Source: Martinezella rhizogenes
GTDB taxonomy: Bacteria; Pseudomonadota; Alphaproteobacteria; Rhizobiales; Rhizobiaceae
Assembly (NCBI RefSeq): GCF_027460065.1
Contig: NZ_JAPYZZ010000016.1
Span: 83,184-147,183, forward strand
Direction of reading: 5' to 3'
Length of the DNA: 64,000 nucleotides
Under the pieces are notes generated by a model, which had not been told where the DNA came from, did no database searches, and was given only the letters and a program-made list of their open reading frames with translations. A program made the translations under genes and the position numbers. Below, piece by piece: positions 1 to 64,000 of the stretch (positions are counted from its first letter, which is position 1; each line of letters starts with the position of its first letter).

Positions 1-1247
1 ACACGTTCACGAATCTCGTCGGATTGATCGATAAACTCCACCAGCGCCTTCTTTATCCCATCCTGGGTCAGGAATGCGGCAGGTGAAAGCAGATTGGCTG
101 CAGACAGGCCAAAATGCCGATACAGCCCTTCGAACTTGCCCTGATAGGCGACGCAGATTGCAGGAACACCCTTGCCGAGCGCAGCGATGGCAAGATGCAT
201 GCGACCGCTGACGAGGCCATCAAGCTGGCCTGCGATCCCCTTCAAAACGGGTGCCGACCGTTTGCCATCGAGATATCGGACCCTGTCTGCTCGCGCTCCC
301 GGGACCAGTTCGGTTATGGCTTTCAGATAGGCCTGATCGCCAACATTGTCGCGGTAGTCATGCGGGATAAGCAGCCAGCACACGGGCCGCGCATCGGCTG
401 CATATTGCAATGCCTCCGCCGCATGCCTGATGATGGCCTCGGTCTGCGCGCGATCCGCGTTCTTGAACAGCATGGGATGCAGGTTGAAACCCATGACCCT
501 GTATCCCTCGGCCTTTTTTCGCGCGATCCAGGACCGCGTGTCCTCATCGGGCTCGGAAGGCACAAGGCTGAAGGCGGAATCGGCAACAAGCGCGGCATTG
601 GTCTTTGCGAAGGATTGCAGGCGCTCGAGCGAGATAACGTCACGCACCTTCAGCGAGCATTCCGGGTGAAGCGACCGATAGAACATGGCCAGATCAGGAT
701 GCGGCGTTTCGTTGAAGCTGAAGCCGAGGATGACGTTCTTGATTCCGGCAGCCGCGGCCAGATCCGCACTTGCGAGAAGTTTCGCGCTGACCAGCGGGTG
801 GTAATATCCATCCATGACATCCGCACCGACGACGACCACGCAATCATATTGCCGGGTCTGGAACTGCTGGGCCAGGGCCTTTATGAAATCGGGCTTGCTG
901 AAGATATCGACGGGGACGAAGCCCCTTTGATAGGCGGCATCGGCATAAGCCATGCCATCGACAAGGATATCGATCTCGACATCGGGATTGCTGGCACGGG
1001 CATGTTGCAGCGTCGCGGTGATCATCGCATCATCGCCCAGCGACCCGAAAAGGGTGATGGGATCACCGGCCACGATCAAAAGCCGGCGCAATGGACCGCC
1101 GGCAGCGATGGGCTTGATGCCGGCCTTCAATGTCTGCAGATCGTCAAAGAGTTGCCGGAAGGCGATATCCCGGTTGCGCCGCTCGATATAGCTCACCACT
1201 CTCTGGCGCAGCGGGGCCGGCAGCATTTTCTTGATCAGCTTGCGCAT
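1..1247 (-). CDS. Polysaccharide pyruvyl transferase family protein (3' end missing)
   Basis: The minus-strand frame opens at ATG 1247 and stays open for 415 codons to the window edge, so the C-terminus is missing. The protein begins MRKLIKKMLPAPLRQRVVSY. It carries features of the polysaccharide pyruvyl transferase superfamily (PF04230): an N-terminal LLIVAGDP strand followed by GSLGDDAM, and a late SGRMHLAIAALGKGVPAI segment followed by AYQGKFEGLY, matching the family's conserved SxRxH...G.P.I....K pattern. Members add ketal pyruvate to sugars or act as related sugar-modifying transferases. The start overlaps the 3' end of the flippase gene by 13 bp, so it is the distal gene of that minus-strand operon and probably decorates the same exopolysaccharide. 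Exact substrate cannot be read from sequence. Confidence 0.82.
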   Translation of the reverse strand, partial: MRKLIKKMLPAPLRQRVVSYIERRNRDIAFRQLFDDLQTLKAGIKPIAAGGPLRRLLIVAGDPITLFGSLGDDAMITATLQHARASNPDVEIDILVDGMAYADAAYQRGFVPVDIFSKPDFIKALAQQFQTRQYDCVVVVGADVMDGYYHPLVSAKLLASADLAAAAGIKNVILGFSFNETPHPDLAMFYRSLHPECSLKVRDVISLERLQSFAKTNAALVADSAFSLVPSEPDEDTRSWIARKKAEGYRVMGFNLHPMLFKNADRAQTEAIIRHAAEALQYAADARPVCWLLIPHDYRDNVGDQAYLKAITELVPGARADRVRYLDGKRSAPVLKGIAGQLDGLVSGRMHLAIAALGKGVPAICVAYQGKFEGLYRHFGLSAANLLSPAAFLTQDGIKKALVEFIDQSDEIRER

Positions 1248-2719
1248 TTGCTTTCCTTTCGGGACATGATTTTGCCCGTGACGAGCGCGATGGCGGACCG
1301 GGCCTCGCTCCTTGCCGTCAGGGCCAGAAGGAGGAGATATGCCACGCCGAAAATGGACCCGAGCAGGATGCCGGATATGAAATCACCGGCACCCAGCAGC
1401 TTGACCTCCGGACGTATCCACTGAACGAGCAGGAAGCAGAAGCCGCTGGAGGCAAAGCTCGGCAGAAGCAGCAGGAATATCCTCCACAGCGAGATGCCCA
1501 GTTCGCGCGCGACGAAGAAGAATGTGAAGGGTGTCGAGGTCAGCTGTCCGAAAGCATAAACGATGACGATCTGCCGGATGCTGTCTGTCGGCACCAGCAG
1601 GATCAGCAGGATCGTGCAAATCGCCTTGACGCTTCCGGCAATCAGCACCTTGTCAGGCTTGCCGCGCGCCGACAGAAACGGCGCGTTTTGAAACTGGACG
1701 CATTGCAGCGCGCCAAGCAGCAGCAGCGGTTGCGCCACCCCGTCGGCACCCTGCCACCTTGCACCGAACAATACGTTGCAGATTTCCGGCGCAAGCGCTG
1801 CCGAAAGCATGAAGATCGGTGTCGAGAAGATTGCCGACATGGTGATCGATTGTTTGTAGAGTGCCGCCATCCGCTCCCGCTCGTGCGATATGCGCGAAAG
1901 CACGGTCAGCGAAACATCGTAAAGCGCCGCCTGGAGCAATTGCATGAGAAGCTGATAGAGCCTGCTGCCGACGGTATAGAGACCGAACAGCGCGACCCCG
2001 TAGCGCCCGAGGATCATGAAATCGATCAGCCGGGTGGCCCCGAAATCCACGATGCGAAGGCCGAGGGCAGACGTGCCGAAGCGCAGCAGTTCGACGAAGC
2101 TGCGGAGATTGAGCGTGGTGCCCGGCAGCCAATGCGGTTTTCGCCAGAGCCAGATCAGCGTGACGATGGTTGCGACATATGTCTGGACCACCAGGCTCCA
2201 GACTCCGAGCCCCATGATTGCGAAAGCAATCGCCACGCCGCCACCGACGATGTTTGAAATGAAGGTTCGGATCGCCAGCGGCTTGAAGGCGAGTGCGCGG
2301 CGATAATTCACCTCCTGAAACAGCGAAGCCGTGTTTAGCGGCAGCAATATGCAGATCGCCACGATGATCGGCGCCAGCCCCTCGACCTCGAACCAGCGTT
2401 CCAGTTCCGATGAAAACACGCACACGGTTACGGCCAGCAGTGTTGCGACAGTGACGGAGGCGTAAAATGGCAGGTTGACGTCGCTTGGCTGCAGATCGCG
2501 CTTCTGCACGATTGCATCTCCGAAGCCGAATTCAGACACCATCTGAATCAGCATCAGCACCAGCCCGGCGGTCGCCACCATGCCGTAATCGGTGGGGCTG
2601 AGGAAACGGGCCAGCACGATGAAGAGGATGGAGGTGAAAAGCTTGCCGCCCCAGTTCTGAACGATGGACCAGAAAACGCCAGTTAGGGCAGCGCTGCCTA
2701 TCGACTGTTGCTCCGCCAT
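1235..2719 (-). CDS. Wzx-type polysaccharide flippase (MATE/MVF-like)
   Basis: This 494-residue, highly hydrophobic protein has about 12-14 predicted membrane segments and an N-terminus (IGSAALTGVFWSIVQNWGGK, then LARFLSPTDYGMVATA) typical of the Polysacc_synt/Wzx family that flips lipid-linked oligosaccharide repeat units to the periplasmic face. ATG 2719 is chosen because its A overlaps the TGA of a short upstream ORF (TGATG junction), giving translational coupling; a TTG one codon earlier is also possible. It sits between a GT4 glycosyltransferase gene and a pyruvyltransferase-like gene on the same strand, so it is probably the flippase of this EPS pathway. The family is inferred from hydrophobicity and N-terminal motif; the sugar it carries is unknown. 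Confidence 0.88.
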   Translation of the reverse strand: MAEQQSIGSAALTGVFWSIVQNWGGKLFTSILFIVLARFLSPTDYGMVATAGLVLMLIQMVSEFGFGDAIVQKRDLQPSDVNLPFYASVTVATLLAVTVCVFSSELERWFEVEGLAPIIVAICILLPLNTASLFQEVNYRRALAFKPLAIRTFISNIVGGGVAIAFAIMGLGVWSLVVQTYVATIVTLIWLWRKPHWLPGTTLNLRSFVELLRFGTSALGLRIVDFGATRLIDFMILGRYGVALFGLYTVGSRLYQLLMQLLQAALYDVSLTVLSRISHERERMAALYKQSITMSAIFSTPIFMLSAALAPEICNVLFGARWQGADGVAQPLLLLGALQCVQFQNAPFLSARGKPDKVLIAGSVKAICTILLILLVPTDSIRQIVIVYAFGQLTSTPFTFFFVARELGISLWRIFLLLLPSFASSGFCFLLVQWIRPEVKLLGAGDFISGILLGSIFGVAYLLLLALTARSEARSAIALVTGKIMSRKESKCAS

Positions 2720-2829
2720 CAACCCACCGCCTGAAAGGCCGGTCGCGGCAGGACGACGACTTCAGCGGCAGGAACACGACCGAAGTCCGGCATGGGAAAA
2801 CGGACGGCGCCGATATTGCCTTCTACCAT
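2719..2829 (-). CDS. Small ORF (36 aa) coupled to the flippase gene
   Basis: A 36-codon minus-strand ORF starts at ATG 2829, seven bases after a strong AAGGAGA Shine-Dalgarno sequence, and its TGA overlaps the flippase ATG (TGATG). The product begins MVEGNIGAVRFPMPDFGRVP and has no membrane segment or cysteine. Downstream, the flippase ATG has only a weak ribosome-binding site of its own. Either this is a real micro-protein of the EPS operon or a leader ORF that sets flippase translation. The evidence is purely the RBS plus stop/start overlap; I do not recognise a family. Confidence 0.5.
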   Translation of the reverse strand: MVEGNIGAVRFPMPDFGRVPAAEVVVLPRPAFQAVG

Positions 2830-2880
2830 GTGCTTTCTCCTTGGAAGAAACGCTTGCAACGGACCGGGTCCGTTGCCGGT

Positions 2881-4116
2881 CTAGGATGCGCGTAAGGTTC
2901 GGCTTTCCCTGCTTTTCGCCAGCACGTCCTCATAAAGTTTCACGTAATTTTCGCCGACGCGGCGCGAGGTGGATTCCTCGACGATGTTTCCGAAATCGGC
3001 CTCCGTCGGCAGCTCTTCGCGCGACAGCGTCAAAACCCGGCGGATGCGGTCCGCAAGCTCGGCAACATTGCCCGGCTCGAACAGCCAGTCATGGTTCGTC
3101 TCGCCGATCAGCTCCGGAATACCACCCGAGGCCGCGCCGATGACCGGGACGCCCATGGCATAGGCCTCGTAGATGGTGCGTGGCGAAGGCTCGGCCCAGA
3201 AGGAAGGGACGATGAGCACATCGATCTCTTCGAAGAACTCCTTCGGCTTTGCCCAGCCGACGAATTCGATCGGCAGATCGCCGGCCTGCGCCGTGAAACG
3301 CTCGATGGAATCATCCATGGCATGGCCGGCGACCAGACAGCGCCAGTTGCCGTGGCCGATTTCCTTGAAGGCATCGACCATGTTGCCGACGCCCTTTTCG
3401 GTATTGATGCGGCCGATATAACCGAAGGTCAGCGGCCGGCCCGTCCGGTCGATCTGCCGGCGTGCGACAGGGTCGCCGCCCGGCACCGTGCAGGAATAAA
3501 AGATGACGCGGCGCAGGCTTTCCGGAATGTGGTGGAAAAGCCCGTGATTGACATGTGTCTTGAGGATTTCAGTGCCGACACTTGCCACCGCGCTGATGTA
3601 ACGTTGCGTGAATTTCTTGGAGAAATTCACCACCTGACAGCCGAGATGGATATGTTCGCAGGGCTTGCCGCCCTTGAACATGGCGGCGTTGCCGCAGAGA
3701 AGATCATATTCGCAGATCGTATGGACGATCGGAATGCCGCGCTTTTGCGCCGCCCGCCACACCAGCGTCGTCACATCCAGCAGCGAATGGGTATTGAGAA
3801 CATCAGGCTTGAAATCGTCGAGAACGGCCTCGAACTGCTTTTCGACGTCGAAATTCCACTGCTGCTTGAGCTTTTGCATACGCCGCTGCTGCGGCGAATA
3901 TTGCGGCCAGTCCTCAAGCCAGAAGTCGTTGTTATGGAACATGCGGTAAACGGTGACACCGTTGCGCACCGTTTTCGGTTCGGCCTGCCGCTCGATACAG
4001 GCAGCGCCGACCGTGTGGCCCATGGAAACGAGTTCCTCGGCGAGATGTTCGACCGAGCGTTCGCATCCACCAACGATATGCGGCGGATAAAGGCTGCTAA
4101 GATGGAGAATTCTCAT
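2881..4116 (-). CDS. GT4-family glycosyltransferase
   Basis: The 411-aa protein has the two-domain GT-B layout. The N-terminal MRILHLSSLYPPHIVGGCER segment with a Gly-Gly loop binds acceptor. The C-terminal half has FGYIGRINTEKGV, FVGWAKPKEFFEEIDVLIVPS and the retaining-GT4 EX7E motif EPSPRTIYE followed by GVPVIG. It should transfer a nucleotide-sugar residue onto lipid-linked EPS precursor at the cytoplasmic membrane face. It leads the minus-strand group with the small ORF, flippase and pyruvyltransferase-like genes; 51 bp separate its stop from the start of the small ORF. Start is ATG 4116, the first in frame. It resembles the GT4 encoded at 12953-14158 (same N-terminal layout), suggesting paralogy. 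Sugar specificity is unknown. Confidence 0.9.
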   Translation of the reverse strand: MRILHLSSLYPPHIVGGCERSVEHLAEELVSMGHTVGAACIERQAEPKTVRNGVTVYRMFHNNDFWLEDWPQYSPQQRRMQKLKQQWNFDVEKQFEAVLDDFKPDVLNTHSLLDVTTLVWRAAQKRGIPIVHTICEYDLLCGNAAMFKGGKPCEHIHLGCQVVNFSKKFTQRYISAVASVGTEILKTHVNHGLFHHIPESLRRVIFYSCTVPGGDPVARRQIDRTGRPLTFGYIGRINTEKGVGNMVDAFKEIGHGNWRCLVAGHAMDDSIERFTAQAGDLPIEFVGWAKPKEFFEEIDVLIVPSFWAEPSPRTIYEAYAMGVPVIGAASGGIPELIGETNHDWLFEPGNVAELADRIRRVLTLSREELPTEADFGNIVEESTSRRVGENYVKLYEDVLAKSRESRTLRAS

Positions 4117-4612
4117 GCGGATACGCTCTATTTTCCTTCATCGAAAATGTATGGCGTCCATCCCGGCTCGTTTGTCTCCCCGTAGTGCTGGAGACCAGTG
4201 AGATATCTGTAAAAAATACAGGAACCGGAGCGGATCTAATGTTTGAAAATATGAATTACCAAAATCTACTTTTCAAAAAGCACGGGAACCGGCGGCATTT
4301 CAAGTGATTTTTTTCGCGGCGCGGTAAAAGTCATGCGGTGTTGCGAAAAGAACCTTTCCCGTGTTACCGTTTTAAACAGTTTTAAATGACGGCGAAGGGA
4401 AGCAATAGGCTTCATTCTCGCCGATAATGCTATTCTGATCGATAATATTTATTTTATTTCAAAGACATGGATTTTGGAGCGTCTGCAGATGCCAGAAACA
4501 TCAAGCACATTCTGACCTCGACATGTTGGGTGGCGTCATTGCCATTGAGACGGCGACGTCGATCGGATGATGCCTGCCCCGTATTTTTCTCCGCACCAGC
4601 CGGGAGACGCCT
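4117..4612. promoter_or_regulatory. Divergent intergenic region of the EPS locus
   Basis: No credible gene lies in these 496 bp, which separate the minus-strand GT4 operon from the plus-strand hydrolase gene. The stretch is clearly more AT-rich than its neighbours, with TTTTAAA repeated three bases apart around 4370-4386, a short inverted repeat CTGTA/TACAG near 4206-4222, and an AT-rich run at about 4440-4465. Promoters for both directions must lie here. No consensus operator that I can name is visible. Confidence 0.5.
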
Positions 4613-5941
4613 ATGAATGGAAAACAGCCGATCGCCCTGGGCAGCCTGACACGGCGCAGCCTGCTTTCAGCAGCCCCCCTTGCATTGGTCGCCGCCTCGG
4701 GTCTGCGGCCCGTTTCCGTAAGGGCCCAAACGATTGCCTCCACCACGACCGACGCCTTTCTGGACAGCATTGGCGTGTGTGGTCATTTCACCCGCCCCAA
4801 CGGCATCTATACGGAACAATTCGACCGGATCATGCCGGAATTCGAAGCACTCGGCGTGCGACATCTGCGGGATGACGGCCTCATCACGCCGAAAGACAGT
4901 CGCGACAGCCCCGTTTTCCAGAGGCTGCGCCGGATCGTGGCATCGGATATTCGCCTCACCATCATCTGTTACGACAATCTCAACCCCTATGTATCCACAC
5001 CGCTCGACAGGCTCGCGGATTTTTACGCGTGGTGTGACGGGGGGATCGATATTTTCGAAGGCAGCAATGAACCGAACCTGACGAAGGATCCGCAAAATGC
5101 CCCACGCATTTCGGCGGAGCATCAGGCGGCCCTTTACAACGCCGTCCATTCGAATCCGCAACTGAGCGCGGTGCCCGTCGCGGCGCCAAGCTATGTCCTG
5201 ACGCACAGGGCACTGGCATTGGACCTGAAGGATGTGTGCGACTATGGCAATATTCATCCCTATGCGGGGATGGAACATCCCGAAACCACCGGTCCGGGTG
5301 CGCTCTCGAAATCCGTCGCGGCTTCAGCGCATATAGCGGCCGGCAGGGCGGTGCTCGCCACGGAAATGGGCTACCATACCTCGCTGCAGACGAAGACTTT
5401 CCATTTTCCCGTCACCGAAGGCATCAAGGCGCGATACATGCCGCGCATGCTGCTCTGGAGTTTCATCAGCGGCATCCGCCGGTCTTATATTTATGAACTG
5501 GTTTCAAGCTTCGCCGCCGATGCGACGAACCCAGAATCCTCCTTCGGCCTCCTGCGTCACGATCTGAGCCGTACACCCGCTTATGAGGCCGTCCGTGGCC
5601 TTCTTTCGCTCTGCAAGGCAGGCCGCCAGACGACATCTGTGGAACGAGAGGTCACCTTCCTCGATAGCGACGCCCAAAGGTTGGCCATGCCTCTAAGAAG
5701 GCAGGATGGCGCTTTGCTCGTGCCGGTCTGGCTTGCCCTTTCGGGCTGGCAATGGCCCGCCCGGATCGAAAATCCGCCCGTGGAACGGGTCGCGGCATTT
5801 TCGGTGGCCGGCCAGCATAACCGCGTCGTGGCGCATCGTTTCCTCGATGACGGTGCGGTGAGCCAGCAGACGATCGCACAGGAAGGCGGACAATACCGGC
5901 TTTCGGTCAGCGACCAGCTCACGGTTCTGGAAATTTTCTGA
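4613..5941 (+). CDS. Tat-exported clan GH-A glycoside hydrolase
   Basis: The 442-aa product starts with a twin-arginine signal (R14-R15 in TRRSLLSA, hydrophobic stretch, then SVRAQ near residue 38), so a folded enzyme is exported to the periplasm. The body looks like a GH5/GH39-type TIM barrel of clan GH-A. The acid/base glutamate is likely E153 in EGSNEPN (the clan's Asn-Glu-Pro signature), and the nucleophile is likely E251 in LATEMGYHT. Conserved aromatic and His residues sit in NIHPYAG. Being inside a Wzx/Wzy EPS locus, it probably trims or turns over the polymer during export. ATG 4613 follows a GGGAGAC ribosome-binding site. Exact GH family and linkage are not resolved. Confidence 0.8.
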   Translation: MNGKQPIALGSLTRRSLLSAAPLALVAASGLRPVSVRAQTIASTTTDAFLDSIGVCGHFTRPNGIYTEQFDRIMPEFEALGVRHLRDDGLITPKDSRDSPVFQRLRRIVASDIRLTIICYDNLNPYVSTPLDRLADFYAWCDGGIDIFEGSNEPNLTKDPQNAPRISAEHQAALYNAVHSNPQLSAVPVAAPSYVLTHRALALDLKDVCDYGNIHPYAGMEHPETTGPGALSKSVAASAHIAAGRAVLATEMGYHTSLQTKTFHFPVTEGIKARYMPRMLLWSFISGIRRSYIYELVSSFAADATNPESSFGLLRHDLSRTPAYEAVRGLLSLCKAGRQTTSVEREVTFLDSDAQRLAMPLRRQDGALLVPVWLALSGWQWPARIENPPVERVAAFSVAGQHNRVVAHRFLDDGAVSQQTIAQEGGQYRLSVSDQLTVLEIF

Positions 5942-6084
5942 ATGGTGCGGAGGAAATGCCGCATCGCAAAATTGTGTGTATCGCGCCCGCCTGCGGCGTG
6001 TTAGCTTGACTGCATAATGAACTTCGGCTCCGCGAAAGCGGATGCAATATATTACCAAATATTTCTTTATTTTATAGATTGACG

Positions 6085-7197
6085 ATGATGAAAAACTTTA
6101 CGAAAGCGCCCGCAACCGGGGCGCAACGTCTCGATATTCTTCAGGTGATGCGCGCCGTGGCGGCGGTGATGATTGTCGCGTTGCACGCCGATGTGAACTG
6201 GGAATTTACGCTTTTCCCGCTCCGCGCGTTGCGGTTGGGTGGCGGCGTCGATCTGTTTTTCGTCATTTCCGGCTTCGTCATCGTTTATGCCTCCCGGCCT
6301 TATTTCGCGACTGCGGGAGGCCGCTCCGCCTTTCTGCTGCGCCGCTTTCTCCGCATCGTTCCGCTTTACTGGTTTGTGTTGACCGTGCGGCTTGCCATGG
6401 CCGCCATCGCGATGGTTATCGGCGCGAAGGCCTTTCCGCCGCTGCAGTCGATCGTGACCTCCTATCTTTTCATTCCTTATGACAGCATGGGTTATGGCGA
6501 CGCCTATCCGTTTCCACTGATCGATCTGGGCTGGACCCTGAATTACGAGATGTTTTTTTATCTCGTTTTCGCCGTGTTCATATTCCTGCCGCTGGAGCGC
6601 GCCGTCCTCACGACGGCCGGCGTGCTGCTGGTCGCCGTGCTGATCGGCGCGAGCGTCGATCTCGCCCTGCCCTTCAGCTTCTGGTTTCAGCCGATCATTC
6701 TCGAATTCGTCGGGGGAATGTTGATCGCCACGCTTTTCCTGCGGGGCGTGCGCCTGCCGCCCCTGCTCGGCATTGCCACGGCCCTGATCGGCCTCGCGAT
6801 CTGGATGCTGACGGATCTGAGCAGTATCGGCTTCCAGTGCAATCCGGGATGTTACTCCTTTTCGCGGCTGCTCGTCTTCGGCGGCGGCGCCATCCTGCTG
6901 ATGGCGGCAGCGACCCTGACGCGAAACATCTCCCTGCCCCGTTTCGCACAGCCACTGGCAAAGCTCGGCGATTCGTCCTACGCGCTTTATCTGCTGCACC
7001 CGTTTATTTTCCGGGGCTTCAAGACCATGCTCGGCGGCGTCACGTTTCCACCGGAATGGAGCAACCTCGTTTATCTCGTCATCGTCATCAGCACTGTCGC
7101 CATCGCGCATGCATTCCACGTCTTCGTCGAAACACCGGCCAATCTCTGGCTTCGTGACAGACTGATAACATCACCACGAAAAGTCGCCGTGTCCTGA
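6085..7197 (+). CDS. Acyltransferase-3 family membrane protein (ExoZ/OafA type)
   Basis: About 370 residues with roughly ten membrane segments. The acyltransferase-3 signature is clear near the N-terminus: RLDILQVMRAVAAVMIVALHA with the key histidine, then GGGVDLFFVISGFVI. Next come the conserved RRFLRIVPLYW loop and LGWTLNYEMFFYL. Such enzymes O-acylate (usually acetylate) sugars of exopolysaccharides, like ExoZ for succinoglycan. It lies 143 bp after the Tat hydrolase gene in an AT-rich intergenic. ATG 6085 and ATG 6088 are adjacent candidates (a TTG lies two codons earlier); none has a good Shine-Dalgarno. Role in EPS acetylation is inferred from family and context. Confidence 0.87.
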   Translation: MMKNFTKAPATGAQRLDILQVMRAVAAVMIVALHADVNWEFTLFPLRALRLGGGVDLFFVISGFVIVYASRPYFATAGGRSAFLLRRFLRIVPLYWFVLTVRLAMAAIAMVIGAKAFPPLQSIVTSYLFIPYDSMGYGDAYPFPLIDLGWTLNYEMFFYLVFAVFIFLPLERAVLTTAGVLLVAVLIGASVDLALPFSFWFQPIILEFVGGMLIATLFLRGVRLPPLLGIATALIGLAIWMLTDLSSIGFQCNPGCYSFSRLLVFGGGAILLMAAATLTRNISLPRFAQPLAKLGDSSYALYLLHPFIFRGFKTMLGGVTFPPEWSNLVYLVIVISTVAIAHAFHVFVETPANLWLRDRLITSPRKVAVS

Positions 7198-7378
7198 AGA
7201 ACGCGCGACAGGCGCGGGGCGGGCCGTTAACAATAGCTGAGGGTTTCCGCCACGGTCTTATTTTAGCGCTTGATCCTTTGCTTGCGCTGTGCGATTTAAA
7301 AAGAAATTTTAGATGTTGGATAACCATATCCAGCATTGGATGTATTTAAAGTCGTATTTTAAAAATTTGGAGAGTTGG

Positions 7379-8284
7379 ATGCCCCGCATTCATAACGGCT
7401 CGATGCTCGTTGGTGCGATGTTCGTCGCCAGCCTTGGTGTTTTTTCCTCAGTCGCCAACGCACAGACCGTGGAAACCCTTCCGCCCGCCGCCCCGCAGCA
7501 GACACCCGCAGTGGAGAGCGCTGCTACAGGCGCACCCGTCAAGGCCGCGGATGAATCAACCGCTGCATTTCTGGCCCGCGTCAACGCCACCAATCCGGAC
7601 AGCGTTTCCATCACCGCTGCGGAACTGTTCAAACAGTCTCCGACGCCGGCAATCATCAAGGATCTCGTCACGATCGCGTCCAGCACGGATGCGGCCACGG
7701 CAGACGTCACCGGAAAAGTGACGAGCGGTTTTCCGATCATCGCCGTCTCCACCAGCGCGGCACAATTCTCCGAACAGCTCTCCGCCCTGATCCTCAGCGA
7801 TTCTGGCCAGTTGCCCACTGTCGTCGCACTGGCCCAGAAGGTCGGCAACAAGGACTTCTCCGAAGTTGTCGGCGAAGGCCTGGCGCTCGCCCATGCCACC
7901 GCGATGCGCAACGGCAACACGATCCTTGCAGCCGCCATCCAGATGCAGACAAAAGGCCCTGGCGTGCCCTCCGATCTCCTGATTGCCTTCAGCGAGAATA
8001 TCCAGGGAACGGCAGCCGGCCCGGCGGCAGCGGCGGCAGCGCCTGCCGCGGCATCGCCGATCGGCGGCGCCGGTTCCTCACCGGCCAGCGCCAACAGCAT
8101 CGGCGGTTCGGGAACCGCGGGCACCACAGGCGGCACGGCCCAGGCGGGTGGTGGCAGCGCCCCCACCGGCGGCGGCGGTAGCGTTGGCGGAACGACCGGT
8201 GGTGGCGGCACGTCGTTCACCACGATCAATAACTTCTTCTCGACCGGCAACACCACCACGCCGGTCAGCACAAGTCCCGTTTGA
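7379..8284 (+). CDS. Secreted Ala/Gly-rich protein of unknown function
   Basis: I do not recognise a domain. The start is placed at ATG 7379 because GGAGAG precedes it and a Sec signal follows directly (basic start, hydrophobic SMLVGAMFVASLGVFSSVANA, cleavage after Ala-Asn-Ala-Gln). The 301-aa product has an alpha-helical middle rich in Ala, Thr and Ser, then from about residue 215 a low-complexity tail of Ala-Pro, Gly-Gly and Thr-Gly runs ending FTTINNFFSTGNTTTPVSTS. It lies upstream of the ExoP-like gene on the same strand (130 bp to its ATG) and may be co-transcribed, so it could be an EPS-associated periplasmic or surface protein. Function is open. Confidence 0.7.
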   Translation: MPRIHNGSMLVGAMFVASLGVFSSVANAQTVETLPPAAPQQTPAVESAATGAPVKAADESTAAFLARVNATNPDSVSITAAELFKQSPTPAIIKDLVTIASSTDAATADVTGKVTSGFPIIAVSTSAAQFSEQLSALILSDSGQLPTVVALAQKVGNKDFSEVVGEGLALAHATAMRNGNTILAAAIQMQTKGPGVPSDLLIAFSENIQGTAAGPAAAAAAPAAASPIGGAGSSPASANSIGGSGTAGTTGGTAQAGGGSAPTGGGGSVGGTTGGGGTSFTTINNFFSTGNTTTPVSTSPV

Positions 8285-8414
8285 GTTTGGCTTAGTTGCC
8301 TTTCCGAAAAGGAAAGGCTGCCACCGTTCTGTGATGCAACCGTGACTTGGTGGGCCCTGCGCCCGCCGAAATGAGCGAGGCTGACAGTTGTTGCAAAGGC
8401 ACGATCCCCTGACA

Positions 8415-10664
8415 ATGTCCGATTACGATAAAAGCGGACTGACGGCCGAGTTTATCGACATCGATGCCGCGCTTGCGATTATCCGCCGGCAATGGCGCGT
8501 TGTGCTCGCCGCAATCGCCGTTGCCGGGGCAATCGGCCTCGCCTTTGCCGCGACGGCCGTTCCGATCTATTCGGCCACGGCCACTCTGTTGATCGACCGC
8601 AACAACAGCCAGATTGTCGAACAGCTTTCGACGATCGGCGGCGTTGTGGAGGACGAGGCCTCCATTCTCAGCCAGGTCGAGGTGCTGCAATCGGAAACCA
8701 TCGGGCTTGCCGTCGTCGATAGTCTCAAACTCACGGAAAACCAGGAATTCAGGGCAACACGCGCATCGCTTCTGAGCTCGATTTTCGGCACGATCCGCTC
8801 GCTCGTCAACGTATCGCAATGGTTCTCGCCGACGAAAAAAGAAGCTGTCATCGACGATGGAACCCTGAAGCGATCCCTGTCGGATCGCCTGCTCAACGAC
8901 CTCAGTGTCAAGCGCATCGGCCGCACCTACGCACTGGAACTCACCTACAACTCGACATCGCCGGTTCTTGCCGCGCAGATCGTCAATGCCGTGGCCTCGG
9001 CCTATCTGCTGGACAAGCTGAACTCCAAATATGAAGCGACGCGGCGGGCCAGCGACTGGCTGTCCGATCGGATTGCGGAATTGCGCCAGCGGGCGCTCGA
9101 TACCGACCTTGCCGTGCAGAAATTCCGGGCCGAACATAACCTGATCACCACCGGCAATAACGGCCTGCTTTCCGATCAGCAGCTGGCCGAATCCAACAGC
9201 GCCCTTATTCTGGCCCAGTCGGAAACGGCAAAGGCGCGGGCGCGGGTGCAGCGTATCGAGCACATTCTCGCCACCGACGATGTCGACGCTGTCGTCACCG
9301 ATATTCTCGACAGCTCCGTCGCAAACGACCTGCGCAAGAAATATCTTGAGTCCTCGAAGATCGAGGCAGAAATTACCAGACGACTCGGCAGCAACCACAT
9401 ACAAGCCGTGCGTCTGCGCAATGAAATGCAGGAATACCGGCGGTTGATGTTCCAGGAAATCAGCCGCATCGCACAGAGTTACAAAAGTGATCTCGAGGTT
9501 TCGGAGGCGAAGGAAAAATCGCTTGCCGAGAGCGTTGCCAAAGCAACCGATATCAGCAATTCCGCCAGCGAAACACAGGTTCAGATGCGCGAATTGCAGC
9601 GCGAAGCTGAAACCTACAAGAACATGTATCAGACCTTCCTGCAGCGTTATCAGGAAGCGATGCAGCAGCAATCCTTCCCCGTGACGGAAGCGCGTGTTAT
9701 TTCCAAGGCGATGCCGCCCTACATGCCAAGCAAACCGAACAAGCCCATCATTTTGGTGCTGTTCATGATCATGGGCGCGGCAGCCGGCGGCGGTATCGCC
9801 ATGTTCCGCGAATTCCGCGACCGGTTTTTCCGCACCGGCGACCAGGTTCGCGATGTGCTGGGGCTGGAATTCCTCGGCAACACCCCGCTCATCCCGAACC
9901 AGCCGACGACAGAGGCACAGGAAAACGGCCATCCCGGCCTGACGCGCCCCACCAGCGTCGCCCGATATGCGGTCGATCATCCGCTCTCCTCCTTTGCCGA
10001 AACGCTGCGCAGCACCAGACTGGCCATTGATCTCGGCATTCCCGCCAAGAGCGGTGCACGGATTGTCGGCGTTGTCTCGTCCCTGCCGAGCGAGGGAAAA
10101 TCGACGATCTCGATCAATCTCGCGCAGTTGCTTGCCGGACAGGGCGCGCGGGTCCTGTTGCTGGATGCGGATATCCGCAATCCTGGCGCGACGCGCGCCA
10201 TGGCGCGTCACGCCGGCGAAGGCCTGCTCGAAGTCTTGCTGGAAGGTCGCAGCCTACAGGATGTGCTGCTTCGCGACGAAAAGACCCGCCTTGCTTTCCT
10301 GCCCACGGTAGTCAAACAGCGGGTGCCCCATTCCTCCGAACTCTTGACCTCGGCGCAGATGCACAAGCTGCTGGCCGAAGCCAGCAGCGCTTTCGACTAC
10401 ATCATCGTCGACCTGCCGCCGCTCGGGCCGGTGGTGGATGCTCGTGCGATGGCGGGACGGATAGACGGCTTCATCTTCGTCACGGAATGGGGCAAAACCG
10501 CACGCAGGGCGGTGCGCAACACCGTGGAGAACGAAGTCCACATCCGCAAGAAATGTCTCGGCGTCATCCTCAACAAGGTGGATACCGAAAAGCTGAAGCT
10601 CTATCGCGCCTATGGTTCCAGCGAATATTATCATTCGCGCTACACGCGATATTACCATGACTAG
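8415..10664 (+). CDS. ExoP/Wzc-like polysaccharide co-polymerase with BY-kinase domain
   Basis: The 749-aa product joins a Wzz-type chain-length domain to a cytoplasmic bacterial tyrosine kinase. The N-terminus has TM1 near residues 30-52, a long coiled-coil periplasmic region, the Pro-rich PYMPSKPNKP segment and TM2 near residue 445. The kinase domain shows Walker A SLPSEGKST (about 555), Walker A' LLLDADIRNP (about 582) and Walker B YIIVDLPPLG. The C-terminus is a tyrosine cluster (YRAYGSSEYYHSRYTRYY), the expected autophosphorylation tail. It should control EPS polymerisation and export with the Wzy proteins encoded nearby. ATG 8415 is preferred over an upstream TTG. It overlaps the next gene by 8 bp, implying an operon. 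Confidence 0.93.
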   Translation: MSDYDKSGLTAEFIDIDAALAIIRRQWRVVLAAIAVAGAIGLAFAATAVPIYSATATLLIDRNNSQIVEQLSTIGGVVEDEASILSQVEVLQSETIGLAVVDSLKLTENQEFRATRASLLSSIFGTIRSLVNVSQWFSPTKKEAVIDDGTLKRSLSDRLLNDLSVKRIGRTYALELTYNSTSPVLAAQIVNAVASAYLLDKLNSKYEATRRASDWLSDRIAELRQRALDTDLAVQKFRAEHNLITTGNNGLLSDQQLAESNSALILAQSETAKARARVQRIEHILATDDVDAVVTDILDSSVANDLRKKYLESSKIEAEITRRLGSNHIQAVRLRNEMQEYRRLMFQEISRIAQSYKSDLEVSEAKEKSLAESVAKATDISNSASETQVQMRELQREAETYKNMYQTFLQRYQEAMQQQSFPVTEARVISKAMPPYMPSKPNKPIILVLFMIMGAAAGGGIAMFREFRDRFFRTGDQVRDVLGLEFLGNTPLIPNQPTTEAQENGHPGLTRPTSVARYAVDHPLSSFAETLRSTRLAIDLGIPAKSGARIVGVVSSLPSEGKSTISINLAQLLAGQGARVLLLDADIRNPGATRAMARHAGEGLLEVLLEGRSLQDVLLRDEKTRLAFLPTVVKQRVPHSSELLTSAQMHKLLAEASSAFDYIIVDLPPLGPVVDARAMAGRIDGFIFVTEWGKTARRAVRNTVENEVHIRKKCLGVILNKVDTEKLKLYRAYGSSEYYHSRYTRYYHD

Positions 10665-11334
10665 GCGTGACGGCGTGACGCGCCTGCGGAAAGTCCTCGC
10701 GGTCGTGCCAGTCCTCGTCATTTCCGTTTTTGTGCTGTCCGTCGCGGCTGAGGCATTTTCGCAAAGCCGACGCTTTTCCGACATTGTCGCAATGGCGAAA
10801 ATCGCCGACGACAATAACGGTCTGGCGCCGGCTCTCCTTGCCGCAACGGTCCCTGAACTCAGCCCCATCGTCACAGAAAAAATCTGCCGGTCGGATATCG
10901 TCAAGGCCGGGCTGCGGCTCGTCCTGGCCGATCTCGATGCCAATGGCGCCGATCCAGCATCTGCTTCCGGCATGGCGCGGCTCGATTTTGCCGAGACCTT
11001 TATTCGCCATTCGCTCTTTTGCCTGCCCGCAAATGGCGATGTCTGGCTGCGTCTTGCCATGGTCCGTTCCCTTCGTGACGCCTCCCCCATGGAAATCGCC
11101 GTGCTGATGAATTTTTCACAGCTCTATGGACCCGCCGATGCCAATCTGATCCGCGGACGTTTCGTGATGTGGCAGAAATTTCAAAGGGATGCATTGCCTC
11201 AGGCCATAGCGGCGCGCGACGCGGACACGGCCGTCGTCTGCGGCATGGAAGGGGAAATCCTTCGGTGGACCCTGGCGGCAGTCTGCCCGAAACCACCGCT
11301 GGTCGGCACAAAACACCCGACGACGCTGCCATGA
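10657..11334 (+). CDS. Membrane-anchored hypothetical EPS-locus protein
   Basis: The ATG at 10657 lies inside the last codons of the ExoP-like gene (8-bp overlap), so the two are translationally coupled. The 225-aa product has basic residues, then one N-terminal membrane helix (KVLAVVPVLVISVFVLSVAA), then a helical domain with four cysteines (in EKICR, LFCLP, VVCGM and AVCPK), which is notable for an extracytoplasmic protein and could form disulfides. No domain is recognised. Genes of this kind in rhizobial EPS clusters are usually annotated as hypothetical exopolysaccharide-production proteins. Coupling to the co-polymerase suggests a partner role in the polymerisation or export complex; that is inference. 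Confidence 0.78.
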   Translation: MTRRDGVTRLRKVLAVVPVLVISVFVLSVAAEAFSQSRRFSDIVAMAKIADDNNGLAPALLAATVPELSPIVTEKICRSDIVKAGLRLVLADLDANGADPASASGMARLDFAETFIRHSLFCLPANGDVWLRLAMVRSLRDASPMEIAVLMNFSQLYGPADANLIRGRFVMWQKFQRDALPQAIAARDADTAVVCGMEGEILRWTLAAVCPKPPLVGTKHPTTLP

Positions 11335-11412
11335 TTGAGAATGACAAAAGGGCAAAACCTCGCCCTTCATTGAGATTCAGCCACCACCAAACCTACCGAT
11401 AAAGCCGCCAGA

Positions 11413-12936
11413 ATGTCGCTTACCGAAGCCCGATCAGAACAAGTCTCCTCGCAGCCTCAACCGATGGCATTTCAAAACTATGCCCGGCCGGTGGCGATCG
11501 TCGTGTTCTGGGCCGTTTTTCTGCTGGCACTGCTCAATCAAGGTGCCACGGATATCGAAAGCCGCATCGTTGTCACGGCTGCCATCTATCTGCTGCTGGT
11601 GCCGGCGATCCTTCTGTTCGGACCACCCAGGGCCGGTGCGGGCAAGGTGCTTCTTGCCGCCTGCTTTCTATTGGGCGCGCTCATCGTGCAGATGCTGCTG
11701 CAAACATCGGCCATGCCGGCAATGGCGCGCCCCAACCCGGCCTGGTCCACCGCCGCCATGTTCACGCAGATTGCGCCGACCGCAACCGTCTCGCTCACAC
11801 CCGCGGATGACTGGCTCGGCCTCATGAGCGCCGCCCTGCCCTTCGGCGCCTTCATGACCGGACTCGTGATTTTCGACACCGATGAACGCGCGGCAAGAAC
11901 CCTGCGATGGTTCGCAATCGCCGGCGGCTGGCTGGCGCTGTTTTCAATCGTGCAATTCGCGCTTTTTCCCGACGCACTCGGCTTCATCCAGAAACGCTTC
12001 TATCTCGGCAGCCTGACCGGTCTTTTCGTCAACCGCAATACCGCCGCGACCTTCTTCGGCCTCATCCTTCTTACCCTCGCCATGCTGCTGCACAAAAGCC
12101 TTCTGGCACCTGACTGGGCAATGGTGAAAGCACTCGTCGCCAATCGCCTGACCGTGCCGGCCGATCAGAAAAAACTGATACGCAAGTCTGTCTTTATCGG
12201 CGTACTCGCCGGCTTCTCCTTCATCGCTTTGATGCTGACGGGATCGCGTGCGGGAATAGCCTCCAGCCTTGCAGCATTGATTTTCCTGATCCTTCTGACA
12301 GTTTTCAATTCTGCTACGAAAGGCGGTCGCAACGGCGCCTCCAGCCGGCGCAAGCAGCGCGGGTCGAGACGTCGCGCCGCGCTCGTGATCGCTGTCGCCA
12401 TCGCCCTGTTTGCGCTTTTCGCCAATCGAGTAGCAATACGCATGGAAACGCGTTTGGAAGACGACATGCGCTTCTGCTACATGCCCGGCATCGCACGCGC
12501 CATTACCGACAATTGGCCGCTGGGATCAGGTCTTTCGAGCTTCGCCGAAATCTATGCCCCCTATCACGCAGCGCGATGTGGCGTGGACGCCGTCGTCACC
12601 CATGCCCACAATGTCTATGCCGAGGGCTTTTTGACACTTGGCGTGGTTTTCCCATTCTACGTGGCTTTTTTCGTGCTGATCCAACTGACAATTTTCATTC
12701 GCGGGGCCCGCAAGCGCAGGAATTATCGTTATGCATCTCATCTCGGCCTTGCGGCGCTGCTACTTGTCCTGCTGCATTCAATCCTTGATTTTTCGCTGCA
12801 AATCCCCGGCTTCGCCATGGCTTATGCGGTTTTTCTCGCCCCCGTCGTCACACTTTGCCTGAACCCGCCCGGGGTGGAGCGCGACGCGCGCAAAAGGCAG
12901 AGGCAATCTTCAGCCGTCGTGATTTCAGAACCATAA
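11413..12936 (+). CDS. Wzy/O-antigen ligase family membrane protein
   Basis: This 507-aa polytopic protein has about 11-12 membrane segments and a large periplasmic loop. The Wzy_C signature (PF04932) is visible: PLGSGLSSFAEIYAPY followed by THAHNVYAEGFLTLG, with the HxHN element found in O-antigen ligases and EPS polymerases, then a helix ending HSILDFSLQIPGFA. It should polymerise or ligate lipid-linked repeat units at the periplasmic face. It is followed 16 bp later by a GT4 gene on the same strand, in the ExoP operon. A second Wzy-like gene lies at 18378-19802, so the locus holds two candidates for polymerase, or one polymerase and one ligase. Confidence 0.87.
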   Translation: MSLTEARSEQVSSQPQPMAFQNYARPVAIVVFWAVFLLALLNQGATDIESRIVVTAAIYLLLVPAILLFGPPRAGAGKVLLAACFLLGALIVQMLLQTSAMPAMARPNPAWSTAAMFTQIAPTATVSLTPADDWLGLMSAALPFGAFMTGLVIFDTDERAARTLRWFAIAGGWLALFSIVQFALFPDALGFIQKRFYLGSLTGLFVNRNTAATFFGLILLTLAMLLHKSLLAPDWAMVKALVANRLTVPADQKKLIRKSVFIGVLAGFSFIALMLTGSRAGIASSLAALIFLILLTVFNSATKGGRNGASSRRKQRGSRRRAALVIAVAIALFALFANRVAIRMETRLEDDMRFCYMPGIARAITDNWPLGSGLSSFAEIYAPYHAARCGVDAVVTHAHNVYAEGFLTLGVVFPFYVAFFVLIQLTIFIRGARKRRNYRYASHLGLAALLLVLLHSILDFSLQIPGFAMAYAVFLAPVVTLCLNPPGVERDARKRQRQSSAVVISEP

Positions 12937-12952
12937 GGGCAGGAATTTGAGC

Positions 12953-14158
12953 ATGCGGATATTGCAGATAACCTCGCTGTTTTCCCCGGACCGAGTGGGC
13001 GGTGCGGAAATATTCGTAGAAGACCTTGCGCGTGGACTCACCGATAAAGGTCACACCGTCGGGGTGGCCGCCATCTCCCGTGAACGACAGGTGCCGGAAC
13101 AACGCGACGGTTTCGCCATTCATCGCCTTGGGCATACCACGCCGTTCTTCATAGGCGATTGGGGGCAACAGCCGGAATGGAAGCGGAAATATTACAAAAT
13201 CGCTGTGCAACTTGATCCACGCCTCGTTCGTCGGCTCGCGCACGTCATCGATGAGTTCAAGCCGGACGTGGTCAATACCCATTCGCTGTCGGAACTGACA
13301 CCGTTGATCTGGCCGATGATCCGAAAACGCGGCATTCCCCTCGTTCATTCACTGCATGATTTTACCAGCATGTGTACCAATGGCTCCCTGTTTCATGACG
13401 GGCACATCTGTGATGGCAGCAGCAAAAAATGCCGTGCCTTTTCCTATCTCCACCGGCGTTGCCAATGTGCGGTCGATGCCGTCGCCGGTGTCGGTCGCGA
13501 TATCGTTGAGCGCCACGTGCGGGCCGGGTTTTTCACCCACGTGCCTGAGAGCCGTCGCACCGTGATCTGGAATGCCATTTCACCGCCGGATTCACCAAAA
13601 CCGCGCATTGCCCGGCCTCCCGGAGCGCCGCTGGTCTTCGGGTATCTGGGACGTATCGAAGCCGCGAAAGGCGCGGATTTGCTGATCGACGCCTTGCGAT
13701 TCCTTCCTTCACAAGGCTGGCGACTGGTCATGGCGGGTCGTGCACCCGATGGTATCGAAGCCTATCAGCAAAAAGCAGCGGGCCTTCCGGTCGAATTTCC
13801 GGGTTATGTCGAGGCCGATCAATTTTTCGCCGGCATCGACTGCCTCATTGTCCCGCCTCTGTGGCCGGAGGCCTTCGGGCGCACCGTCGCCGAAGCCATT
13901 CTGCGCGGCGTGCCCGTCATCGGCGCCAACCTCGCCGGTGTTGCCGAACAGATCGGCCCGGAAAGGCAGGAGCGTCTTTTTGCGCCGGGCAATGCCGCCG
14001 AACTCGCGGCACGCATGGCGGAAGCAATGCGCGATCCCGCCATGCTCACGGAAACGCCTGAAACGCAGGAACGGATTCGTCAGGGTGTCGCCCCCGAAGG
14101 GGTCGTCGCGGCTTATGAAAAGCTCTATTCGGACGTGCGCGGTGGCGCTAAAGCATAG
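12953..14158 (+). CDS. GT4-family glycosyltransferase
   Basis: The 401-aa GT-B glycosyltransferase starts at ATG 12953 (MRILQITSLFSPDRVGGAEI); AGGAA precedes it. Visible family features are the N-terminal Gly-Gly acceptor loop, FGYLGRIEAAKGADLLIDAL in the nucleotide-binding half, and the EX7E motif EAFGRTVAE followed by GVPVIGANLAGVAEQIG. Its architecture and several segments (ISLHDF/ICEYDL region, FSYLHRR, NTHSLSELT) parallel the GT4 product of 2881-4116, so the two are probably paralogues adding similar residues. It is the last gene of the plus-strand run that starts with the ExoP-like gene and is convergent with the next GT4. Donor and acceptor sugars are unknown. Confidence 0.9.
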   Translation: MRILQITSLFSPDRVGGAEIFVEDLARGLTDKGHTVGVAAISRERQVPEQRDGFAIHRLGHTTPFFIGDWGQQPEWKRKYYKIAVQLDPRLVRRLAHVIDEFKPDVVNTHSLSELTPLIWPMIRKRGIPLVHSLHDFTSMCTNGSLFHDGHICDGSSKKCRAFSYLHRRCQCAVDAVAGVGRDIVERHVRAGFFTHVPESRRTVIWNAISPPDSPKPRIARPPGAPLVFGYLGRIEAAKGADLLIDALRFLPSQGWRLVMAGRAPDGIEAYQQKAAGLPVEFPGYVEADQFFAGIDCLIVPPLWPEAFGRTVAEAILRGVPVIGANLAGVAEQIGPERQERLFAPGNAAELAARMAEAMRDPAMLTETPETQERIRQGVAPEGVVAAYEKLYSDVRGGAKA

Positions 14159-14212
14159 GTCGGGTGCTGGGCTAAAAAACCGCCTCTTCCTCAGAGTGTA
14201 TCACCCCGATCG

Positions 14213-15307
14213 TCAGGCCTTAGCGTGAAAAAGCCGCGCATAACTCTCAGCGGCTTTCTGCCACGAATATAATTTGCGGTTTTCATAACCCGCCTGACGA
14301 AGCTTCCCTGCTAGTTCGGGATTTCCCAAAAGTCGCTCGAGGGCCGCAACAAGGCTTTGGGCATCGGCTGGATCAAACGTCAGCGCCCCCTCGCCCGCGA
14401 TTTCCGGCGTGGCGGAGCGATTGGAGCACACGACCGGGCATCCAAGCTGCTGCGCCTCCAGCACGGGCAGGCAGAACCCTTCATAGGTGGAAGGGACACA
14501 AAGGCAGGCGGCGTGGCGGTAAAGTTCGGCCAGTTGGCGGTCATCTATGCCCGAAAGCCGGATCAGCCGGGCCTTCAGCTCCGGATCATCCAGCGCGCCG
14601 GTAATTTCCTCCGCCTCGTCACGACCCACATGCACAATCCGCAGGTCGGGCCATTTTCTACCGATTATCGCGAAGGCTTTGCCGAGGAGCGCAAAATTCT
14701 TGTTCGACGTCGCGTTTCCGACCGCCAGGATGTAACGGCCGGCGACAGGAGAGGTCGCATTGACAGCATCGGGATCGACACTCAGAGTGCTGTCGGAATA
14801 AATGGTCAGGCTTTTGCCGGCGGCGGCGGGATAAAAGTGCGCCAGGTCCTTCCGGGTCGCCTCGGATACACAGATGACCTTGTCCGAGCCGGCCACCATC
14901 AGCCTGAAGATGAAATCCGTCGTCAGGGTCGCCCGCCGACCGATCTGCTCGGGAATGGTCTTGAAATAAAGATCATGAACGAGGGTGAGGCGCCGTTTGC
15001 CGCCAAGAGGGCTTCCAAATGGATCGACATTAAACAGCACATCGATACCGTGCCGGCGGCACAGCACAGGCAGCATGGCGGCCTGACGCACCACGTCAAA
15101 AACCATGATACGCGGCCGCGGCGTCTCTAAGAGCTCCAGCCGGCTGTCACGCAAGCTTTCCGGCAGCTGCTCCCTCGTCCATGGCGAGCGCAGAATATAG
15201 TCGTCACCCGTCTGCTCCAGCAGCCGCTCCAGCAGGCTGAAGGTCACACGCGCCACACCGGAGGCCTTGCCGCCATATTGACTGGGCATGTTTACAAGAA
15301 TGCGCAT
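14213..15307 (-). CDS. GT4-family glycosyltransferase
   Basis: The start is ATG 15307, preceded by GGAAGGG; upstream codons to 15331 are probably untranslated. The 364-aa product has MRILVNMPSQYGGKASGVAR at the N-terminus, YILAVGNATSNKNFALLGKA leading into the donor domain, HAACLCVPSTYEGFCLPVLE with the EX7E pair, and a CPVVCSNRSATPEIAGEGALTF loop. This layout is closest to mannosyl- or rhamnosyltransferase-type GT4 enzymes that act on the cytoplasmic face of the membrane. It is convergent with the preceding GT4 gene and runs 53 bp after the start codon of the upstream minus-strand GT4, with which it likely forms a two-gene operon. Confidence 0.9.
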   Translation of the reverse strand: MRILVNMPSQYGGKASGVARVTFSLLERLLEQTGDDYILRSPWTREQLPESLRDSRLELLETPRPRIMVFDVVRQAAMLPVLCRRHGIDVLFNVDPFGSPLGGKRRLTLVHDLYFKTIPEQIGRRATLTTDFIFRLMVAGSDKVICVSEATRKDLAHFYPAAAGKSLTIYSDSTLSVDPDAVNATSPVAGRYILAVGNATSNKNFALLGKAFAIIGRKWPDLRIVHVGRDEAEEITGALDDPELKARLIRLSGIDDRQLAELYRHAACLCVPSTYEGFCLPVLEAQQLGCPVVCSNRSATPEIAGEGALTFDPADAQSLVAALERLLGNPELAGKLRQAGYENRKLYSWQKAAESYARLFHAKA

Positions 15308-15360
15308 TCGGGCCCTTCCGCCTGCCGGCATTGGCTATTTCTGTCAATCACGGGGCGAGA

Positions 15361-16509
15361 CTACGCGGCCTCTGTCAGCAATGCGGAGACGGATCGGCAT
15401 GTCTTTTCCAGCGAAAAACGGTCGCTCACATCCTCCCGCCCGCTCTGTCCCAGCCTTTGCGCCAGAGCCGGATCAGACAGGATCGCACCAAGCGCCGCCG
15501 CCAGCGCCGACGCATCCCCCGGCGGCACGAGAAGGCCCGTTTCTCCATCACGAATGATTTCAGTAACCCCGCCACCACGCGTGGCGACGACCGGCCGCCC
15601 GCACATCATCGCCTCCACAACCACCCGGCCAAAGGGTTCGGCAACGATCGAGGTATGGGCAACCACATCCATCGACGCCATCAGTTCCGGCACATCCGAA
15701 CGGAAACCAAGGAAGCGGACGCGGCCATCCAGCCCCAGACGCGACGCCTGTTCGCGAATGCGCGCCTCATAGGCTTCCTGTCCGAAAAGGGCGCCCCCGA
15801 CGATGACGGCCTGCACGCCTTCCATGGTGGCAAGAGCATCAAGAAACACATGCTGCCCTTTCCATTCGCTCAAGCGGCCAAACAGGCCGACAAGCGCTTG
15901 CGGGCCAAGACCAAGCTCCGCCCGCAGCCGCGCAGCCATGCCAGCGTCATGAAGTTTTGCTTTTGCGGGATCGAAGCCGTTGTAAACGATGCGAACCTTA
16001 TCCGCTTCGCCGCCGGCCTCGACGAACGCCCGGCCCGTTTCCTCAGAATTGACCGCCACCAGCCTGGCGAAAAGGCGTGCAAAAGCCAGCGAAGCACGGC
16101 GGTTGGTGGCGCTGAAAGCCGGATCGGTGACGATGTCATGTAATATCCAGACGAGCGGCCGCCGGCTGAGCTTTGCTGCAAGTGCACAGACAAAAAGCGC
16201 CTTCTGCGAATTGGCGCAGATCACATCAAAATGTCTCGCCTCGCGGCTCAACTGCCAGGCAACCGCCATCACGTCGGCCGCTCCGCGCGCCAGCGCGCCG
16301 AATGACGAATTACGACGGATCGACAGCATTTTCTCTCCAGCCGATAACATCACCGGCGGTCGCCCGGCCTCGGCCAGATCTTCTGCGTTAGCACCGCCAC
16401 TGAGAAAACAGGCGCGCCAGGAATGCGGCCCAGCCTTGACGAGGTCCGCCAGGAAAAGCTCGGCGCCACCCTTCTCTCCGGTATGGCTGACAAACAGAGC
16501 TGAGGTCAT
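15361..16509 (-). CDS. GT4-family glycosyltransferase
   Basis: ATG 16509 is selected because a GGGGGG-rich ribosome-binding site lies just upstream; the longer frame to 16587 has no such support. The 382-aa product has ALFVSHTGEKGGAELFLADL at the N-terminus, VGLFGRLSEWKGQHVFLDAL in the donor half, FLGFRSDVPELMASMDVVAHTS, and EPFGRVVVEAMMCGRPVVATRGGG with EX7E. The protein is a soluble-looking retaining GT4 enzyme. It heads a two-gene minus-strand unit with the GT4 gene downstream, and its promoter must lie in the AT-rich gap up to 16921 shared with the divergent SGNH hydrolase gene. Its substrate is unknown. Confidence 0.9.
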   Translation of the reverse strand: MTSALFVSHTGEKGGAELFLADLVKAGPHSWRACFLSGGANAEDLAEAGRPPVMLSAGEKMLSIRRNSSFGALARGAADVMAVAWQLSREARHFDVICANSQKALFVCALAAKLSRRPLVWILHDIVTDPAFSATNRRASLAFARLFARLVAVNSEETGRAFVEAGGEADKVRIVYNGFDPAKAKLHDAGMAARLRAELGLGPQALVGLFGRLSEWKGQHVFLDALATMEGVQAVIVGGALFGQEAYEARIREQASRLGLDGRVRFLGFRSDVPELMASMDVVAHTSIVAEPFGRVVVEAMMCGRPVVATRGGGVTEIIRDGETGLLVPPGDASALAAALGAILSDPALAQRLGQSGREDVSDRFSLEKTCRSVSALLTEAA

Positions 16510-16921
16510 CGCATCCCCCCTTTCGGATGAAGCGAAGAGTGGCGACTCTGGCCGTGATTGCGGGAATGAGCGGCAGCTCCGCGACAAGAAATCACCTGTC
16601 GGAGCGCGAAGAAATTATTTTCAACGGAAATCGCACATAATGGCGCGTCGCTAGATAAAAATACCAGCATTCAGACCTTTATTCATAAAAAAAATCAACA
16701 GCAGAAAATATAAAGTCAAATATTCTATTTCTATATTCAGGCCAAAACCCAAAAACACTTTGTTGCGATCAGTTTTTTCACTGCTCGCGGTCTTGCTGCC
16801 CGTATCTTTTTCCCCGCCCTTCGAGACCGGATTATCCTGAGGCCAGACCAGGAGAACGAACGATGACACCGTGCAAAGACAACTTATGCATATATATGGC
16901 GAGAACGGAAGAGGTGGCGGC
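16510..16921. other. AT-rich divergent intergenic region without a supported gene
   Basis: These 412 bp separate divergent GT4 and SGNH genes. The part from about 16640 to 16740 is very AT-rich (poly-A and poly-T runs, many TATT/AATA steps), unlike the surrounding coding DNA. Frames crossing it give unconvincing proteins. It must carry both promoters; AT-rich silencer binding (for example by MucR/Ros-type regulators, which control rhizobial EPS genes) is possible but not shown by any specific motif. Confidence 0.45.
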
Positions 16922-18256
16922 ATGATCGGTGTAACGCTCGGTATCCGCCCGCAGAAACTCGGCGTCACCAGCCTCTCGGTATCCGTACTTTCCCCCTTGC
17001 GCGCCCTGCTGACGGCCGGCCGGAATGCCACGATCTTTGTGAACGGCGACAGCACCGCCCACGCCGAAGCTGGACCGTTTCAGCAATTTGCCATGATGCT
17101 CGGCGATCTGCACGATGCGAAGGTGATACTATACCGCTGGGCGGAATGGGAGACGAGCGCCGCCACCGGGCCGAAGGCCTATGCGGATCCCGTGACCCTG
17201 CGCACCGGCAAGGGAGCAACGCTCACACTCTATCTCGCAACGCTGCCGGGTGGCATGGCGGGGTATATGCTGGCAGAGCAGCGCGCCGCGGCGCTGAAAA
17301 TTCCCCGGCCCGATCTGTGTATCATGCATCATGGCCATAATATGCAGACCTTCGAAATGCCGGGTGGCATCCTTAGTTCAGGGCGGGCCAGTCTGCTCGG
17401 TCCTCTGGGCATGACCGAATGGCAATGGCCAGCCACGCCACAGCTCATCACCACGCAGAACCCCTGGCGGGACGGGACGGGTTACGACAAGGTCTATCAG
17501 GCAACCCTCGAGCTGGCCCGAGCACACCCGAACCTCACGCTGGTGGATACGCACGCCACATTTCTGGCGAAGGGAAAGGACACCGCTCTTTACAAGGACA
17601 ATATCCATCCAAACGATACAGGATCCCGGCTTGTTGCCCGAACCCTCTTCGAGGCCTATCTGGCTTCGGCACTCGACAGCAATTTTCAGACGCCTTCTTG
17701 GCCAAAACTTGCTGCCGCCAATCTCATCGGCAATGGCGATTTCACCGACTGGTCGGGCTCCATTCCCACGGGTTGGGGCCTGACCGCGCCGGGCTCCGCC
17801 ATCAAAACCACAGAGGTCATCTTTTCCTCATCGTTCGCCAGCAGCCTTGCCCTCTACGCAAATGGCAACCAAACGGCCGGAATCACGCGCTACTTCCGCA
17901 ATTCGGAGGCTGCAGCGATGATCGGCAGGACGATTTCTTTTGCCGTGCTTTACAAAAACAACGAAAAACAACGTCTCCCCTACATGACTTTGGTCGTCAA
18001 AAGTGGCGGCGCAACCAGAACGATCTCATGCTCCGCCCTGCAATTCGGGGGCGCAAACATGTTCGGCAACAGCGGCTGGATGTGGGCCACCGCCAACGGA
18101 ATAGCCGTCGACGCCGATATCAGCCCGTCCGGATATAATTTCTACATGAGGATCCTTCCGGCGTTCGGCACCAGTGTTCCCGCCTCAAATGAACCCGTTC
18201 ACATTCAACGGGTCATTGCCGTGGAAGGAGACTTGCCGAGAGGCGGTCTGAGATAA
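16922..18256 (+). CDS. SGNH/GDSL-like hydrolase (possible EPS esterase)
   Basis: The start is placed at ATG 16922 with AGAGGTGG upstream; a GTG at 16871 would add 17 residues. The 444-aa protein shows SGNH hydrolase blocks: nucleophile S44 in NGDSTAH (block I), an MHHGHNM segment in place of the block III Asn region, and D226/H229 in KDNIHPNDTGS (block V catalytic Asp-x-x-His). A C-terminal beta-rich region from about residue 265 (NLIGNGDFTDWSGSIPTGW) looks like a carbohydrate-binding-type jelly roll. No signal peptide is obvious. In an EPS locus that also encodes an acyltransferase, a deacetylase or sugar O-acetyltransferase-like role is plausible but inferred. Confidence 0.75.
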   Translation: MIGVTLGIRPQKLGVTSLSVSVLSPLRALLTAGRNATIFVNGDSTAHAEAGPFQQFAMMLGDLHDAKVILYRWAEWETSAATGPKAYADPVTLRTGKGATLTLYLATLPGGMAGYMLAEQRAAALKIPRPDLCIMHHGHNMQTFEMPGGILSSGRASLLGPLGMTEWQWPATPQLITTQNPWRDGTGYDKVYQATLELARAHPNLTLVDTHATFLAKGKDTALYKDNIHPNDTGSRLVARTLFEAYLASALDSNFQTPSWPKLAAANLIGNGDFTDWSGSIPTGWGLTAPGSAIKTTEVIFSSSFASSLALYANGNQTAGITRYFRNSEAAAMIGRTISFAVLYKNNEKQRLPYMTLVVKSGGATRTISCSALQFGGANMFGNSGWMWATANGIAVDADISPSGYNFYMRILPAFGTSVPASNEPVHIQRVIAVEGDLPRGGLR

Positions 18257-18377
18257 AATATCTTGCGTGACGACGTCATCAAGCCCACTAATGGTCGCCA
18301 TATTATATTTATTGCCGCGCGGTAGCGCTCTCCTTACGAGACCGATTACAACCGCCCATAAGAGATGAAGGCAGCGA

Positions 18378-19802
18378 ATGAAACGACAAGCCAATCTTGC
18401 GGCGTCAAACCGTCCTGCTCTACCAGGTTTCGTTTTGGCAATGCCGCTTTATCCCTCAAAGACATTCAATATTCCCGCTATCTTTCTCGCAGTATTCGTT
18501 TTCTCCATCGGCTTCTTCATTCAATGTAATGTGCTGACCAGCAATATTGGCCTGCGTTTCCTCAACATTACTGACATGCTGGTGCTGATGACCCTGCCTG
18601 TCATTGCGCTGCCCTACATTCGCTGCCTGACGCCTTCCATCGTCCTGTTCTATCTGCTGCCGCTTACTGTTTTTTTCGTCCTCACTGCCCTCTTCGCCGA
18701 CGCGCGTGGTGACGGCGAATTTTATACGACGGCGATGACCTATTTTTATGCGGTCTATTTTCTGTTCTTTGCCTATATGCTGTTCAAGGAAAACCTCCTT
18801 GAACTGTTCTGCTGGGGCATATTTGCCGGCTTCATAGCGGTGACGGCTCTGCTTTTCCTCGACACAGTCATCCATGATCAGCTCGCATCAGTCGGATTAT
18901 CCTTCATGTTCGATGAGGCAGGCGTCTTGGAGCTGGCGGCAAAAGGTGAAATAACCCCGCTGCTTTTACGCGTCGAAAAGGCAGGCGGCATCTGGCCCGT
19001 GGGCAACACGGCGGGACCAGTCTTCGCGCTGGCCGGAGCCGCGGCCGCATATGTCGCCGAACGGCAAAGGCGACCTACGCTGTTTGCCGTGTTTCTGCTC
19101 ATATATCTGGCGAGCTTCACGCTCACGCTCAACCGTTCTGGCGTGTTTGCCGTTCTCGCCATCGGACTTTATTTCTACGTCCGGAATTTTTCGATCAAGA
19201 TGCTGCTCAGCACCTATTTCGGCTTTGCTTTATGTGCCCTCGTCATCGCCGCCATTCTGCCGCTCGGCGCTTTCGATTTTGCGGGAGAGGTTTTTTCAAA
19301 ACGATTTCTCGAGGACAGCAATAGCAGCAATAACCTGCATGAGCGGTGGGAGACGATCACCGGCGGTTTCCAGGTCATGTTCCAGCATCCTCTGGGCATA
19401 GGATTTACCGCGCGATATGAAGAGCTCGCCCGTATCGCGAAAATCGGTACGCCCCATAACGGCTTCATGGCCACCGCTTACGCTTCCGGCCTGGGATTTT
19501 GCGTGATGAGCGCCTTTGCGCTGTTTTATGCAATTTTCCGGAAACGCAAGGTCGGCTTTTTTGTCTATTCGGCAATCGGGATCATTATCGGATATCAGTT
19601 CGAAGAGCTGAATTTCAATCCCGTCTTCATGGCTCATGTGGGGCTCGCCCTCGCCTACGCCGCCATAGATCTGGACTTCAGGCTTTTCCTGAAAAACACG
19701 ATGATGCGGATGCTGGGGACGGCGGATGACGCGCACCACCGAGAAGAAGCACGCGTCATGGGCAATCCGGGTCTGAGCCCGTTATTGTCTGACAGCAGAT
19801 AG
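18378..19802 (+). CDS. Wzy-like polymerase / O-antigen ligase family protein
   Basis: The 474-aa product is polytopic with about 11-12 membrane segments (first near residues 33-52). A periplasmic loop contains SSNNLHERWETITGGFQVMF and PLGIGFTARYEEL, followed by GTPHNGFMATAYASGLGF, the H-N element of Wzy_C proteins. ATG 18378 follows GAAGGCAGCGA. It lies 121 bp after the SGNH hydrolase gene on the same strand. This is the second polymerase/ligase-like protein of the locus (see 11413-12936). It could polymerise a different repeat unit or act as ligase. Assignment rests on topology and the PHN loop. Confidence 0.82.
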   Translation: MKRQANLAASNRPALPGFVLAMPLYPSKTFNIPAIFLAVFVFSIGFFIQCNVLTSNIGLRFLNITDMLVLMTLPVIALPYIRCLTPSIVLFYLLPLTVFFVLTALFADARGDGEFYTTAMTYFYAVYFLFFAYMLFKENLLELFCWGIFAGFIAVTALLFLDTVIHDQLASVGLSFMFDEAGVLELAAKGEITPLLLRVEKAGGIWPVGNTAGPVFALAGAAAAYVAERQRRPTLFAVFLLIYLASFTLTLNRSGVFAVLAIGLYFYVRNFSIKMLLSTYFGFALCALVIAAILPLGAFDFAGEVFSKRFLEDSNSSNNLHERWETITGGFQVMFQHPLGIGFTARYEELARIAKIGTPHNGFMATAYASGLGFCVMSAFALFYAIFRKRKVGFFVYSAIGIIIGYQFEELNFNPVFMAHVGLALAYAAIDLDFRLFLKNTMMRMLGTADDAHHREEARVMGNPGLSPLLSDSR

Positions 19803-19855
19803 CGATAAAGAGGCTCCCAGGTTGAGGGCCTCCTATGTCCGTTCCGGCACAGGCG

Positions 19856-20347
19856 TCAGGCGACGTCGATAATTTCGATCTCCCTGCCGGCCAGGCTGAC
19901 CAGATCACCGGCCGTTTTTCCCATCAGTACCCTTGCAACTGGGGAGACATAGGACATCGTCCCCGCTGCAGGATCAGCCTCATCCTCACCGACGATCCGG
20001 AACCGTTGCGTTCGACCGTCATCACGACTGAAGGTCACCAGGCTGCCGAAGGCGACGACGCCATCCGCCTGCGGATCAGGCATCAGTTGTGCCGTGCGCA
20101 CCCGCTCCGCAAAATATCGCATATCCCGCAGGGGACTGGCCGAGAGGCGCCGTCTTTCATTGATGTCTTCGATGGCATTGGCCGCCTCGCAAGCTTGCCG
20201 CGCCAGCTGCAACTGCTGTTCCAGCGCCTTCAGCCCGGCCTGCGTCACCAGATTGAGATGAGGCGAAATCACCCGATCCGGCAGAACGGTTTCGGCTGCG
20301 GTTTCCGCACTGTCTTCCTTGGTGAAGGCTACGCTCAATCCTGACAC
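19856..20347 (-). CDS. GreA/GreB-family transcription factor homologue
   Basis: The 163-aa product starts at GTG 20347. The N-terminal half is a predicted coiled coil (ALEQQLQLARQACEAANAIEDINERRRL). The C-terminal half is a Gre-type FKBP-like domain with FGSLVTFSRDDGRTQRFRIVGEDEADPAAGTMSYVSPVARVLMGKTAGD, matching the GreA pattern of an I-V-G-x-x-E-A-D core and S-P-(I/L)-x-x-x-L-(I/L)-G-K. In canonical GreA the hairpin tip is an acidic D-L-S-E-N segment needed for transcript cleavage; here the equivalent region reads LSASPLRDMRYFAER, so those two acids are not conserved in place. It may bind RNA polymerase without normal cleavage activity, like Rnk or Gfh1. Convergent with the Wzy-like gene. 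Confidence 0.8.
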   Translation of the reverse strand: MSGLSVAFTKEDSAETAAETVLPDRVISPHLNLVTQAGLKALEQQLQLARQACEAANAIEDINERRRLSASPLRDMRYFAERVRTAQLMPDPQADGVVAFGSLVTFSRDDGRTQRFRIVGEDEADPAAGTMSYVSPVARVLMGKTAGDLVSLAGREIEIIDVA

Positions 20348-20616
20348 TCCACTGCCGAGATGCCACGCTCGGCATCTTCAATCCGATCCAATCTTGCCAT
20401 CGCCCACGGGGGCACGGCAAGACCACGCCGCGCTAGTTCAAAAACGGACATGTAGCAGGCGGAACCGGCTGATGACAACGCGGCCGTTCAGCTGCGCGAT
20501 GCAACCAAAAGGAAACATACCCCTCATAATTCGGCCTAACGAGAGACTTTTTGCCCTGTTAGGGTGTGCAGCAGGGAGGAGTGAGGACACCAACGCGAAC
20601 GGACAGGAGACGGTTC

Positions 20617-22014
20617 ATGGCCCGCACAGTAGTGAATGCGCTTGGAGACACACTCTATTACAGCGGCAGTTCCACCGGATTTTTCTCCGCCACGGGTTCC
20701 GGCCCCCTGCTCGGCGGCACGGCCGGCAATGATTCCATGTGGGGCGACAGTTCCGTCAACGTAACGATGGCGGGCGGCACGGGTGACGATATTTATTATC
20801 TCTATTCCAGCATCAATCGCGCCGTCGAAAATGCCGGCGAAGGCATCGATACCATCGATACCTGGATGAGCTATACCCTGCCCGAGAATTTCGAAAACCT
20901 GCGGGTAACGGGCGACGGGCGTTATGCCTTCGGCAATTCGCTCGACAATATCATCACCGGCGGATCGGGCAGCCAGACGATCGACGGCGGGGCTGGCAAC
21001 GACGTGCTGATCGGCGGCGGCGGTGCAGACACCTTCGTTTTCACCAGCGGCAACGGCACGGATCTCATCATGGATTTCAGCGCCAATGACACGATCCGCC
21101 TCAATGGCTACGGCATCACGTCTTTCGATCAGCTTGTCGGCAATGCCACACAGCAGGGCAACGACCTCTGGCTCAATTTTTCGAATGGCGAAGCCGTCGT
21201 TCTTGCAGGAACGACCGTGGACGATCTTCGGGCCGACCAGTTCGAACTCAGCCTCGACAGATCGTCCTTTACCCAGACCTTTGCCGATGAATTCGACGCG
21301 CTGTCGCTGCGCAGTGGCGGTCAAGGTATCTGGGATGCCAAATATTGGTGGGCGCCGGAAAAGGGAAGCTCGCTGACGACCAATGGCGAGGCGCAATGGT
21401 ACGTCAACCCTGCTTATGCCGGCACGACGGAGGTCAATCCGTTCAGCGTTCAAAACGGCGTCCTGACCATCACCGCCGCGGAAACCACGCAGTCGATCGC
21501 CGATGAAGTCGAGGGTTACGACTATACGTCCGGCATGCTGAACACCTATTCCTCCTTCAGCCAGACCTATGGTTATTTTGAAATCCGGGCGGATATGCCG
21601 ACCGACCGGGGCGCATGGCCGGCCTTCTGGCTGCTGCCGGAAAACGGCTCCTGGCCGCCGGAACTCGATGTCATCGAAATGCGCGGTCAGAATCCCAACA
21701 CGCTCATCATGTCCACCCATTCCAATGCCACCGGCGAGCAGACATCGGTCATAAACAATGTCAGCGTGCCGAGCACGGAGGGGTTTCACACTTACGGCGT
21801 CTTGTGGGATGCCGAACACATCACCTGGTATTTCGACGACGTCGCCGTTGCCCAGACGGACACGCCTGACGATATGCATGACCCCATGTATATGGTCGTC
21901 AACCTTGCCGTTGGCGGAATGGCGGGAACACCATCGGCCAGCGATTTCGGCGACGGCTCACAGATGATGATCGATTACATCAGGGCCTATTCGCTCTCCG
22001 ACTGGGCGGCATGA
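20617..22014 (+). CDS. RTX-GH16 extracellular glycanase (ExsH/ExoK-like)
   Basis: The 465-aa protein starts at ATG 20617 after AGGAGA. Residues about 25-160 hold RTX/haemolysin-type glycine repeats (GGTAGNDSMWG, GGTGDDIYYL, GGAGNDVLIGGGGADTF), which bind calcium and mark type I secretion. Residues about 210-465 form a GH16 domain with the catalytic E-x-D-x-x-E motif E349-L-D-V-I-E354, preceded by RGAWPAFWLLPENGSWPP and followed by HTYGVLWDAEHITWYFDD. There is no Sec signal. The layout matches rhizobial ExsH-like succinoglycan glycanases exported by PrsDE. It presumably cleaves the exopolysaccharide outside the cell. A hairpin terminator follows directly. Confidence 0.9.
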   Translation: MARTVVNALGDTLYYSGSSTGFFSATGSGPLLGGTAGNDSMWGDSSVNVTMAGGTGDDIYYLYSSINRAVENAGEGIDTIDTWMSYTLPENFENLRVTGDGRYAFGNSLDNIITGGSGSQTIDGGAGNDVLIGGGGADTFVFTSGNGTDLIMDFSANDTIRLNGYGITSFDQLVGNATQQGNDLWLNFSNGEAVVLAGTTVDDLRADQFELSLDRSSFTQTFADEFDALSLRSGGQGIWDAKYWWAPEKGSSLTTNGEAQWYVNPAYAGTTEVNPFSVQNGVLTITAAETTQSIADEVEGYDYTSGMLNTYSSFSQTYGYFEIRADMPTDRGAWPAFWLLPENGSWPPELDVIEMRGQNPNTLIMSTHSNATGEQTSVINNVSVPSTEGFHTYGVLWDAEHITWYFDDVAVAQTDTPDDMHDPMYMVVNLAVGGMAGTPSASDFGDGSQMMIDYIRAYSLSDWAA

Positions 22015-22018
22015 CTTA

Positions 22019-22052
22019 AAACACCGGCAATCGTGTTTGACTGCCGGTGTTT
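22019..22052 (+). terminator. Hairpin terminator after the GH16 gene
   Basis: A perfect 11-bp stem (AAACACCGGCA at 22019-22029 and TGCCGGTGTTT at 22042-22052, 12-base loop) starts five bases after the stop codon. The A-run/T-run ends make it usable in both orientations, and the next gene is convergent. Confidence 0.75.
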
Positions 22053-22092
22053 CACATATCAGTCCGTCGCGACTAGGCCTTGTTGAGGCGCA

Positions 22093-23007
22093 TCATTCAG
22101 CCGCCAGCTGGGTGCGTGCGGCATTCAGCGACATCAGATGCCGCGCCGTTTCGAGGCTTGCCGGCTGCTCTGCACGGTAACGGCGGCCGATTTCCATCAT
22201 CAGCACGGTATCCGGCAGGAAGGTGAGCTCCGAGAAGATGTCCTGCCAGTCGATATCGCCCCAGCCGAGCGGCATATGCAGGTCGCCGATGCCCAACGCC
22301 GTGCTCTCCTGCGGGAAGTAGGGCTCATAAAAGCCCTGAGGGCGGCCGAAGGAATCGTGCACATGCAGGTGACCGGCAACCGGCGCCATGGCGCGAAGCT
22401 CGGCGCGGAAGTCGAGGCCACGATAGGTGGATTCGAGATAGGCATGGCTGAAATCGATCAGCGCCACGACATTGTCGTGACCGAGAGCCTTCACCGTCGC
22501 AGCCACCTCGGTGGGCGTCTGGCGATATTGGCCGGGCTCGGTGGAGAAGATGTTTTCAAGCGCGATACGCACGCCATAGGGCTTGCAGAATTCCGCCAGT
22601 TCGAAAAGCGCTTCCCGCTCGCGGGCGTCGGCATCGGCCCGTTCGGCAATCTGATCGGCACGCAGCGCGCCGCTATGCTGAACGAGGATACCCGCGCCGA
22701 TACGATCGCAGAGAACGGCGAGCGCCTTGGCGGCGTCAATCTGGTAACGGCAGGTCACCGGATCCATGAAATTGGACGATACCAGACCATGCACGGTGTA
22801 GCGGAAGCCGAACTGCTTTGCGAGCGCCACGAAACGCCCGGCGCGTTCCTCGATGATGCGGCCGCCGGCGATCAGGTCCAGGCTTGTCACCGCAATCTCG
22901 ACGGTGTCGCAGCCGATATCGGCAAGCGCGCGCAGATCGCTTTCGAGTGTGGCCAGTTCGCCATCGTCCGAGCCGGCATTAAAGCCGGTACCTATAAGAT
23001 TGCTCAC
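22093..23007 (-). CDS. Sugar phosphate isomerase/epimerase (xylose-isomerase-like TIM barrel)
   Basis: The 304-aa product is a TIM-barrel protein of the AP endonuclease 2 / xylose isomerase-like family (PF01261). Metal-binding residues are visible on successive strands: E in VRIALENIFS, D and H in VALIDFSHAYL, H in GHLHVHDSFG and E in VLMMEIGRRY. The start is GTG 23007 (product MSNLIGTGFNAGSDDGELAT), because GGAG lies seven bases upstream; an open frame to 23142 lacks such a site. Members epimerise or isomerise keto sugars and sugar acids. The neighbours do not fix the substrate. A 26-bp inverted repeat at 23180-23205 lies upstream and may regulate it. Confidence 0.83.
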   Translation of the reverse strand: MSNLIGTGFNAGSDDGELATLESDLRALADIGCDTVEIAVTSLDLIAGGRIIEERAGRFVALAKQFGFRYTVHGLVSSNFMDPVTCRYQIDAAKALAVLCDRIGAGILVQHSGALRADQIAERADADAREREALFELAEFCKPYGVRIALENIFSTEPGQYRQTPTEVAATVKALGHDNVVALIDFSHAYLESTYRGLDFRAELRAMAPVAGHLHVHDSFGRPQGFYEPYFPQESTALGIGDLHMPLGWGDIDWQDIFSELTFLPDTVLMMEIGRRYRAEQPASLETARHLMSLNAARTQLAAE

Positions 23008-23470
23008 GTCGTCATCTCCAGAGCTAAAAAGGTCATACGGGGCCGTGCGACACCGCAACGTCGTGCCGCATGAAAACAGGTCCGGTCGGTCGATTTTGAC
23101 GTCGTCTATGCCGACCGACGCGATGTCGTCAGAAAAGTCCACGGTCGCCGCCGCTCGGTGGAAAGCGACGGTAACATGGTGATCGGTTTGTGTTGAAACC
23201 GATCATTCAATTAAGTTTCTTCATTTACAGCTTTATGACATTTCCGGGCGTGATGAGCGGAAAGCCAAGGTCCCTGGATAGACACTCGTCGTCATGAGGA
23301 AAGAGCGTGCAAGGGCCGTTGGTAAAGGCTGAAACTCGCACCCGGTTCAGCAGATGGCGCCCTATGGTAGCGAACTCTGTAAATCTGGGGTCGCCGGGTG
23401 CCCGCGACGTGCGGTGGCGATTGTCTGAGCGATCAGCGGACCGAAGACAGCGGTCTTCGGGCGAGAGATA
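23008..23470. other. Intergenic region without a supported gene
   Basis: No convincing coding frame is present in these 463 bp. The upstream side of the isomerase gene contains the inverted repeat listed at 23180-23205 and an AT-rich stretch (about 23205-23240) that could hold its promoter. The remainder has no motif I can name. Confidence 0.4.
23180..23205. promoter_or_regulatory. Perfect inverted repeat, putative operator
   Basis: TGATCGGTTT (23180-23189) and AAACCGATCA (23196-23205) form a perfect 10-bp inverted repeat with a 6-base spacer, followed by AT-rich DNA. It lies 173 bp upstream of the isomerase start. There is no adjacent T-run, so an operator is more likely than a terminator. 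Confidence 0.45.
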
Positions 23471-23827
23471 TCAACCGAGATTATTGACCATGAAATAGAT
23501 CAGCCAGCAATGTGCGATGGCCAATATCGCCCACGCCCATTTTGCGATCCTGATATCGGTATCGACAACCCTATTGCGAATCTCGGCCCTAGCCGGTGCG
23601 CACGCCGCAGCCAGATCATCCTGGACGAAAGATGGCGATGGTGTCGGGGAGATCTGCTCACCGACAACGTAAAGCCTTTCGCTGCGCAGAAGCGGACGCG
23701 GCGCGTTATCAGCCCTTTCCGCATCGGAAAGCGCACTGTCGCCGGAAGCACAGCCCACCGTCACAAGTTGCGGTGATATCCCCCTGTTACGCACATTACC
23801 TCTATTGGGCATCATAATGTTCCACAC
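23471..23827 (-). CDS. Small putative membrane protein
   Basis: A 118-codon frame starts at ATG 23827. The product has no recognised domain. Its last 25 residues form one membrane helix (KWAWAILAIAHCWLIYFMV), so it would be tail-anchored, with the preceding part polar and Pro/Ser-rich. Codon choice is less GC-biased than in neighbouring genes and no strong ribosome-binding site precedes the start, so it may be a lineage-specific gene or a chance frame. It is isolated between two intergenic stretches. Confidence 0.4.
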   Translation of the reverse strand: MWNIMMPNRGNVRNRGISPQLVTVGCASGDSALSDAERADNAPRPLLRSERLYVVGEQISPTPSPSFVQDDLAAACAPARAEIRNRVVDTDIRIAKWAWAILAIAHCWLIYFMVNNLG

Positions 23828-23966
23828 AATAAAAATAAAAATATTCCGGTGACATCAGGTAAAGCCGCGCTTTACCGGGCATGCTGCGATATGCACGACC
23901 CCCGCCGCGTCAATCGCCCCTCTTTCTCCACGCCTTGCGCCCTCTTGAGGCAAAGCGTCCCCACGA

Positions 23967-24458
23967 TTAGGGAGCCGGGTTTCCCGGCAGACCCCGCCCA
24001 CCTGCGTAAGGTTTTGTCTCGCGCTGGATCAGGAACACGGACTTTTCCACCGGCAGCGGCTCAATCGTCCGATAACGGTGAAATCGCCTGGAATATTCAA
24101 ACCGGATGAGCCTGTCATCGAACTTCCCCGCCAGAACGCGGTAGCCGTTGACGAATTCATTCAGGATTTCCAGCTCTTCTCCCCACACCCAGCCGCCGTA
24201 AGACGTCCCTTCATTCGACCGCAGCACGATCTCGAAAAAATGCCCGCCTGCCACCATCGGCATGCGAAAGAGAATATCGAGATTATCCTCGTCTTCCTCG
24301 TCGCCTTTTTCCACCGACAGCCTGGCATGGGCGACCTTCGCATGAACAAGCGCCGAAACCGGATAAAAAGGCCGGCCCTTGAACCACATGAATTCGCTGA
24401 CCGCATAACCGACATCATCGGCACGCTGGTAAGGTTCGATACGCGGCTCGAACGCCAT
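23967..24458 (-). CDS. Hypothetical protein, divergent from the SARP regulator
   Basis: The 163-aa product starts at ATG 24458 five bases after GGAAG. It is a soluble, mixed alpha/beta protein with no domain I know. Notable segments are EFMWFKGRPFYPVSALVHAKVAHARL, an acidic GDEEDEDNLDILF patch and RMPMVAGGHFFEIVLRS. Third-position GC is typical of the window, which supports a real gene. It is divergent from the SARP-TPR regulator at 24655 and shares its 196-bp promoter region, so it may be regulated with, or belong to, the YcaO-TfuA system; this is only positional evidence. Confidence 0.65.
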   Translation of the reverse strand: MAFEPRIEPYQRADDVGYAVSEFMWFKGRPFYPVSALVHAKVAHARLSVEKGDEEDEDNLDILFRMPMVAGGHFFEIVLRSNEGTSYGGWVWGEELEILNEFVNGYRVLAGKFDDRLIRFEYSRRFHRYRTIEPLPVEKSVFLIQRETKPYAGGRGLPGNPAP

Positions 24459-24654
24459 GTAGCTTCCGTTAAACGCGATCACTGTCTAAAATTCCCGATG
24501 CCTGCCCGCCGCATATCCGCTGTTTTCCGCCCGTCATTCATTCTTCTGTTTCCGACAATAGGCAGGCCGCGTCACACCAGCGTCAAATGGAACGCTATGA
24601 TGACTTTCAATTTCCCGAGCACATTGTTAGATGATGTTTCATGAGGGGATGAAC

Positions 24655-26583
24655 GTGGCTGGGAACGCTGAACTGATACCGATCCGGCTATTTGGCACCC
24701 CGCGCTGTGAAGCGGTGCGGGACGCATTTTTTCCGTCCAAGGGCTTTGCCCTCACCGCTGCCCTCATCCTTGCGCCGAACCAGTCGCTTTCCCGCCAGTA
24801 CGCCGCGTCGTTGTTATGGGAAAATGTCGAGCAGAAACGGGCGCTTGGCAATTTACGGCAGCTCATCCTGCGCCTGCAGAAACTTCCCTATGAGGATGAT
24901 GCCATCCTTCTGACAGAAGGGAACGATCTGAAGGCCGGAGCACTGGCGCAGCGCACCGATCTTGCCATTTTCCTGGCCGGTGCAAGAGCCGAAGACCCGA
25001 TGCGGCGGCTCAATGCCCTGCTTGAATTCGGCGGCGATCTGCTAGAGGGGCTGGAGGCCGGGCAGGATCATCTCTACCTCTGGCTGCTTTCGGAGCGCCG
25101 ACGCCTCAAGGATCTGTTCTTTTCGAGCTATACCCAGCTTCTCGAGGAATTGACGCGGTTTGGGCGGGCGAGTTCCAACGACATCGCCAGGCTGGCCGAA
25201 TGCGCCTGCAAGATCGAACCGGAGCGCGAGGAAACCTACCGCGCCGCCATGGCAGCCTATGCACGCGTGGGCAATATCAGCGCCTGCGAAGGCATGTATC
25301 AGCTCCTGCTGGAACAGCTTCGCCAGGAGGACCGCTCGCCTGAAGCGGAAACCGTGGCCCTGAAACGGCGGATACAGAGCCTCGCCGCGACGATAACGGG
25401 CCCGGCGGAGCCCGAAGAAGGCAGCCGCCGAAAAGCATTGGCAAAACCGCGTGTCGCATTCGTTCGCCCGGCCCGGGTCGACGGGCAGCCGGTCCCAACG
25501 GTCATGCATGCCTTTGTTGAGGATGTCGCCAACAGCCTCGTCCGATACCGCACCTTCACCGTGCTTTCGCCGCACAGCACTTTTGCGCTGGCCCATGACC
25601 GGGTGGACGACAGCTACGCCATGCTGCGGGCGGATTACCGCATCATCTCCACCGTCTTCGACGACGCGCGCATGTCCGTTGCGCTGATCGAGGATGCGAG
25701 TGGCGAAATCGTCTGGTCGCTGGAGGCAGTCCTGACCGAGCGGCATATCCATGCCGCCTTCCGGCTGCTCTCCAAACAGGTGGCGGCGGCACTTGCCCGT
25801 GAAATCGAGCGGCTGCAGGTGGAGCCTGACCGCAACCACAGCGGCGAAGCCTACCGGCAATTGCTGGAGGGACAACAGCTTCTGCGCGGCAAATGCGACC
25901 TGCCGCTTCTCAGGAGAGCCCGCTCGATGTTCCGCAAGGCGGTCGATCTCGACCACAGCCTGGCGGTCGCCCGCGCCCGGGTGGCGCAGAGCCTGCAGCT
26001 GGAATGGCTGATGCTGGGCGGCAATGACCCCCACCTGCTGCATCGCGCCAAGGCGGAGGCCGATGCCTCCGTCGAGATCGATCCCGCACTTGGCGTCGGG
26101 CACTGGATGTGCGCCGTCGTGGCGCTCTATCAGCGGGATTTCGACATATCCGCCGAAAAATTCTTCGAGGCGGAGGCGCTCGCGCCCAACTCCGCCGATT
26201 TGCTGCTCCAGCATGCCGATGCGCTTGCGCATTTTGGCGAGGCGGAAATCGCCTGGGACAAGTTTCAGCAGGCCATCGACCTCAACCCGCTGGCCCCTGA
26301 TATCTATTGGTGGGCCGGCGCCAGCATCGCCTTCAAACGTCAGGATTACGGCACGGCGGTGGAACTGTGCGGGCGGATGGAAAATGACGAACCGGCGCTG
26401 CGCGTTCTGACCGCAAGCCACGCGCTGCATGGCGATTTGGCCGCCGCCCGCGAAAGTGGCGGCAGGCTTCAGGAAAACTATCCGGGCATGACCGCAAGGG
26501 AGATCAGTAGCCTGTCTCCGGACCGAGACCCGATAGCGAATGAACTATTCTATAACGCACTTCGATTAGCCGGGATCAAATAG
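24655..26583 (+). CDS. SARP-type transcriptional regulator with TPR domain
   Basis: The start is GTG 24655, seven bases after AGGGG; ATG 24631 and ATG 24649 are alternatives. The 642-aa protein begins with an OmpR-like winged helix (LIPIRLFGTPRCEAV, then LSRQYAASLLWENVEQKRALGNLRQLILRLQKL). A bacterial transcriptional activation domain follows (DLLEGLEAGQDHLYLWLLSERRRLKDLFFSSY through AAYARVGNISACEGMYQLLLEQL), as in SARP/AfsR regulators. The middle resembles the CadC/adenylate-cyclase-associated periplasm-type fold, and the C-terminal third holds TPRs (MCAVVALYQRDFDISAEKFFEAEALAPNSADLLLQHADALAHFGEAE). The stop is 8 bp before the next gene, so it is co-transcribed with the YcaO-TfuA genes and probably activates them. 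Confidence 0.85.
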   Translation: MAGNAELIPIRLFGTPRCEAVRDAFFPSKGFALTAALILAPNQSLSRQYAASLLWENVEQKRALGNLRQLILRLQKLPYEDDAILLTEGNDLKAGALAQRTDLAIFLAGARAEDPMRRLNALLEFGGDLLEGLEAGQDHLYLWLLSERRRLKDLFFSSYTQLLEELTRFGRASSNDIARLAECACKIEPEREETYRAAMAAYARVGNISACEGMYQLLLEQLRQEDRSPEAETVALKRRIQSLAATITGPAEPEEGSRRKALAKPRVAFVRPARVDGQPVPTVMHAFVEDVANSLVRYRTFTVLSPHSTFALAHDRVDDSYAMLRADYRIISTVFDDARMSVALIEDASGEIVWSLEAVLTERHIHAAFRLLSKQVAAALAREIERLQVEPDRNHSGEAYRQLLEGQQLLRGKCDLPLLRRARSMFRKAVDLDHSLAVARARVAQSLQLEWLMLGGNDPHLLHRAKAEADASVEIDPALGVGHWMCAVVALYQRDFDISAEKFFEAEALAPNSADLLLQHADALAHFGEAEIAWDKFQQAIDLNPLAPDIYWWAGASIAFKRQDYGTAVELCGRMENDEPALRVLTASHALHGDLAAARESGGRLQENYPGMTAREISSLSPDRDPIANELFYNALRLAGIK

Positions 26584-26591
26584 GAGATATT

Positions 26592-27020
26592 ATGTCCTCG
26601 CATTTCTTCATTGTTGGAAAAAAGGGTTTTGGCGTTCTTTTCATTCGCACGGCGCCGCTTCGGGTTGCATCCGTATCGCATGAGACGATTGCCGCTTATG
26701 AAGCCAGCCATCCGGGCGTGGATGGCTATGCCCGCGTGGCGGCCGCCGCAAAGTCCATGCTCGTTCGTCAGGACGGCGCGCCGGAAACGGAACTGGATCA
26801 GGTGCAGATTCAGGGCATCGAAGCCCTCGTCGCCGGTGGCGCCGTGGTTTCCGAAGCCGATTTCGCCTTCATCGGCGAAGTGGTCGATGCCGGCTGGGAC
26901 TTCAACCGCATGGTGCAGGCACCGATCGAAGCGGCCCTGAAGGCTGTTGGCCCGGCGGGTTCCGTCACCGGCGAGCTGTTCGACGCCATCCTTGCCGACG
27001 ACAGCAACACGACGCGCTGA
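26592..27020 (+). CDS. 142-aa protein of unknown function in the YcaO-TfuA operon
   Basis: ATG 26592 follows AGGAGATATT, a good ribosome-binding site, 8 bp after the regulator stop. The product has no recognised domain, no cysteine and no signal peptide. It begins MSSHFFIVGKKGFGVLFIRT, has a helical Ala-rich centre, and ends in a flexible GPAGSVTGELFDAILADDSNTTR. YcaO enzymes act on peptides or proteins encoded close by, so position makes this a candidate substrate or adaptor. The absence of Cys and the few Ser/Thr argue against an azole-type core; backbone thioamidation at Gly, as YcaO-TfuA pairs can perform, remains possible. Function is unassigned. Confidence 0.8.
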   Translation: MSSHFFIVGKKGFGVLFIRTAPLRVASVSHETIAAYEASHPGVDGYARVAAAAKSMLVRQDGAPETELDQVQIQGIEALVAGGAVVSEADFAFIGEVVDAGWDFNRMVQAPIEAALKAVGPAGSVTGELFDAILADDSNTTR

Positions 27021-27057
27021 TGACGGCCCTCTTGCCTTGACTGGCGCCGATACTCCC

Positions 27058-28254
27058 ATGTCAGCGACCGCGGCTTCAGGGCATGCAGACGCTTCATTCT
27101 TCGATCCCGGACTGCTTCGGCGGTTCGGGGTCACCCGCGTCGGCGATGTGACCGGCCTCGATATTATCGGCATCCCCGTCTGGTTTGCGGCCCGGCCCAA
27201 TTCGCGGGGCCTCTCCGTCTCGCAGGGCAAGGGACTTTTAGCCGAACAGGCTCGGCTATCGGCGATCATGGAGGCGACCGAAGGCGCAGTTGCCGAAGAA
27301 ACCCGCAGACACGTTACCGCTTTCGGCTCCATCGAGGAGATGCGGAACAAAAGCGTTCCCCTCATACCCTTCGAAACGGTCGGCCGGGTCGATCCGGACG
27401 CTCTCGATCCGCGCAAGGAACGCGCCTGGGTGAAAGGAATTTCCATTCGCCGGCAGCAGGAGGTCTTTGCCCCTTATGAACTCATCGGCATGGATTTCCG
27501 TGTGGACTTCCCATGGGACCGGCGGGCCTTCCGCATGAGCTCGCAAGGGCTCGCGGCCGGGTTCGACCATGACCATGCGGTTTACCATGCCCTGCTCGAA
27601 CTCATCGAAAACGACGCCAGCTTTCTCGTCGATACGTTCGAAACGCGCGCTATCGCACCACAACCGTTTCTCCTTTCGGCAGGAATGGACCCGTCCCTGG
27701 ACGATCTCGTCCGACATCTTTCTGATATCGGCCTGCCGCCCTCCTTCTTCGATCTGACGAATGCGCTTGGCGTGCCGGTGGTAATGGCGAGCTTGCCCCG
27801 CTCGCTTCAGGCTGAGGACGGGCCGGCCACCCGCAGCGCCGCCGGTGCGGCCTGCCGCCCGAGTGCCCATGCCGCCGCCATGGCCGCGCTGCTGGAGGCG
27901 ATCCAGTCGCGGCTGACCGATATCAGCGGCGCAAGGGACGATCTCTCCCCGCTACGCTACCAGCGCGACCTGTCGATGTCAGACACGACGACATCAGGCG
28001 CGCGACCGCTCCGGCGGATGCCAGCCGATCTCAATTTTCCAGAAGGCGATGTCTCCCTACCGCCATGGCGCCGGCTGGCGGAGCACCTCTTCATCAGCGG
28101 GATCGAGGATATCCATGTCTTTCCGCTGGAAACGGAGGTCTCCGGCCTGCATGTCGTCAGGGTTCTGGCAAGCGGCCTCGCCCCGGCCGGCGGCGGCCTG
28201 CAACACATCTCGCCGCGCACGCTCGATCACCTGTTAAATCTCGGAGGTCTCTGA
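27058..28254 (+). CDS. ycaO: YcaO-domain enzyme (TfuA-associated)
   Basis: The 398-aa protein is a YcaO ATP-dependent backbone-modifying enzyme. Visible signatures are the nucleotide-binding S-x-G-K-G loop (SVSQGKG, about residues 53-59) followed by LSAIMEATEG; SSQGLAAGFDHDHAVYHALLELIENDA (typical SxGxAAG...E-x-I-E-x-D-A, about 160-187); and AAMAALLEAIQSRLTDISGARDD (EAxQSR...SGARDD, about 274-297). The C-terminus is DHLLNLGGL and lacks the Pro-rich tail of azoline-forming YcaOs, as expected for non-cyclodehydratase types. YcaO enzymes activate an amide with ATP; with TfuA the known outcome is thioamide formation. ATG 27058 lacks a clear ribosome-binding site, so reinitiation from the upstream gene 37 bp away is likely. 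Its TGA overlaps the tfuA ATG. Confidence 0.92.
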   Translation: MSATAASGHADASFFDPGLLRRFGVTRVGDVTGLDIIGIPVWFAARPNSRGLSVSQGKGLLAEQARLSAIMEATEGAVAEETRRHVTAFGSIEEMRNKSVPLIPFETVGRVDPDALDPRKERAWVKGISIRRQQEVFAPYELIGMDFRVDFPWDRRAFRMSSQGLAAGFDHDHAVYHALLELIENDASFLVDTFETRAIAPQPFLLSAGMDPSLDDLVRHLSDIGLPPSFFDLTNALGVPVVMASLPRSLQAEDGPATRSAAGAACRPSAHAAAMAALLEAIQSRLTDISGARDDLSPLRYQRDLSMSDTTTSGARPLRRMPADLNFPEGDVSLPPWRRLAEHLFISGIEDIHVFPLETEVSGLHVVRVLASGLAPAGGGLQHISPRTLDHLLNLGGL

Positions 28255-28967
28255 TGAAGCCGGTGGTTTTTGCAGGCCCGTCTATCCAAGGCATTGCAGA
28301 TGAACATCTCTCCGGCCTCGAGCGTCGCGGACCGGCAGCCTGCGGTGATATTTTCGAAGCGGTGCGGCAAGGTGCGCGGGCAATCGGGCTGATCGACGGT
28401 CTCTACGGCGATTGCGCGGCGGTGTGGCACAAGGAAATCCTGTTTGCGCTGTCGAGCGGTGTCACCGTTTTTGGCGCCGCCAGCATGGGGGCCCTGAGGG
28501 CGGCGGAATGTGCTGCCTTCGGCATGATCGGCATTGGCGACATATTCGAAGCCTATCGCGACGGGCACCGTGTTTCCGATGCTGACGTGGCGGTGAGCCA
28601 CGCACCCGCTGAACTCGGCTACCGCCCGCTGACGATCGCTCTGGTCGATGCCGAAGCCACGCTCGCCGCCTGCTGTGACGCGATCACCCCCGAGGAACAC
28701 GACGCGCTGGCCTCTGCCGCCCGCACCCTGCATTTTACCTGCAGGACCTGGCGCGCCATCACCACTGAAGCGGGTCTCGGCTCCGCAACGGCAAATCTGC
28801 TCGCCGCCCGTGCGATATCCGCGAAACGCAACGATGCAGCGAGACTTGTGACGGTGCTTAAGGAGGAGCCACTGCCATCCCCGCCGCCGCCAGCATGGAA
28901 ACTGCAGAATACCCTGTTTTTCCAGCAATTGGCTGCGCGACAGGTGGCGGGAGACGAAGCGTCTTGA
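28254..28967 (+). CDS. tfuA: TfuA-domain protein, partner of YcaO
   Basis: The 237-aa product carries the TfuA core (PF07812): VVFAGPSI at the N-terminus, GARAIGLIDGLYGDCAAVWHKEILFALSSGVTVFGAASMGALRAAEC, then GMIGIGDIFEAYRDGHRVSDADVAVSHAP. The D-G-x-(F/Y)-...-V-W-H-K-E-I-L and G-A-x-S-M-G-A-L-R-A-A-E signatures are diagnostic. TfuA proteins pair with YcaO and are thought to deliver sulfide or an amino-group equivalent for thioamide chemistry (McrA thioglycine and thioamitide pathways); they were named from trifolitoxin clusters in Rhizobium. ATG 28254 overlaps the ycaO stop and has a CGGAGG site nine bases upstream. The stop overlaps a TTG start of the next gene. Confidence 0.93.
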   Translation: MKPVVFAGPSIQGIADEHLSGLERRGPAACGDIFEAVRQGARAIGLIDGLYGDCAAVWHKEILFALSSGVTVFGAASMGALRAAECAAFGMIGIGDIFEAYRDGHRVSDADVAVSHAPAELGYRPLTIALVDAEATLAACCDAITPEEHDALASAARTLHFTCRTWRAITTEAGLGSATANLLAARAISAKRNDAARLVTVLKEEPLPSPPPPAWKLQNTLFFQQLAARQVAGDEAS

Positions 28968-30112
28968 CCGCCGCCAATCCCCTGCCGCTGGTGCCCGATT
29001 GCGGCGGTTTGATCCGCACGGTCGCGCTGGCGTTGCCGGCTGCTTTTTTTGCTAAAAGCGGAGTAGACGACCCCGTTTCACCGCTCACCCCAATCGGAAA
29101 CCTGCTCTCAGCCCTGCCCTCCGATATCATCGCCGTTATAGTCATCGACAACATCACTCTTGCACCGGCACGAAATTGGCTTGCCAGCCTGCCAATCCGC
29201 TGCATCTGCGAACTTGTGCCCCTTTCTGGAAACGGCAACATCCCGCATCCGTGGATACAGGACATGTTCCATGTGCGGGCAAGCGATCGCGGACGAGGAG
29301 CGGCACCGGAACTTGTCCTGGTGACGGAGAATAGTATCGGCCCTGGTCTGGCCGAGCATCTCGGAGTAGCAGTCACGCATTCGGACATAACACTGGAGGG
29401 CGGCAACCAGCTTGTCGGCCCGGACTTTCGGCTGGTAGGCCATGCCGGCCTCGTTGATGACAGCGGGTTCGGACGGCAGGTGGCCGCCACCGCACATCGG
29501 CGGCGGAAAATTGAGGCGCTCGACGGCAGAAGCGTGCACAGTTTCGGATACCGGCCGCAAGACCTCGGTAATATCCCCTTCGATCTTTTGGCCGTACAAA
29601 TCGACCCGACACTAATCGAGGGAAAGATGCACCAATGCGGTTTCCACGTCGATCAGTTCGTTTCCGTCACCGGTCTCGAACGCAATGGCCGTCCGCTCCT
29701 GCTCATCGCCGATCCTGTCGCGCAGGGCGGATGTAATCTCCGCGCCGCAACCGAGCTGAAACGGAAACTGGACGCTTCGGCCCTCTCGCTTGCACGGCAG
29801 GGTTTTGCGATTGAGCGCAACCCCATTCCGGTTGTGCCTACTATCGACACCAATAAATGCCTGCCCAGACTTTACAACAATGTCGTTCTTGAAAATGTCA
29901 CACGGTCCGGTCAGAAACGGCCATTCGTCTGGATTCCGCATTTCGGCGATACTGAAACGCTTGAGGAGTTTGACGCGGTGAATCGGAAAATCTGGGACGG
30001 GCTGGGCTTTCAGCCAATCGGCGTGGCCGGATGGAGCCACCTTTCGAGCCGCAACGGCGCGTTGCGCTGCGCAATAAAGACTATAGATCGTGATCAGGAC
30101 ACAAGATTATGA
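28964..30112 (+). CDS. Peptidylarginine deiminase (PAD) superfamily protein
   Basis: The 382-aa product resembles the catalytic domain of vertebrate-type protein-arginine deiminases (PF03068). It has HPWIQDMFHVR (cf. W-(I/M)-Q-D-E of PADs), FHVDQFVSVTG (cf. G-H-V-D-E-F), LPRLYNNVVLEN (cf. F-P-N-M-V-N) and GALRCAIKTI (cf. G-E-V-H-C-G-T-N). The four catalytic residues map to D100, H228, D230 and C369. The arginines that PADs use to grip the substrate backbone are not apparent in the aligned VTENSIGPGL segment, so the substrate may differ. Family activity is hydrolysis of guanidines (Arg to citrulline) or amidine transfer. TTG 28964 overlaps the tfuA stop and has GGGAG upstream; ATG 28895 is an alternative without a ribosome-binding site. 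Confidence 0.78.
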   Translation: MTAANPLPLVPDCGGLIRTVALALPAAFFAKSGVDDPVSPLTPIGNLLSALPSDIIAVIVIDNITLAPARNWLASLPIRCICELVPLSGNGNIPHPWIQDMFHVRASDRGRGAAPELVLVTENSIGPGLAEHLGVAVTHSDITLEGGNQLVGPDFRLVGHAGLVDDSGFGRQVAATAHRRRKIEALDGRSVHSFGYRPQDLGNIPFDLLAVQIDPTLIEGKMHQCGFHVDQFVSVTGLERNGRPLLLIADPVAQGGCNLRAATELKRKLDASALSLARQGFAIERNPIPVVPTIDTNKCLPRLYNNVVLENVTRSGQKRPFVWIPHFGDTETLEEFDAVNRKIWDGLGFQPIGVAGWSHLSSRNGALRCAIKTIDRDQDTRL

Positions 30113-30239
30113 ATGGAAAACCATGCCGTTTCGTCAATAAAGCTTCACAATACCCGTGGAAATTGTATTGAATATATACCTTCAACAATATTAATTGACG
30201 ATCATCGAATTTAAGAACCTCACACAGGAGGAATTTGTA

Positions 30240-30677
30240 ATGCAAGCCAAACTACCCAGCCCTATTGATGTCCATGTGGGCACACAGATCAGAATGCGCC
30301 GCAAGTCGCTCGGTATGAGCCAGAGCGCGCTGGCCGGGCGATTGGGCATCACCTTCCAGCAGGTCCAGAAGTATGAAAAGGGCGCCAACCGCGTCGGCGC
30401 GTCCCGTCTGCAGGCCATTGCGTCGATCCTTGGCGTCGAGGTCAGCTCTCTGTTCGCCAATGCCACGCCCGATGGCGGAGCCGCCAACCCGGCGCTTGGC
30501 ACGATCAATGCCATGCAGACCTTCGTGGCCTCGAATGAAGGGTTTTCGCTCAATCAGGCCTTTTCGCGGATCAAGAGCACGGCCGTTCGCAGAAGCATCG
30601 TTGCCCTCGTGACGTCGCTAGCAGCGAGCGAAACGGCTGAAAATGTCGCCGCGCCGACGGACAAAAGCGACGATTGA
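30240..30677 (+). CDS. XRE-family transcriptional regulator (PraR-like)
   Basis: The start is ATG 30240, seven bases after a near-perfect AGGAGG. The 145-aa protein has a Cro/CI helix-turn-helix at about residues 14-75: [60 protein letters not shown]. This exact style (PIDVHVGxxIRxRRxxLGMSQ...GITFQQ(V/I)[16 protein letters not shown]) is shared by rhizobial PraR/SinR-like regulators, several of which affect biofilm and surface polysaccharide. The C-terminal helical part probably dimerises. It has its own AT-rich promoter region (30113-30239) after the PAD-like gene, so it may or may not control the YcaO-TfuA operon. Confidence 0.87.
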
Positions 30678-30770
30678 CGCAGGTGTGACGCTCGCGTGAC
30701 GCTCGATATGGTCGAAAATGAACAACGCGGGATCAACGCGTTTCATACTGTCGACTGTCGAGAGGGAATC

Positions 30771-31004
30771 ATGGTGGCGTCTACCACAGCAATAGTTGAA
30801 CAGGACAATGCGGACGAGATTCTGGCGCTCGGGCGGATGGTGTCCTATCTCTGCCAGCGCTCCAAATCTCTGGAACTCGGCATGTCGACCTATTTCCTGG
30901 AAATGGCATTGTTGTCGCTGGCCCAGGACATCAATCAGCATGGCTTGCCACAGGCAGGCGCAGAGATGAACGGCAGCGGTTTCGCACACGCCGAACTACA
31001 TTAA
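30771..31004 (+). CDS. Small hypothetical protein (77 aa)
   Basis: The start is ATG 30771 with GAGAGGGA upstream; an in-frame opening at 30696 has weaker support. The product is small and helical (DNADEILALGRMVSYLCQRSKSLELGMSTYFLEMALLSLAQDI), with one cysteine and no membrane segment. It lies 93 bp after the PraR-like regulator on the same strand. I do not recognise the family. A hairpin at 31045-31067 follows, so it could end a two-gene unit with the regulator. Confidence 0.6.
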   Translation: MVASTTAIVEQDNADEILALGRMVSYLCQRSKSLELGMSTYFLEMALLSLAQDINQHGLPQAGAEMNGSGFAHAELH

Positions 31005-31044
31005 ACAACCAAATTAAAGAGACCGCGTCTGCAATTGCGCAGAG

Positions 31045-31067
31045 CCGCAGACATTTTTCGTCTGCGG
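31045..31067 (+). terminator. Hairpin after the 77-aa gene
   Basis: CCGCAGAC (31045-31052) and GTCTGCGG (31060-31067) form a perfect 8-bp stem with a T-rich loop, 41 bp after the stop. There is no long T-run after it, so termination strength is uncertain. Confidence 0.45.
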
Positions 31068-31140
31068 TTCCGGCTGGGCTGAAACACACCGGACGCACAT
31101 ATTTTATAATCAACCCAAGAACTTTTGTTCCTAGCGTTTG

Positions 31141-31173
31141 TCGAGGCCCGGTTTTACCGGGCCTCGATTTATA
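31141..31173. terminator. Strong 12-bp hairpin between convergent genes
   Basis: TCGAGGCCCGGT (31141-31152) and ACCGGGCCTCGA (31156-31167) pair perfectly around a TTT loop, followed on the plus strand by TTTATAT. It lies 35 bp past the end of the minus-strand xylG-like gene, so it can end transcription from both sides. Confidence 0.72.
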
Positions 31174-31202
31174 TCGGACGTAAAGACTGCCAAATCCAGT
31201 CG

Positions 31203-31985
31203 TCAGGAGACGACCGCGCCCGGCCCCGCCACCGCGCCTGATGGCACCTTGCCCAGAATGATCATGCCGAGAACCTCGTCCTTGGTGACATCCTCGGTCC
31301 GCGCATGACCGACCACCTTGCCGTTTTTCATGACGAAAACCCGGTCAGCCAGATCGAAGACGTCATGGATATCGTGGCTGATGAGGAAGATGCCGATGCC
31401 CTGCCGTTTCAGCTCCTTGACGAGGTCGCCCACCTGCGCCGTTTCCTGCGGTCCGAGTGCTGCCGTCGGTTCGTCCATGATGAGGATGCGGGCATCGAAC
31501 AGAATGGCGCGGGCAATGGCGACAGACTGACGCTGACCACCCGAGAGCGCCTTCACCGGCTCCTTGAACCGCCGGAAATTGGGGTTGAGGCGTCCCATCA
31601 CTTCGCGGGCCGAGGCTTCCATGGCGACATCGTCTAGCGTGCCCCATTTCGTCTTCAGCTCGCGGCCGAGATAAAGATTGGCCGCCGCATCGACATTATC
31701 GGCCACTGCCAGCGTCTGGTAGATGGTTTCGATGCCGTATTTCTTGGCGTCGCGGGGATTGCGGATATCCGCATCCTCGCCATTGATGAGGATTTCGCCA
31801 CCATCGCGCCTATATGCGCCGGACAATATCTTGATGAGCGTCGATTTGCCTGCGCCGTTGTGGCCAAGAAGGGCGACCACCTCGCCGGGGAAAAGATCGA
31901 CTGAGGCGTTTTCCACCGCATGGATACCGCCGAAGGAAATGGAAATATTGCGCATTTCCACGAGGGGCGTGACTTGTTCCGTCAT
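31203..31985 (-). CDS. xylG: Sugar ABC transporter ATP-binding protein (xylose; short CUT2 type)
   Basis: The 260-aa ATPase has Walker [10 protein letters not shown] (about 38-46), Q-loop near TIYQTLAV, signature [15 protein letters not shown], Walker [13 protein letters not shown] and the H-loop SHDIHDVF. Most CUT2 sugar ATPases (RbsA, XylG of E. coli) are tandem proteins near 500 aa; this one has a single ATPase domain, like rhizobial FrcA, and should act as a homodimer. It powers uptake with the permease gene immediately upstream (18 bp) and the XylF-like binding protein. The xylose assignment comes from the XylF-like partner and the ROK regulator, not from this protein itself. Confidence 0.88.
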
Positions 31986-32003
31986 TGGGGTTCTCCTCGG
32001 TTC

Positions 32004-33317
32004 TTACTTGGCGCGGGCGCGATAGATGGTGTCGAGCCAGACGGCGACGACCAGGACCACACCGACGACGATGCGCTGGAAAGGCGTATCGATGCCCACC
32101 AGCACCATGCCGGACTGCAGCGATTGCATGACGAGCGCGCCGAGCATCGCGCCCGCTATGGTGCCGACACCGCCGGCAAGCGAGGTGCCGCCGATGACCG
32201 CGGCCGCGATCGTATAAAGTTCGTCGAGTTCACCCTGGGCATTGGTGGCCGCGTTGAGGCGGGCCGTGGAAATTGCCGCAGCGATGGCACACAGAACGCC
32301 CATCAGCGTGAAAATCTTCACCGTGACCCAGCGGGTCTTGATGCCGGCCAATTCCGCCGCTTCCGGGTTACCGCCGATGGCGAAGACATAGCGGCCAAAG
32401 CGCAGCCTCGTCGCAATGAAGGTCATGACGGCACCGACGGCGAGCGCCATCAGCACCGGAATGGCAATGCCGTGCGGAATGAACAGACCGCCATCCGGCC
32501 AGGCGATACCATTAGCATCGGCATAGTTGCGGGCGATGTTGATCGGCCAAGGGTAGCTGTTGACGACAGCCACGAAACCGATGACGACGAAGCAGCCGAG
32601 TGCCACCAGGAAATATTCCGCCCAGACCGGCCGCAGCGGGAAACCGAAGCGGCGGCGCTGATGGCGGGAATTGAGGATTGCCGCAACGATGGCGACACAG
32701 GCGATGACGGCAGCGATCCAGCTCCATGTCGCGCCGATCGAGCCGCTGGTGCCACCACCCATCAGGCGGAAGGTGGAATCCATCGGCGCCACGGTGCGGC
32801 CGCTGGTGACGAACCAGGTGCCGCCGCGCCAGACAAGCAGGCCACCAAGCGTGACGATGAAGGACGGTACATTGAGGAATGCGATGATCGAGCCCTGCAA
32901 CATGCCGATGGCACCGCCGACGAGAATGCCGACCAGCAGCGTGACGATCCATGTCGCCCAATGTTCGAAACCGAGGAGCTGCGGCAGGATTTCCGCCTGC
33001 ATGACACCCATGATCATGCCGGAAAAGCCGAGGATCGACCCGACCGACAGATCGATGTTGCGGGTGACGATGACGAGTACCATGCCGGTCGCCATCACAG
33101 CCACGGAAGCGGTCTGTACCGAGAGGTTCCAGAGGTTTCGCGGCGTCAGGAACAGGCCGCCGGACAGGATATGAAATCCGATCCAGATCAGAAGAAGCGC
33201 GCCGACCATGCCGAGCAGCCGGGTATCAAGCTCCGTGGCGCTGATGAAACGCGAAATCGAGCCCGTCTTTTCCGTCTTGGGGGACGCTGTGGAATTGGAT
33301 TGTGTCATGTCGGCCAT
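32004..33317 (-). CDS. xylH: Sugar ABC transporter permease (xylose, CUT2)
   Basis: The 437-aa permease has about 10-12 membrane segments and BPD_transp_2 family features: RNLWNLSVQTASVAVMATGMVLVIVTRNIDLSVGSILGFSGM near the N-terminus and late in the protein GGNPEAAELAGIKTRWVTVKIFTLMGVLCAIAAA, then GGTSLAGGVGTIAGAMLGAL. These are typical of XylH/RbsC/FrcC. The start is ATG 33317 with AGGAGG about 11 bases upstream; an upstream frame to 33380 lacks support. It is the middle gene of xylF-xylH-xylG, 80 bp after xylF. It forms the inner-membrane channel for the sugar bound by XylF. Confidence 0.92.
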   Translation of the reverse strand: MADMTQSNSTASPKTEKTGSISRFISATELDTRLLGMVGALLLIWIGFHILSGGLFLTPRNLWNLSVQTASVAVMATGMVLVIVTRNIDLSVGSILGFSGMIMGVMQAEILPQLLGFEHWATWIVTLLVGILVGGAIGMLQGSIIAFLNVPSFIVTLGGLLVWRGGTWFVTSGRTVAPMDSTFRLMGGGTSGSIGATWSWIAAVIACVAIVAAILNSRHQRRRFGFPLRPVWAEYFLVALGCFVVIGFVAVVNSYPWPINIARNYADANGIAWPDGGLFIPHGIAIPVLMALAVGAVMTFIATRLRFGRYVFAIGGNPEAAELAGIKTRWVTVKIFTLMGVLCAIAAAISTARLNAATNAQGELDELYTIAAAVIGGTSLAGGVGTIAGAMLGALVMQSLQSGMVLVGIDTPFQRIVVGVVLVVAVWLDTIYRARAK

Positions 33318-33397
33318 GGACTGCCGGTCCTCCTTACATCTGAAAAGCGCCGCGCCACCTGATCGTGACGCGGCGCCCAAACATCAACCTACCGGTC

Positions 33398-34438
33398 TCA
33401 GTTGCAGGCCTTGACGGATCCGGCCTTCACACCCTGGCAAGCCGTTTCCTTCTTGATCCAGCCAGCATCGATGACGGTGCCGAGATTGTCCTTGGTGATG
33501 GCGATCGGCTTGAGGAAGACCGACTGCATCGTCACTTTCTTGGGACCGCCGTCAAAGGCGGTGACGCCCTTGATTTCCGTCATCTTCTTGCCACCGGCCA
33601 GCGCAAGCGCAATACCGGCAGCTTCCTTGCCGAGTTCGCGGCTGTCTTTCCAGACGGATACAGTCTGCGTACCGAGCGCAACGCGGTTGAGCGCGGCGAA
33701 GTCCGCATCCTGGCCGGAGACCGGAACCGAACCGGCCATGCCCTGCGCAGCAAGAGCGGCGATGGCGCCACCGGCCGTGCCATCGTTCGAGGCGACGACC
33801 GCATCGACCTTGTTGTTGTTCTTGGTCAGGAACTGCTCCATGTTCTTCTGGGCATTTTCCGGCTTCCAGCCATCGGTATAGGCTTCGCCGACATTCTTGA
33901 TCTTGCCGGCGTCGATTGCCTTCTTCAGCACTTCCTGCTGCCCAGCGAAGAGGAAGTCGGCATTCGGATCGGAAGACGAACCCTTGATGAAGACGTAGTT
34001 GCCTTCCGGCTTGACCTTGAAGACTTCGGCGGCCTGAAGGCGACCGACTTCCTTGTTGTCGAAGGTGATGTAGAAGGCGTTCTTGTTTTCGATCAGACGG
34101 TCATAACCGACGACCGGAATACCCTCGGCAACGGCCTTTTCAACGGCCGGGCCAATCGCGTCGCTGTCCTGCGCCAGGATGATCAGCGCGTTGGCGCCCT
34201 GGGAAATCAGCGATTCCACGTCGGTCAGCTGCTTTGCGGCAGACGATTGCGCATCGGCGGAGATGTATTTCGCACCGGCCTTGTCGAGTGCTGCCTTGAT
34301 GGCCGCCTCATCCGTCTTCCAGCGTTCTTCCTGGAAATTCGACCAGGAAACGCCAACGACGAGATCAGCCGCAATGGCGGCAGTGTGCAGGGAAACGAGT
34401 ACGGCCGTACCCGCCAAAAGCTTGGCAAATGAATTCAT
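33398..34438 (-). CDS. xylF: Xylose-binding periplasmic protein
   Basis: The 346-aa product has a Sec signal ([24 protein letters not shown]) and a mature part beginning [20 protein letters not shown]. Its body matches XylF-type sugar-binding proteins: [77 protein letters not shown] and [28 protein letters not shown]. This is the pattern of D-xylose-binding proteins (peripla_BP_4). It heads the xylFHG operon. Its promoter carries a perfect palindrome at 34521-34545 shared with the divergent ROK regulator, so expression is likely derepressed by xylose. Confidence 0.93.
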
Positions 34439-34520
34439 GATGTCCTCCCGGTAAGGGCGAAGCCTGCACCTCCATGCAGGGAAAACGCCCGGAAAAAGCT
34501 GTCGGTCTCTGTGATTTCAC

Positions 34521-34545
34521 AATTTTCTCGACAGTCGAGAAAATT
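34521..34545. promoter_or_regulatory. Perfect palindrome, putative XylR (ROK) operator
   Basis: AATTTTCTCGAC, one A, then its exact reverse complement make a 25-bp perfect palindrome. It lies between divergent xylF and the ROK regulator. On the xylF strand a TTGACA (34572-34567) and CATTAA (34549-34544) spaced by 17 bp form a plausible promoter, and the palindrome overlaps its -10 region and start point, the right place for repression. Confidence 0.82.
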
Positions 34546-34668
34546 AATGTCAGAGATTCCCCATGCTGTCAACAACGGCTTCGGGCAGCATCCGGGTGCC
34601 TTGATCCTTTTCGTGGTATGCGCCATCAGAGGGGATAAACACGACAGGAAAAAAGCCGTTCAGGGAGC

Positions 34669-35913
34669 ATGCCCCAGCCCATGTCCGCCATTGCAAGCAC
34701 GGAACTGGTGCGCCAGAAAAACAGCCTGTCGGTGATGGCGGCGCTGCGCCTCCACGGCAGCCTGTCCCACACGGACATGTCGTCCTTCACCGGGCTCGCC
34801 TCCGCCACCGTTTCCGTCATCACCACCGATCTGGAGCGGACCGGCCTCATTCTGCGCAAGGAACAGATCGCCGCTGCAGGCCGTGGACGACCGCGCATTC
34901 TCTTCGCGCCGGATGGTGCCTTCTGCCACGTCGCCATCATCATCATCTCGTCCGACAGCGTGCAATATTCGCTGGTCGATTATGCCGGCAAGCTGGTGGA
35001 CCGGTTCACCGAACAGAGAATGACGACTGAGAAAGGCAGGTTCGGTAACGCGATCCTCGCCGGCCTTTCGAGGCTTGCCGATCGCTCGCGCATTGACCGA
35101 AACCACATCCTGCAGGTCTCGATCAGCAGCAAGGGGCTGGTGGATGCGGCGACGGCGACGCTTCTCTGGTCGCCGGTTCTCGGCGATGAAAGGATCGATT
35201 TCCAGCAGCTAATATCCGGGGATGAGCGCAAGCGCGTGACGCTGAACAACGAAACCCTGCTTGCCGCCAAGGCTATCTGGATGCGGGAACATGCGAAAGA
35301 TGAGGCAGCGCCGGAATCGCTCGTCACCCTGTCGCTCGGCCATAGCATCGGCCTCGGCGTTGCCCGCTCCGGAGGCGGCGCAATCGAGGTCAGCGCTCCC
35401 AATTTCGGTCATATGCTGCACCTCGCTGACGGCGCTTTATGCCGCTGCGGCACCAGAGGCTGTATCGAGGCCTATTCAGGCTTTTATGCCATCCTGCGCT
35501 CGGCTTTCGAAGCCCCGCCACAGGCGGAGCCCGCAAAATTCGTACCGATCGCCGAGGTGGACAAGATCGCCGCTTCAGCCCGCGCCGGTGCGCGCATGGC
35601 ACGTTTCGCCTTCCGCACCGCCGGACTTGCACTGGGCAACGGCCTTTCGCGCCTGTTCAGCCTGCACGGCCATATGCCGGTTTTCATCACCGGACCCGGC
35701 ACACGTTATTTCGATCTACTGGAAAGTGGCCTACGCGACGGGCTGACGCAATCGCAGGCTGTCCGTTTCGGCGGCATGCCAAAAATCGCCATCGCCCCCA
35801 ACGAACCGGAACTGGTGTTCGAAGGCCACATGGAACACGCGCTTTCCGCCGCCGACGATTATATCCTGAGCGCCGAAGGCGCTCAGAAACCGGTGCGGAA
35901 TTCGGCGGGCTGA
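34669..35913 (+). CDS. xylR: ROK-family transcriptional regulator (XylR-type)
   Basis: The 414-aa protein has an N-terminal winged helix (LSVMAALRLHGSLSHTDMSSFTGLASATVSVITTDLERTGLI). A ROK sugar-kinase-like domain follows, with LGHSIGLGVARSGGG and the zinc-binding signature FGHMLHLADGALCRCGTRGCIEAY (C-x-C-G-x-x-G-C-x-E). This makes it a ROK repressor like XylR or NagC rather than a sugar kinase. ATG 34669 is the first start; ATG 34681 (MSAIASTELVRQ) is also reasonable because the GGGAG upstream is too close to 34669. It is divergent from xylFHG with the palindrome at 34521-34545 between, so it most likely represses that operon and itself, with xylose as inducer. Confidence 0.88.
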   Translation: MPQPMSAIASTELVRQKNSLSVMAALRLHGSLSHTDMSSFTGLASATVSVITTDLERTGLILRKEQIAAAGRGRPRILFAPDGAFCHVAIIIISSDSVQYSLVDYAGKLVDRFTEQRMTTEKGRFGNAILAGLSRLADRSRIDRNHILQVSISSKGLVDAATATLLWSPVLGDERIDFQQLISGDERKRVTLNNETLLAAKAIWMREHAKDEAAPESLVTLSLGHSIGLGVARSGGGAIEVSAPNFGHMLHLADGALCRCGTRGCIEAYSGFYAILRSAFEAPPQAEPAKFVPIAEVDKIAASARAGARMARFAFRTAGLALGNGLSRLFSLHGHMPVFITGPGTRYFDLLESGLRDGLTQSQAVRFGGMPKIAIAPNEPELVFEGHMEHALSAADDYILSAEGAQKPVRNSAG

Positions 35914-35932
35914 GACGGCAGCCGACGGGTAT

Positions 35933-37480
35933 TCAGGCTCGCTGCGCCATCGCTTTCGAATTTTCTCTGACGCCCGTCAGCTCGGCCACGAATTCGTCCA
36001 GCGCGGCCGCTTCGTCCTTGCTCAAACGCAGGCCCTGTTTTGTGCGGCGCCAGAGAATATCCTCGGCCGAAAAGGCCCATTCATTCTCCACCAGCCAGCG
36101 CACTTCGCACTCGTAAAGCGTGCCGCCAAAATGCCGGCCGAGGCCGGAAACATCAGTGGCGGATCCGAGCAGGTCCGCTGCCTTCGTGCCGTAGTTTTTG
36201 ACGAGCCGCTCGGCATGGCGTTCATCCAGGAAGGAATAACGCGAGAGCAGCGTCTTCACCTGCGCGTCAAATCGCTGCACGCCGAAATCGCCGCCCGGCA
36301 GGTGGGAGCCCGCCGTCCACGGCTCGCCCTTTTCACCGATCGCCGCACCGATCTTTTCCAGCGCATGTTCCGCCAGCCGCCGATAGGTGGTGAGCTTGCC
36401 ACCGAAAATATTGAGGAGCGGCGCTTCGCCTTCGGCTTCTTCCACCTTCAGTACGTAATCGCGGGTGGCTTCCTGCGCTTTCGAGGCGCCGTCATCAAAG
36501 AGCGGCCGCACGCCGGAATAGGTCCAGACGATATCGTCCGGGCGCACCGGCTCGCTGAAATAGTCGCTCGCCGCATTGCAGAGATAGGAAATCTCTTCCT
36601 CGGAGATACGCACCTTGGCCGGATCGCCTTTGTAGTCGCGATCCGTGGTGCCGATCAGGGTGAAATCCCGCTCATAGGGAATGGCAAAGATGATGCGGTT
36701 ATCGGGGTTCTGGAAGAAATAGGCACGCGGATCGGAAAATTTTTTACGCACGATGATGTGGCTGCCCTGCACGAGCCGGACATTGTGAACATCCTTGCGG
36801 CCGAAGACGCCGGAAAGCACGTCATCCACCCAGGGGCCGGCGGCATTGACCAGCATGCGGGCCCTGTGCGTGGCCGGCCGGCCGGTTTTTTCGTCCAACG
36901 TCTCGATGAGCCACAGCCCACCTTCGCGCCGCGCCGAAACGACCCGCGTGCGGTTCATGATCGTCGCGCCACGATCCGCCGCGTCGCGTGCATTGAGAAC
37001 CACGAAACGGGCATCATCCACCCAGCCGTCGGAATATTCGAAAGCCTTGGCGAAAACAGGCTTCAGCGGTTTGCCAGCCGGGTCCTTGCAAAGATCGAGC
37101 GTGCGCGTCGATGGCAACAGCTTGCGGCCGCCGAGATTGTCATAAAGAAACAGGCCAAGCCGGACCATCCATGAAGGACGAACGCCGCCCTTTTGCACGG
37201 GCAGGACGAAACGCATCGGCCAGATGACATGCGGCGCCATGGCCCACAGAATTTCCCGCTCCATCAGCGCTTCGCGCACGAGGCGAAATTCGTAATGTTC
37301 GAGGTAACGCAGACCGCCATGGATGAGCTTGGTGGCCGCTGACGAGGTGCCAGAGGCGAAATCGCCCTTTTCGGCAAGCGCCACGGAATAACCCCTGCCC
37401 GCCGCATCGCGGGCAATGCCGCAGCCATTGATGCCGCCGCCGATGACAAAGAGATCGAAAATGTTGTTTTCGCCGGACAT
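35933..37480 (-). CDS. glpD: Aerobic glycerol-3-phosphate dehydrogenase
   Basis: The 515-aa protein starts at ATG 37480 with GGAGGC upstream. It has an N-terminal FAD-binding fold (FDLFVIGGGINGCGIARDAAGRGYSVALAEKGDFASGTSS) followed by KLIHGGLRYLEHYEFRLVREAL, the FAD-dependent GlpD signature. Later segments include ARMLVNAAGPWVD, FAIPYERDFTLIGTTDRDY and VRPLFDDG, then a C-terminal DAO_C helical domain. It oxidises glycerol-3-phosphate to dihydroxyacetone phosphate at the inner membrane, passing electrons to quinone. It stands alone; no glpR, glpK or glp transporter gene is adjacent. Its promoter has repeated AAACGAA elements (37530-37573), suggesting a DeoR/GlpR-type repressor acting from elsewhere. 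Confidence 0.95.
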   Translation of the reverse strand: MSGENNIFDLFVIGGGINGCGIARDAAGRGYSVALAEKGDFASGTSSAATKLIHGGLRYLEHYEFRLVREALMEREILWAMAPHVIWPMRFVLPVQKGGVRPSWMVRLGLFLYDNLGGRKLLPSTRTLDLCKDPAGKPLKPVFAKAFEYSDGWVDDARFVVLNARDAADRGATIMNRTRVVSARREGGLWLIETLDEKTGRPATHRARMLVNAAGPWVDDVLSGVFGRKDVHNVRLVQGSHIIVRKKFSDPRAYFFQNPDNRIIFAIPYERDFTLIGTTDRDYKGDPAKVRISEEEISYLCNAASDYFSEPVRPDDIVWTYSGVRPLFDDGASKAQEATRDYVLKVEEAEGEAPLLNIFGGKLTTYRRLAEHALEKIGAAIGEKGEPWTAGSHLPGGDFGVQRFDAQVKTLLSRYSFLDERHAERLVKNYGTKAADLLGSATDVSGLGRHFGGTLYECEVRWLVENEWAFSAEDILWRRTKQGLRLSKDEAAALDEFVAELTGVRENSKAMAQRA

Positions 37481-37529
37481 GAAGCCTCCGCGACAATGCA
37501 AGGGAACACCCTTTATGGAAAGACAACCA

Positions 37530-37573
37530 CATAAAAACGAAAACAAAACGAATGTCAAAAGAAAACAAACGAA
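37530..37573 (-). promoter_or_regulatory. glpD promoter with phased AAACGAA repeats
   Basis: On the glpD strand TTGACA (37558-37553) and TTTATG (37535-37530) are 17 bp apart. The heptamer TTCGTTT (AAACGAA on the plus strand) occurs at 37535-37541, 37546-37552 and 37567-37573, spaced 11 and 21 bp, close to one and two helical turns. Two copies lie between -35 and -10. TTCG-containing repeats are typical of DeoR-family GlpR operators; assignment is inferred. Confidence 0.68.
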
Positions 37574-37646
37574 CTTCGCAGACACAAGTGAAAACACCAC
37601 CCGTGAGCGATACCTCACAGGGTCAGCCTCCTAGGAGATTTATGTT

Positions 37647-38063
37647 TCAGCCGTGTGTCTGCGAAACCTGCTCAAGCTCGTAAAGCACGCCGCCCATATC
37701 CTTCGGGTGCAGGAAAAGGACTGGATTGCCATGCGCGCCGGTCTTCGGTTCGCCATCGCCGAGAATACGGATGCCTTTCTGGACAAGATCATCACGCGCT
37801 GCCAGAATATCCGGCACCTCGAAGCAGAGATGATGCGTGCCGCCGCCCGGATTTCTTTCGAGAAAAGCGGCAATCGGCGAATTTTCCCCGAGCGGGTGAA
37901 GCAGTTCGATCTTGGTATTATCAGCCTGAATGAACACCACCGTCACGCCATGTTCCGGCAACGCTTGCGGCTCGGAAACCTGTGCACCAAGCGCCGTGTA
38001 TCGCGAAACGGCGGCACCGAGATCAGGCACGGCAAGGGCGACGTGGTTCAATCTTCCGAACAT
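37647..38063 (-). CDS. mce: Methylmalonyl-CoA epimerase
   Basis: The 138-aa product starts at ATG 38063 with GAGGGG upstream. It is a VOC-superfamily protein with paired beta-alpha-beta-beta-beta modules. Visible metal ligands are H7 in GRLNHVALAVPD, E in KIELLHPLGENSPIAAFLERN, H in GGGTHHLCFEV and E at the C-terminus in GVLYELEQV. These match methylmalonyl-CoA epimerase of the usual size (about 135-150 aa). It interconverts (2S)- and (2R)-methylmalonyl-CoA, linking propionyl-CoA carboxylase to the mutase encoded 13 bp upstream on the same strand, with which it forms an operon. Confidence 0.92.
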   Translation of the reverse strand: MFGRLNHVALAVPDLGAAVSRYTALGAQVSEPQALPEHGVTVVFIQADNTKIELLHPLGENSPIAAFLERNPGGGTHHLCFEVPDILAARDDLVQKGIRILGDGEPKTGAHGNPVLFLHPKDMGGVLYELEQVSQTHG

Positions 38064-38076
38064 GCTTGCAAACCCC

Positions 38077-40218
38077 TCACGCATTTCGCCTGATGCCCTC
38101 GAGCAGGTCGAGCACCTTGTTGGCCGCATCCATGACATTGGTGCCGGGGCCGAAGATAGCGGCGACACCGTGATCGAGCAGGAACTGATAATCCTGGCGC
38201 GGAATGACGCCGCCGACAACGACGATGATGTCTTCCGCACCCTTCTGTTTCAGCGCCTCGACCAGCTGCGGCGCTAGGGTCTTGTGACCGGCAGCGAGCG
38301 ATGACATGCCGACCACATGCACCTGGTTCTCAACGGCGAGATCGGCCGCCTCCGCTGGCGTCTGGAACAGCGGTCCAGCCAGCACATCAAACCCGATATC
38401 GCCGAAGGCAGAAGCGATGACCTTGGCGCCACGATCATGCCCGTCCTGCCCGAGCTTTGCGACCATGATGCGCGGCTTCTTGCCGATCCTTTCCGCGACA
38501 CCGGAAAGCCGGGCGGAGAGCGTGGCAAGCTCCGGTTCATCCTTGTAGGCCTCGCCGTAAATATCGCTCACCACCTCCGGCACGGCGGCGTGGTCGCCGA
38601 AGGCCACACGCAGCGCGTCGGAAATCTCGCCGACAGTGGCGCGGGCACGGGAAGCCACGACAGCGGCTTGAAGAATATTGCCCTTGCCGCTGCGGGCCAC
38701 TTCCGAGAGCGCCTGCAAAGCGGCGGTCACATCCTTGCCGTCGCGGCGGCGGCGCGTATCTTCGATGCGGCGGATTTGCGCGGCACGCACAGCGGCGTTG
38801 TCGATATTGAGGACATCAATATCCTCTTCGGTCTCCAGCCGGTAGCGATTGACCCCGACAATGACCTCCTCCCCTTTGTCCACGGCTGCCTGTCGGCGTG
38901 TCGCGGCCTCCTCGATCAGCCGTTTCGGCAGACCCTCCGTCACGGCCTTGGTCATGCCGCCAAGCGCCTCGACTTCCTCGATCAGCGCCCAGGCCTTTTG
39001 AGCCAGTTCGTCCGTCAGGCTCTCGACATAGTAGGAGCCAGCCAGCGGGTCGACGACCTTGGTGACGCCGGTTTCATGCTGGAGGATAAGCTGGGTATTA
39101 CGGGCGATGCGGGCGGAAAATTCCGTCGGCAGGGCAATCGCCTCGTCAAAGGAATTGGTGTGCAGCGACTGCGTACCACCAAGCACGGAGGACATGGCCT
39201 CGAAGGCGGTGCGGACGATGTTGTTATAGGGATCCTGCTCCTGCAAGGACACCCCGGAAGTCTGGCAATGGGTGCGCAGCATCAGCGACGACGCCTTTTG
39301 CGGCTTGAATTCCTCCATAATGCGCGACCACAGCAGGCGGGCGGCACGCAGCTTGGCAGCCTCCATGAAGAAATTCATGCCGATGGCGAAAAAGAACGAC
39401 AGGCGCCCGGCGAAATCATCGACATTCAGTCCCTTGGCCAGCGCCGCCCGCACATATTCGCGGCCATCCGCGAGCGTGAAGGCCAGCTCCTGCACCAGCG
39501 TCGCGCCCGCTTCCTGCATGTGATAACCGGAAATGGAGATGGAGTTGAATTTCGGCATCTCCTTCGCCGTATATTCGATGATGTCGGCAATGATCCGCAT
39601 CGAGGGTTCGGGCGGATAAATGTAAGTGTTGCGGACCATGAACTCTTTCAGGATATCGTTCTGAATGGTGCCGGAAAGCGCAGCGCGCGGAACGCCCTGT
39701 TCTTCCCCCGCGACGATGAAATTGGCGAGGACGGGAATGACGGCGCCGTTCATGGTCATCGATACCGAGACTTTTTCGAGCGGGATGCCATCGAACAGGA
39801 TTTTCATGTCCTCGACGCTGTCGATCGCCACACCGGCCTTGCCGACATCACCCTCCACGCGCGGATGGTCGCTGTCATAACCGCGATGGGTGGCAAGATC
39901 GAACGCCACGGAAACGCCCTGCTGGCCGGCGGAAAGCGCCTTGCGATAAAAAGCGTTCGACGCTTCGGCGGTGGAGAAACCGGCATATTGGCGGATGGTC
40001 CAGGGCCGCCCGGCATACATGGTGGCGCGCGGACCGCGGGTGAAGGGCGCAAAACCCGGCAGGCTTTCGAGATGGGAAACCTTTTGCAGATCGTCGGCGG
40101 TATAGAGAGGCTTAACCTCGATACCTTCAGGCGTGTGCCAGACGAGTGTTTCCGGTGACCGCTTCAGCTCCTTTTCGGCAAGCTGCAGCCAATCCCGCAC
40201 CGTTTTTTCACCCGACAT
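38077..40218 (-). CDS. scpA: Methylmalonyl-CoA mutase (B12-dependent)
   Basis: The 713-aa protein has the full-length single-chain layout. The N-terminal TIM barrel shows [37 protein letters not shown], the usual substrate-binding block of methylmalonyl-CoA mutase, and [23 protein letters not shown]. The C-terminal cobalamin domain has [26 protein letters not shown] with the axial His in D-x-H-x-x-G, then [27 protein letters not shown]. It converts (2R)-methylmalonyl-CoA to succinyl-CoA using adenosylcobalamin. It lies upstream of the epimerase gene and 133 bp downstream of pccA on the same strand. No MeaB/ArgK-type GTPase gene is in view. A cobalamin adenosyltransferase gene lies at 50671-51249. 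Confidence 0.96.
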
Positions 40219-40351
40219 GCATCTCTCCCCTTCTGCATTTCATCTTAGCACTGTGGCGGGTGATCGTGACGAAAATCGAACGATCCGCCCGCAGGTCCGA
40301 CCCCATAAACCGCTGCGGCCCACATGCGTTCCGGAAAAACGGCAGCGGCCA

Positions 40352-42355
40352 TCACTCGAATTCGAGGATCACCTCATCCACAGCAAGGCTGTCGCCCGGC
40401 TTTGCCGCCACTCTGGCGACGCGGCCGCGTTTTTCGGCACGCAGGATGTTTTCCATCTTCATGGCCTCAACCGTCGCCAGCGCCTGCCCGGCCTCCACCT
40501 CGTCACCCTCGCTCACCGTGATGCCGGTGATGACGCCCGGCATGGGGCACAGCAGCAGTTTCGAGGTATCCGGCGGCAGTTTTTCCGGCATCAGCAATGC
40601 CAGTTCCGCCACGCGGGGGCTGCGCACGCGGGCGACAACATCCATGCCCCGCCAGCGAAGGCGGATCGCGGCACCGGCAAGATCGACCTTGGCGGCGATG
40701 ACCTCGCCCGCAACCGTGAAGAGGCCAAGGCTCTGGCCGGGACGCCAGCCGGTGTCGACGGTCAAAGCCGTTCCGTCCTCAAAACGGACCGCCGTGCCAT
40801 CCGCACCGGTTTCAACGCTGATCCCGCGGCGGAAGGCGCCAAACGAAACCACCCAGTCATGGCCGACGATGCGGCGGTGATTGCCGATGGTGCCGGAAAT
40901 TTCGACCGCGCGGTTCTGCAAGCGTTGCTGAATAATGGCCGCAATGGCGGAAAGCTTGCGTGCAGCGGTCTCATCAGGCTCTACCCCGGAAAAGCCTTCC
41001 GGAAATTCTTCCGCGATAAAGCCCGTCGTCAGCCTGCCGGAGCGAAAACGCTCATGTTGCATGACCGCCGACAGGAACGGCAGGTTGTGGCCGATACCCT
41101 CCACCTCGAAACGGTCCAACGCCTCTCCCATGGCGTCGATTGCCGTTTCGCGGTCCTTACCCCAGCTGCACAGCTTGGCGATCATCGGATCGTAATACAT
41201 CGATATCTCGCCGCCTTCGAAAACGCCGGTATCGTTGCGGATCACGGTGCCGTTTTCCTGCTCGCCTTCCTGCGGCGGGCGATAGCGCGTCAGCCGGCCG
41301 ATGGAGGGCAGGAAGTTGCGATAGGGGTCTTCGGCATAAAGCCGGCTTTCAATCGCCCAGCCGTTCAGCTTCACATCCGCCTGCCCGAAGGACAGCTTTT
41401 CCCCTGATGCCACACGGATCATCTGCTCGACCAGATCAATGCCGGTGACGAGTTCCGTGACCGGATGCTCCACCTGCAGGCGGGTGTTCATTTCCAGAAA
41501 ATAGAAATTGCGCGCGCCATCAACGATGAATTCCACCGTTCCGGCCGAATGGTAGCCGACGGCCCTTGCCAGCGCCACAGCCTCTTGTCCCATTGCATGC
41601 CGAGTTGCCTCATCCAGAAACGGCGACGGTGCTTCCTCGATGACTTTCTGGTTGCGGCGCTGGATCGAGCATTCGCGCTCACCGAGATAAAGAATATTGC
41701 CATGCCGGTCGCCCAGCACCTGTATCTCGATATGGCGTGGCTGGGTGACGAATTTCTCGATGAAGATGCGGTCGTCGCCAAAAGAGGATTTCGCCTCGTT
41801 TTTCGAGGACTGGAAACCCTCACGCGCCTCGGCGTCGTTAAAGGCGATGCGCATGCCCTTGCCGCCGCCGCCAGCAGAGGCCTTGATCATCACGGGATAA
41901 CCGATCTGCGACGCGATCTTGACCGCCTCTTCAGCATCGCCGATCAGTCCCATATGGCCGGGAACGGTGGAAACACCCGCTTCCGCCGCGAGTTTTTTCG
42001 AGGTGATCTTGTCACCCATCGCCTTGATGGCGCCAACGGGCGGGCCGATGAAAATGACGCCCGCCTTCTCCAGCGCCTCGGCAAAGGCGGCATTTTCCGA
42101 CAGGAACCCGTAACCCGGATGCACCGCATCCGCCCCGGTCTTTGCAATCGCCTCAAGGATTTTGTCGATGACGATATAGGACTGCGACGAAGGGGCCGGG
42201 CCGATATGAATGGCCTCATCAGCCATATTTATATGCAGCGCATTGGCATCTGCATCAGAATAGACCGCGACGGTGGCAATGCCCATTTTCTTAGCCGTCT
42301 TGATCACCCGGCAGGCAATCTCGCCACGATTGGCGATGAGGATTTTCTTGATCAT
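40352..42355 (-). CDS. pccA: Propionyl-CoA carboxylase alpha (biotin) subunit
   Basis: The 667-aa protein has the biotin carboxylase domain first (KKILIANRGEIACRVIKTAKKMGIATVAVYSDAD; ATP-grasp loop KASAGGGGKGMRIA; GERECSIQRRNQKVIEEAPS; NFYFLEMNTRLQVEHPVTE). A linker domain and a C-terminal biotinyl domain follow, with the biotin-lysine motif VEAMKMENIL. It carboxylates biotin, and the PccB-type beta subunit moves CO2 to propionyl-CoA. The beta subunit is encoded at 43872-45404 on the same strand, separated by a small orphan and a YghU-like gene. Start is ATG 42355. The propionyl rather than acetyl or methylcrotonyl assignment follows from the neighbouring epimerase and mutase. Confidence 0.94.
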   Translation of the reverse strand: MIKKILIANRGEIACRVIKTAKKMGIATVAVYSDADANALHINMADEAIHIGPAPSSQSYIVIDKILEAIAKTGADAVHPGYGFLSENAAFAEALEKAGVIFIGPPVGAIKAMGDKITSKKLAAEAGVSTVPGHMGLIGDAEEAVKIASQIGYPVMIKASAGGGGKGMRIAFNDAEAREGFQSSKNEAKSSFGDDRIFIEKFVTQPRHIEIQVLGDRHGNILYLGERECSIQRRNQKVIEEAPSPFLDEATRHAMGQEAVALARAVGYHSAGTVEFIVDGARNFYFLEMNTRLQVEHPVTELVTGIDLVEQMIRVASGEKLSFGQADVKLNGWAIESRLYAEDPYRNFLPSIGRLTRYRPPQEGEQENGTVIRNDTGVFEGGEISMYYDPMIAKLCSWGKDRETAIDAMGEALDRFEVEGIGHNLPFLSAVMQHERFRSGRLTTGFIAEEFPEGFSGVEPDETAARKLSAIAAIIQQRLQNRAVEISGTIGNHRRIVGHDWVVSFGAFRRGISVETGADGTAVRFEDGTALTVDTGWRPGQSLGLFTVAGEVIAAKVDLAGAAIRLRWRGMDVVARVRSPRVAELALLMPEKLPPDTSKLLLCPMPGVITGITVSEGDEVEAGQALATVEAMKMENILRAEKRGRVARVAAKPGDSLAVDEVILEFE

Positions 42356-42400
42356 GCGGTTGTTGCCCCTCTTCCCTCAGCGCAAACCCGTGAGTAGTCG

Positions 42401-42778
42401 TCAAATCTCGAAGAAATTCTCGAAGGATTCCGGGAAGTTCTGCCGGGCGACACGCTCATCGATAACAAGCATCGCCTGATAAGACAGCGGATCGAAATTC
42501 TTCTCCGCCGGAAGAACTTCGCGGCCGAACAGCAGGTTGAGGCGGGCAGCGTCGAGATTGCCCCGCTCGAAGGGCTCAGGCCCGAAATGGTGCCAGAGCG
42601 AGTGCAGAAAGGCTGCATCGATGCGATGCTCCTTGGAGTCGTCGCGTGCCCTGCGGGGTATCATCTTGATGGGCGTTACCCCTTTGGGGTTGGCGCGGCG
42701 GATGGTGAACTGGACGCCCGTGCTTGGCATGCCGGAGGGAAACCCCTTGTGTTTGGTCATTTCGGGCAGGTTCGCCAT
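42401..42778 (-). CDS. Hypothetical protein between pccA and the GST gene
   Basis: The 125-aa product starts at ATG 42778 (MANLPEMTKHKGFPSGMPST) after AAGGAAAAGAC. It is soluble, with no domain I recognise; conserved-looking segments are GVQFTIRRANPKGVTPIKMIPRRARDDSKEHRIDAAFLHSLWHHFGPEPF and FDPLSYQAMLVIDERVARQNFPESFENFFEI. It lies 45 bp before pccA on the same strand, so it may be transcribed with pccA. Nothing in the sequence ties it to propionate metabolism except position. Confidence 0.7.
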   Translation of the reverse strand: MANLPEMTKHKGFPSGMPSTGVQFTIRRANPKGVTPIKMIPRRARDDSKEHRIDAAFLHSLWHHFGPEPFERGNLDAARLNLLFGREVLPAEKNFDPLSYQAMLVIDERVARQNFPESFENFFEI

Positions 42779-42875
42779 GTCTTTTCCTTCCAGAAGCATT
42801 TCCAGTAAAATGCGCAAATTTAAATAATGAGAGCGCTTCCACGGTCCAATAAACCAGAAGCGCTCCAGTCTCTCG

Positions 42876-43769
42876 TTACTTGCCGATCTTGTCCTGCGTC
42901 TTCGTCTCGAAGTCGGAGGCATCGTGGCGTTCATGCAGTTGTTCGGACGGATCGCCCGAGGTCTTGTTGACGATCACGCCGCGTTTTACCGCCGGGCGTT
43001 CGCCGATTTCAAGCGTCCAGCGCATGAGGTTCTTGTAGCCATCGCCTTCAAGGAAAGCGCCGGCATCACCATAGGCCTGACCGAGCGCGATCTTGCCATA
43101 CCACGGCCAGACGGCCATGTCGGCAATCGTGTATTCGTCACCGGCCAGATAACGGTTCTCCGCCAGATGCCGGTCCAGCACGTCCAGCTGGCGTTTCACT
43201 TCCATGGCGTAACGATCGATGGCGTATTTGATCTTTACCGGCGCATAGGCGTAGAAATGCCCGAAACCGCCGCCGAGAAAGGGGGCGGAGCCCATCTGCC
43301 AGAACAGCCAGTTCAGCGCCTGCGTGCGGGCATTGCCCTCTTTCGGCAGGAAAGCGCCGAATTTTTCCGCGAGATAAACGAGGATCGAACCGCTTTCGAA
43401 AACCCGCGTCGGCTCTGATGTCGAATGATCCATCAGCGCCGGGATCTTGGAATTCGGATTGACACCGACAAAACCGGAACCGAACTGGTCGCCTTCACCG
43501 ATCTTGATCAGCCACGCATCATATTCTGCGCCCTTGTGGCCAGCGGCCAGCAATTCTTCCAGCATGATGGAAACCTTCTGGCCGTTCGGCGTCGCCAGCG
43601 AATAAAGCTGCAGCGGGTGCTTGCCAACAGGCAGTTCCTTTTCATGGGTGGGACCGGCAATCGGGCGGTTGATATTGGCGAACTGACCGCCATTGCCCTT
43701 GTCCCAGGTCCAGACCTTGGGCGGTTCATATCCGGCGGGGAAATTATCGGCGGAGGAATTTTCGGCCAT
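42876..43769 (-). CDS. yghU: YghU-type glutathione S-transferase / disulfide reductase
   Basis: The 297-aa protein starts at ATG 43769 (MAENSSADNFPAGYEPPKVW) with AAGGACAC upstream. The long N-terminal extension VWTWDKGNGGQFANINRPIAGPTHEKELPVGKHPLQLYSLATPNGQKVSIMLEEL is characteristic of the YghU/Nu-class GSTs, in which catalysis uses a Thr/Asn pair (here TPNGQK) rather than a catalytic Tyr. The thioredoxin-like domain is followed by the all-helical domain with GSAPFLGGGFGHFYAYAPVK. Such enzymes bind two glutathiones and reduce disulfides or organic peroxides. It lies between pccB and the small orphan; a link with propionate metabolism is not evident. Confidence 0.9.
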   Translation of the reverse strand: MAENSSADNFPAGYEPPKVWTWDKGNGGQFANINRPIAGPTHEKELPVGKHPLQLYSLATPNGQKVSIMLEELLAAGHKGAEYDAWLIKIGEGDQFGSGFVGVNPNSKIPALMDHSTSEPTRVFESGSILVYLAEKFGAFLPKEGNARTQALNWLFWQMGSAPFLGGGFGHFYAYAPVKIKYAIDRYAMEVKRQLDVLDRHLAENRYLAGDEYTIADMAVWPWYGKIALGQAYGDAGAFLEGDGYKNLMRWTLEIGERPAVKRGVIVNKTSGDPSEQLHERHDASDFETKTQDKIGK

Positions 43770-43871
43770 GAAAATGTGTCCTTGTTCGTTTCGGGAGGAC
43801 ATCCGGACATCCGGGCGCCTGAACATCAATATAGTAAGGTGGCCGAAGCATTTTTCCAGCCCCGCAGCGGA

Positions 43872-45404
43872 TCAGAGCGGAATAGTATCGTGTTTCTTCC
43901 AGCGGGTTTCGACGCTCTTGCCACGCAGCGACGCAAACGCGCGGGCGATGCGGCGGCGTGAGGAATGCGGCATGATGACCTCGTCGATGAAACCGCGCTC
44001 TGCCGCCACGAAGGGATTGGCGAAACGCTCCTCATATTCCTTCGTGCGCGCGGCGATCTTCTCGGGATCGGCAAGCTCGGAACGATAAAGGATTTCCGCC
44101 GCCCCCTTGGCGCCCATGACGGCGATTTCCGCCGTCGGCCAGGCGTAGTTCACATCTGCGCCAATGTGTTTGGAGGCCATCACGTCATAAGCACCGCCAT
44201 AGGCCTTGCGCGTAATCAGCGTCACCATCGGCACCGTTGCCTCCGAATAGGCGAAGAGAAGTTTTGCGCCGTGCTTGATGACGCCGCCATATTCCTGCGC
44301 CGTGCCGGGCAGGAAACCCGGCACATCCACCAGCGTCAGCAGCGGAATGTTGAAGGCATCGCAGAAGCGCACGAAACGGGCGGCCTTGCGCGAACTGTCG
44401 ATATCGAGGCAGCCGGCCAGCACCATCGGCTGGTTGGCCACAACCCCCACCGTCTGGCCTTCGAGACGGATGAAGCCGGTGATGATGTTGCGGGCAAAGG
44501 CCTCCTGCAACTCAAAGAAATCGCCCTCGTCGGCCAGCGCGTGGATCAGTTCCTTCATGTCGTAGGGCTTGTTGGAACTGTCGGGGATCAGCGTATCCAG
44601 CCGTGCTTCCAGCCGCGCCGGATCGTCATGGAACGGACGTACCGGCGGCTTTTCGCGATTGTTGAGCGGCAGGAAATCGAACAGCAGCCGCACATTTTCC
44701 AGCGTTTCGATGTCGTTTTCGTAAGCGCCGTCAGCGACAGAGGATTTTTTCGTATGGGTGGAGGCCCCGCCCAGCTCTTCGGCCGTGACGATTTCGTTCG
44801 TCACCGTCTTCACCACATCCGGCCCGGTGACGAACATGTAGGACGTGTCGCGCACCATGAAGATGAAATCCGTCATGGCGGGCGAATAAACGGCACCGCC
44901 GGCACATGGCCCCATGATGACGGAGATTTGCGGCACGACGCCGGAGGCGACGACATTGCGCTTGAAGACGTCGGCATAACCGCCAAGCGAGGCCACGCCT
45001 TCCTGAATGCGCGCGCCGCCGCTGTCGTTGAGCCCAATCACCGGCGCGCCGTTCCTGACCGCCATATCCATGATCTTGCAGATTTTCTGGGCGTGGGTTT
45101 CCGAGAGCGAACCGCCAAGCACGGTGAAATCCTGGGAAAAAACATAGACCTGCCGGCCATTGATGGTGCCCCAGCCGGTAACGACGCCATCGCCGGCGAT
45201 CTTCTGGGCCGCCATGCCGAAATCCACCGCCCGGTGGGTGACATACATGTCGTATTCTTCGAAGGAACCTTCATCCAAAAGCACGTCGATGCGCTCGCGC
45301 GCCGTCAGCTTGCCCTTGGCATGCTGCGCCTCGATGCGCTTGACGCCACCGCCGAGCCTTGCCTCTTCCCGCCGCGTTTCCAACTGCTCCAGAATGCCGG
45401 GCAT
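43872..45404 (-). CDS. pccB: Propionyl-CoA carboxylase beta subunit
   Basis: The start is ATG 45404 with GGAGGAAAC upstream, giving 510 aa, the family's usual length. The carboxyltransferase domain shows [77 protein letters not shown] and the C-terminal [45 protein letters not shown]. It transfers CO2 from biotin on PccA to propionyl-CoA, giving (S)-methylmalonyl-CoA. It is divergent from the regulator pccR, with 119 bp between start codons containing TTGCAA boxes, so transcription is probably controlled by PccR. Confidence 0.95.
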
Positions 45405-45492
45405 GTTTCCTCCATGCGTTGCCATTACGATCCATAGCCCAGAAAATAGTCGTCCAGAAGCCTTGATCGTGCGCGTATGCGTGCCATAAATA

Positions 45493-45523
45493 TTTGCAAT
45501 ATTAAATTTTGCAAAGTTGCAAC
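45493..45523. promoter_or_regulatory. TTGCAA boxes, putative PccR operators
   Basis: TTTGCAAT (45493-45500), TTTGCAAA (45508-45515) and GTTGCAAC (45516-45523) sit just before the pccR start codon. R. sphaeroides PccR is reported to bind paired TTTGCAAA sites, so these are likely autoregulatory and pccB-controlling operators. Spacing here differs from the reported four-base gap. Confidence 0.72.
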
Positions 45524-46942
45524 ATGGCGACGGAAAAACTCTTCATCGGCCGCAAGGTTCGCGGCCTTCGCGAAAATGCCCGCGCCACGCAGGCGCAATT
45601 TGCCGAACGGCTGGGCATCTCCGCAAGTTACCTGAACCAAATCGAAAACAACCAGCGCCCGGTTTCGGCCAGCGTTCTGGTGACGCTGGTGGAAAAATTC
45701 CAGCTCGACATGGCGGAACTGGCGACCGGCGAGAACGACCGGCTGGTTTCCGCCGTGCGAGAGGCACTGAAAGATCCGCTGTTCATGAATTACGAACCGG
45801 GACTTCAGGAATTGAAGCTGATTGCCCAGAACGCTCCCGGTTTTGCCCATGCGCTGCTGCGCGCCCATCAGGCCTATCGCCAGAACAGCGAGCAGCTGGT
45901 GCAGCTGGACGACCGGCTGGGCCGCGGAACCGCGCAGGTGGAAAGAACCCCCTATGAGGAGGTGCGCGATTTCTTCCACTTCGTCGACAATTACGTCGCC
46001 GAGATCGATCTTCTGGCCGAGGAGCTGGGGCAGGAACTGGAGATAGAAGGCGGCGAGACCTACGGCATTCTGGCGGCACATCTGCGCAACCGTTACGGCA
46101 TCCATATCACCCGAACGGAGGCGGCGGGCGGTCTGATCCGGCACTACGATCCTGCCGGCAAAACCCTCGCGCTCAGCTCCTACATGGCCGCGCCGACCCG
46201 CAGCTTTCAGCTGGCATTGCAGATCGCCCAGCTTCACGCCGGCGCTTCGATAGACAGGCTGCTGGCCGGCGCCGGTTTCCGCAATGCCGAAGCCGCGGAA
46301 ATCTGTCGTATCGGGCTGCATAATTATTTCGCCGCAGCCCTCATCCTGCCCTATGGCCGCTTTCACCGGGCGGCGCAGGAACTGCGCCATGATCTCGAGC
46401 TTCTGGCCGTGCGTTTCGGCGCAAGCCTCGAACAGGTGGCGCATAGGCTCAGCACGCTGCAACGGCCGGGCTTGAAGGGCGTGCCGATCTTTTTTGCCAA
46501 GATCGACCGCGCCGGCAACATCACCAAACGCCACAGCGCTACACGACTGCAATTTGCCCGTTTCGGCGCGGCCTGTCCGCTGTGGAACATCCATCAGGCT
46601 TTCGAAAGCTCCGACAGGATCGTGCGGCAGCTGGCGGAAACGCCTGACGGCGTGCGCTATCTTTCCATTGCCACGCAGATCGAAAAGGCCGGTGCCGGTT
46701 TCAATACCGAGAGGCCGCGTTACGCCATCGCGCTTGGCTGCGAAATTTCCCATGCGCAGAATTTCGTTTATGCCGATACGCTCGATCTCGGCAATTCAGC
46801 CTCCTTCAAACCGATCGGCATTTCCTGTCGGGTCTGCGAAAGGGTGGATTGCGTGCAGCGCGCCGTACCGCCGCTGAAACGCAAACTGCAATTCGACCAC
46901 CTATCGCGTGGAGCATTGCCCTACAGCATCGCAGATTTTTAG
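45524..46942 (+). CDS. pccR: ScfR/PccR-type acyl-CoA-responsive regulator
   Basis: The 472-aa protein starts at ATG 45524. It has an N-terminal XRE helix-turn-helix ([45 protein letters not shown]). An IrrE-like region follows, lacking a complete HExxH ([11 protein letters not shown]). The C-terminal domain holds a cysteine cluster [15 protein letters not shown]. This is the layout of short-chain fatty acyl-CoA regulators (ScfR: PccR, MccR, RamB). R. sphaeroides PccR senses propionyl-CoA or a downstream CoA ester and activates pcc genes. Divergence from pccB with TTGCAA boxes between fits that role and autoregulation. The 3' end converges on the AlkA-like gene with only 15 bp between. Confidence 0.92.
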
Positions 46943-46957
46943 CCTCACGCAGCTCGC

Positions 46958-47605
46958 TTATGGCAGCGGCACCATCGCGCGACGCATGATATTGGCATAA
47001 TAACCCCAGAAAAGCCGGGCGGCCACGGAGCGCCACGGCGACCAGAGTGTCGCCCGCTCCGCCAGCCATTTCGCTTCCGGCCTCACTTCCAGATCAAGCG
47101 CATGCGCCACTGCCGATCTCAGCGCCACATCCCCCACCGGAAAAATATCCGGATATCCGCCGCAGAACATCAGATAGACCTCCGCCGTCCATGGGCCGAT
47201 ACCACGAAGCGCGACCAGCTCGGAAAGGGCATTTCCCGGCTCATTGCGCACCACGCCATCAAGATCGATCTGCCCTTCCGTGACGGCACGCGCCAGCCCT
47301 TCCAGCGTCGTTGCCTTGGCACGGGAAAGGCCAAAGGTGGCGCGCCGCTCCTCCGGTACGGCGAGATAATTTTCCGCCGTAACCGCGCCATCGGTGCCGG
47401 CAAGGATTCGTGCCCAGATGGCATTGGCGCTGGCGCGCGACACCATCTGCGAGACGATGATATGGGCAAGGCCGGCAAAGCCGGGCTCATGAATGCGCAG
47501 TTCCAGCGGGCCGGCTTTTTCGATGACGAGGCTGAGCGCGGGATCGAGGCGGGCGAGATGCTCCAGCCCTTCGTTGATATCATCCATTCTGGTAATGATT
47601 TTCAT
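46958..47605 (-). CDS. DNA-3-methyladenine glycosylase (AlkA-like, HhH-GPD)
   Basis: The 215-aa product starts at ATG 47605. It has the helix-hairpin-helix/GPD fold: HIIVSQMVSRASANAIWARI near residues 48-68, the hairpin SELVALRGIGPWTAEVYLMF and the catalytic aspartate in FPVGDVALRSAVAHAL. No C-terminal iron-sulfur cysteines are seen, which fits the AlkA/MAG branch rather than Nth or MutY. It removes alkylated bases in base-excision repair. It diverges from gluQ with only 54 bp between the two starts, so the promoters overlap. A longer upstream frame exists but would run into gluQ, and I reject it. Confidence 0.87.
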   Translation of the reverse strand: MKIITRMDDINEGLEHLARLDPALSLVIEKAGPLELRIHEPGFAGLAHIIVSQMVSRASANAIWARILAGTDGAVTAENYLAVPEERRATFGLSRAKATTLEGLARAVTEGQIDLDGVVRNEPGNALSELVALRGIGPWTAEVYLMFCGGYPDIFPVGDVALRSAVAHALDLEVRPEAKWLAERATLWSPWRSVAARLFWGYYANIMRRAMVPLP

Positions 47606-47659
47606 CTTCGCATTCCGTATCCGCCCCACACGCAGCCGGCTGGCGGGGTGCTTTAAAAC

Positions 47660-48559
47660 ATGGCAGAAGAAACCATGCCTTCGCCTCTCCGTCAAAAACC
47701 GGTTTACCGCTTTGCGCCAAGCCCCAACGGCTTGCTGCATCTCGGCCATGCGCTTTCCGCCTTCCTGAACCATGATATGGCGCAGGACAATGGCGGCCGT
47801 TTTTTGCTGCGTATCGAGGATATCGATCAGACACGGTGCACGCCGGAACTTGAGCAGGCGATCTACGATGATCTCGGCTGGTTGGGTCTCGACTGGGAAA
47901 GGCCGGTGCGACGTCAATCAGACCATTTCGACGAATATCGGGTAGTGCTGGACAGGCTGATCGACGCGGGCCTTGCCTACCCCGCCTTTCTCAGCCGTGG
48001 AGAAACCAAAGCCATCGTCAAAGCCTTCGAGGCCGATGGCGGGCTCTGGCCCCGCGATCCAGATGGCGCGCCGCTCTATCCATCGGTGGACCGCGAAAGG
48101 CCCGAGGCGGAACGGACAAAACTCCTCGCCTCCGGTCAGCAACATGCCTGGCGGCTTGATATGGAAAAGGCGATCCGCGCCGTCGACAGCCCCCTGTTCT
48201 GGCAGGAGAGCGGCGATGGCGAGACGGGGAAAATCGAGGCCCAGCCGACACTCTGGGGTGATGTGGTGCTGTCACGTTCCGACGCGCCTTCGAGCTATCA
48301 TCTTTCCGTCGTGGTGGATGATGCGCTGCAGGGCATAACCCATGTGGTGCGCGGCATGGATCTGTTCCATGCGACCGCCATCCACCGGCTGCTGCAGCAC
48401 CTGCTGGCCCTGCCGCAACCCGCCTATCACCATCACCGGCTGATTTTGGGCGCGGACGGGCGAAAGCTTTCGAAAAGCGAAGGCAGCACCGGCCTTGCCG
48501 CTCTCCGTGCCGAAGGTGCAACGCCCTCAGATATCCGCCGGCTTGTCGGCCTCCTCTAG
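47660..48559 (+). CDS. gluQ: Glutamyl-Q tRNA(Asp) synthetase
   Basis: The 299-aa product is a truncated class I synthetase without an anticodon-binding domain. Motifs are RFAPSPNGLLHLGHALSAF (HIGH as H-L-G-H), FLLRIEDIDQTRC, and KLSKSEG (KMSKS as K-L-S-K-S) near residue 275. GluQ-RS attaches glutamate to queuosine at position 34 of tRNA(Asp) rather than to the tRNA 3' end. ATG 47660 and ATG 47675 (MPSPLRQKPVYRFAPSPNG) are both possible. The 3' end overlaps the convergent YihY/BrkB gene by 33 bp. Confidence 0.94.
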   Translation: MAEETMPSPLRQKPVYRFAPSPNGLLHLGHALSAFLNHDMAQDNGGRFLLRIEDIDQTRCTPELEQAIYDDLGWLGLDWERPVRRQSDHFDEYRVVLDRLIDAGLAYPAFLSRGETKAIVKAFEADGGLWPRDPDGAPLYPSVDRERPEAERTKLLASGQQHAWRLDMEKAIRAVDSPLFWQESGDGETGKIEAQPTLWGDVVLSRSDAPSSYHLSVVVDDALQGITHVVRGMDLFHATAIHRLLQHLLALPQPAYHHHRLILGADGRKLSKSEGSTGLAALRAEGATPSDIRRLVGLL

Positions 48560-49444
48560 CGCCCGCTCGCGGCGCGTGCCATTGCTGCCGATATTGCGGC
48601 GGATGATCTGCCGAACCTTGTATTTCATCAGGGCCGCATTCACCTCCGCGCCCAGCATGAAGATGACGCCGACCATATACAGAAACACCAGAACCACCAT
48701 GACGGATGCCAGACCCGCATAGGTGGCGGCATAATTGGCGAAGGTGGAAAGATAATAGGCGAAGATCGCCGCACCGATGACCCAGAAGATCATCGTCAAC
48801 AGAATACCGGGCCAGACATCCCAGATGCGGCGCTTGCCGGCGGGCAACCACAGATGCGCCGCCACCAGCCCCGCCGTCAGCACCACGATCGTGCCGTAAA
48901 GGCCGAGGCTGGAGACGGTGTTCAGCAAATCCGTCAACCAAGGGAACCGTTGCTCGGCAAAGGACATGGCGACCGGCACGGCGACGAGCACGATGCTGAT
49001 GCCGGTAAAGACCACCACGGCAATCAGCACGTAGAGCAGGCTGAGCAGGCGGGTGATATACCACCAGCGTGTCTCGGTGACGCGATAGGCGCGGTTCAGC
49101 GAAATGCGCAGTGCTTCGACACCGTTGGAGGCGAAGTAGGCGGCGGCCAGCACCGAAATCGTCAGCAGCCCGCCGCGCGGAATGGTCAGCACCTGCTGCA
49201 CCTGCGCCGCCAGCGGCCCGGCAATCGCCTCCGGCCAGGTATCGAAAATCAGATGCACCGCCGTTTCGGAAAACTGGTCGGCACCGAGAAAACCGGCCAG
49301 AGCCGTGCCGAAGATCAGGAACGGGAATAGCGCCAGCAGAATGGAGAGCGCCATATGGCTCGCCATCGCCCAGCCGTCATCCTCGGCGAAATGGGAATAG
49401 GCATCGAAGGCAACCTTGCCTGCCAGGCGCACTGCGGCAACCAT
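48527..49444 (-). CDS. YihY/virulence-factor BrkB family membrane protein
   Basis: The start is ATG 49444, directly after GGAGGTGAC, giving 305 aa; the longer frame to 49606 is unlikely. The protein has six membrane segments in the YihY/UPF0761 pattern: GWAMASHMALSILLALFPFLIFGTALAGFLG, GGLLTISVLAAAYFASNGVEALRISLNRAYRV, SLGLYGTIVVLTAGLVAAHLWLP, WPGILLTMIFWVIGAAIFAYYLSTFANYAATYAGLASVMVVLVFLYMVGVIFMLGAEVNA. The molecular function of this family is not established (once called RNase BN in error). The charged C-terminus (RRNIGSNGTRRERALEE) is cytoplasmic. Confidence 0.88.
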   Translation of the reverse strand: MVAAVRLAGKVAFDAYSHFAEDDGWAMASHMALSILLALFPFLIFGTALAGFLGADQFSETAVHLIFDTWPEAIAGPLAAQVQQVLTIPRGGLLTISVLAAAYFASNGVEALRISLNRAYRVTETRWWYITRLLSLLYVLIAVVVFTGISIVLVAVPVAMSFAEQRFPWLTDLLNTVSSLGLYGTIVVLTAGLVAAHLWLPAGKRRIWDVWPGILLTMIFWVIGAAIFAYYLSTFANYAATYAGLASVMVVLVFLYMVGVIFMLGAEVNAALMKYKVRQIIRRNIGSNGTRRERALEEADKPADI

Positions 49445-49620
49445 GTCACCTCCATTCATCGGCATTTCATTTGTAACTTCGCCCCGAATATGGGAAGTCA
49501 GCTTCGTTTTGTACAGCGCGCAGGCCGGGCTTTCGGTTCCATTGCCGAAAAGGATTTCGCGCAATTTAGTTTTGTGAACCTGAGCGCAACTTGGCGCAAA
49601 GACCATTGGCGGGGCGGAAC

Positions 49621-50454
49621 ATGTCTGAAAAACCGGTCATCATCATTACCGGATGTTCTTCCGGCATCGGCGCCTATTGCGCCGGCGCGCTTCAGCGGGA
49701 TGGCTGGCGGGTTTTTGCCACCGTGCGCCGCATCGTCGACATGGCCGCGCTTGAAAATCAGGGCATCGAAACCCTGATCATGGATTACACCAAGCCCGAA
49801 ACAATTGCCGCGCTGGTGGACACTGTTGCCGCCCGGACCGGCGGCCGTATCGATGCGCTTTTCAATAATGGCGCCTATGGCCAGCCGGGCGCGGTGGAAG
49901 ACCTGCCCGTCGAAGCGCTGAGAGCCCAGTTCGAAACCAATGTCTTCGGCTGGCACGATCTCACACGGCGGGTCATTCCCTTCATGCGGGCTCGCGGCAC
50001 CGGCCGCATCGTGCATTGCTCCTCCATTCTCGGCCTCGTGCCCTATCGTTATCGTGGCGCCTACACCGCATCGAAATTTGCGATCGAAGGGCTCGGCGTC
50101 ACCTTGCGCATGGAGCTTCAGGGCAGCGGCATCCATGTGAGCCTGATCGAACCCGGTCCGATTACCTCGAAATTCACGGCAACGGCGCTTGCCCACGTCA
50201 AGGACAAGATCGATCTGGAAAATTCGGCCCATGCGGCGGAATATAAACGTCAGCTGGCGCGCATGGATGGTTCGGGGCCGGTCAACCGCCACAAGCTCGG
50301 CCCCGAGGCCGTTTATGCCGTGCTGAAACATGCCCTGACCGCCGCCAGACCGAAACCGCATTATCCCGTCACGGTTCCAGCCAAACAGGGGCTTATCCTG
50401 AAACGGCTCTTGCCTGCCGGACTGTTCTATCGTCTGCTGCGCAGATTCGATTGA
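49621..50454 (+). CDS. Short-chain dehydrogenase/reductase (SDR)
   Basis: The 277-aa product starts at ATG 49621 with GGGGCGG upstream. Classical SDR motifs are present: cofactor loop TGCSSGIG, NNGAYGQPG (the N-x-A-G position), catalytic Ser in VHCSSILGL and YTASK (Y-x-x-x-K) for the catalytic Tyr and Lys. EPGPITSKF follows. It oxidises or reduces an alcohol/ketone with NAD(P)H; the 'retinol dehydrogenase-like' form of the motifs does not reveal the substrate. It precedes a small membrane protein and the cobalamin adenosyltransferase in tight succession and likely shares their operon. Confidence 0.9.
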   Translation: MSEKPVIIITGCSSGIGAYCAGALQRDGWRVFATVRRIVDMAALENQGIETLIMDYTKPETIAALVDTVAARTGGRIDALFNNGAYGQPGAVEDLPVEALRAQFETNVFGWHDLTRRVIPFMRARGTGRIVHCSSILGLVPYRYRGAYTASKFAIEGLGVTLRMELQGSGIHVSLIEPGPITSKFTATALAHVKDKIDLENSAHAAEYKRQLARMDGSGPVNRHKLGPEAVYAVLKHALTAARPKPHYPVTVPAKQGLILKRLLPAGLFYRLLRRFD

Positions 50455-50471
50455 GGAGGAGTAACCCCTAA

Positions 50472-50669
50472 ATGTCCGGCTTCACCACTGTTCTGGCCCT
50501 TATCGCCATGGGCCTTGTCGTCATCGTGCTGATACGCGGCCTCTTCAACATGCTGAAGGGACAGGACGCCAACCGGTCCAACAAGCTGATGCAGCTTCGC
50601 CTGCTTTTGCAGGCCATCGCGATTGTGCTGATCATGCTCACCCTCTGGCTCACCGGTGGCGGCCGCTGA
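50472..50669 (+). CDS. Small twin-transmembrane protein (HIG1-like)
   Basis: The 65-aa protein has two membrane helices (TTVLALIAMGLVVIVLIRGLFNM and LRLLLQAIAIVLIMLTLWLTGG) joined by a short basic loop LKGQDANRSNKLMQ. This size and R-S-N-K-L-M-(x)-x-R-(x)-x-x-Q pattern is typical of alphaproteobacterial twin-TM proteins with a HIG1 domain, which in mitochondria associate with respiratory complexes. It begins 17 bp after the SDR gene with GAGGAG upstream, and its stop is one base before the adenosyltransferase start, so the three genes are coupled. Confidence 0.85.
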   Translation: MSGFTTVLALIAMGLVVIVLIRGLFNMLKGQDANRSNKLMQLRLLLQAIAIVLIMLTLWLTGGGR

Positions 50670-50670
50670 C

Positions 50671-51249
50671 ATGGTGAAGCTGAACAAGATCTACACCCGC
50701 ACCGGAGACAAAGGCACGACGGCGCTGGTTTCCGGCCCGCGCCGCCTGAAGCACGATCTTCGCGTCGAGGCTTATGGCACGGTCGACGAAACCAATTCGG
50801 CCATCGGCGTCGCGCGGCTCCATACGGGCGGGGTGGAAACATTGGATGCCATGCTGTTCCGCATCCAGAACGATCTTTTCGACCTCGGCGCCGATCTCGC
50901 CACGCCTGATAATGGCGAGCCGCTTTCCTACGAGCCGCTGCGCATTGTCGAAAGCCAGGTCACGCGTCTGGAAAACGAAATCGACGAGCTTAATTCCGCC
51001 CTTGAACCGCTCACTTCCTTCGTGCTGCCGGGCGGCAGCGCGGCAGCCGCCAATCTGCACATGGCGCGAACCGTCTGCCGCCGGGCGGAGAGGTTGATGG
51101 TGGAACTTTCCGTCACTGACAACGAGATCGTCAGTCCGGCGGCGCTGAAATATGCCAATCGCCTGTCCGATTTCCTGTTCGTCGCCGCCCGCTTCGCCAA
51201 TGATGCGGGCCGGGCCGATATTCTGTGGGTTCCCGGCAAGAACCGCTAA
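50671..51249 (+). CDS. Cob(I)alamin adenosyltransferase (PduO type)
   Basis: The 192-aa product has the PduO/MMAB signature: MVKLNKIYTRTGDKGTTALV near the start (ATP-binding T-R-T-G-D-x-G-T/T), VEAYGTVDETNSAIGVARL, and LPGGSAAAANLHMARTVCRRAERLMVEL (R-x-x-x-R-R-A-E-R). It converts cob(I)alamin and ATP to adenosylcobalamin, the cofactor of the methylmalonyl-CoA mutase encoded at 38077-40218 in the same window. ATG 50671 follows the stop of the twin-TM gene by one base. Confidence 0.94.
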   Translation: MVKLNKIYTRTGDKGTTALVSGPRRLKHDLRVEAYGTVDETNSAIGVARLHTGGVETLDAMLFRIQNDLFDLGADLATPDNGEPLSYEPLRIVESQVTRLENEIDELNSALEPLTSFVLPGGSAAAANLHMARTVCRRAERLMVELSVTDNEIVSPAALKYANRLSDFLFVAARFANDAGRADILWVPGKNR

Positions 51250-51281
51250 AGCCTATCCATGGGGCAAACGAAGGGCGTTCG

Positions 51282-52055
51282 ATGTTCATACCGCTGCACG
51301 ATGCGAATTCCCTCAAACAAATCCGGCTGCAATATGTCACCATCGGCCTGATCGTCGTCAATGTGCTGGTCTGGCTGTTTACCCGCGTGCTTGCCAGTGA
51401 CGTGCAGGCCAATGCAGCAACGCTAGGCCTCGGTTTCATCCCCGCCGTGGTATTCGATTACGCCCATCTGGAACCGGCCCTGCAGGTGGTGCCTGACGAT
51501 CTCACCGTCGTTACCTATGCGTTCCTGCATCTCGATTTCTGGCATCTGGCCGGCAACATGCTGTTTCTCTGGGTCTTCGGCGACAATGTCGAGGATGCGC
51601 TTGGCCATCTCCGGTTCCTGATCTTCTACCTCGTCTGCGCGATTGCCGGCGCCCTGTTTCATGGCTTTGTCGCCCCCACTTCGGAAGGGCCTCTGATCGG
51701 TGCCTCGGGTGCGGTTTCCGGCGTGGTAGCGGCCTATTTCCTGCTGCATCCCAGGGTGCGTGTCTGGGTGCTGGTCCTGATGCGCATTCCGCTTCCCCTG
51801 CCCGCCTTCATTCCGCTGGCGCTGTGGATCGGTCAGCAGTTTCTGATGCTGGCTCTGGGGCTGGAGGAAAACGTTTCCTGGGGCGCGCATGTGGGCGGCA
51901 TCCTGGCGGGCGCGATCATGGTGATTTTCATGCGCAGGCCGGGTGTTCCCCTGTTTGACCGCACCATTGTTGCGCCGAGGGCGGCGCAGTTCAAGAATAC
52001 GTCGCAAACGGCAGGGTTGTCGCAAATCGAACGGGGCTATGACGGGGGTAGATGA
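51282..52055 (+). CDS. Rhomboid-family intramembrane serine protease
   Basis: The 257-aa protein starts at ATG 51282 with GAAGGG upstream. It has six to seven membrane segments. The oxyanion Asn lies in FWHLAGNMLFLWVFGDNVED, the catalytic Ser in GPLIGASGAVSGVVAAY (G-x-S-G) and the catalytic His in VSWGAHVGGILAGA. All core catalytic residues of rhomboids are therefore present, so it should cleave membrane-protein substrates within the bilayer. It begins 32 bp after the adenosyltransferase stop and may be in the same operon. Substrates are unknown. Confidence 0.92.
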   Translation: MFIPLHDANSLKQIRLQYVTIGLIVVNVLVWLFTRVLASDVQANAATLGLGFIPAVVFDYAHLEPALQVVPDDLTVVTYAFLHLDFWHLAGNMLFLWVFGDNVEDALGHLRFLIFYLVCAIAGALFHGFVAPTSEGPLIGASGAVSGVVAAYFLLHPRVRVWVLVLMRIPLPLPAFIPLALWIGQQFLMLALGLEENVSWGAHVGGILAGAIMVIFMRRPGVPLFDRTIVAPRAAQFKNTSQTAGLSQIERGYDGGR

Positions 52056-52078
52056 GAGCTCTCGTCAGAGATACAGTA

Positions 52079-52099
52079 TTTACGTTAACGTCAACGTAA
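52079..52099. promoter_or_regulatory. LiuR/MerR-like palindrome upstream of etfBA
   Basis: TTTACGTT at 52079-52086 is followed at once by AACGTCAA; the 16-bp element is a palindrome with one mismatch around an exact ACGTTAACGT core. A second arm AACGTAA (52093-52099) also pairs with TTACGTT. Palindromes of this ACGTTAACGT type are predicted targets of MerR-family LiuR regulators of branched-chain and acyl-CoA catabolism in proteobacteria, which fits control of ETF genes. Confidence 0.65.
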
Positions 52100-52237
52100 G
52101 ATATGCCTTACGTGCATGTGATAATGAAGATTGCTCCGTTGTATTTGCGGGAAAAATGCTTATCCATGTCGCCACCTGTTTTTGGAGGTCCGCGCGGTTT
52201 ACCCGCCCCGCGGACAGGAGTTTGAGGAAAGCCGCCG

Positions 52238-52984
52238 ATGAAAATCCTTGTCCCCGTTAAACGAGTCGTCGATTACAACGTGAAGATCCGCGTGAAGGCG
52301 GATGGTTCTGGCGTTGAGCTTGCCAATGTGAAGATGTCGATGAACCCGTTCGACGAAATCTCGGTGGAAGAGGCCCTTCGCCTGAAGGAAGCCGGCAAGG
52401 CCGAAGAGGTCGTGGTCGTTTCCATCGGCCCGGCCAAGGCGGAAGAAACGCTGCGCACCGCGCTCGCCATGGGTGCAGACCGCGCCATCCTGATCGAGAC
52501 CGACGAAACCGTCGAGCCGCTCGCCGTCGCCAAGCTGCTGAAGGGCGTGGCCGAGGCTGAGCAGCCCGGTCTTGTCATCGTCGGCAAGCAGGCGATCGAC
52601 GACGATTCGAACCAGACCGGCCAGATGCTGGCAGCCCTGCTCGGCTGGGGCCAGGGCACGTTTGCCTCCAAGGTCGTACCGGCTGACGGCAAGGTCGCGG
52701 TCACCCGTGAAGTCGATGGCGGCCTGCAGACCGTCGAACTGAAACTGCCAGCCGTCGTCACCACCGATCTTCGTCTGAACGAGCCGCGTTACGCCTCGCT
52801 GCCGAACATCATGAAGGCAAAAAAGAAGCCGCTCGACAAAAAGGCTCCGGCCGATTTCGGCGTCGACGTTTCGCCGCGCCTGAAGGTGCTGAAGACCGAG
52901 GAGCCGGCGGGCCGCAAGGCCGGCATCAAGGTCGGCTCGGTTGCCGAGCTGGTCGAAAAGCTCAAAGCCGACGGCGTCCTCTAA
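52238..52984 (+). CDS. etfB: Electron transfer flavoprotein beta subunit
   Basis: The 248-aa product starts at ATG 52238 with AGGAAAG upstream. It has the ETF beta pattern: [62 protein letters not shown], and [25 protein letters not shown] (adenine-nucleotide site), then [23 protein letters not shown], the recognition loop that docks to dehydrogenases. With EtfA it carries electrons from acyl-CoA dehydrogenases to ETF-ubiquinone oxidoreductase. It is the first gene of etfB-etfA, 25 bp upstream of etfA. Confidence 0.96.
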
Positions 52985-53009
52985 GGTTTCGGAAAAGGGA
53001 GATATTCTT

Positions 53010-53939
53010 ATGGCCATTCTTCTTCTGGCAGAACACGACAACGCAACCCTTTCCGACCTGACGGCAAAGACGCTGACGGCGGCAACGCAAATCGGCGGCG
53101 ACGTGCATGTGCTGATCGCCGGTTCGGGCGCCAAGGGCGTTGCTGACGCGGCGGCGAAACTTTCCGGCGTCTCCAAGGTACTGCTCGCTGACGACGCATC
53201 CTATGCCAACGCGCTCGCCGAGCCGCTGGCAGCGCTGGTCGTTTCGCTCAGCCCCGCCTATGACGTCATCATCGCACCGGCAACGGCTTCGGCCAAGAAC
53301 GTGACGCCGCGCGTTGCGGCACTTCTCGACGTGGCGCAGGTCTCGGAAATCATCGAAGTCGTATCGCCAGATACCTTCAAGCGTCCGATCTATGCCGGCA
53401 ACGCCATCCAGACGGTGCAGGCAACCGACGCCAAGAAGGTCATCACCGTGCGCCCGACCGCCTTTGCGGCCGCCGCCGAGGGTGGTTCGGCACCGGTCGA
53501 GACGATCGCTGCTGCTGAAAATCCCGGTGTCTCCAGCTTCGTTTCCGACGCGCTCGCCTCATCCGACCGTCCGGAGCTGACCTCTGCGAAGATCATCATC
53601 TCCGGTGGCCGTGCGCTTGGCTCGTCGGAGAAGTTCAAGGAAGTCATCCTTCCCGTCGCCGACAAGCTCGGTGCCGCCGTTGGCGCGTCGCGCGCCGCCG
53701 TCGACGCCGGTTATGCGCCGAACGACTGGCAGGTAGGCCAGACCGGCAAGGTGGTTGCGCCGCAGCTTTACATCGCTGCCGGTATTTCGGGCGCCATCCA
53801 GCATCTGGCCGGCATGAAGGATTCGAAGGTCATCGTCGCCATCAACAAGGATGAAGAAGCGCCGATTTTCCAGGTTGCCGATTACGGTCTCGTTGCAGAC
53901 CTGTTCGAGGCACTGCCGGAACTGCAAAAAGCCCTTTGA
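53010..53939 (+). CDS. etfA: Electron transfer flavoprotein alpha subunit
   Basis: The 309-aa protein starts at ATG 53010 with AAGGGAG upstream. The N-terminal domain ([21 protein letters not shown]) matches EtfA. The C-terminal FAD-binding domain has [101 protein letters not shown], the standard EtfA signature. It forms the soluble flavoprotein dimer with EtfB. A strong terminator follows 16 bp after the stop. Confidence 0.96.
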
Positions 53940-53955
53940 TTTTAAATAGATGATG

Positions 53956-53995
53956 AAGGCGGCGCGTTTTTTGAACGCGCCGCCTTCTCTTTTTC
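53956..53995 (+). terminator. Rho-independent terminator after etfA
   Basis: AAGGCGGCGCGTT (53956-53968) and AACGCGCCGCCTT (53974-53986) form a perfect 13-bp stem with a 5-base loop, followed by CTCTTTTTC. This ends the etfBA transcript. Confidence 0.9.
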
Positions 53996-54053
53996 GGCGA
54001 TATGCGTAACATCGCCAGCGAATTTGCAGATGCATCACATGGGAGAACCGCAT

Positions 54054-54935
54054 ATGACCGCCCCCTTTAAAAACATCGGTGTCATCGGAGCCGGTCAGAT
54101 GGGATGCGGCATTGCGCATGTTTCCGCCATTGCCGGCTACCGGGTCCATATCTACGATCTTTCGAAGGAAGGCATCGAGGCCGGCCTTGCCACGATCAAC
54201 GGCAATCTTGCCCGCCAGGTGACCAACGGCAAGCTTTCCGACGACGCCCGCAAGCAGGCGCTGACGCTCATCAGCGGATCGACCGACGTCAATGATCTGG
54301 CGCCGATGGATATCGTCATCGAGGCCGCCACGGAAAACGAAGAGATCAAACGCAAGATTTATGCGCAGGTCTGCCCGGTCCTGAAGCCGGAAGCGCTTCT
54401 CGCCACCAATACCTCTTCCCTTTCCATCACCCGTCTTGCATCGGCGACGGACCGCCCTGAACAGTTCATGGGCATCCACTTTATGAACCCGGTGCCCGTC
54501 ATGAAGCTGGTGGAACTGGTGCGCGGCATCGCCACCAACGAAAAGACCTTCGACGCGGCGAAGGCCTATGTGCGGACGCTTGAAAAAGCGATCACCGTCG
54601 CCGAGGATTTTCCGGCCTTCATCGTCAACCGCATCCTGCTTCCGATGATCAACGAGGCGATCTACACGCTTTACGAGGGCGTCGGCTCGGTGGAAGCCAT
54701 CGACACCGCCATGCGGCTCGGCGCAAACCACCCGATGGGTCCGCTGCAGCTTGCCGATTTCATCGGTCTCGATACGTGTTTGTCGATCATGCAGGTGCTG
54801 CATGACGGTCTCTCCGACAGCAAGTACCGCCCGTGCCCACTGCTGGTCAAATATGTCGAGGCCGGCTGGCTCGGCCGCAAATCCGGCCGCGGCTTCTACG
54901 ATTACCGCGGCGAAACGCCGGTTCCGACACGATAA
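54054..54935 (+). CDS. hbdA: 3-hydroxybutyryl-CoA dehydrogenase
   Basis: The 293-aa product starts at ATG 54054 with GGGAG upstream. It has the NAD-binding Rossmann loop IGVIGAGQMGCGIAHVSAIAGY, the acyl-CoA dehydrogenase signature TNTSSLSITRLASATDRPEQFMGIHFMNPVPVMKLVELV (with the catalytic His in G-I-H-F) and the C-terminal dimer domain DFPAFIVNRILLPMINEAI, ending LGRKSGRGFYDY. It oxidises (S)-3-hydroxybutyryl-CoA, or reduces acetoacetyl-CoA, in butanoate and fatty-acid metabolism. It lies downstream of the etfA terminator, so it has its own promoter in the 114-bp gap. Confidence 0.94.
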   Translation: MTAPFKNIGVIGAGQMGCGIAHVSAIAGYRVHIYDLSKEGIEAGLATINGNLARQVTNGKLSDDARKQALTLISGSTDVNDLAPMDIVIEAATENEEIKRKIYAQVCPVLKPEALLATNTSSLSITRLASATDRPEQFMGIHFMNPVPVMKLVELVRGIATNEKTFDAAKAYVRTLEKAITVAEDFPAFIVNRILLPMINEAIYTLYEGVGSVEAIDTAMRLGANHPMGPLQLADFIGLDTCLSIMQVLHDGLSDSKYRPCPLLVKYVEAGWLGRKSGRGFYDYRGETPVPTR

Positions 54936-54981
54936 AGATCAGCCTCAGCGCGGGAGAGAAAAGTCTCTCCCGAAAGCCGGC

Positions 54982-55650
54982 TTACTTAGCGGCTGCGGCC
55001 GTCACCAACGCCTTCGCATCTTCGCTGTCCCAAGCCGCCGGGCCGTTCATGGCGCCCAGCAGGCAGCCGTTTTCATCCAGCAGCAGGGTGGCAGGCAGGC
55101 CGAAAGCGAGACCTTCCTTTTTCAGAACGTTGAAGACGCTCATGGAACTGTCGCGGTAATGCTTCAGCGCGTCGATCTTGTATTCATCCATGAAGGCTTT
55201 CGGCTTTTCATCCGCGCCGACATCGATATTGACGGCCACAACTTCGAACTTGTCACCGCCCTTTTCCTTCTCCAGCGCATTCAGAGCCGGCATTTCTTCG
55301 CGGCAGGGCACACACCATGTAGCCCAGAGATTGAGAAGAACCGTCTTGCCCCTGAGATCGGCAAGCGTCATGTCCTTGGCCTCGGGCCCCTTGAAGGAAA
55401 GCGGGATGACGCGCGGTCTATCCGCCGCCGACATGGCGGCCACCTGCCCCTTCAGAAACGGTTTCAACGAGGCGATGCGGTTTGCCGCACCCTCACATAA
55501 ACCGCCCTCTGCCACCGCTGCCCCTTGAACCGGGCTCTCAGACCCAATATGCCTGAACCAGACCGCGCCTGCGCCGGCGAGCACACCGGCAACGGCAGCA
55601 ATTGCAACCAACTTGGCGGAAGGAAGCCTGAACGGCGTTTTTTCTGTCAT
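54982..55650 (-). CDS. tlpA: TlpA-type membrane-anchored thioredoxin
   Basis: The 222-aa protein starts at ATG 55650 with GGAG upstream. It has an N-terminal membrane anchor ([20 protein letters not shown]) and a periplasmic thioredoxin domain with the active site W-C-V-P-C in [17 protein letters not shown], then [10 protein letters not shown] and [16 protein letters not shown]. As in Bradyrhizobium TlpA, it probably supplies reductant for cytochrome oxidase maturation (CuA/Sco proteins) or other periplasmic thiols. The start codon is only 24 bp from the divergent argH start, so its promoter must overlap the argH 5' region. Confidence 0.92.
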
Positions 55651-55674
55651 CGAATACTCCAGGGCACTGCGAAC

Positions 55675-57075
55675 ATGGCTGACGGCACAGATCAGAAATC
55701 CTCCAACCAGATGTGGGGCGGACGTTTTGCTTCCGGGCCATCTGCCATCATGGAAGAGATAAATGCCTCCATCGGCTTCGACAAGAAGCTTTACGCCCAG
55801 GACATCCGCGGCTCTATGGCGCATGCCACCATGCTGGCGGAAAAAGGCATTATTTCGCAGGAAGATAAAGAGAAGATCGTTCACGGGCTGAACACGATCC
55901 TGTCAGAGATCGAAGCCGGCACCTTCGAATTCTCGCGCAAGCTCGAAGATATTCACATGAACATCGAGGCGCGCCTTGCAACCCTCATCGGCACGGCAGC
56001 CGGCCGCCTGCACACCGCCCGCTCGCGCAACGACCAGGTGGCGCTCGATTTCCGCCTGTGGGTGAAGGAAGAATTGCAGAAGACCGAGGGCATGTTGACC
56101 GCCCTCATTGCCGCCTTCCTCGATCGCGCCGAAGAAAATGCCGATACCGTGATGCCGGGCTTCACCCATCTGCAGACGGCGCAGCCGGTGACCTTCGGCC
56201 ACCATTGCATGGCCTATGTGGAAATGTTCGGCCGTGACCGCGCCCGCGTGCGCCACGCCATCGAGCATCTGGACGAAAGCCCGATCGGCGCTGCCGCCCT
56301 TGCCGGCACCGGCTACCCCATTGACCGCCATATGACAGCCAAGGCGCTCGGTTTCCGCGAGCCGACCCGCAACTCCATCGACACCGTATCCGACCGCGAT
56401 TTCGCGCTGGAATTCCTGTCGATCGCCTCGATCTGCGCCACGCATCTGTCGCGTCTCGCTGAAGAAATCGTGATCTGGTCGACGCCGCAATTCGGCTTCA
56501 TCCGTTTGTCGGATGCCTTCTCCACCGGCTCCTCGATCATGCCGCAGAAGAAGAACCCGGACGCCGCCGAACTGGTGCGCGCCAAGACCGGCCGCATCAA
56601 CGGCTCGCTGGTGGCGCTGCTGACTGTCATGAAGGGCCTGCCGCTCGCCTATTCCAAGGATATGCAGGAAGACAAGGAACAGGTTTTCGACTCCGCCGAA
56701 AGCCTGGAATTGGCGATTGCCGCCATGACCGGCATGATCCGCGACCTTGAAGTGCGCAAGGACCGCATGCGTGCGGCGGCCGGTTCGGGCTATTCCACAG
56801 CCACCGATCTCGCCGACTGGCTGGTGCGCGAGGCGGGCCTTCCCTTCCGCGATGCCCACCATGTGACCGGCAATGCCGTCGCGCTGGCGGAAAAGAAAGG
56901 CTGCGATCTGGCCGATCTTTCGCTGGAAGAATTGCAGGCCATCCACCCCGACATCACCAACGGCATTTTCGACGTTCTCTCGGTCGAGGCATCGGTCGCC
57001 AGCCGCACGAGTTTCGGCGGCACCGCTCCTTCGGAAGTGAGGAAGCAGATCGCCTGGTGGCGTGGCCGCAACTGA
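55675..57075 (+). CDS. argH: Argininosuccinate lyase
   Basis: The 466-aa product starts at ATG 55675. It shows [27 protein letters not shown] at the N-terminus, [17 protein letters not shown], the fumarase/aspartase signature [24 protein letters not shown] with the active-site Ser/Lys loop, and [16 protein letters not shown]. It cleaves argininosuccinate into arginine and fumarate, the last step of arginine synthesis. The upstream frame open to 55525 overlaps tlpA and has no good start, so 55675 is chosen. A hairpin terminator follows the stop. Confidence 0.96.
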
Positions 57076-57103
57076 TAAATTCACGTTACGCTGCGATCAC
57101 AAG

Positions 57104-57131
57104 AAACAGGGTGCACAAGCGCCCTGTTTTT
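57104..57131 (+). terminator. Hairpin terminator after argH
   Basis: AAACAGGGTGC (57104-57114) pairs with GCGCCCTGTTT (57119-57129), one G-T wobble, followed by TT then CG. It lies 28 bp after the argH stop, before the small lipoprotein gene. Confidence 0.75.
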
Positions 57132-57169
57132 CGTTATCAGAGAAGCACATATTTCCTTTGGACAGGCTC

Positions 57170-57373
57170 ATGCTTTCAAAAACCGCGCGCAAACTCATCG
57201 TTCCCATCGGCATGACGCTCGCCGTCAGCCTTGCTCTCAGCGCCTGTGGGCGCAAAGGCGACATCGACCCGCCGAGCACGCCGGTCGAAATGCGCAACAA
57301 ACGCGCCGCCGATGGCAGCGAGCCGAAGCCCGCGACGGCGGAACGGCCGTTCATCCTCGACAAGCTTCTCTGA
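57170..57373 (+). CDS. lptM: Small LptM-like (YifL) lipoprotein
   Basis: The 67-aa protein starts at ATG 57170 with GGACAGG upstream. It has a lipoprotein signal (KLIVPIGMTLAVSLALSACGRKGDIDPP): lipobox L-S-A-C with the modified Cys followed by Gly-Arg-Lys-Gly-Asp-(I/L)-x-x-P-P, the hallmark of LptM/YifL. In E. coli LptM helps oxidative folding of the LPS translocon LptD. It lies 13 bp before lysA, an order common in proteobacteria, so co-transcription with lysA is likely. Confidence 0.85.
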   Translation: MLSKTARKLIVPIGMTLAVSLALSACGRKGDIDPPSTPVEMRNKRAADGSEPKPATAERPFILDKLL

Positions 57374-57386
57374 CGGGTAAAAAGCC

Positions 57387-58655
57387 GTGAACCATTTTGG
57401 CTATATCGACGGCGTGCTGCACGCCGAAAACGTGCCCGTGCCTGAGATCGCCAAGGCGGTCGGCACGCCTTTCTACGTCTACTCCACTGCGACGCTGGAA
57501 CGCCACTACAAGGTGTTCGCAGGCGCTTTCGCCGATGTGGACGCCATGGTCTGTTACGCCATGAAGGCCAACTCCAATCAGGCGGTGCTAAAGACGCTGG
57601 CAAAGCTCGGCGCCGGTATCGATGTCGTCTCCGGCGGCGAATTGCGCCGCGCGCTGGCTGCCGGCGTGCCCGCAAACCGCATCATGTTCTCCGGCGTCGG
57701 CAAGACCGTTGCCGAAATGGATTACGCGCTGGAAGCCGGCATCTATTGCTTCAACATCGAATCCGAGCCGGAACTGGAAGTTCTCAACCTGCGCGCCGTG
57801 AAAGTGGGCAAGCGGGCGCATGTTTCCTTCCGCATCAATCCAGATGTGGATGCGCGCACCCACGCCAAGATTTCCACCGGCAAGAAGGAAAACAAGTTCG
57901 GCATTTCCTATGAGCGGGCGCGCGCGGTCTATGCCCATGCCGCCACCCTGCCCGGCATCGAAGTGACCGGCATCGACATGCATATCGGCAGCCAGATTAC
58001 CGAATTGCAGCCTTTCGAGGATGCATTCCGGCTGCTGCGCGAACTCGTGGAAGTGCTGCGTACCGATGGCCATGTGATCAGCCACGTCGATATTGGCGGC
58101 GGGTTGGGTATTCCCTATCGCGACGACAACAATCCGCCGCCGCTGCCGGATGCCTATGCGCATATCGTCAAGAACGAGCTGAAGAGCCTCAACTGCAAGA
58201 TCGTCACCGAACCCGGCCGCCTGATTGTCGGCAATGCCGGCATTCTGGTGACGGAAGTGATTTATGTGAAAGATGGCGGCGACAAGACCTTCGTCATCGT
58301 CGATGGTGCCATGAACGACCTTATCCGCCCCACGCTTTACGAGGCCTATCACGGCATCCGCCCGGTGGTGCAGCCCTCGGAAGACGCGCCGCGCATCAAG
58401 GCCGATATTGTCGGCCCGGTCTGCGAGACCGGCGATTATCTGGCGCTCGACCGCGAAATGGCGGCACCGCAGCCGGGTGATCTGATCGCCGTCAGCTCCG
58501 CAGGCGCCTATGGCGCGGTGCAGGCAGGCACCTATAATTCGCGCCTGCTGGTGCCGGAAGTGCTTGTCAAGGGTGACAAGTTCCACGTCATCCGCCCGCG
58601 CGGTACCTATGAGGAACTGATCGCCCTCGATTCCGTGCCCGCCTGGCTCGATTGA
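57387..58655 (+). CDS. lysA: Diaminopimelate decarboxylase
   Basis: The 422-aa protein starts at GTG 57387. It has the PLP-lysine motif VCYAMKANSNQAVLK near residue 55, VSGGELRRALAAG, ENKFGISYERA, HIGSQITEL, the phosphate-binding HVDIGGGLGIPY, EPGRLIVGNAGIL and the catalytic Cys in GPVCETGDYLA. It decarboxylates meso-diaminopimelate to L-lysine. It follows the small lipoprotein gene. A short GAGGGC/GCCCTC hairpin lies about 50 bp after the stop but has no T-run. Confidence 0.97.
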   Translation: MNHFGYIDGVLHAENVPVPEIAKAVGTPFYVYSTATLERHYKVFAGAFADVDAMVCYAMKANSNQAVLKTLAKLGAGIDVVSGGELRRALAAGVPANRIMFSGVGKTVAEMDYALEAGIYCFNIESEPELEVLNLRAVKVGKRAHVSFRINPDVDARTHAKISTGKKENKFGISYERARAVYAHAATLPGIEVTGIDMHIGSQITELQPFEDAFRLLRELVEVLRTDGHVISHVDIGGGLGIPYRDDNNPPPLPDAYAHIVKNELKSLNCKIVTEPGRLIVGNAGILVTEVIYVKDGGDKTFVIVDGAMNDLIRPTLYEAYHGIRPVVQPSEDAPRIKADIVGPVCETGDYLALDREMAAPQPGDLIAVSSAGAYGAVQAGTYNSRLLVPEVLVKGDKFHVIRPRGTYEELIALDSVPAWLD

Positions 58656-58821
58656 CTCTGCGCAATCGATCACAATCAAGCGAAGCTGCCTAAAAAATGG
58701 GGGTGAGGGCCTAGGTGCCCTCGTCTTCGCCACAAAGAATGTTATCCTTGCCCCTGTGATATGAACAGCTCGCCGTTCCGGGAATGGCGTTCGACGTGGC
58801 CAGAACCGGGAGAACGGATTG

Positions 58822-61530
58822 ATGACCACAGCGGGAGAGGACAGGACAGGCAGAAGGCGCCCGACCGGCGCATTCGCGCAGCGGCCGGACCTTGCCCGCC
58901 GGGTTGCGGCCAAGCGGTTCTTCGCGAAAATCGTGCTGCTCTCGGAGAAGATCGCGCCGAAAACGCTCTGGCCTCTGTCCATCGCCGCCGTATTTCTGGC
59001 GCTTGCCTGGTTCGGCCTTTACCGTCATATGCCGGATTTCCTGCGGCTCGGCATCGTTTTCGTTCTGGTTTTCGGATTTATCGCCATGCTCTTGCCGATC
59101 CTTCGGCTGAAATGGCCGACGGATCATGAGGCCTCACGTCTTCTTGAAGATCGCAACGGCCTGGCGCACCAGCCGGTCGGCGTGCAGGAAGACGAACCGG
59201 CCTTCGATACGCCTTTTTCCCGCACGCTCTGGAAAGAACACCAGATCCGCATGGCTGAGCGCATTGCTGCGCTTAATGCCGGCCTGCCGAAACCCGATAT
59301 CGCCCGTTATGACCGTCTGGCGCTGCGCGCCATTCCGGCGCTGCTTCTGGTCACTGCTTTCGGTTTTTCCTATTCAAACGGCGCGGGCACGGTTGCCGAT
59401 GCCTTCCGCAGCCGGCCGGCTGTCGGTCCGCTCAACCCAGATATCCGTCTCGACGCCTGGGTCACCCCGCCCGCCTATACCGGCCGCGCGCCGATTTTCC
59501 TGACCGGACGTGACGCAACGAACCGTGACGCGGTTTCCGTGCCGCAATCCTCCAGGCTGACGATCCGCATGACCGGCGGCGATGGTGGTGAGGAAGTAAC
59601 CTTCGAACCGGAAATGGCAGGCGCTTTGCAGAAGCTTGCGCCCGAAGCCGCGCGCGCCGACAGTGCAAGCGGCGAGGTCGCTGTCCAGACACCAACCCGC
59701 TCCGCGGATCAGCCCGTCGCACCGCGCACTTTCGCGATGGATGTCACCGAAAGCGGCATGATCACCGCCAATGGCGAACAATGGCTGTTCAACGTCATTC
59801 CCGACCAGCCGCCCAGCATCGCCTTCGACAATATGCCGCACCGCGCCGTTAATGGTGCGCTGGAAATCGGCTTCACCGCCAAGGACGATTATGGGCTGAA
59901 GGAAGCCCATGCCATCATCGAACCTGTGGGCGTTGCGGAAGGCGCGACAGCACTTTACCCGCCGCCGGAATTCAAGCTCGATCTGCCGCGGCAGAACAAT
60001 CGCGAGATCAAGGGGCTGACCAGCCGCAACCTGACCGAACACCCGATGGCCGGCAAACGCGTGCGCATCACGCTTGTCGCGACTGACGGTGCCGGCCAGA
60101 CCGGCCGCAGTCCTGCGCATGAAATGGTACTGCCGGGCCGCAACTTCTCCGAACCGCTGGCGGCTGCCATCGCCGAACAGCGACAGATTTTCTCGCTCGA
60201 CACGCGCCAGATGCCGAAGGCGATCGCCTATAATGAGGCGGTGGCATTGCGCCCGGAAGAGACCATTCCCAACACCACGCATTATCTCCTGCTGCAATCG
60301 GCGCAGACGCGGATGCGTCTCGCCTATAATGAGGAAATGCTGAAGAACACGGCCGATTATCTCTGGGAGATCGCGCTCGGTATCGAGGATGGCGATCTTT
60401 CGCAGGCGGAAAAACGCCTGCGCGATGCGCAGACCGCGCTTTCCGAGGCGCTACAACGCAATGCCTCTGATGAGGAAGTTGCCAAGCTGATGCAGGAGCT
60501 GCGCGAAGCCATGCAGCAGTTCATGAGCGAGCTTGCGCAGCGCATGCAGAACGCGCCGCAAACCAACATGAACCAGCAGACCCAGAACGTGCTGCGCCAG
60601 CGCGATCTGGAAAACATGATGAACCAGATCGAGAACCTTGCCCGTTCCGGCAACCGCGATGCGGCGCAGGAAATGCTCTCGCAGCTGCAGCGCATGATGA
60701 ACAATCTGCAGGCTGGCCGACCACAACGTCAGGGCCAGCAGGGGCAGCAGCAGAGCAGCAAGATGCGCCAGCAGATCGATAAGCTGGGCGAAATTCTCCA
60801 ACAGCAGCAGAAGCTGATGGACGAGACCTTCAAGCTCGACCAGGCACTTCGAGACCGCATGCAGCGCGGCGACCCGCAGCAGGGCCGCGAAGGCGAAGAC
60901 GAGCAGCAGATGGGCGAAAACGGCCAGCAGCCGCAGCAGGGCCAGCAAGGTCAACAGGGGCAACAAGGCCAGAATGGTCAGCAGGGCGGACAACAGCCGA
61001 GTGACCAGATGACCGCTGAACAGCTACGCGAGGCATTGAAAAACCTGCGAGCGCAGCAGGATGCGCTCGGCAAACAGCTCGGCGAGCTGCAGCAGGGCCT
61101 TCGTGATCTCGGCATGGAACCGGGCGAAAACTTCGGTAAGGCGCAGCAGGAAATGCAGGGCGCCGGCGAAGCGCTAGGCAAGGGTCAGGGCGAACAGGCC
61201 GTAGAAGGCCAGGGCAATGCGCTGAACGCACTGCGACAGGGCGCACAGGACATGATGGGCCAGATCATGCAGGCCATGCGCCAGCAAGGCCAGCAGCCCG
61301 GACAGGGACAGGAAGGCATGGCCGGCCAGGGCGGACAGAACGGCCGTGACCCGCTCGGCCGCCCGCGCAGCACCACCGGTCCGGATTTCGGCGATCAGGT
61401 GAAGGTGCCTGACGAGATCGACGTGCAGCGTGCCCGTGAAATTCTCGAGGCTATCCGCGAAAAACTCGGCAATAACCCGCCAGGTGAAGTAGAACGGCGT
61501 TATCTGGAACGGTTGCTGGATATACGGTGA
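58822..61530 (+). CDS. TIGR02302/DUF4175 large membrane protein
   Basis: The 902-aa protein starts at ATG 58822 with GGGAG upstream. Two membrane helices lie near residues 48-100 (PLSIAAVFLALAWFGLYRHM, LRLGIVFVLVFGFIAMLLPI) and another near 170 (ALRAIPALLLVTAFGFSY). A large periplasmic part follows, with WVTPPAYTGRAPIFL and PPSIAFDNMPHRAVNGALEIGFTAKDDYGLKEA. The C-terminal third is extremely Gln-rich coiled coil and low complexity (QQGQQGQQGQ...). This is the alphaproteobacterial TIGR02302 family, of unknown function. Typical neighbours in Rhizobiales are lysA and hpt, as here. Confidence 0.9.
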   Translation: MTTAGEDRTGRRRPTGAFAQRPDLARRVAAKRFFAKIVLLSEKIAPKTLWPLSIAAVFLALAWFGLYRHMPDFLRLGIVFVLVFGFIAMLLPILRLKWPTDHEASRLLEDRNGLAHQPVGVQEDEPAFDTPFSRTLWKEHQIRMAERIAALNAGLPKPDIARYDRLALRAIPALLLVTAFGFSYSNGAGTVADAFRSRPAVGPLNPDIRLDAWVTPPAYTGRAPIFLTGRDATNRDAVSVPQSSRLTIRMTGGDGGEEVTFEPEMAGALQKLAPEAARADSASGEVAVQTPTRSADQPVAPRTFAMDVTESGMITANGEQWLFNVIPDQPPSIAFDNMPHRAVNGALEIGFTAKDDYGLKEAHAIIEPVGVAEGATALYPPPEFKLDLPRQNNREIKGLTSRNLTEHPMAGKRVRITLVATDGAGQTGRSPAHEMVLPGRNFSEPLAAAIAEQRQIFSLDTRQMPKAIAYNEAVALRPEETIPNTTHYLLLQSAQTRMRLAYNEEMLKNTADYLWEIALGIEDGDLSQAEKRLRDAQTALSEALQRNASDEEVAKLMQELREAMQQFMSELAQRMQNAPQTNMNQQTQNVLRQRDLENMMNQIENLARSGNRDAAQEMLSQLQRMMNNLQAGRPQRQGQQGQQQSSKMRQQIDKLGEILQQQQKLMDETFKLDQALRDRMQRGDPQQGREGEDEQQMGENGQQPQQGQQGQQGQQGQNGQQGGQQPSDQMTAEQLREALKNLRAQQDALGKQLGELQQGLRDLGMEPGENFGKAQQEMQGAGEALGKGQGEQAVEGQGNALNALRQGAQDMMGQIMQAMRQQGQQPGQGQEGMAGQGGQNGRDPLGRPRSTTGPDFGDQVKVPDEIDVQRAREILEAIREKLGNNPPGEVERRYLERLLDIR

Positions 61531-61571
61531 GGATCGGAAAGATTTCTACTGAAGGGTAACCATCCCCTCGG

Positions 61572-61658
61572 CGTCATCCTCGGCCTTGTGCCGAGGATCT
61601 AATCACGTCGAATAAAATCAATCGGTTGCAGATCCTCGGGACAAGCCCGAGGATGACG
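61572..61658. repeat. Rhizobial intergenic palindromic repeat, copy 1
   Basis: The element starts CGTCATCCTCGG, runs through CTTGTGCCGAGGATCT and after a 27-base centre returns as AGATCCTCGGGACAAGC then CCGAGGATGACG. The outer and inner arms pair, giving a large compound hairpin. This is the style of dispersed RIME-like palindromes of Rhizobiaceae. Confidence 0.72.
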
Positions 61659-61792
61659 CCGGAGAGTTTGGTGTGATCAGTCATCCCACAGTCAACGCTG
61701 CGCTTCATTAAGTGTCAATTCCGTCGCATTTTGATAAAATCAAAAAAATCAATGCCATGCACTTCGTCCGCAAATTTAAACCGGACAACAGT

Positions 61793-61868
61793 GGCCTTGT
61801 GCCGAGAATCCGGCAACCTATAATAAATCGACACGTCGCAGATGCTCGGAACAGGCCCGAGCATGACG
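61793..61868. repeat. Rhizobial intergenic palindromic repeat, copy 2 (degenerate)
   Basis: The segment GGCCTTGTGCCGAGAATC then CAGATGCTCGGAACAGGCCCGAGCATGACG repeats copy 1 with several changes, lacking the first CGTCATCCTC arm. Both copies lie in the same 413-bp gap in the same orientation. Confidence 0.6.
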
Positions 61869-61943
61869 GAGGAGCGAGCTGACAACTCCTCGACAAAAAA
61901 AAGCGGCCCGCGGGCCGCCCTTTAATCTCTGCGATCCTGTCGC

Positions 61944-62303
61944 TCAGGCCGCCAGCGCCCGTGCCACAGCCTTGCGAATATCCGGCAGCGCAAAGGGCTT
62001 GGAAACCACATCCACGATCTTCGTCGCCAGATCATCGGCCCGTTCACGCTGCTCAGCATAACCCGTCATCAGCAAAATGCGCATGGCCGGGAAGCTCTCG
62101 GCGGCGCGGTGCGCCAGCTCGATGCCATCCATGACCGGCATGCGGATATCCGAAAGAAGAAGATCGAAACTGGTCTCCTGAAGCTTCTCCAGCCCCTGCT
62201 CGCCGTCAGCCGCCTCATGGGTCTCGTGACCGTCGAGACGCAGCGCGCGGGCGACGAAAGCCCGCAATGCATCCTCGTCTTCGGTAATCAGAATTTTCGC
62301 CAT
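61944..62303 (-). CDS. Single-domain response regulator (CpdR-like)
   Basis: The 119-aa protein is a receiver domain with no output domain. Acidic pocket residues lie in ILITEDED (8-11); the phosphoacceptor is D52 in LLLSDIRMPVMDGIELAHRA. The T/S switch is in LLMTGYA and the conserved Lys in VSKPFALPDI. The DI-x-M-P-x-M-D-G-I-E-L-A motif and length resemble CpdR, which controls ClpXP proteolysis in the alphaproteobacterial cell cycle, though the N-terminus lacks CpdR's usual AEDDNDMRRF. It may be a CpdR paralogue. The gene stands alone; no kinase gene is adjacent. Confidence 0.85.
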   Translation of the reverse strand: MAKILITEDEDALRAFVARALRLDGHETHEAADGEQGLEKLQETSFDLLLSDIRMPVMDGIELAHRAAESFPAMRILLMTGYAEQRERADDLATKIVDVVSKPFALPDIRKAVARALAA

Positions 62304-62372
62304 TACTCATTGCTCCTGGGCATCATTTCCAGCCGTGAGCAACATCGCAGGCTCCTCTTTTCAAGAGGTAAA

Positions 62373-62393
62373 CACCCAGCTTTTGGCTGGGTG
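62373..62393 (-). terminator. Hairpin between hpt and the response regulator gene
   Basis: CACCCAGC (62373-62380) and GCTGGGTG (62386-62393) form an 8-bp stem with a short loop; on the hpt strand it is followed by TTTACC. It lies 54 bp beyond the hpt stop and upstream of the response regulator gene on the same strand. Confidence 0.6.
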
Positions 62394-62446
62394 AATGGTT
62401 AATGAGACGTCTCCGCGCTGTGCCGTTCCGGCACGGCAGATAATGC

Positions 62447-62989
62447 TCAGGCGTCGCCGGTCACCACACCGACAAAAGGCAGTTCGCGGAAGGCATAAGC
62501 CACGTCCATGCCGTAACCCACGACGAAATAATCAGGACATTCGAAACCGACATAGTCGGCCTCCAGATCTTCCTTGCGCTTGACCTTCTTGTCGAGCAGC
62601 ACGGCAATGGTGACGTTGCGCGCGCCGCGCTCGTAAAGCAGTTCCTTGGCAAAACGCAGCGTGCGACCGGATTCGAGAATATCATCGATGAGAAGGACAT
62701 CACGGTCCTTCACGTCGCTGTCGATATCCTTGACGATCCGCACCCCTTGCGAGACCGTGCCAGCGCCATAGCTCGACAGCGTGATGAATTCGACTTCGGG
62801 GGCAAGGCCGCTGTCATGCAGCGCGCGGATAAGGTCGGCCGCGAAAATGAACGATCCCTTGAGCACGGCAATGACCAGCAAATCCTTGGTCGGGCCACCG
62901 GCAATATGCTTGGCCATATCGCGATTGCGCTCGGCGATCTGCTCGGCGGTATAAAGCGGCTCGATGTTTTTTCCACGGACGACGGGCAT
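62447..62989 (-). CDS. hpt: Hypoxanthine phosphoribosyltransferase
   Basis: The 180-aa product starts at ATG 62989 with AGGAG upstream. It has the type I PRTase layout: N-terminal VVRGKNIEPLYTAEQIAERN, LLVIAVLKGSFIFAADLIRAL, and the PRPP-binding loop DVLLIDDILESGRTLRFAKELL near residues 98-119. Then come VTIAVLLDKKVKRK and DYVGFECPDYFVVGYGMDVAYAFRELPFVGVV, typical of bacterial Hpt. It salvages hypoxanthine (and often guanine) to nucleotides. A hairpin separates it from the response regulator gene. Confidence 0.95.
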   Translation of the reverse strand: MPVVRGKNIEPLYTAEQIAERNRDMAKHIAGGPTKDLLVIAVLKGSFIFAADLIRALHDSGLAPEVEFITLSSYGAGTVSQGVRIVKDIDSDVKDRDVLLIDDILESGRTLRFAKELLYERGARNVTIAVLLDKKVKRKEDLEADYVGFECPDYFVVGYGMDVAYAFRELPFVGVVTGDA

Positions 62990-63059
62990 TCTTACTCCTG
63001 TGCTGCGCCTTGCCGATTTTACCTTTCAGTAAAAATACGAAGATCACGCGTTAGCACAG

Positions 63060-63737
63060 TCAACGTTCGGACGCACCCGCCTCAACAAAGGAAAGCTTGA
63101 TCTCGGGCGTTTTTCCACCGGGATGGCGCAGTTTTGCTGAAAAACCGTGGCTGAAACCGGGCTGCATCTCCTTGACCGGCGGCTCGATGACCATGCTGGC
63201 CACCAGCTGTCCCTTGGCGGCGAAAAGATCGGCGCGAAGGGCCGGCACCTCTTCCAGATTGCCGCCATTGTTTTCAACGATGCCGTTGATGAGCAATATA
63301 TCCATGCCGCCCGCTTCCTGCGGCGTGATGGTGACATGGGAAATGGCGAGCGGGTTTACCGAGGCGGCGACCGCCGACGTTTCCGGCACCACGACAGACA
63401 GACCACCGGAGCAGACGAAAACGAAAATGGCGAGCCCCGCCACCAGCGCCGAATAGGCATCGGCCGACAGGCGCGACAATCTGCGATCGAGCCAGCCGAT
63501 GAAGGCAAGGCCAAGCGCACCGATGGTGACGGGTGGTTTTGCCATTTGCCGACGTGTCGCACCGCGATTGTCGTTTCCGGGCTGGCGGACACGGTTTTCC
63601 TTGATGGTGACAAATTCCGCGTCTACGACATCGCGGTCGGGATTTGCCGCCCGCGCCGTCCGGCGCGCCGGTGTTTCCGGCATCAGGAGGTCAAAATCGA
63701 ATGCCGCTTGCCGGCGAGATGAACGGAACATAGCCAT
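63060..63737 (-). CDS. Membrane-anchored hypothetical protein upstream of ftsE
   Basis: The 225-aa protein starts at ATG 63737 with AAGGAA upstream. A basic N-terminal region with PxTPxR-like features is followed by one membrane helix (YSALVAGLAIFVFVCSGGLSVVV). A C-terminal beta-rich domain contains NPLAISHVTITPQEAGGMDILLINGIVENNGGNLEEVPALRADLFAAKGQLVASMVIEPPVKEMQPGFSHGFSAKL. This resembles DUF3426/FxLYD-type domains, but the zinc-ribbon normally found at the N-terminus of related proteins is not visible here. It is divergent from ftsE, an arrangement seen in Rhizobiales. Function is unknown. Confidence 0.75.
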   Translation of the reverse strand: MAMFRSSRRQAAFDFDLLMPETPARRTARAANPDRDVVDAEFVTIKENRVRQPGNDNRGATRRQMAKPPVTIGALGLAFIGWLDRRLSRLSADAYSALVAGLAIFVFVCSGGLSVVVPETSAVAASVNPLAISHVTITPQEAGGMDILLINGIVENNGGNLEEVPALRADLFAAKGQLVASMVIEPPVKEMQPGFSHGFSAKLRHPGGKTPEIKLSFVEAGASER

Positions 63738-63931
63738 AGAATTCCTTGGGTGAGGTTTTCCGGCCCGCAAAACTGGGCATTGCAACGAATCCTGCCAAGT
63801 TTTAAATTTAATTGGTTAATGCTTCGCAAAAACGGCTCGCACAGGCCACCGGAACCGGGTTAAACCGCGCCGCCCGGGCCTCTGCGCTTTCGGCTTGCGA
63901 AACACCACGAAACGAAGAGACTGGAAGTCCG

Positions 63932-64000
63932 TTGATCCATTTCGAAAATGTCGGGTTGCGTTACGGCATGGGACCCGAGATCCTGAGGGACATGACCTTC
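63932..64000 (+). CDS. ftsE: Cell-division ABC transporter ATP-binding protein FtsE (5' end only)
   Basis: The frame from TTG 63932 reads M-I-H-F-E-N-V-G-L-R-Y-G-M-G-P-E-I-L-R-D and runs off the right edge after 23 codons. It matches the start of FtsE of Rhizobiales, which with FtsX regulates septal peptidoglycan hydrolases. TTG is chosen because CTGGAAG lies seven bases upstream and the N-terminus fits; the Walker motifs lie outside the window. The region 63738-63931 must contain its promoter, with an AT-rich tract at about 63799-63820. Confidence 0.8.
   Translation, partial: MIHFENVGLRYGMGPEILRDMTF

Follow-up and report, generated by a model that had tools for sequence, protein, structure and literature searches.

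A conserved YcaO-TfuA cluster of Martinezella rhizogenes with a deiminase-fold enzyme and a probable 142-residue precursor

Clusters that antiSMASH labels 'TfuA-related' contain adjacent YcaO and TfuA genes with a precursor gene nearby. Rhizobium and Agrobacterium are among the dominant proteobacterial families of such clusters in the available text of the survey that describes them (PMC8120280), so clusters of this kind have already been counted. TfuA-related regions are also listed for Rhizobium sp. SL42 in the accessible part of PMC12993520. The main text of PMC8120280 uses neither the word 'deiminase' nor the word 'arginine' (0 occurrences each), and its available portion notes no WxxxR core. 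Streptomyces thermodiastaticus has the std cluster, in which a thioamide is formed on Asn, and then Lys becomes homocitrulline through a NodU-like carbamoyltransferase and is hydroxylated by an MNIO; its authors state that this cluster lacks a peptidylarginine deiminase (PMC13174530, available text). Citrulassins carry a citrulline made by a peptidylarginine deiminase (PAD), but they are lasso peptides, and the accessible text does not mention a YcaO-TfuA pair (PMC12971885). Lastly, a YcaO-TfuA pair acts on a protein in the formation of McrA thioglycine, according to the available part of PMC5589413.

The locus described here lies in a window of 64,000 nucleotides, the whole stretch of DNA analysed. 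It has the adjacent YcaO and TfuA genes and nearby precursor gene of TfuA-related clusters, but differs from those in the available text of PMC8120280 in that the precursor is long, with an internal core and a conserved tail. The cluster appears to swap sulphur into the backbone of a modified peptide. The reading that we favour, and consider rather probable, is a RiPP-type cluster in which a 142-aa precursor receives a thioamide from YcaO-TfuA and a citrulline, made by a PAD-like enzyme, at Arg106, under the control of SARP-type and XRE regulators.

Open reading frames and Pfam matches bear out a preliminary description of five genes running in one direction between 24655 and 30112, all of which are present on the + strand. 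The first (24631..26583) encodes a SARP-type regulator with the bacterial transcriptional activator domain (BTAD, PF03704; E 4.4e-20) that characterises SARP proteins. Its TPR-like C-terminus matches TPR_11 (E 0.0022) below that model's cut-off, and residues 1–117, which match no Pfam family, resemble a SARP-like winged helix by eye only. The start of this gene may be as late as 24655, the coordinate given previously. After the precursor gene come YcaO (27058..28254, +), which matches PF02624 (E 4.1e-51) and exceeds the threshold of the YcaO-type domain model TIGR00702 (115.7 bits; cut-off 75.65), and TfuA (28254..28967, +), which matches PF07812 (E 3.8e-41). The nearest solved chain to YcaO is MJ1094 (6pe3, E 2.4e-17). 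The YcaO domain thus adjoins a TfuA domain, the arrangement that marks thioamide-forming pairs, and the product is predicted to carry a backbone thioamide. The PAD-like gene (28964..30112, +) has a TTG start codon and shares its first 4 nt with tfuA.

Conservation shows that the cluster extends beyond these five genes. Upstream of the regulator lies a divergent gene for a 171-aa protein (23967..24482, − strand), which 28 of 31 rows (the window's own locus plus 30 others) share at a distance of 56–184 bp; the protein has no Pfam or NCBIfam match at E ≤ 1. Downstream, a gene for an XRE-type HTH regulator (30195..30677, +; HTH_3, E 2.3e-13) probably belongs to the cluster, being located no more than 150 bp 3' of PAD in 23 of the same 31 rows. 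A small protein of about 100 aa (30696..31004, +), with no Pfam or NCBIfam family above cut-off, is a possible further member, since 21 of the 31 rows have a homologue downstream of the HTH gene.

Precursor, YcaO, TfuA and PAD genes occur in this order on one strand in all 30 loci found via PAD. The SARP-type regulator accompanies them in 29, the exception (L083) being cut by a contig start; this arrangement is therefore not attributable to chance. The order of all five genes recurs in another family of the same order (L113). TfuA was found in 70 of the 247 Rhizobiaceae genomes searched. In this family-wide search, PAD-like and precursor matches fell in the same 6 genomes, approximately 3 kb apart, so that the expectation that the 142-aa gene always stands beside PAD held in 6 of 6 genomes having either, as it did in the 30 PAD loci. 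Within the genus, this YcaO clade is present in 21 of 39 genomes. All 21 have the GWDFNR precursor and all have PAD (20 by a first search and the last by another). The absence of PAD beside homologous YcaO-TfuA genes, which the preliminary description had named as counting against its proposal, was thus not encountered in this clade; the pairing does not extend to more distant YcaO-TfuA loci, where PAD was missing from 34 of the 34 examined.

The preliminary description saw no obvious precursor, and partly on those grounds suggested a modified cellular protein as the product. Neither point finds support in the 142-aa gene (26592..27020, +), which is most likely the peptide's precursor. Its protein matches no Pfam family, and we divide it into a leader (residues ~1–90), a strand (~91–98), a core (~100–111) and a conserved tail. 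The core, G101-W-D-F-N-R106-M-V-Q-A-P111 (26892..26924, +), contains the proposed deimination site. Across 44 precursors, F91, R106 and P111 are invariant, R106 is the sole invariant arginine, W102 is kept in 42 (Tyr in the other 2) and Asn105 in 36. The motif [WY]x3Rx4P occurs in 68 of 69 distinct precursors; it is missing from the putative precursor of G046 (L096). Paralogues with tandem cores are found in L087 (5 repeats) and L088 (4 repeats), and L094 has duplicated precursor copies. The gene behaves as a precursor in light of these invariant residues, core repeats and duplications, and because a smaller precursor-like gene holds its place in sister clusters. Such a gene, encoding a precursor whose core is conserved and sharing an operon with modifying enzymes, is the hallmark of a RiPP.

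The sister clusters without PAD offer a built-in comparison. A short precursor of about 72 aa was identified at 14 of 14 such loci in the genus and 7 of 20 elsewhere in the family, and two (L171 and L180) have repeated C-terminal cores. An XRE-type HTH gene is matched by tblastn at 20 of these 21 loci. No arginine follows the leader strand in any of the 21 short precursors, 18 of which were chosen by eye as profile seeds; this rule covers 21 of the 34 loci that lack PAD, the remaining 13 having yielded no identifiable precursor. Long and short precursors show no significant similarity in profile comparison. PAD-positive YcaOs look like one clade, and consequently the match between PAD and an arginine in the core may go back to just one event.

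The label of the PAD-like enzyme stands as to fold and falls as to family. Its predicted structure has the deiminase fold of the guanidino-group-modifying superfamily, and in this comparison peptidyl deiminases match no better than agmatine deiminases. The window protein matches no Pfam family. Membership of PF03068, the eukaryote-type PAD family, is rejected: neither the window protein nor any of 66 homologues matches it, and it is absent from the 10 Pfam families matched by any homologue at E ≤ 1. PAD_porph is weakly matched by 2 of the 66 (best E 0.0084). D100 and D230 are invariant in the 66 aligned rows, and H228 and C369 nearly so. We take these to be the catalytic residues on the pattern of the deiminase motif, and they supply the Asp, His-x-Asp and Cys expected of the superfamily. 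By pattern, 110 of 112 matches contain WxQD or WxRD, 109 have the His of HxD and 105 have the Cys; the misses are short rows, the full-length P0046 and P0073, and P0105 and P0106, which have Ala in place of His and Ser in place of Cys. The precursors that would accompany P0105 and P0106 could not be located. An enzyme of this fold could also be a dihydrolase yielding ornithine, or could have agmatine or another small guanidine as its substrate, making no citrulline on the precursor. We regard this as quite unlikely, as PAD pairs with one precursor family having an invariant core arginine.

We propose that residues ~1–98, the leader and strand, would present the core to the enzymes. YcaO, with ATP, would activate a backbone amide of the core, and TfuA may aid sulphide delivery to give the thioamide. 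The PAD-like enzyme would probably convert the invariant Arg106 to citrulline, either before or after thioamidation, while the SARP-type and XRE regulators would govern the operon. Any cleavage of the precursor would depend on a protease encoded elsewhere. By analogy with the std cluster, where the thioamide is on the Asn before homocitrulline, the thioamide could lie directly before the arginine, at Asn105, although that residue varies in 8 of the 44 precursors. In both cases, a YcaO-TfuA thioamide would adjoin a residue ending with a ureido side chain; here, however, a PAD-fold enzyme would turn Arg into citrulline (compare the available text of PMC13174530). No lasso cyclase or lasso protease was noticed among genes conserved across genera, in a comparison based on clustering of the flanking genes.

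It is also conceivable, though unlikely, that no peptide is released and that the 142-aa product folds into a small protein, modified in place and active at full length, like McrA, which carries a thioglycine. The preliminary description had this idea, but the substrate would now be the operon's own protein. In eleven Agrobacterium-group loci, the protein is 89–97% identical to the window protein over its whole length, while PAD is 60–72% identical. The best of five AlphaFold2 models (pLDDT 80.8 down to 47.6) has predicted strands and helices throughout, with the core after a strand. Comparison of flanking genes, by clustering and not by individual naming, found no peptidase or exporter/transporter gene common across genera, which makes a full-length modified protein a possible end product. 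NCBIfam models for McrA thioamidation match both YcaO (TIGR03266, 132 bits) and TfuA (ThioGly_TfuA_rel, 158.6 bits), but below their curated cut-offs of 365 and 235.2, and McrA itself is an unrelated large enzyme (PMC5589413, available text). The tandem cores of L087 and L088, the duplicated precursors of L094, and the short sister precursors, two with repeated C-terminal cores, all argue against this explanation. High conservation alone is no mark of a precursor, since leader and tail are conserved as strongly as much of the core, and the regulator equally so (90–95%). The same regulator-like conservation could suit a partner or chaperone of YcaO, TfuA and PAD whose real substrate is encoded elsewhere. 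The modelled N-terminal order of three strands and three helices resembles leader-binding RRE domains, which have this topology. Fold searches with the 142-aa protein gave 0 matches at E ≤ 0.001, and the matches listed included no RRE, an absence that proves little. A partner of this kind would, however, not readily account for the core repeats, and we judge this role very improbable.

If the RiPP reading is right, a plant-associated genus that has been widely studied would harbour a new RiPP family, whose unusually long and strongly conserved precursor is predicted to bear two rare modifications on a single motif that hardly varies. An open-ended idea of some modified cellular protein would be narrowed to one 142-aa protein and one arginine. 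A bolder possibility, which we hold only tentatively and think doubtful, is a new RiPP class in which WxxxR carries thioamide and citrulline through YcaO-TfuA and a dedicated deiminase, convergent with the thioamide-homocitrulline of std and possibly borne on the uncut 142-aa protein. If this convergence is true, the thioamide and the neighbouring ureido side chain would together be the working group itself, reached by two unrelated routes, and would serve metal binding or receptor recognition. As a guess, the biological role of the product may be that of a peptide ligand or signal.

The regulator of BTAD/SARP type, with a TPR-like C-terminus, is followed on the forward strand by the 142-aa ORF (26592..27020), YcaO, TfuA and the PAD-like ORF (28964..30112; a protein of deiminase fold, here PAD). 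As the preliminary description had it, these five genes are tightly packed: two neighbouring pairs are separated by 8 and 37 nt, and two overlap by 1 and 4 nt. The genome that holds them is 5.9 Mb in size and Agrobacterium-like, and the nearest named relatives of PAD are from Agrobacterium. The order 142-aa gene–YcaO–TfuA–PAD is kept in all 30 loci fetched through PAD, and the regulator in 29; because these loci were all chosen by way of PAD, a YcaO-based search of 39 genomes of the genus was added.

Across the window and the 30 loci (31 rows), a divergent 171-aa gene (23967-24482, family unassigned) lies upstream of the regulator in 28, an XRE HTH gene follows PAD in 23, and a gene of about 100 aa lies downstream of PAD in 21. 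Sugar-type ABC genes at 31203..33380, named by eye, have matches in 12–14 rows. Since no outer gene around three reference loci from other genera (L075, L085, L089) is common to more than four loci, the flanks hold no peptidase or transporter conserved across genera. Positions 20566-22014 encode a beta-glycanase, EglC (NF052454, 817.8 bits, above the cut-off), with calcium-binding repeats.

The components of the cluster occur together. TfuA was found in 70 of 247 Rhizobiaceae genomes; PAD and the 142-aa gene, whose association was in question, were found in the same six of the 247, about 3 kb apart. Within the genus, the window's YcaO clade is present in 21 of 39 genomes at an identity of at least 73% (68–82% over three pieces in G005). 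In every one of the 21, a precursor bearing GWDFNR adjoins YcaO and a PAD is present, matched in 20 genomes by one search and in G827 by another. In G005, an Agrobacterium-group genome (L012, L140), the matches to YcaO and TfuA are broken up across several frames and the PAD frame is open, reflecting either decay or an assembly error.

The cluster had been thought to lack an obvious precursor. This view is not supported, as the 142-aa gene travels with PAD, its core residues are invariant and its cores are repeated in paralogues. Only G9, P22, Y36, F91, R106 and P111 are invariant in 44 aligned precursors, so that R106 is the sole invariant arginine (the next best, R24, is kept in 41). After residue 60, the motif [WY]x3Rx4P occurs in 68 of 69 distinct precursors, six fragments or shifted rows being excluded; the exception is G046. 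A segment resembling ADIAMVGGV-x3-GWDxNR-x4-P is repeated five times in a second precursor of Rhizobium straminoryzae (L087) and four times in that of Rhizobium sp. CSW-27 (L088), and L094 also has two precursors. Such core repetition is typical of RiPP precursors. In eleven Agrobacterium-group loci (L066-L074, L078, L095), precursor identity (89–97%) exceeds that of PAD (60–72%), YcaO (73–84%) and TfuA (73–81%) from the same locus, and is no greater than that of the regulator (90–95%). Given the co-occurrence with PAD, the conserved order, the invariant R106, the motif and the repeated cores, the 142-aa gene most probably encodes the precursor.

As in known YcaO-TfuA systems, YcaO would activate a core amide and TfuA would deliver sulphide, and PAD would deiminate Arg106. 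In 36 of 44 precursors the residue before the arginine is Asn105, a reasonable first guess for the thioamide, held loosely because it is not invariant. The end product may be an excised peptide or the whole protein. A close chemical parallel is offered by the std cluster of Streptomyces thermodiastaticus, where a thioamide on Asn is followed by another ureido residue, homocitrulline (PMC13174530); there, however, a carbamoyltransferase makes the ureido residue, a role proposed here for PAD at Arg106. Two further papers describe PAD-made citrulline in citrulassins (PMC12971885) and a genome-mining count that already includes TfuA clusters of Agrobacterium and Rhizobium (PMC8120280). A literature search, with most subscription papers and supplements outside its scope, found no paper on YcaO-TfuA with a deiminase or on this core. 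The cluster is filed as a variant of YcaO-TfuA RiPP systems.

The cluster extends beyond its nearest relatives. All five genes are found in Stappia and Roseibium (L092, L093), Mesorhizobium albiziae (L094), another genus of the family (G692, L154) and another family (G520, L113). The four genes looked for in G125 (L028, L098), namely precursor, YcaO, TfuA and PAD, are all present. Precursor cores include EWGTYRDNFIP (L113) and GWEACRLWNVP (L098). Among 297 genomes searched in the order, four besides the window's own have a PAD-like match: G520, G046, G441 and G304. G046, from a third family (L022), has YcaO, TfuA and PAD in order. Reading of its ORFs adds a regulator and a small gene resembling a precursor, the latter without a match to the precursor profile. 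No YcaO or TfuA match lies near the PAD-like gene of G441 (L114, 5593-7110), which by eye retains the HxD and Cys motifs. The incomplete genome G304 has a distant PAD-like fragment at a contig end (L115, 1-6127), beside genes named by eye only as a peptidase-type ABC exporter, a second ABC and HlyD; this is perhaps another deiminase-bearing RiPP cluster. Two full-length PAD homologues (P0105, P0106), whose loci were looked for and not found, carry Ala in place of the catalytic His and Ser in place of the Cys, and could be either natural inactive forms or enzymes of changed chemistry. Two plasmids from Rhizobiaceae, one of them typed as conjugative, carry PAD matches next to annotated YcaO/TfuA-like or equally placed genes; the cluster may therefore move.

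A different YcaO (30–39% identical) is present in 14 of the 39 genus genomes, none with a PAD match, and four have no YcaO; PAD-positive and PAD-less clusters thus never share a genome (21 versus 14, four with neither). When 20 of the family's remaining TfuA loci without PAD were added to these 14, PAD was absent from all 34 examined. A gene of about 72 aa that resembles a precursor lies at the YcaO start in 14/14 genus loci and 7/20 others (L150-L153, L155-L164, L171, L174-L176, L179, L180, L184), with homologues of the regulator and of the XRE HTH gene each in 20 of these 21. The C-terminal cores, such as GIHEG, SGHLDG and GGYMDG, can be repeated (FSGKLE/D four times in L171, GGYMD three times in L180). 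Profile comparison found no significant similarity between long and short precursors. Past the (K/N)(G/N)(V/I) strand, the tails of all 21 short precursors lack arginine; 18 of these precursors were profile seeds chosen by eye, and the other 13 PAD-less loci, with no precursor identified, fall outside this comparison. PAD in the cluster and arginine in the core therefore go together in the loci examined.

On the YcaO tree, the PAD-positive sequences form one group (23 rows, support 87/62; 22 rows and 100/100 without L096). Two changes of the PAD label were counted, which was put down to a wrong ORF taken for L091. The 21 PAD-less clusters with short precursors are a second YcaO-TfuA family in Rhizobiaceae. 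Because the PAD-positive YcaOs group together, the match between PAD and core arginine may represent one evolutionary event.
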